NCBI GenBank assembly: GCA_905373315.1
Contig: CAJPSL010000001.1
Coordinates: 1 to 17,378 of the forward strand
Reading direction: 5' to 3'
DNA length: 17,378 nucleotides
Origin: Candidatus Saccharimonadota bacterium
GTDB taxonomy: Bacteria; Patescibacteriota; Saccharimonadia; Saccharimonadales; Saccharimonadaceae
Shown: positions 1 through 17,378 of the stretch, piece by piece
How the letters are laid out: each line of letters opens with the position of its first letter
How positions within the stretch are numbered: the first letter of the stretch is position 1
Made by a program: the position numbers and the translations under genes
Notes under the pieces: generated by a model
Database searches by the model: none
What the model saw: the letters and a program-made list of their open reading frames with translations, nothing else
Told to the model about the DNA's origin: nothing

Positions 1-876
<876 letters not shown>

Positions 877-952
877 TTGTAGAAGTTCTCCTTATTTAAT
901 TATTATTTCACGCGGGTATGACCAATTAAAGGCTCCACGGCGTATGCGCTTA

Positions 953-981
953 ATTATAGCGGGTTTTATAATATTTCGCAA
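953..981 (-). promoter_or_regulatory. tuf promoter
   Basis: Read on the minus strand: -35 TTGCGA (976-981), a 17-nt spacer, and a perfect -10 TATAAT (953-958). Transcription would start near 946 and give a leader of about 70 nt with a Shine-Dalgarno AAGGAG before the tuf ATG. The segment 877-1052 holds nothing else recognisable. Confidence 0.8.
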
Positions 982-1052
982 GGAAATCGTCTCTGATTTT
1001 ATAAAATGTACCGTTCGGAAGGTTTAGGTGAATAGGATTAGCGTAAATAGCG

Positions 1053-2741
1053 TCACGAAACGTCCTGTTCAGTGCGTCGTGACAAGCCGATGATGTCGCG
1101 AGCGCGCACCAGATAGAACATATCATTTTCACGGTCGCCAATCATCAGTACTGGCTCACCAAAACTCAGCGGTAAGTCCGTAACTTTTTGGATGTTTCCA
1201 TCTAGACTTGGCGGTTCATTTAGTTCTAGGTTCCACACCGTTAGACGATCCGCGTGTAAGGTAAACGGCTCAGCACCCTTATCATCGCCGACTTCTTGCA
1301 ACGGAACGTCGCTCCACGAAACAACGTTCAATAAATCACTTGGTAAACAACGATACGCCATGACCGTACATTCGCCATCAAACTCATGCGGATTGTCGAT
1401 TAGCCCCAGTACACTGTGTGCCTCATCGTCATATTGTTTTAGTATCTCAAGCTGCTCTTCTAGAGAAAACTGATAGAATGCCTCCTCGAACACACCTCCA
1501 GCGTCCTCAGCAATATTATGCAACTCATCAACGGCAAATTCTAGATCTTCCGCGCCATTGTCCAAGTTTTCAAACCGTAATAATTTGTCACGACTAGGTA
1601 TCACATAGACATTTCGTGATTGACCGTCCAACTGATCAGATACCGCCGCTTTTACCACCGCGTGAACTGATCCATCGTATTCAACAAACTTCGTCCCACC
1701 GACGGACACTCTATCGCTGTCGATAAATTCAGGTTTCAAACTACCATCCGCGTCATTCTCTACCAACACAAAGCCCGACAAGCTGACAGCATCAAGCTCA
1801 CCGACGTACGGCAACGCATCGTTCAGTGTTTGGACATGTTCACGTAGCGTGTCCGGAAAGTCAGCCTTATCAGTGTGTGAAAGATCGGTCGCCAATTCCC
1901 ATGCCAACTGCTGAAACTCTTCAGTAAAGATCGTCTCAAACAAATCTGCACCGTCGGCAATACCTTCTTCGTCAGTTGGCATGATGTCCACCACGTCTTT
2001 CATGTCGACCCGAAACAGGACCGACTGATCTTCTTTGTCAAACATCTCCAGGACTGGGCGATTGCCACGCCAGGTGAAAATTGGTAGGTCACCAAAGAGA
2101 ACTTGCTTATCTGCGTCAACATCAACACCATATTCATTCGCGCCAACTCGCCGAATGTATGCTTTACACTCCACTTGCACGCCAGTACCATAGATCATCT
2201 CACTCAACATCGTGTTCAAATCACCTATCAGCTCTCGCCTGGACGCGGTATCTTGAATATCATTAACCTCGACGACTTCTTCGGTCTTGTCAACATAATG
2301 ACGCAGTTTGCGGATGTGACGTGGTACACCACTGGTATCGGGCAAGATCTCTGCTACCGCAATTGCTTGCCGGTCAATTGGAAAATAATAGTCCATTGCC
2401 GTATCATTCTGTACCGTACGCACACATAAAGCCGCCATCTCCTTGGTATACGTGGCAAATGGCGCTGATTCATCAGGGTCAATCTCCAGCGACGTCACCA
2501 CGTCCGCCACGCCCTCAACAGCCTGTAGACCGTGCGAACCGTCTTCAGTTTGAGCGTAACCGATGACCCGCACCCGCTCACCTTCAATTTCGTCCGTACG
2601 CATCACTCGCTCAACATTACCCAACGCCTCAGTCTCTTTATCACTGCCAAGCTGTATATTAGCCATGGCAATTTCCTGCCAATCATCCGTCGACAATCGA
2701 CCCAAGAAATTGACACCGGTCTCTACTTGTGGTGACCTCAT
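1053..2741 (-). CDS. Large acidic protein of unknown function (562 aa)
   Basis: I do not recognise this protein. It is soluble-looking, strongly acidic (many Asp/Glu in every segment), and has no signal peptide, membrane segment, Walker motif or zinc motif that I can see. Few cysteines are present. The start at 2741 is chosen because a promoter (-35 TTGAAG, 17-nt spacer, -10 TACGAT) ends 8 nt before this ATG and no Shine-Dalgarno is present, which fits a leaderless message. An in-frame alternative is the ATG at 2667 (MANIQLG), which has a weak AGGAAA upstream. It is divergent from glgB, with promoters overlapping in the 70-bp gap, and its stop lies about 70 bp before the tuf promoter. It is possibly a lineage-specific Saccharibacteria protein. 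The reading frame is long and certain; the function is open. Confidence 0.85.
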   Translation of the reverse strand: MRSPQVETGVNFLGRLSTDDWQEIAMANIQLGSDKETEALGNVERVMRTDEIEGERVRVIGYAQTEDGSHGLQAVEGVADVVTSLEIDPDESAPFATYTKEMAALCVRTVQNDTAMDYYFPIDRQAIAVAEILPDTSGVPRHIRKLRHYVDKTEEVVEVNDIQDTASRRELIGDLNTMLSEMIYGTGVQVECKAYIRRVGANEYGVDVDADKQVLFGDLPIFTWRGNRPVLEMFDKEDQSVLFRVDMKDVVDIMPTDEEGIADGADLFETIFTEEFQQLAWELATDLSHTDKADFPDTLREHVQTLNDALPYVGELDAVSLSGFVLVENDADGSLKPEFIDSDRVSVGGTKFVEYDGSVHAVVKAAVSDQLDGQSRNVYVIPSRDKLLRFENLDNGAEDLEFAVDELHNIAEDAGGVFEEAFYQFSLEEQLEILKQYDDEAHSVLGLIDNPHEFDGECTVMAYRCLPSDLLNVVSWSDVPLQEVGDDKGAEPFTLHADRLTVWNLELNEPPSLDGNIQKVTDLPLSFGEPVLMIGDRENDMFYLVRARDIIGLSRRTEQDVS

Positions 2742-2749
2742 ATAGTTGT

Positions 2750-2778
2750 ATCGTATACCTCTACGGGCTAAACTTCAA
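2750..2778 (-). promoter_or_regulatory. Leaderless promoter of the 562-aa gene
   Basis: Minus strand: -35 TTGAAG (2773-2778), 17-nt spacer, -10 TACGAT (2750-2755). The ATG follows after 8 nt, so the start site would be at or within 1-2 nt of the start codon. Confidence 0.65.
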
Positions 2779-2800
2779 GCATAATCATCGCTCCATGCGG

Positions 2801-2812
2801 TATACTATAACC
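2801..2812 (+). promoter_or_regulatory. -10 element of the glgB promoter, leaderless
   Basis: TATACT at 2801-2806 is followed by 6 nt (ATAACC) and then the glgB ATG. There is no Shine-Dalgarno. The -35 region is poor. The spacing is the same as for the DUF998, 224-aa, hydrolase and HD genes. Confidence 0.6.
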
Positions 2813-4780
2813 ATGAGCAAGAAAACCCTGGTTGAGCTTGACCCATGGTTGGCGCCGCATGAAGGTGTCATCAATGCCCGTGAGGCGTATGTTTCGTTGA
2901 CACTTGAGAAAGCTCTGGACGGTAAATCGCCGGCAGAGTTTGCGCTAGGGTTTCATCATTTTGGCTTACATCAGACAGCGGTGGGCTGGACGTTTCGCGA
3001 ATGGGCGCCGAATGCTACGCGCATAGTAATGGTTGGCGATTTTTCTGAGTGGCAGGAGCGCGAAGAATTTGCCCTACAGCCTGGCGCACATGGTACATGG
3101 AGCGTTGATTTGCCGAAGCATGCGTTACATCATGGCCAGAACTATAAGCTGCGCGTCTATTGGCCAAATGGCGACGGCTGGCGCTTGCCGTCATACGCCA
3201 CCTACGTCATCCAAGATGATGATTCGGTGGATTTTTCGGCCGTCGTGTGGCAGCCTGATGAGCCATATCAGTGGCAGCATGACGTTCCACCTGCGCCGCA
3301 CGTGCCGTTGATTTACGAGGCGCATGTCGGCATGAGTAGTGAGGAGGAAAAGGTCGCCAGTTTCAATGAATTTACCGCAGGCGTCCTGCCACGCATCAAG
3401 CAGGCAGGATATAACACCATCCAACTGATGGCTATCGCCGAACACCCGTACTACGGCAGTTTCGGCTATCATGTTACTAATTTTTTCGCCGTGTCATCGC
3501 GGTTTGGCACGCCCGATGATTTCAAGCGGTTAGTTGACGCGGCGCACGGATTGGGGTTACGCGTTATCATTGATATCGTCCATGCTCATGCTGCCAAAAA
3601 CGAGGTCGAAGGCCTCGGCAATTTCGCGGGTGATCCAACGCAATATTTCAAAGCTCACGACCATCCAGCCTGGGATTCGCGGCTGTTTGATTATGGCAAA
3701 CCGGAGGTGCTGCACTTTTTGGCTAGTAATTGCCGCTGGTGGTTAGATGAATACCACGTTGACGGCTTTCGATTTGACGGTGTAACGAGTATGCTATATC
3801 ACGACCACGGTTTAGGAAAAAGCTTCACCAGTTATGATGATTATTTTGGCGATGACATTGACAAGGATGCGCTGGTCTATCTCAAACTGGCCAATGACGT
3901 CATTCACACTGTTCGCCCCGACGCCACGACCATTGCTGAGGAAATGAGCGGACTACCCGGACTGGCGGCGCCGACAGAACACGGCGGCCTGGGCTTTGAT
4001 TATCGATTACAGATGGGCGCGCCTGATCTCTGGATCAAGACATTGAAAGAAAAGCGCGACGAAGATTGGGATTTGGGCGAATTGGCACATACGCTGAGTT
4101 CGCACCGCCCAGAGGAAAAAGTCATCACTTACGCCGAGAGTCACGACCAAGCCTTGGTCGGCGACAAGACGTTGATTTTTCGTCTGATCGACAAAGCCAT
4201 GTACTGGCATATGGATAAAGCCGACCCCGATTTGACCGTGGAGCGTGGCGTGGCGCTGCATAAACTGGTTCGACTGCTGACCGCTGGGCTACACGGCGGC
4301 GGCTACCTGAACTTTATGGGTAATGAATTTGGGCATCCCGAGTGGATCGACTTTCCGCGTCAGGGTAATCATTGGTCATTTAAGCACGCCCGCCGTCAAT
4401 GGAGTTTACGCGACAATGGTTTTCTCAAGTACCAATGGCTGGGTGAGTTTGACGCTAGCCTGATGAAGTTCATCCAAACCATTGATGACCCTGGCGTTCA
4501 CTATCTGACCATTCGCCAGAATGACCATGTTGTCAGCTTTATGCGTGGCGACCTGCTGTTTATCGTCAACTTCTCGCCCAACCAGTCGTGGGCAGACTAT
4601 ACACTGCCGACAGCGGCTGGATCATACCGAGTAGCCCTCAGCAGCGATGACCAGCAATTTGGTGGGCACGGACGAATTCAACAAAACCAGCGGTATTTCA
4701 CCACACCGGGGCCGCATGGCGATAATGTCCAGGTATATCTACCAGCACGCAGTGGACTGGTTCTGCGCAGAATCGACTAG
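2813..4780 (+). CDS. glgB: 1,4-alpha-glucan branching enzyme, GH13_8 (eukaryote-like) type
   Basis: Makes alpha-1,6 branches in glycogen or starch-like glucans. Of 655 residues, the N-terminal ~150 form a CBM48-like beta-sandwich (FHHFGLH, WTFREWAPNA, GDFSEW). The GH13 barrel follows from EAHVGMSSEE, and a C-terminal beta domain closes the protein. Catalytic residues by motif are Asp322 (GFRFDGV, nucleophile), Glu376 (IAEEMSG, acid/base) and Asp445 (ESHDQ, stabiliser); MGNEFGHPEW is also present. The wording of these motifs (DGVTSMLYHDHG, AEEMSGLPG, AESHDQALVGDKT) matches the eukaryotic/GH13_8 group rather than the E. coli GlgB group. A start at 2729 is possible by frame, but the ATG at 2813 lies 6 nt after a TATACT box and begins the conserved region. 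No glycogen synthase, phosphorylase or debranching gene is nearby. Confidence 0.95.
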   Translation: MSKKTLVELDPWLAPHEGVINAREAYVSLTLEKALDGKSPAEFALGFHHFGLHQTAVGWTFREWAPNATRIVMVGDFSEWQEREEFALQPGAHGTWSVDLPKHALHHGQNYKLRVYWPNGDGWRLPSYATYVIQDDDSVDFSAVVWQPDEPYQWQHDVPPAPHVPLIYEAHVGMSSEEEKVASFNEFTAGVLPRIKQAGYNTIQLMAIAEHPYYGSFGYHVTNFFAVSSRFGTPDDFKRLVDAAHGLGLRVIIDIVHAHAAKNEVEGLGNFAGDPTQYFKAHDHPAWDSRLFDYGKPEVLHFLASNCRWWLDEYHVDGFRFDGVTSMLYHDHGLGKSFTSYDDYFGDDIDKDALVYLKLANDVIHTVRPDATTIAEEMSGLPGLAAPTEHGGLGFDYRLQMGAPDLWIKTLKEKRDEDWDLGELAHTLSSHRPEEKVITYAESHDQALVGDKTLIFRLIDKAMYWHMDKADPDLTVERGVALHKLVRLLTAGLHGGGYLNFMGNEFGHPEWIDFPRQGNHWSFKHARRQWSLRDNGFLKYQWLGEFDASLMKFIQTIDDPGVHYLTIRQNDHVVSFMRGDLLFIVNFSPNQSWADYTLPTAAGSYRVALSSDDQQFGGHGRIQQNQRYFTTPGPHGDNVQVYLPARSGLVLRRID

Positions 4781-4814
4781 GGTTTGACGGTTTGTTTGAG
4801 CATAAGCGGTATAC

Positions 4815-4843
4815 TTGACTTTTTTACTGTAGTATGATATCAT
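4815..4843 (+). promoter_or_regulatory. Promoter of hairpin-rich unit 1
   Basis: -35 TTGACT (4815-4820), 17-nt spacer, -10 TATCAT (4838-4843), with a start expected near 4850. The -35 is followed by a T-run, just as in the promoter of unit 2 (TTGACTTTTT in both). Confidence 0.75.
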
Positions 4844-4936
4844 ATAAGTAGCTTTTCATTCGCCCTGAGGCGTTTGAAAAGAGCACTTGCCCATCCATCT
4901 ATCCATCTTTTTCCTATATGAGAGGAGGTGAAAAAG

Positions 4937-5257
4937 ATGTGGTTCCTCACTGGGTTCATCGGAACTCCTGTCGTGGTTGGAATCATCAACGCTCTGTTGA
5001 CGGCGTTGATGTCAGTAGCAAGCACCAGGCACTCGCGCCGTAAGCTTCTATTGGGTGCCAAAGAACATCTAGTTTTCTTTGGCGTGTTGGGGGTCGGTCT
5101 ATACATCGGTCTCAACCTTGATACAGGCCACTTGGGAAATAATGTCCCGAGTGGCATATGGTGTGCCATACTGATAGAGGTATGGCACCAGATGCCTCGC
5201 TGGGCGAATCTAAACAAGCCAGACTCGCCCAGCGATAACCCTAGGCTTCAACTCTAG
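4937..5257 (+). CDS. Small multi-pass membrane protein in hairpin-rich unit 1
   Basis: 106 residues, not recognised. Hydropathy by eye: TM1 about residues 3-25 (FLTGFIGTPVVVGIINALLTALM), a basic loop RHSRRKLLLGAKEH, TM2 about 47-62 (LVFFGVLGVGLYIGLNL), a third hydrophobic stretch around PSGIWCAILIEVW, and a polar tail. The topology with a basic cytoplasmic loop is believable for a real protein. I chose the ATG at 4937, 8 nt after AGGAGG (4923-4928), over the GTG at 4928 that overlaps the Shine-Dalgarno. The stop codon falls inside a hairpin (5241-5262). Size and layout recall holins or toxin-like membrane peptides, but there is no sequence match I can name. The frame may be under double selection for protein and RNA structure. 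A purely RNA function with a chance frame cannot be excluded. Confidence 0.6.
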   Translation: MWFLTGFIGTPVVVGIINALLTALMSVASTRHSRRKLLLGAKEHLVFFGVLGVGLYIGLNLDTGHLGNNVPSGIWCAILIEVWHQMPRWANLNKPDSPSDNPRLQL

Positions 5258-5281
5258 CCTGGAACATGGGCAAGTAACCTT

Positions 5282-5391
5282 GCCCACCGGAAAATAGTTC
5301 GCCGAATCGGCTCAACCTGATTGAGTGCCTCATGGCATTCTCGGGTTGACCAAACCCGATTCAGCTTGAGCCAGTTCGGTGGGCTATTTTC
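5282..5391 (+). terminator. Branched 3' structure of unit 1, probable terminator
   Basis: The outer stem GCCCACCG (5282-5289) with CGGTGGGC (5377-5384) is followed by TATTTTC. Inside, GGCTCAA (5309-5315) pairs with TTGAGCC (5366-5372). That stem encloses two adjacent 7-bp hairpins, 5323-5329/5334-5340 (TCAT loop) and 5341-5347/5353-5359 (GACCA loop), which makes a three-way junction. GAAAATAG (5290-5297) is also perfectly complementary to CTATTTTC (5384-5391), in a crossed order with the outer stem. Confidence 0.6.
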
Positions 5392-5397
5392 ATGTCA

Positions 5398-5425
5398 TTG
5401 ACTTTTTGTAAATATGTGCTATATT
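5398..5425 (+). promoter_or_regulatory. Promoter of hairpin-rich unit 2
   Basis: -35 TTGACT (5398-5403), followed after 16 nt by -10 TATATT (5420-5425). An 18-nt spacer with TATTAT (5422-5427) is also possible. It begins directly after the 3' structure of unit 1. Confidence 0.75.
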
Positions 5426-5551
5426 ATGAATTAGCCTGTTCAGTGCCTCTCATGAGGTCACTGACCGTGCTTCGCCACCAAGCCAGATGCTTGGTGGCTT
5501 GAGGCGCGGAAAGGCCGCACCTCACATTTCTTCCGAGAGGAGGTGGGCATG

Positions 5552-5764
5552 ATGCCCATCTGGAAGGTACAGAGAAGCGCGGTGACCGTACTGGTCATCG
5601 CGCTTGGTATCTCCGCAATCGCGGGGATGGCAATTGAGCTTAACCAGGACGTTCCGTCCTGGTTGTACTACCCCACTACAGGGATGGTGTGCCTCATGGC
5701 GATCGGGGCCGCACTCGCGGTCCTGGTCGCCACCCTCCTCATCAAAGATGAGGAGGAAGAATAA
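5552..5764 (+). CDS. Small two-pass membrane protein in hairpin-rich unit 2
   Basis: 70 residues, not recognised. The basic N-terminus MPIWKVQR leads into TM1 (SAVTVLVIALGISAIAGMAIEL). A short loop NQDVPSWLYYP follows, then TM2 (GMVCLMAIGAALAVLVATLLI) and an acidic tail KDEEEE. Two ATGs (5549, 5552) follow AGGAGG (5538-5543). The second has the same 8-nt spacing as unit 1 and is taken as the start. The third position of codons is richer in G/C than in flanking genes, as expected if codons are chosen to form the stems. Both ATGs and half of the Shine-Dalgarno lie in a 9-bp hairpin, so translation may need structural rearrangement. The size and two-helix form recall small holins or type I toxins, but this is only resemblance. 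Confidence 0.65.
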   Translation: MPIWKVQRSAVTVLVIALGISAIAGMAIELNQDVPSWLYYPTTGMVCLMAIGAALAVLVATLLIKDEEEE

Positions 5765-5832
5765 GGTGCAGGCGCGCCAGCAGAGGCGCGCATGATTAGA
5801 AAAATGTCTGTGAAACCGCGGAAACTCCGCGT

Positions 5833-5857
5833 CCCCACGCACGTCGTGGGGTTTTTC
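5833..5857 (+). terminator. Terminator of unit 2
   Basis: CCCCACG (5833-5839), loop CACGT, CGTGGGG (5845-5851), then TTTTTCTT. This is a classical intrinsic terminator. The promoter of the next gene begins within its T-run. Confidence 0.85.
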
Positions 5858-5888
5858 TTGGCAAAAATTTGGTAAAGTTTGATACACT
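5858..5888 (+). promoter_or_regulatory. Promoter of the ThrE-like gene
   Basis: -35 TTGGCA (5858-5863), with the -10 as GATACA (5881-5886, 17-nt spacer) or TACACT (5883-5888). The ATG is at 5897, so the message would be leaderless or nearly so. No Shine-Dalgarno is present. Confidence 0.55.
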
Positions 5889-5896
5889 AATTATTG

Positions 5897-7300
5897 ATGA
5901 ACAAGATCAATAAAAAAGTACCAGAAATCTTACTACAGTCACTCGGCAAAATTGCTCGCCTTCCCTTGCCAATTCCTGCCCAAGTGATCGAAAAAATTGA
6001 CGAAAGCTTAACCCCAAACATGCGCGCTTTGCGGTTAGTTCTGACCATTTCCGAAAAGCTCCTCAGCATGGGCGTGTCGGCGCGAGACGTGGTGCATATG
6101 ATGCTTGGTATCACCAGAACTTACTGTAAACAGCCAGTTCACATGGACATCAGCTCAACGCTCATCACCGTGTCGCAAGACCGCGGCATCAACCGCGAAC
6201 CACTGACCTTGATTCGAGCCATCACCTTGGTGGATGTCAATTACCAAACCATCCAAGCATTGCAGGCATTGTCCCGAGGGATCCGCTACCAACACATTCA
6301 CTTGAGTGAGGCCGAGGAACGGCTAGAAAAGATCATCAATCCTGAAAAACGCCATCCCCAATCTCTCGTCGCCCTGTCAGGCGGCGCGTTGAGTGCTGGT
6401 GTGGTGGTGATGTATGGCGGTAGTTTACAGATGGCACTCCTGGCTATGGCGGTCGGCACACTCAGCACGGTTGCCATGCGTCTGTTGTGGCGTGTCGGTG
6501 TGTCGGTATTTTTCACACAGATCATCATGTCGCTCTGTATCACACTCATCGCCACCGCTGTTGTCTGCGTCAATACCAAGTTTAATTTGGCATTCAATCC
6601 GACACTGATTGTGATCGGTGGAATCGTCCTATTGGTGGCAGGCATGATGATCGTTGGTGCGTTTCAGGATGCAATTGATGAATATTACGTCACGGCAAAT
6701 GCCCGGCTGCTGCGAGTGCTGATGGCAACCAGTGGTATCGTGGTTGGCGTGGCTATTGGCCTTCATATTGCCACCAGATTGGGTATTAGTTTTCCAACCA
6801 CCCCAGACCGTTTGACGTTGGTGGATAATTATACGCAGTACATCGGTGCGGCAGTCATCGCTGCAGCATTCGTCATTGGCAATCACGCGCCGTTCTTTGG
6901 CACCATTCTGGCCGGTCTTGTGGGAGCTAGCGGTTGGGGGCTATTTCAGCTGTTGACCGACGCCGGCTGGGATGTATTACTAGCGAGCGGTGCAGCAGCT
7001 GCAGCCATCGGTTTGGTGGCAACCTTCATGTCCCGACTGTGGCGTATCCCGTCTTTGGCTATCATCGGCGCGGGTATCGTGCCGCTGGTGCCAGGTTTGT
7101 CGTTGTACAATGGCTTGATGGGTATCATCAGTCAGGCGCCATCAGACCCAGGCTACGTTGTCGCTTTGGCAAGTCTGGCGCGAGCCGTCATGATTGGGTT
7201 TGCTGTTGCTGTAGGTGCGTCATTTGGCAATGCCATTGGTCGTCCAATTCGCAGTCAAATCAGGAAGCTTTTTGTTGGGATACCGACGACTGCAGAGTAG
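5897..7300 (+). CDS. Threonine/serine exporter family protein (ThrE-like)
   Basis: 467 residues, close to the usual length of single-chain ThrE proteins (~490). The soluble N-terminal ~150 residues match the domain that precedes the membrane part in this family. After a polar linker (EKIINPEKRHPQ) come about ten hydrophobic segments. The signature near the C-terminus, RIPSLAIIGAGIVPLVPGLSLYNGL, is the typical PLVPG loop of the second half. The family exports threonine and serine in Corynebacterium glutamicum. In a host-dependent, amino-acid-poor organism the substrate and direction are uncertain. The ATG at 5897 is preferred to the in-frame TTG at 5894. The gene is convergent with the DUF998 gene, and the two overlap by 41 bp. 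It is not evidently co-transcribed with the small units upstream, because a terminator separates them. Confidence 0.88.
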   Translation: MNKINKKVPEILLQSLGKIARLPLPIPAQVIEKIDESLTPNMRALRLVLTISEKLLSMGVSARDVVHMMLGITRTYCKQPVHMDISSTLITVSQDRGINREPLTLIRAITLVDVNYQTIQALQALSRGIRYQHIHLSEAEERLEKIINPEKRHPQSLVALSGGALSAGVVVMYGGSLQMALLAMAVGTLSTVAMRLLWRVGVSVFFTQIIMSLCITLIATAVVCVNTKFNLAFNPTLIVIGGIVLLVAGMMIVGAFQDAIDEYYVTANARLLRVLMATSGIVVGVAIGLHIATRLGISFPTTPDRLTLVDNYTQYIGAAVIAAAFVIGNHAPFFGTILAGLVGASGWGLFQLLTDAGWDVLLASGAAAAAIGLVATFMSRLWRIPSLAIIGAGIVPLVPGLSLYNGLMGIISQAPSDPGYVVALASLARAVMIGFAVAVGASFGNAIGRPIRSQIRKLFVGIPTTAE

Positions 7301-7913
7301 CAGTTGATGCGTGAACAGCTTGCTGGGTGAATTTGCTAGTCAGATAGAACCATAACGCCCCAAGTCCACCAGCAGCGGCCTCATAGACCACGAACGAAAA
7401 TTCTCGGTGCACAAATCCTTGAACACAGGCCATGACGGCAGCCACTGACAGCCCTAGCATGATGCTTTTTTGCTGGCGTGTGAACAAACTGGTGGTAAAT
7501 GGCAGCATAAATGCGTAGAATGCAAAGACGATGATGGATAGGCGTGAAAAGATGTAGTGGAGCCCATGCTGCGTGTCGTTAGGAAAGATAGCTATGGCCA
7601 TGCCACAAAAAGCTATGGTTCGCAGTGCTACCAAACTCAGCCTGGCAGTAGCTACTGCCTCAGCCTGCTCCAAAATGCTAGACATCGACTCCGCCAAGCA
7701 CCACATGATGACTGCCATCATAGCGATAGCAATGTTAAATATAAACGAAGACAATTCACCGCGTTCACCCAGGGCACTGAAGCTCCAGTTTACCCATTGT
7801 GACTCTGAAGTTAAACATGCCGACAGAGTGATCCCCACCAGGAAAACGAGTGTCATCCAAACAGTCAACCTGGCTGGCGCAAGCTTCTGGGTTGACAGAA
7901 TGAATGATTTCAT
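7260..7913 (-). CDS. DUF998-like six-helix membrane protein
   Basis: 217 residues with about six hydrophobic segments: residues 17-35, 56-75, 95-110, 120-143, 150-167 and 172-190. The segment WSFSALGERGELSSFIFNIAI after TM1 resembles the conserved S-x-LG...FN region of DUF998 proteins, whose function is unknown. The ATG at 7911-7913 is 6 nt downstream of an extended -10 (TGG TATAAT) with no Shine-Dalgarno, so it is leaderless. The 3' end overlaps the convergent ThrE-like gene by 41 bp, so the last ~13 codons of each share DNA. It follows the fusA terminator and is separately transcribed. Confidence 0.75.
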   Translation of the reverse strand: MKSFILSTQKLAPARLTVWMTLVFLVGITLSACLTSESQWVNWSFSALGERGELSSFIFNIAIAMMAVIMWCLAESMSSILEQAEAVATARLSLVALRTIAFCGMAIAIFPNDTQHGLHYIFSRLSIIVFAFYAFMLPFTTSLFTRQQKSIMLGLSVAAVMACVQGFVHREFSFVVYEAAAGGLGALWFYLTSKFTQQAVHASTATLQSSVSQQKAS

Positions 7914-7919
7914 GAATAC

Positions 7920-7928
7920 ATTATACCA
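7920..7928 (-). promoter_or_regulatory. Extended -10 promoter, leaderless, for the DUF998 gene
   Basis: Minus strand: TGG followed by perfect TATAAT (7920-7925), then GTATTC and the ATG. No good -35 is seen. The extended TGn motif can compensate. Confidence 0.7.
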
Positions 7929-7932
7929 TATG

Positions 7933-7961
7933 AAAACCCCGGCTGTTGACCGGGGCTTTTT
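7933..7961 (-). terminator. fusA terminator
   Basis: On the minus strand CCCCGG, loop TCAACAG, CCGGGG, then TTTT. On the plus strand the stem is followed by CTTTTT, so it could also stop transcripts coming from the ThrE-like side. Confidence 0.88.
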
Positions 7962-7966
7962 GATGA

Positions 7967-10057
7967 TTATTTGTTGCGCTTTTCGATTATCTCTTGGGCA
8001 ACGTTTGGTGGAACTTCCTCGTACTGAGCTAGCTCCATGGTGCTGGCTGCACGACCCTGTGACATCGAGCGGATGTCTGAGGTGTAGCCGAACATGTTTG
8101 CTAGCGGCACGAAGGCCTTGACCAACTTGGCACCGCCCATCAAATCTTCCATGGTGTCGATGCGACCACGGCGTGAGTTCAGGTCACCGATAATGTCGCC
8201 CATGAACTCTTCTGGGGTGGTTACTTCAACTTTCATGACTGGCTCAAGCAGAATTGGCGTTGCTTGCTTGATACCTTCGCGAGCTGCCAATGAACCTGCC
8301 AATGAAAAGGCCAGTTCTGAGGAGTCGACATCGTGGTATGAGCCATCGTACAGGGTTGCTTTGACGTCAACCACTGGATAGCCAGCGATAACACCGCCTT
8401 CCAAGGTTTCACGAATACCCTTCATGACAGCTGGGCGGTACTCTTGTGGCACCACACCACCCTTAATTTCGTCAACAAACTCAAAGCCTTTACCAGCCTC
8501 ATTTGGTTCAAAGCGTACCCAGACGTCACCATACTGACCACGACCACCAGACTGCTTGGCGTGCTTACCCTGGACTTCAGCCTTGCCCTTAATTGATTCG
8601 CGGAAAGCCACTTGTGGCTCACCGATGTTCGCTTCAACCTTGAACTCACGCTTCATACGGTCGATCAAGATGTCCAGGTGCAACTCACCCATTCCCGACA
8701 TGATGGTCTGACCAGTCTCTTCGTCAGTGTGGATGCGGAAGGTTGGATCTTCCTCAGCCAAACGCTGCAAGGCGAGTGCCATCTTCTCCTGGTCGGCCTT
8801 TGACTTTGGCTCAACGGCGATGGATACTGGTGGCTCTGGGAATTCGATGCTTTCCAAGGCAATCGGGTGCGCTGGGTCAGTCAAGGTGTTACCAGTACCA
8901 GTGTTCTTCAAACCAACCACAGCAGCGATGTCACCAGCAGCGATCTTGTCAATTTCCTCACGCTTGTCGGCGTGCATTCGCACGATACGACCGATGCGCT
9001 CTTTGTCGCCAGTCGTGGTATTTAGGACGTAGCTACCAGAGTTCAGAACACCTGAATAGACACGGATGAAGATCAATTTACCAACAAATGGGTCGGTCGC
9101 AATCTTGAAGGCCAAAGCACTCATCGGTTCTTTGTCGTCTGGTTTGCGGCTCACTTCGTCGCCAGTCTTTGGATTTTTACCCCAAATTTCGTCAACGTCC
9201 AGTGGGCTTGGCAAGTAGTCAACCATCAGGTCAAGCACCTTCTCGACGATGACACCACGACCGTCACCACCAGTGACCAAGAAGAAGTCACCAGCCAACA
9301 CGCGCTTACGCAGCGCAGATTTCAACTCATCAACGGTAATTGCCTCTTCGCCCTGGTCGAGGAACTTCATCATCAATTCATCATCAGCTTCAACAGCATT
9401 TTCCACCAACAAACTGCGGGCGTTTTGACATTTTTCTAACATGTCTGCTGGGATTTCACCCTGCACCAACTCATGGTCAGCAAAGTCAGTATAGGTGTAC
9501 GCCTTCATGTCGATGAGGTCAACCACACCATTGATGGTCTTTTCAAAACCAATCGGGATGTGAATTGGAAAGGCTTGTTTACTCAAACGGTTGTGAATTG
9601 ATTCCAGAGATTTCCAGAAGTCACCACCAGTTTGGTTAATCTTGTTGATGAAGCAGATACGCGGCACACCGTATTTATCAGCCTGGCGCCACACTGTCTC
9701 AGACTGTGCCTCAACGCCCATCTTACCATCAAACACCGTCACTGCACCGTCGAGGACGCGGAGTGAACGCTCCACCTCGGCGGTAAAGTCGATGTGCCCA
9801 GGGGTGTCGATGATGTTGATCTTGTGACCCTTCCAGAAACAAGTCACCGCTGCCGAGGTGATGGTAATACCGCGCTCTTTTTCCTGTGCCATCCAGTCGG
9901 TGGTGGCGCCGCCGTCATCACCCTTGACGGTACCGATTTTATGCGTCAAACCAGTGCGGTACAAAATACCCTCAGTTGTCGTCGTTTTACCGGCGTCAAT
10001 ATGGGCGATAATACCGATATTTCTAAAATTTTTCAGCGGAACATTCGTCTCTGCCAT
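7967..10057 (-). CDS. fusA: Elongation factor G with non-canonical G4 and G5 motifs
   Basis: Ribosomal translocase of 696 residues, normal length. P-loop AHIDAGKTT (18-26), switch I RGITIT, G3 DTPGH (84-88), later domains complete through [12 protein letters not shown] (domain IV tip) and a normal C-terminus. Two guanine-binding motifs differ from the standard. G4 is NKIN (138-141) instead of NKMD, and the G5 region is VTGGDGRG (261-268) instead of the usual CGSAxKNKG. Everything else aligns well with bacterial EF-G, so this is the main fusA and not a paralogue of the RF3 or TetM type. The start has AAGGAAAA at proper spacing and a promoter about 80 nt upstream. It is separated from rpsG by an inserted 224-aa gene, so it is not in the same transcript as rpsL-rpsG. 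Confidence 0.98.
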
Positions 10058-10101
10058 AATTTTCCTTTATATTACGTTAATTTGTCGAGATCTTTGGTCA
10101 A

Positions 10102-10119
10102 TTTTTTGGCACCAAAAAA
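10102..10119. repeat. 8-bp perfect palindrome in the fusA leader
   Basis: TTTTTTGG, CA, CCAAAAAA. It lies between the fusA promoter and its Shine-Dalgarno. With a two-base centre it is better as a DNA dyad (possible operator) than as an RNA hairpin. The role is unknown. Confidence 0.45.
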
Positions 10120-10134
10120 CTACTCTTATTGCCA

Positions 10135-10143
10135 ATTATACCA
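10135..10143 (-). promoter_or_regulatory. Extended -10 promoter of fusA
   Basis: Minus strand: TGG TATAAT (TATAAT at 10135-10140). The -35 region is weak. It gives a leader of about 70 nt with the palindrome 10102-10119 and an AAGGAAAA site. Confidence 0.7.
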
Positions 10144-10178
10144 GATAGCTACAGAAAATAATAGCTCGATTTTATGGG

Positions 10179-10853
10179 TTAGTTTCCAGGATTATCTTGG
10201 CAATAGCCCAGTAAGTCGTCCCAGTCCACTCCACCAGCATTAGCCTCGTGCCTCATCTTGTACGCGTCACACTCTTGCAATTTGAAATTAGCATTGCGTA
10301 GAAAGATGCCTAGACCTGTTTTAGTAAAGATTTGTCGATCAATTTGCGGGGTTGCTTCATCAATCCAGGATTCTACTATTTCTTGCGTAGCTGGGTCCAT
10401 CAACGCCAGCCCATGACCGGAGAGTTCAAGATACCGCTCCGCCAGCTTGTGTAGTTCATTCATATCGCCCGGCTTATGCATTTGACTCTTCAAATCACTC
10501 GGTACTAAGTCCTTGGGAGATATGCCGGTATCGCGAAGCTGCTCTTTGCAAAGCCCCAGGCCGATAACTGCACCTTTGGCGGTCTCAATCATGACCTTTA
10601 CCGGATCATGGAAAGGATTACCAGTGGATAGATCCCGTGGATTTATGATGACCCCCAGCCCTTTAGCTACCCTGCTCACCATTTCCTGCGCGCTATGTGG
10701 TTGTGCGATATCATCAAGAACATAACCTAACCCACTCTGACCTCTGTGGGTCTCCTCAAAAGTTGTTATCCTCTCCTGCATTCGCTGGGTGGCACCAACA
10801 AAGTCAATGTAGCAATTATTCTTTCGGTCGGGTGAGAATTGTTTTTCATTCAT
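10179..10853 (-). CDS. Unknown protein inserted between rpsG and fusA (224 aa)
   Basis: Not recognised. The protein is soluble, mixed alpha-helical in appearance, with no membrane segment or signal. Motif-like stretches such as GLGLCKEQLRDTGISPKDLVPSDLK and ELSGHGLALMDPATQEIVESWIDEA do not identify a family for me. It lies within the otherwise conserved str region but is insulated. The rpsG terminator is upstream. Its own promoter (-35 TTGCAT, 17-nt spacer, -10 TATTAT) ends 6 nt before the ATG, so it is leaderless. Its stop lies about 35 bp before the fusA promoter. It is probably an independent lineage-specific gene. Confidence 0.8.
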   Translation of the reverse strand: MNEKQFSPDRKNNCYIDFVGATQRMQERITTFEETHRGQSGLGYVLDDIAQPHSAQEMVSRVAKGLGVIINPRDLSTGNPFHDPVKVMIETAKGAVIGLGLCKEQLRDTGISPKDLVPSDLKSQMHKPGDMNELHKLAERYLELSGHGLALMDPATQEIVESWIDEATPQIDRQIFTKTGLGIFLRNANFKLQECDAYKMRHEANAGGVDWDDLLGYCQDNPGN

Positions 10854-10859
10854 CTTTTG

Positions 10860-10888
10860 ATAATATCATAATTAGACATAAAATGCAA
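10860..10888 (-). promoter_or_regulatory. Leaderless promoter of the 224-aa gene
   Basis: Minus strand: -35 TTGCAT (10883-10888), 17-nt spacer, -10 TATTAT (10860-10865), then CAAAAG and the ATG. Confidence 0.7.
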
Positions 10889-10914
10889 ATCCGCCCCAGA
10901 TTACCTGGAGCGGA
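10883..10914 (-). terminator. rpsL-rpsG terminator
   Basis: Minus strand: TCCGCTCCAG, loop GTAAT, CTGGGGCGGA (10 bp, one U-G wobble that only works on this strand), then TTTGCATTTT. The T-rich tail doubles as the -35 box of the next gene. Confidence 0.8.
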
Positions 10915-10936
10915 CGATATCTTGCATGCTCATCGA

Positions 10937-11416
10937 TTAGCCGCGAGCAAAGTGTGCAAAGGCGCGGTTGGCCTCGGCCATCTTGTGGGTGTCTTCCTTC
11001 TTCTTGAAGGCAGCACCGGCCTCGTTGTAGGCGTCAACGATTTCTAGCGCCAAACGCTGCGAGTATGGCATACCGCTACGAGCGCGAGCTGACTGGACCA
11101 GCCAGCTAAATGCGTAGTGCAACTGACGGTGTCCCTGAACTGGGAATGGAATCTGGTAGTTAGCACCACCGACGCGGCGGCTCTTCACTTCAAAGTTTGG
11201 ACTGACGTTTTTCAAGGCTTTCTCAAATACTGCCAATGGATCTTCTGAGTCCAGCTTCTTGGCAGCAGTTTCCAGCGCGGTGTAAACAGCACGCTCAGCC
11301 GCCAATTTTTTGCCGTCCAACATTGACTTATTGATTAAGCGCTGCACCAACACGCTCTGGTAGCGGCGGTCAGGTTGCAATTGGCGTTGTAGTTTCTTGG
11401 TAACTTTACGAGGCAT
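10937..11416 (-). CDS. rpsG: 30S ribosomal protein S7
   Basis: Primary binder of the 3' domain of 16S rRNA; it nucleates the 30S head. 159 residues, usual length. Typical stretches: VLVQRLINKSMLDGKKLAAERAVYTAL, NVSPNFEVKSRRVGGANYQIPFPV and ARARSGMPYSQRLALEIVDAYNEAGAAFKKKEDTHKMAEANRAFAHFA. It starts 2 nt after the rpsL stop, so the two are translated from one message. It is followed directly by a strong terminator, so fusA is not part of this transcript, unlike in the E. coli str operon. Confidence 0.98.
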   Translation of the reverse strand: MPRKVTKKLQRQLQPDRRYQSVLVQRLINKSMLDGKKLAAERAVYTALETAAKKLDSEDPLAVFEKALKNVSPNFEVKSRRVGGANYQIPFPVQGHRQLHYAFSWLVQSARARSGMPYSQRLALEIVDAYNEAGAAFKKKEDTHKMAEANRAFAHFARG

Positions 11417-11418
11417 GA

Positions 11419-11832
11419 TTACTTATCCCCTTTCTTGGTACCGTACTTCGAACGGCCCCGCTTGCGGTTGTTGACACCCTGGAGGTCCAACGCGCCACGG
11501 ACGATGTGATAGCGCACACCTGGAAGGTCAGGCACACGACCACCGCGGATCAAGACCACAGCGTGCTCCTGCAAGTTGTGACCTTCACCGCCGATGTAGG
11601 CCCAAACTTCGTAGCCGTTGTTTAGTTTCACGCGGGCAACTTTACGCAAAGCTGAGTTTGGTTTCTTTGGCGTCTTGGTCGTCACACGCACACAAACACC
11701 ACGCTTGAGCGGTGCATTTTGGTCGTAGTAACGCGTTTTCAGGGCGTTGTGAATGCGACCCAGTGCTGGCGACTTGGACTTTTTCTTGGCCGTTTGGCGC
11801 GGTTTGCGCACCAATTGGTTGATTGTTGGCAT
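11419..11832 (-). CDS. rpsL: 30S ribosomal protein S12
   Basis: Decoding-centre protein of 137 residues with the typical [12 protein letters not shown] start. The [11 protein letters not shown] loop (54-64), which holds the first streptomycin-determining Lys, is normal. The second loop reads [14 protein letters not shown]: residue 101 is Pro where nearly all bacteria have Lys (Lys88 in E. coli numbering with Met). The neighbouring Asp102, the site of methylthiolation in other bacteria, is kept. AAGGAG precedes the ATG. It is the first gene of the rpsL-rpsG transcript, with a long leader of about 200 nt. Confidence 0.98.
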
Positions 11833-12045
11833 CCAATTTCTCCTTGGTTGAATTACTAATTATGGCGATTTCGCCTGGTGGCTCTAATGAGTTGGTGCGC
11901 GATTTTACACGCAAAAACCAGCTTCTCTTAGCGCCTACGGCTTGGATTCAGCAACTCCGCCCCGTGTCTTTACCTTTTCTGCCGAGCATGCAGCCTGTAC
12001 ACATTCAAACAACCGCTTACTCCGAAAAGAGGAAACTCTGGGATA
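11833..12045 (-). promoter_or_regulatory. Long untranslated leader of rpsL
   Basis: About 205 nt lie between the predicted start near 12039 and the rpsL ATG, with no convincing reading frame. Small hairpins seen: GGCGA-AA-TCGCC just upstream of the Shine-Dalgarno (11866-11877), CTGC/GCAG near 11980-11992, and GCC-GTA-GGC near 11934-11943. The length suits an autoregulatory ribosomal-protein leader, but I recognise no known motif. Confidence 0.4.
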
Positions 12046-12054
12046 ATTTTACCA
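12046..12054 (-). promoter_or_regulatory. Extended -10 promoter of rpsL-rpsG
   Basis: Minus strand: TGG TAAAAT (TAAAAT at 12046-12051). The -35 region is weak. It lies immediately behind the hydrolase stop codon. Confidence 0.55.
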
Positions 12055-12071
12055 CACATAGCCTAAAAAAT

Positions 12072-13025
12072 CTACTGATTTTTAACTCGAGCGTCAACCT
12101 CTTCTAAGACACCCTTCCACCAGGCCATATTATCTTGGGAAGCGTGGACTGAATGCATAATTTTGAAGCCCACTACTGACATACCAGCCGCACCTAATTG
12201 TTGCACCAATCGTTCATTATCTCTGATGGGGCTTACTTTATCAGCATTAGTGGCACTTACCGTAACTACTGCTTCGCGCAGCGAACGACGACCAGCACCC
12301 ATCAGGTCACTGGCAATATCATTTTCAGGATGGGTGATAGCTCGAGGATATTGCCACAAACCAGTCGGTCGTTGCAGTACCATTTTTGGTAATAGTAATG
12401 GGTCTTCGTTACGGCATCGAGCTGCCCAGTCAGGGTTTGCAGCGATAGTCTCTGTCAATTTATCACCACCGTGAGCAAGAAAACGCATGGCTAATGTGGC
12501 CATGGTTTTAGCCTGACTAGCCTTTTTACTTATCACCGGCGTCTCAAATAAGTCTAGTTGCGATAAGCTCACTTCCCCTGGTGCATGTTTTGCGGCTGAC
12601 GCCGCCAGGTGCGAGCCCAGTGAATAGCCGACCAGTCGCTTCACGTCACCAAAGTCATAGCCCTTCTGGTCGAGCACCGTGCCCACAGCATCCCATTGCA
12701 ATATTGACACTTTCGAAAGATCGCCTTCTTTTAGAGCTTGTTTAATTTCTGAACTCATAGGGTCTGCTTGTGGACTCACTCCTGGATTATCCACTGTAAT
12801 TGCCAACCCCTTGATGTGATCTGCCAAAACTTCTGTTCTCCCTTGCTGCTTTGCTCGCTCACAGTAGTCCGACCATTGCGAAAAAAGTACGGCAACTGGC
12901 GACTCACCATCCGAGAGCGTAGAATCCGCCAGATAAACAGCTCCCCTCAGCTCACTGTCAACTGGTTGAGGTGATTGTATAGCATCTACATCAATAGGGC
13001 CAATTTGCTCAAGCAGCTCACTCAT
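12072..13025 (-). CDS. Alpha/beta hydrolase-fold protein between rpoC and rpsL
   Basis: 317 residues. The nucleophile elbow GYSLGS (133-138, Ser135) follows a strand-like VKRLVGYS. DNPGVS (79-84) sits where the oxyanion loop lies. A late ADKVSPIRD stretch can supply the acid, and HSVHA (His291 or His294) the catalytic His. This order fits an alpha/beta hydrolase or lipase-like enzyme; the substrate cannot be deduced. There is no signal peptide. The ATG at 13025 is 6 nt behind an extended -10 (TGG TATAAT) with -35 TTGTAT, so it is leaderless. It interrupts the usual rpoC-rpsL junction but is bounded by a hairpin upstream and the rpsL promoter downstream, so it is its own unit. Confidence 0.75.
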   Translation of the reverse strand: MSELLEQIGPIDVDAIQSPQPVDSELRGAVYLADSTLSDGESPVAVLFSQWSDYCERAKQQGRTEVLADHIKGLAITVDNPGVSPQADPMSSEIKQALKEGDLSKVSILQWDAVGTVLDQKGYDFGDVKRLVGYSLGSHLAASAAKHAPGEVSLSQLDLFETPVISKKASQAKTMATLAMRFLAHGGDKLTETIAANPDWAARCRNEDPLLLPKMVLQRPTGLWQYPRAITHPENDIASDLMGAGRRSLREAVVTVSATNADKVSPIRDNERLVQQLGAAGMSVVGFKIMHSVHASQDNMAWWKGVLEEVDARVKNQ

Positions 13026-13031
13026 AGTTTT

Positions 13032-13060
13032 ATTATACCATAAATTGTCCCAATATACAA
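13032..13060 (-). promoter_or_regulatory. Leaderless promoter of the hydrolase gene
   Basis: Minus strand: -35 TTGTAT (13055-13060), 17-nt spacer ending in TGG, -10 TATAAT (13032-13037), then AAAACT and the ATG. The -35 abuts the hairpin at 13060-13088. Confidence 0.75.
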
Positions 13061-13088
13061 TTCTCCCCTCTGTTATAGAGGGGAGAAT
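13060..13088 (-). terminator. 12-bp hairpin at the end of rpoC
   Basis: ATTCTCCCCTCT pairs perfectly with AGAGGGGAGAAT around a 5-nt loop, 29 nt after the rpoC stop. There is no clean U-run after it on the minus strand (TGTATATT), so it may be a weak terminator or an RNA 3' end stabiliser. Confidence 0.6.
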
Positions 13089-13116
13089 ATTGCACGGTCA
13101 CTAGACTCGAGTGTGA

Positions 13117-14025
13117 CTACATCTCTGAGAATTCTTCAACCATTTCCTCAGTGTTGTCATCAGTTGATGCTTCATCCTCTTCGACAGCACCCGTCCCCAC
13201 TGGGATCTTGCGGCCGATGATGACGTTTTCCTTGAGGCCATGCAAGTGGTCAGCGCGGCCAGATACGGCAGCGTTGATCAGCACGCGAGTGGTGTCCTGG
13301 AAGGACGCAGCAGATAGCCATGAGTCGCTCCAGATGGACACCTTGGTGATACCGAGTAGTAACTGGGTGTAGCTGATGAGGTTTTTGCCTTCAGCGGCCA
13401 GCTGCTTGTTGGTGTTTACCACCGCAGCCTTGGAGACAATGTCACCCGTCACAAAGTCGCTGTCGCCCGCATCTTCGATTTGGACGCGGCTGAACATCTG
13501 GCGAACGATGATCTCCAGGTGCTTGTCGGCCACGTCTTGACCCTGAGCGGCGTAAATGCGCAGCACTTCGTTGATGATGTAACGCTGGGTAGCTTCAACG
13601 CCCTTCAAGCGCATCAAGTCATGTAGGTTCAATGAACCAGCTGTTAGGCGGTCACCAGCTTCAACGACGTCGTTAGCTTTAACAACCAATTGCATAGTGC
13701 CTGGGATTTCGTAACGAGCTGGTGCGCCAGCTTCAGCAGCGATCACTAGCGTGTCTTCAGCTGCCTCAACCACACCATCAAATGGTGCGACCAGCGGACG
13801 AGTGTCGCCTTCGCCAGTTGCTAGTACGTCGCCAGCCTTGACGCTTGAACCGGCCTTGACCACGATGGTTCGGCCGTCTAGCGGCAAGCGCTCAACTTTG
13901 CCCGATTCTGGAGTGACTTGGACGATGTACTTTTTGCCATCTTCCCAAACGTCAACTAACCCGGCAATTTCCGTAACAAACGCCTGACCCTTTGGTGTAC
14001 GTGCCTCAAACAACTCTATCAACAC
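13117..14025 (-). CDS. rpoC: RNA polymerase beta' subunit, C-terminal segment only
   Basis: 302 residues align with the end of bacterial RpoC, beginning exactly at ELFEARTPKG (in E. coli GLPRVADLFEARRPK). They continue through RYIINEVLRIYAAQGQDVADKHLEIIVRQMF, SDFVTGD, LLGITKVSIWSDSWLSAASFQDTTRVL and HGLKENVIIGRKIPVGTG, then an acidic tail. About two thirds of the protein, including the active-site NADFDGD region, is absent. The upstream sequence is instead the 5' part of an HD-domain gene in another frame. The GTG at 14023-14025 is only the first possible start and has no Shine-Dalgarno. The piece keeps its expected place upstream of rpsL, so the missing part was next to it in the ancestral or true arrangement. 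This is either a rearrangement or a sequence chimera. Confidence 0.93.
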   Translation of the reverse strand: MLIELFEARTPKGQAFVTEIAGLVDVWEDGKKYIVQVTPESGKVERLPLDGRTIVVKAGSSVKAGDVLATGEGDTRPLVAPFDGVVEAAEDTLVIAAEAGAPARYEIPGTMQLVVKANDVVEAGDRLTAGSLNLHDLMRLKGVEATQRYIINEVLRIYAAQGQDVADKHLEIIVRQMFSRVQIEDAGDSDFVTGDIVSKAAVVNTNKQLAAEGKNLISYTQLLLGITKVSIWSDSWLSAASFQDTTRVLINAAVSGRADHLHGLKENVIIGRKIPVGTGAVEEDEASTDDNTEEMVEEFSEM

Positions 14026-14626
14026 ACAAAGCCGGTGATGGGCACTCCACCCAGTCTTCTGTCTCAGGGAAAACGGTTTCTTCCAAGGTTAGACCATAGT
14101 CGGCTAATGTCTCATCGATACCAAACGTCTCCAGTAACGCCCTCAAATCTTGGTCGTGGAGGTTTTCTCCACCTTGGATACCTTGGAAAATCCAGTCTCC
14201 CAAGTGTGAGAAAGCCGTCTGTCCAACGTCAGAAAACAGCGTCCGCAGCTCCAATACGGTTCGCTGTCGGTCGTCAAATCGATCATCACCTTCGGTCATT
14301 TTCCGCACAAAAGCCAAGCTTCCCCAAATGTGTTGCCACCGGGAAAAGAGAGTTGTGTTGGGTACCGTAGAGAACGATGGTGGCAATGTCAGTTGCTCGA
14401 CTGCTTGCAGTCTGCGAAACAGTGGTGAACGTGCCAGTTCCATGAGTAGTGAATCGTACGGCTGTCGGTCACCAATTGAACAGTCTCCCCATACTGCGTC
14501 ATGAATCACCATCGAGTTGTCCTCCAACTCATAGGATGGCATGTGTAGTGAACCCATGATGGTCTCGCCTGGATCGCCTTGATATCCCGGCATGATGTAT
14601 TCTCTGAGGTACAGTTTGTCTGGCAT
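14006..14626 (-). pseudogene. HD-domain protein, 3'-truncated at the rpoC junction
   Basis: 206 residues. From residue ~40 it resembles HD-domain phosphohydrolases: HDAVWGD, SPLFRRLQAVEQLTLP, RWQHIWGSLAFVRKM (first His kept, His99), then LFSDVGQTAFSHLGDW and GGENLHDQ. In the usual L-H-D-x-G-H the two His are Ser132 and Gln136 here, while Asp133 and His141 remain. So the metal site looks damaged even before truncation. The frame stops right after ECPSPALCVDRV, where family members normally continue with DY and more, and that is the point where rpoC sequence begins. The start ATG (14624-14626) is leaderless behind TATACT. The gene lost its 3' part at the junction. Confidence 0.7.
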
Positions 14627-14632
14627 ACTCTT

Positions 14633-14661
14633 AGTATAAGATGTTTATAAGCGTCGCCCAA
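14633..14661 (-). promoter_or_regulatory. Leaderless promoter of the HD-domain gene
   Basis: Minus strand: -35 TTGGGC (14656-14661), 17-nt spacer, -10 TATACT (14633-14638), then AAGAGT and the ATG. Confidence 0.65.
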
Positions 14662-14691
14662 GCATGAGCGATACGTTAGAAAAGGAGCGGT

Positions 14692-15075
14692 CTATTCTTC
14701 TTCGGTTGCTGCCTGGTCTGGGTTGAGCACTAGGATGCCTGTGCCAACTTCTGGTTTGTAGTTAAGCACGGCGACCCGTCCAAGCGGGGTGACCTTTTTG
14801 AGGTTGCCTGATGATACTTCCACGGCATCGCCTATGATATCAACCTCAATGACTTTTTGGCCGGATTTACTTGGCTGAGTGGCTTTGGGCACGTAGTCTT
14901 CAATCGTGATGCCAACTACACTGGTGAATGACCCTTCGGATACCTCGGTCGTAAAAAGTACAGGATACGGAAGGCTCTCATCCTCTGGATGAGCTGCTTC
15001 CCAGCCTGCTTCAACTCCTAACATAGTCGGACCGGCGATAACGGTTTTTCGTTCAAGTGCTTCATTGCTAGCCAT
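14692..15075 (-). CDS. Unknown small acidic protein with a strong promoter (127 aa)
   Basis: Not recognised. The protein is soluble and rich in Val/Glu with predicted beta-strand character (VFTTEVSEGSFTSVVGITIEDYV, KVIEVDIIGDAVEV, GRVAVLNYKPEVGTGILVLNP). There is no Cys, signal peptide or membrane segment. It ends in an acidic ATEEE tail. The ATG follows GAGGAG at ideal spacing. Its promoter has the consensus TTGACA and TATGAT with 17 nt between, among the best in the window, so high expression is likely. It is divergent from the HIT-dcd-tmk operon. Its stop is about 65 bp before the HD gene start. Confidence 0.75.
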   Translation of the reverse strand: MASNEALERKTVIAGPTMLGVEAGWEAAHPEDESLPYPVLFTTEVSEGSFTSVVGITIEDYVPKATQPSKSGQKVIEVDIIGDAVEVSSGNLKKVTPLGRVAVLNYKPEVGTGILVLNPDQAATEEE

Positions 15076-15124
15076 GTATTTCTCCTCGTTTCTTAACGGT
15101 AATAATGACGTAGATACTCTTTAT

Positions 15125-15153
15125 ATCATAACAAAAAAGTGTTGATATGTCAA
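15125..15153 (-). promoter_or_regulatory. Strong promoter of the 127-aa gene
   Basis: Minus strand: -35 TTGACA (15148-15153, consensus), 17-nt spacer, -10 TATGAT (15125-15130). It gives a leader of about 43 nt with a GAGGAG site. Confidence 0.85.
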
Positions 15154-15218
15154 TGATATGATGTTGCTATGACGTATATTTGAGGGCAAAAACCAGTGTA
15201 TGATGCTTATGTCAGACG

Positions 15219-15227
15219 TGTTATACT
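15219..15227 (+). promoter_or_regulatory. Extended -10 promoter of the HIT-dcd-tmk operon
   Basis: TGT TATACT (TATACT at 15222-15227). There is no good -35. The start would be near 15234, giving a ~25-nt leader with GGAGGG before the ATG. Confidence 0.6.
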
Positions 15228-15258
15228 TTTAACAGATACTGAGGAAAACGGAGGGAAC

Positions 15259-15696
15259 ATGGTATATCGGCGACGGTCGACAGAGCAACGCTATGTCAAA
15301 TATCGGAAAATGATGAAACAGCAGGCAACACCTGGGTGTAATTTTTGCCAATTTAGTCCAGAAGATAAGCAAGTGCGAGTAGCGCATGAACACTTCTTGG
15401 TGACAGACAACCTGTTTCCATATGAGATTTGGGACAGTCATGAAGTCGCTGACCACATCATGATCGTTCCTCGGCGTCACGTTGAGGGCATCTACCAGTT
15501 GGACAAGGCAGAACGGGCTGAGCTGATGGACGTGATCGCTGAGTACGAAGAGCAGGGATATTCCGTTTACGCCCGCGCTCCGGAAAATAAACAAAAATCT
15601 GTCGCTCATCAACATACCCACCTCATCAAAACACATGGCAAACCAAAAAATATGTTATTCACTAGTGTTAAACCGTATATCTTGTGGAGTAAATAA
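15259..15696 (+). CDS. HIT-family nucleotide hydrolase/transferase
   Basis: 145 residues from the ATG at 15259, which follows GGAGGG. An upstream in-frame start at 15196 lies before the promoter and is rejected. The histidine triad is AHQHTH (His117, His119, His121) near the C-terminus, and DHIMIVPRRHV (65-75) is the usual strand and turn of HIT proteins. A CNFC pair (Cys27, Cys30) with His45 in HEH could form the zinc site found in many HIT proteins. The exact substrate (dinucleoside polyphosphate, AMP conjugate or other) cannot be read from sequence. It is the first gene of an operon: dcd starts 2 nt after its stop. The setting with dcd and tmk suggests nucleotide housekeeping. Confidence 0.88.
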   Translation: MVYRRRSTEQRYVKYRKMMKQQATPGCNFCQFSPEDKQVRVAHEHFLVTDNLFPYEIWDSHEVADHIMIVPRRHVEGIYQLDKAERAELMDVIAEYEEQGYSVYARAPENKQKSVAHQHTHLIKTHGKPKNMLFTSVKPYILWSK

Positions 15697-15698
15697 AT

Positions 15699-16418
15699 AT
15701 GACTGTTTATAGTAACATCGAGATTCGCCAAGCCATCAATGACGACGTCATCGTCTGCCAGCCGTTCAATCCTGACCACGTGGCAGAAGCTAGTTTGGAT
15801 TTTACGCTGGGTCATTACTACTACAAGCAGGAATTTGAAGGCGAATATCGCGTTTATAATCCCTTTGATGCGGCGTATGTCGCCAAATATTTCAAAGGTC
15901 CGCTCAAAGCTATGTCGCATGCCGAATGGTGCAAGGAGCATGATGCAATGCCATTTCAAAACATCCCACCAGACCATCCGATCATCGTGTTGCGCCCTGG
16001 CGAGCGGATTTTGGCGCACACGCACGAGTTTGTCGGTATTCGCGCACAGGGCGGCGCAGCGCAGGTGCTGAGCCGCAGCTCATGGGGGCGCAATGGCGTG
16101 GCGGTTTGCTTTGATGCTGGCTGGATTGACCCAGGGTATATCAATCGGATTACGCTGGAAATTTATAATCTCAACATGCACGAGAGCGTTGTGTTGCCGG
16201 TTGGCGAACGCATTGGTCAAATGATTTTTCACAAAACTGGGCCAGTTGAGGGCGGCTATGGTTCTGGCGCGCGTAAGGTCAGTGATAAATATCAGACCGG
16301 TAGCGACCTAAAGGAAATCATCGCCAGTTGGCAGCCAGAGATGTTACTACCAAAGACATACCGTGACAGTCGCAAGACTCCGGTGCCAATTGAGGGCTTG
16401 AGTCAGGGGCTATTGTGA
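15699..16418 (+). CDS. dcd: dCTP deaminase / dUTPase-fold protein
   Basis: 239 residues, longer than E. coli Dcd (193) with an insertion around residues 40-90 (YYYKQEFEGEY ... WCKEHDAM). Family motifs: SRSSWGR (125-131), DAGWIDPGYINRITLEIYNL (139-158, catalytic Glu154 of the deaminase type), VGERIGQMIF (168-177), and a C-terminal KYQTG that normally closes over the triphosphate. It supplies dUMP or dUTP for thymidylate synthesis. Whether it is mono- or bifunctional (deaminase plus dUTPase) cannot be decided by eye. It overlaps tmk by one base (TGATG), so the two are translationally coupled. Confidence 0.88.
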   Translation: MTVYSNIEIRQAINDDVIVCQPFNPDHVAEASLDFTLGHYYYKQEFEGEYRVYNPFDAAYVAKYFKGPLKAMSHAEWCKEHDAMPFQNIPPDHPIIVLRPGERILAHTHEFVGIRAQGGAAQVLSRSSWGRNGVAVCFDAGWIDPGYINRITLEIYNLNMHESVVLPVGERIGQMIFHKTGPVEGGYGSGARKVSDKYQTGSDLKEIIASWQPEMLLPKTYRDSRKTPVPIEGLSQGLL

Positions 16419-17083
16419 TGGAACGCTCAGACACCACGGGAGCCTACATCGTCATTGAGGGCAATGACGGCACGGGTAAATCCACGCAAGTAGATATGTT
16501 GGCAGCGTGGCTCAGAGAACGCGGCCGTGAAGTTGTTGTTGTCGAGGAGCCGGGCAGTGATGATGCTGCCAAAACCACGCCAATTGCTAATGAATATCGG
16601 AGGGTTCTGAAAGATAATCGGTTCAAATTGGACCCAGAGGTCAATCTACTGTTGTTCAGCGCGGCGCGGCGTGAATTGTGGTTTCACAAAATTGAGCCAG
16701 CCCTGCAGCGCGGTGTGGTGGTGTTAAGCTCCAGGAGTTACGTGTCGACCTTGGTGTATCAGGGCTATGGCGAGGGCGTGGCAGAGGACACCATCATCAG
16801 TATGACCAAACGTTTCACTCATGAGCGGTACATGAGCCCTGACTTTGTGGTGGTGTTATTTGCAAATGACCAAACCAGACAGCAGCGTATCGCCGAGCGT
16901 GGTACGACAGAGGCGGTTGATAGTTTTGAGTCACGCGATGACGCCTTCCAACAGAAGATTAATGACGGCTACCAAACTGTTGCCCGGACGCACGATATTC
17001 CACTGATTTTGGCTGAGCGTTCGCCGACTGACGTACATCAGCAAATTCTTCAAGAAATCTCCAAAAATAATATTGATTTTTGA
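16418..17083 (+). CDS. tmk: Thymidylate kinase
   Basis: Phosphorylates dTMP to dTDP. 221 residues from the ATG at 16418; a GTG three bases upstream is the alternative. P-loop GNDGTGKST (15-23), VEEPG (42-46) where other enzymes have REPG, and SRSYVSTLVYQGYGEGV (105-121), which matches the DR(Y/F)..S..YQG motif. The Asp of the DR motif is Ser105 here, with Arg106 kept. The lid region RIAERGTTEAVDSFESRDDAFQQKINDGY is normal in length. It is third in the HIT-dcd-tmk operon. The rpoB promoter overlaps its stop codon. Confidence 0.92.
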   Translation: MERSDTTGAYIVIEGNDGTGKSTQVDMLAAWLRERGREVVVVEEPGSDDAAKTTPIANEYRRVLKDNRFKLDPEVNLLLFSAARRELWFHKIEPALQRGVVVLSSRSYVSTLVYQGYGEGVAEDTIISMTKRFTHERYMSPDFVVVLFANDQTRQQRIAERGTTEAVDSFESRDDAFQQKINDGYQTVARTHDIPLILAERSPTDVHQQILQEISKNNIDF

Positions 17084-17109
17084 CCTGGTTTCGTGCATAC
17101 TGGTATTTA
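17080..17109 (+). promoter_or_regulatory. rpoB promoter
   Basis: -35 TTGACC (17080-17085, overlapping the tmk stop), 18-nt spacer ending in TGG, -10 TATTTA (17104-17109), an extended -10 form. The start is expected near 17116. Confidence 0.6.
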
Positions 17110-17121
17110 GAGAAGTAGTGT

Positions 17122-17179
17122 ATTCACGACAGGGAGAAACAAAGCGAACAGGCAAATCGCTTTTGTTGCAGTCGTGAAT
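17122..17179 (+). promoter_or_regulatory. Nested hairpin in the rpoB leader
   Basis: The outer stem ATTCACGAC (17122-17130) pairs with GTCGTGAAT (17171-17179), 9 bp. The inner stem AAAGCGA (17141-17147) pairs with TCGCTTT (17157-17163), 7 bp. It lies in the untranslated leader about 55 nt before the rpoB start. No T-run follows, so it is not a terminator. A regulatory leader is possible. Confidence 0.6.
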
Positions 17180-17234
17180 TAGGGATCTTCCGGCCGTGAT
17201 CACTAAATTAAACTAAAGCGAGGAGTTCATACCT

Positions 17235-17378
17235 GTGGCAAAACAACAGTCCACGGATGGCGGACGCGTGTTCTTCACCTCTGAAGACAGCTCGTTGCCG
17301 CTGCCAAACCTGATCGCTCATCAAGAAGTTTTGCGCTGGTCAGGCTGGCCAATGGGCATCATGCAATATGAAGATCGG
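17235..17378 (+). CDS. rpoB: RNA polymerase beta subunit, extreme N-terminus (runs off window)
   Basis: GTG at 17235 after GAGGAG with 9-nt spacing. The first 30 residues, including RVFFTSEDSSLPLPNLIAHQ, look like the start of Patescibacteria RpoB (F-F-(S/T) then LPLPNL-x-x-xQ). The following 18 residues (EVLRWSGWPMGIMQYEDR) do not look like the usual continuation (a W/F-rich helix, then EINPI). The last ~50 bases may therefore belong to another sequence. Gene order, with a structured leader after tmk, fits rpoB. The piece is short, so confidence is moderate. Confidence 0.65.
   Translation, partial: MAKQQSTDGGRVFFTSEDSSLPLPNLIAHQEVLRWSGWPMGIMQYEDR

Follow-up and report, generated by a model that had tools for sequence, protein, structure and literature searches.

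Sequence comparison places unit 2, a hairpin-dense stretch at positions 5432–5858 of the window (the whole 17,378-nt stretch of DNA analysed), in a family in Saccharibacteria whose members have an ORF for a short protein set between a conserved leader and a conserved trailer, with a promoter-like site in front and a terminator at the end (Table 1). In all six members, as judged by codon shuffling, the choice among synonymous codons gives the coding part a fold well beyond what chance would produce, and the conserved frame carries proteins that vary from genome to genome and, read by eye and from one structural model, are probably exported or in the membrane. We lean, if modestly, towards the view that unit 2 is a self-contained, structure-armoured mRNA cassette for variable envelope proteins that is probably long-lived; its stability, gating and expression are properties that we infer.

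Table 1. Features of unit 2, with the neighbouring unit 1 (positions in the window).
Feature	Position	Strand	Remarks
Unit 1	4815–5391	+	promoter-like site 4815–4843, 106-aa ORF 4937–5257, end hairpin 5290–5391
Promoter-like site of unit 2	5398–5425	+	TTGACT, 16-nt spacer, TATATT
-35 box form			TTGACTTTTT in the window, G006, G001 and G007; TTGACAT in G009 and G003
Leader hairpin H1	5440–5464	+	hairpin at the same place in the five members examined; sequences differ
Leader hairpin H2	5465–5509	+	outer CCGTGCTTC/GAGGCGCGG, inner stem 5474–5498
Leader core	5501–5523	+	GAGGCGCGG-AAAGG-CCGCACCTC
Long-range helix, 5' arm	5517–5522	+	paired with 5764–5769 in the MFE fold
Shine-Dalgarno (SD) AGGAGG	5538–5543	+	read from the sequence; overlaps the start hairpin
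Start-codon hairpin	5541–5561	+	9 bp, AUG at the apex
71-aa ORF, predicted two-helix membrane protein	5549–5764	+	hairpins 5575–5605, 5608–5629, 5641–5665, 5697–5732, 5734–5756
Long-range helix, 3' arm	5764–5769	+	at the stop codon
Trailer hairpin with GCGCCAGCAGA-GGCGC	5772–5791	+	motif in 5 of 9 genus genomes, none reversed
Trailer hairpin beta	5817–5831	+
Intrinsic terminator	5833–5857	+

Results

Fold of unit 2

The preliminary description of this DNA had reported a chain of twelve stems in about 430 nt and proposed folding and shuffle tests, and these confirm the observation: the sense strand of unit 2 (427 nt) has a minimum free energy (MFE) of -240.7 kcal/mol (z -14.3), and none of 100 shuffles is equally stable. 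For comparison, 37 windows of 427 nt taken from other parts of the window average -126, and the most stable of them reaches -176.5. The complementary minus strand also folds well (z -10.4). A strand-symmetric finder returned 12 hairpins with at least six Watson-Crick pairs, the same number as the stems first counted, and the four stems that had been singled out (13 bp at 5575–5605, 16 bp at 5697–5732, 10 bp with an AAA loop at 5734–5756, and 10 bp at 5474–5498) are all present in the MFE fold. The further statement that nearly every base from 5440 to 5851 lies in a stem or a short loop was too strong: the MFE fold pairs 72.6% of these bases, compared with a mean of 60% and a maximum of 71% in the 37 background windows. 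No Rfam family matches the window at its gathering score, and the best permissive match in 4780–5900 (E 0.74) falls far below it.

Codon choice in the coding sequence

When synonymous codons were permuted inside the ORF, such that both the protein and its codon usage were kept, the 71-aa ORF gave z values of -8.1 and -7.0 (0 of 200 permutations as stable in either run), and -6.3 and -8.1 in smaller runs of 40. Unit 1 aside (z -4.2), the other genes of the window range from +1.1 to -2.4, with rpsG the lowest and thrE averaging -0.1; random 213-nt segments of ORFs from G006, another genome of the genus, have a mean of -0.5 (n = 110, sd 1.4), and the single segment below -3 comes from a band-7 gene. 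Near-perfect local hairpins cover 48.8% of the bases of the 71-aa ORF, the highest share among 1,761 ORFs with a minimum length of 60 aa (19 from the window, 678 from G006, 837 from G009 and 227 from part of G001), the next being 27%. Group means are 3.8–4.0%, and 6.7% for the window including unit 2. The ORF picker for this measure takes the longest frame, so that some structured genes entered as an antisense frame; the hairpin share of the G006 relative is 41.6% when its coding frame is used. Third codon positions are indeed rich in G/C, as had been noted at the outset: GC3 is 0.75, against 0.41–0.63 in 14 other ORFs of the window (thrE excluded). The antisense z was dropped as a test of strand, both strands of MS2 giving similar values.

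The encoded protein

AlphaFold predicts two long helices for the encoded protein (pLDDT 83), in keeping with the two-helix membrane protein first described; its length is 71 aa rather than the 70 then given. An initial search returned ten near full-length homologs and one fragment, and a profile search 32 matches, 27 of which were aligned with the window and G006 (locus L005) sequences: length is nearly constant and the changes are conservative by eye. No family passes the cut-off (the Pfam LapA domain has E 0.003), and among PHROGs there is a weak match to a holin-named family (E 0.046). Two homologs, P0031 and P0036, bear an N-terminal extension, LRRGKAAPH, that corresponds, at the protein level only, to the leader core read in one frame. 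With the protein queries A1 and A3, neither genome_contigs nor viral_contigs gave a relative. Searches with A1 (in 9 and 394 genomes), A3 (392) and A4 (392), in sets that overlap and are not distinct, returned G006 and four weak matches. Candidate L027 was dropped because its match lies inside a 520-aa frame, L112 because it lies inside a 407-aa frame, and L028 and L029 because, by eye, no hairpin-dense stretch accompanies the match.

A conserved frame with changing cargo

The distant homolog of the 71-aa protein in G006 lies beside gapA. The core pattern that it shares with the window is matched in 3 of 394 genomes of the taxonomic family (G001, G006 and G007) and the reversed pattern in none; the leader core is found in diverged form in G009 and G003. 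The trailer motif, always as a single copy, is present in G001, G003, G006, G007 and G009 and absent from G002, G004, G005 and G008. By homology, leader core or trailer motif, we found five relatives that have leader, trailer and terminator in common with unit 2. All five are near gapA, with rpiB on the opposite side in the four for which there is enough contig; in G001, a 187-aa ORF separates the unit from gapA. Unit 2 itself sits between unit 1 and thrE, and by eye glgB is closely followed by thrE, with no unit, in G001 (L001) and G002 (L002). Six viral contigs (L119–L124), alike in sequence, match the core pattern and lack the trailer motif.

The proteins encoded within this frame differ. 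Those of the window (71 aa), G006 (77 aa) and G007 (106 aa) are hydrophobic by eye, as are those of G001 (about 114 aa; an uncertain start allows 114 or 117) and G003 (127 aa), which are 30% identical to each other (E 7e-8); the 116-aa protein of G009 contains a lipobox-like LTGC. Inspection, together with one model, suggests that the frame encodes membrane proteins and, in one genome, a lipoprotein. In most pairs of members, leader and trailer are more similar than the ORF. Between G009 and G003, identity is 94% in the leader, 86% in the trailer, 57% in the CDS (51% for shuffled CDS) and 81% in the 150 nt that precede the leader, and the proteins do not match at E 1. Between G001 and G007, the corresponding values are 81%, 71% and 53% (shuffled, 51%), and the proteins match only at E 0.14 and above. 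Kinship of leaders and kinship of proteins therefore disagree, and coding parts have thus been exchanged or replaced within a conserved frame.

The relatives' coding parts are structured in their turn, with codon-shuffle z values of -5.0 (G001), -4.4 (G007, computed with the ORF taken one codon too early) and -3.4 (G009), 0 of 200 permutations being as stable in each, and of -3.1 in both G006 and G003 (1 of 200 each). Neighbouring genes, used as controls, are unstructured by this measure (rpiB, +0.4; three gapA genes, +0.2 to -0.2). Folded as whole units, G001, G007, G006 and G009 give z values of -9.5, -7.8, -7.7 and -5.2, respectively. The G009 unit was not flagged by a 300-nt genome scan of G009 and parts of G001–G004, in which few regions were flagged.

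Covariation and alternative pairings

Covariation was read by hand in stem arms chosen by the analyst, with G003 left out and with two arms shared between G001 and G007. Both sides of the pair change in 6 of 6 pairs of H1 (five members), 5 of 6 of H2b (three members), 5 of 5 of the start hairpin (four members, one with a mismatch), 6 of 7 of the last ORF hairpin (four members) and, in five members, 2 of 6 of hairpin beta and 3 of 10 of the terminator; H2a, the core and the trailer hairpin are nearly invariant. In the three members compared, the inner stem of H2 in the window differs on both sides from that of G001 and G007. Automatic alignments yielded both-side changes in 3 of 25 trailer pairs (six members) and 8 of 37 leader pairs (three members), with RNAalifold covariation terms of +1.06 and +0.46; a two-sequence alignment of the window with L005 was poor and was discarded. 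The covariation check proposed in the preliminary description thus gives a divided answer, with both-side changes in several stems and unfavourable net RNAalifold terms, and we take it as support for paired structure that falls short of proof. The double use of sequence for protein and for structure, also put forward there, is backed by the codon shuffles, by five relatives with different and again structured coding parts, by this partial covariation, and by the same elements bracketing an ORF in six of six members.

Another observation concerns the leader core, which may fold on itself (H3) or have its halves paired into H2 and the long-range helix. Its two halves can pair with each other, or the 3' half can, as GCACCTC, join the stop-codon element and so close a domain that holds the CDS; the stop codon overlaps this element, or precedes it by at most 9 nt, in all six members. 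Forcing either state costs 0 to 6.8 of 206–293 kcal/mol across the six; the MFE fold contains H3 in three, the long-range helix in two and neither in G007, and three of the six have a single mismatch in the helix. A hairpin at the start position is present in four members, and G009 has none there. The ribosome site of unit 2 shows ordinary accessibility (0.43 at the SD and 0.67 at the start, compared with means of 0.47 and 0.42 for 480 G006 genes); what is strong is the local fold, at -18.7 against a 5th percentile of -13.9. Of the others, only the G006 adhesin has a clearly shut SD (0.02). We tested whether the ribosome-binding site is generally sequestered and abandoned the idea, accessibility being mostly ordinary.

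Unit 1 and other structured genes

Unit 1 resembles unit 2 in design, with a different leader and trailer that contain neither the leader core nor the trailer motif. It has a 10-bp long-range helix (4885–4894 with 5266–5275), a fold z of -10.0 over 4850–5400 (the minus strand is stronger, at -11.1) and a codon z of -4.2. Its end is an 18+7-bp hairpin with two nested hairpins, not a plain terminator. A model of the 106-aa protein was set aside (pLDDT 57).

Apart from L005, the most strongly structured regions across nearly all of G006 are a lipoprotein-like gene, an Ig-domain gene and an RNA beside dus. Codon z is -12.6 for the 396-aa lipoprotein-like gene (L010:17400–19020), in which 651 nt have a fold z of -18.7 (20 shuffles) and the 3' end looks pseudoknotted by eye, and -14.9 for the Ig-domain surface protein gene (L031:2495–4650; Big_8, E 4e-11), with a fold z of -15.9 over 706 nt (20 shuffles). 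By eye, the 5' and 3' UTRs of this adhesin gene share a 13-base complementarity (L031, 2601–2613 with 4599–4611). A weaker case is a band-7 gene (L033:60–1300; mean tile z -2.2), which has codon-selected structure over part of its length and a promoter-like site of the TTGACTTTTT form. In the hairpin measure, z 4 is passed by 4 of 661 ORFs in G006, by 4 of 801 in G009 and by none of the 221 from part of G001. As a GatC-like ORF (G006) and an aminotransferase-like ORF (G009) are among them, the trait extends beyond envelope genes. The structured RNAs beside dus, on the minus strand in G006 (L031:19000–20000) and G009 (L082:14200–14750), appear by eye to have in common a pseudoknot-like element and a motif resembling the T arm of tRNA. 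ARAGORN reports no tmRNA in the scanned stretches of these two genomes, and Rfam finds in the G006 RNA only a 17-nt piece of tmRNA (E 3e-4); perhaps these RNAs are divergent ssrA.

Discussion

We propose that the hairpin chain would protect the message of abundant envelope proteins from RNases and make it long-lived, RNase resistance being the simplest use for hairpins throughout a message. In favour of this reading, lipoprotein-like, Ig-domain surface and band-7 genes are among those of G006 with strong codon-selected structure. The leader core may act as a switch, given that its 3' half has two possible partners, the 5' half and the stop-codon element, and that several start codons lie in a hairpin; bearing in mind that ribosome sites are mostly of ordinary accessibility, we offer gating just as a hypothesis. 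A cassette of this kind would let the cell swap an exposed protein while keeping the stability and control of its message.

Other readings were weighed against this one. Good folding on both strands, stems that are mostly Watson-Crick and the replacement of coding parts, which suggests recombination, would suit an origin at the DNA level, with the inverted repeats acting as cruciforms or recombination sites or arising from template switching. That origin is unlikely, for GU pairs outnumber AC mismatches by 43 to 30 in the stems, as they do in MS2 (28:22), and stand at 35 to 58 over the remainder of the window (Fisher p 0.008, against a background that ignores gene direction; tested against 1:1, p is only 0.08). 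We think it quite unlikely that unit 2 is a type I toxin-like mRNA of the hok kind, that is, a stable, structured message for a small hydrophobic protein in which 5'–3' pairing holds translation until processing. The predicted two-helix small protein, the weak holin-named match, the start hairpin and the 5'–3' pairing are what such a message would have; however, a search for sigma-70-like promoter sites found none on the minus strand in 4700–6000, the weak matches include no toxin family, the same frame holds a 116-aa lipoprotein-like protein, and the genus also has large structured surface genes.

Were the RNA itself the selected product, a large ornate RNA with the ORF as a secondary passenger, one might expect the structure throughout and the leaders and trailers that are more alike than ORFs in most pairs. 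Yet by eye all six members keep an open ORF that starts after the leader core and stops at the trailer, and the 27 aligned protein homologs vary little in length and, by eye, conservatively, which makes this reading very improbable. Least probable of all is a mobile element or RNA replicon with a small gene of its own: units do occupy two chromosomal sites (the gap between unit 1 and thrE in the window, the gapA side in five genomes), and G001 and G002 have glgB and thrE close together with no unit, but the searches made returned no viral, phage or plasmid relative, each genome has one copy of the trailer motif, and by eye the ORF list holds no recognisable mobility gene.

The cassette reading also differs from known systems. 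The E. coli lpp mRNA is short, stable and rich in hairpins and encodes an abundant envelope lipoprotein; as is predicted for unit 2, it joins a short message and an envelope protein to stem-loops throughout (transcript z -4.9; hairpin share 16%), but its codon-shuffle z is only -0.9 (ompA gives -0.7, with a hairpin share of 6%), and we know of no conserved frame with an exchangeable ORF for lpp. RNA viruses have ordered RNA structure on the scale of the genome and, with MS2 as yardstick, coding sequence selected for base pairing (codon z -1.4 to -3.6), as in unit 2; the structure of MS2 genes is weaker, with MFE per nucleotide of -0.29 to -0.36 against -0.57 and hairpin shares of 3–10% against 49%. 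Numerically, then, the likeness to RNA phages drawn in the preliminary description is borne out and even surpassed, but no significant phage, plasmid or viral-contig relative accompanies it (for Leviviricetes-type relatives, the best phage match has E 0.3 and no relative turned up among viral contigs), and the natural relatives speak against the designed fold that it had also evoked. The hok-type toxin mRNAs share with unit 2 a small membrane protein (predicted in unit 2), a leader with alternative pairings and 5'–3' pairing; unit 2 departs from them in having no antisense promoter that we could see, structure across the whole coding part and varied cargo. OLE, ROOL and GOLLD are likewise long and elaborately structured, whereas unit 2 carries an ORF and matches nothing in Rfam at gathering score.

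The literature searches made turned up nothing on such messages in Saccharibacteria. A bolder extension, which we hold only tentatively and think rather doubtful, is that these are exchangeable cassettes in which a conserved bistable frame takes varied envelope genes re-encoded as hairpin chains, the message being a shaped, lasting object that may be stored or positioned, and the frame a recombination site for surface variation.

If the cassette reading is true, unit 2 would represent a message of a cell that is more heavily base-paired than the measured MS2 genes and in which both codes are under selection at once, and its family would be one in which unrelated proteins are re-encoded to suit a single RNA design. 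Questions of mRNA lifetime, structure and translation would thereby become directly testable in bacteria whose surface proteins are poorly understood.
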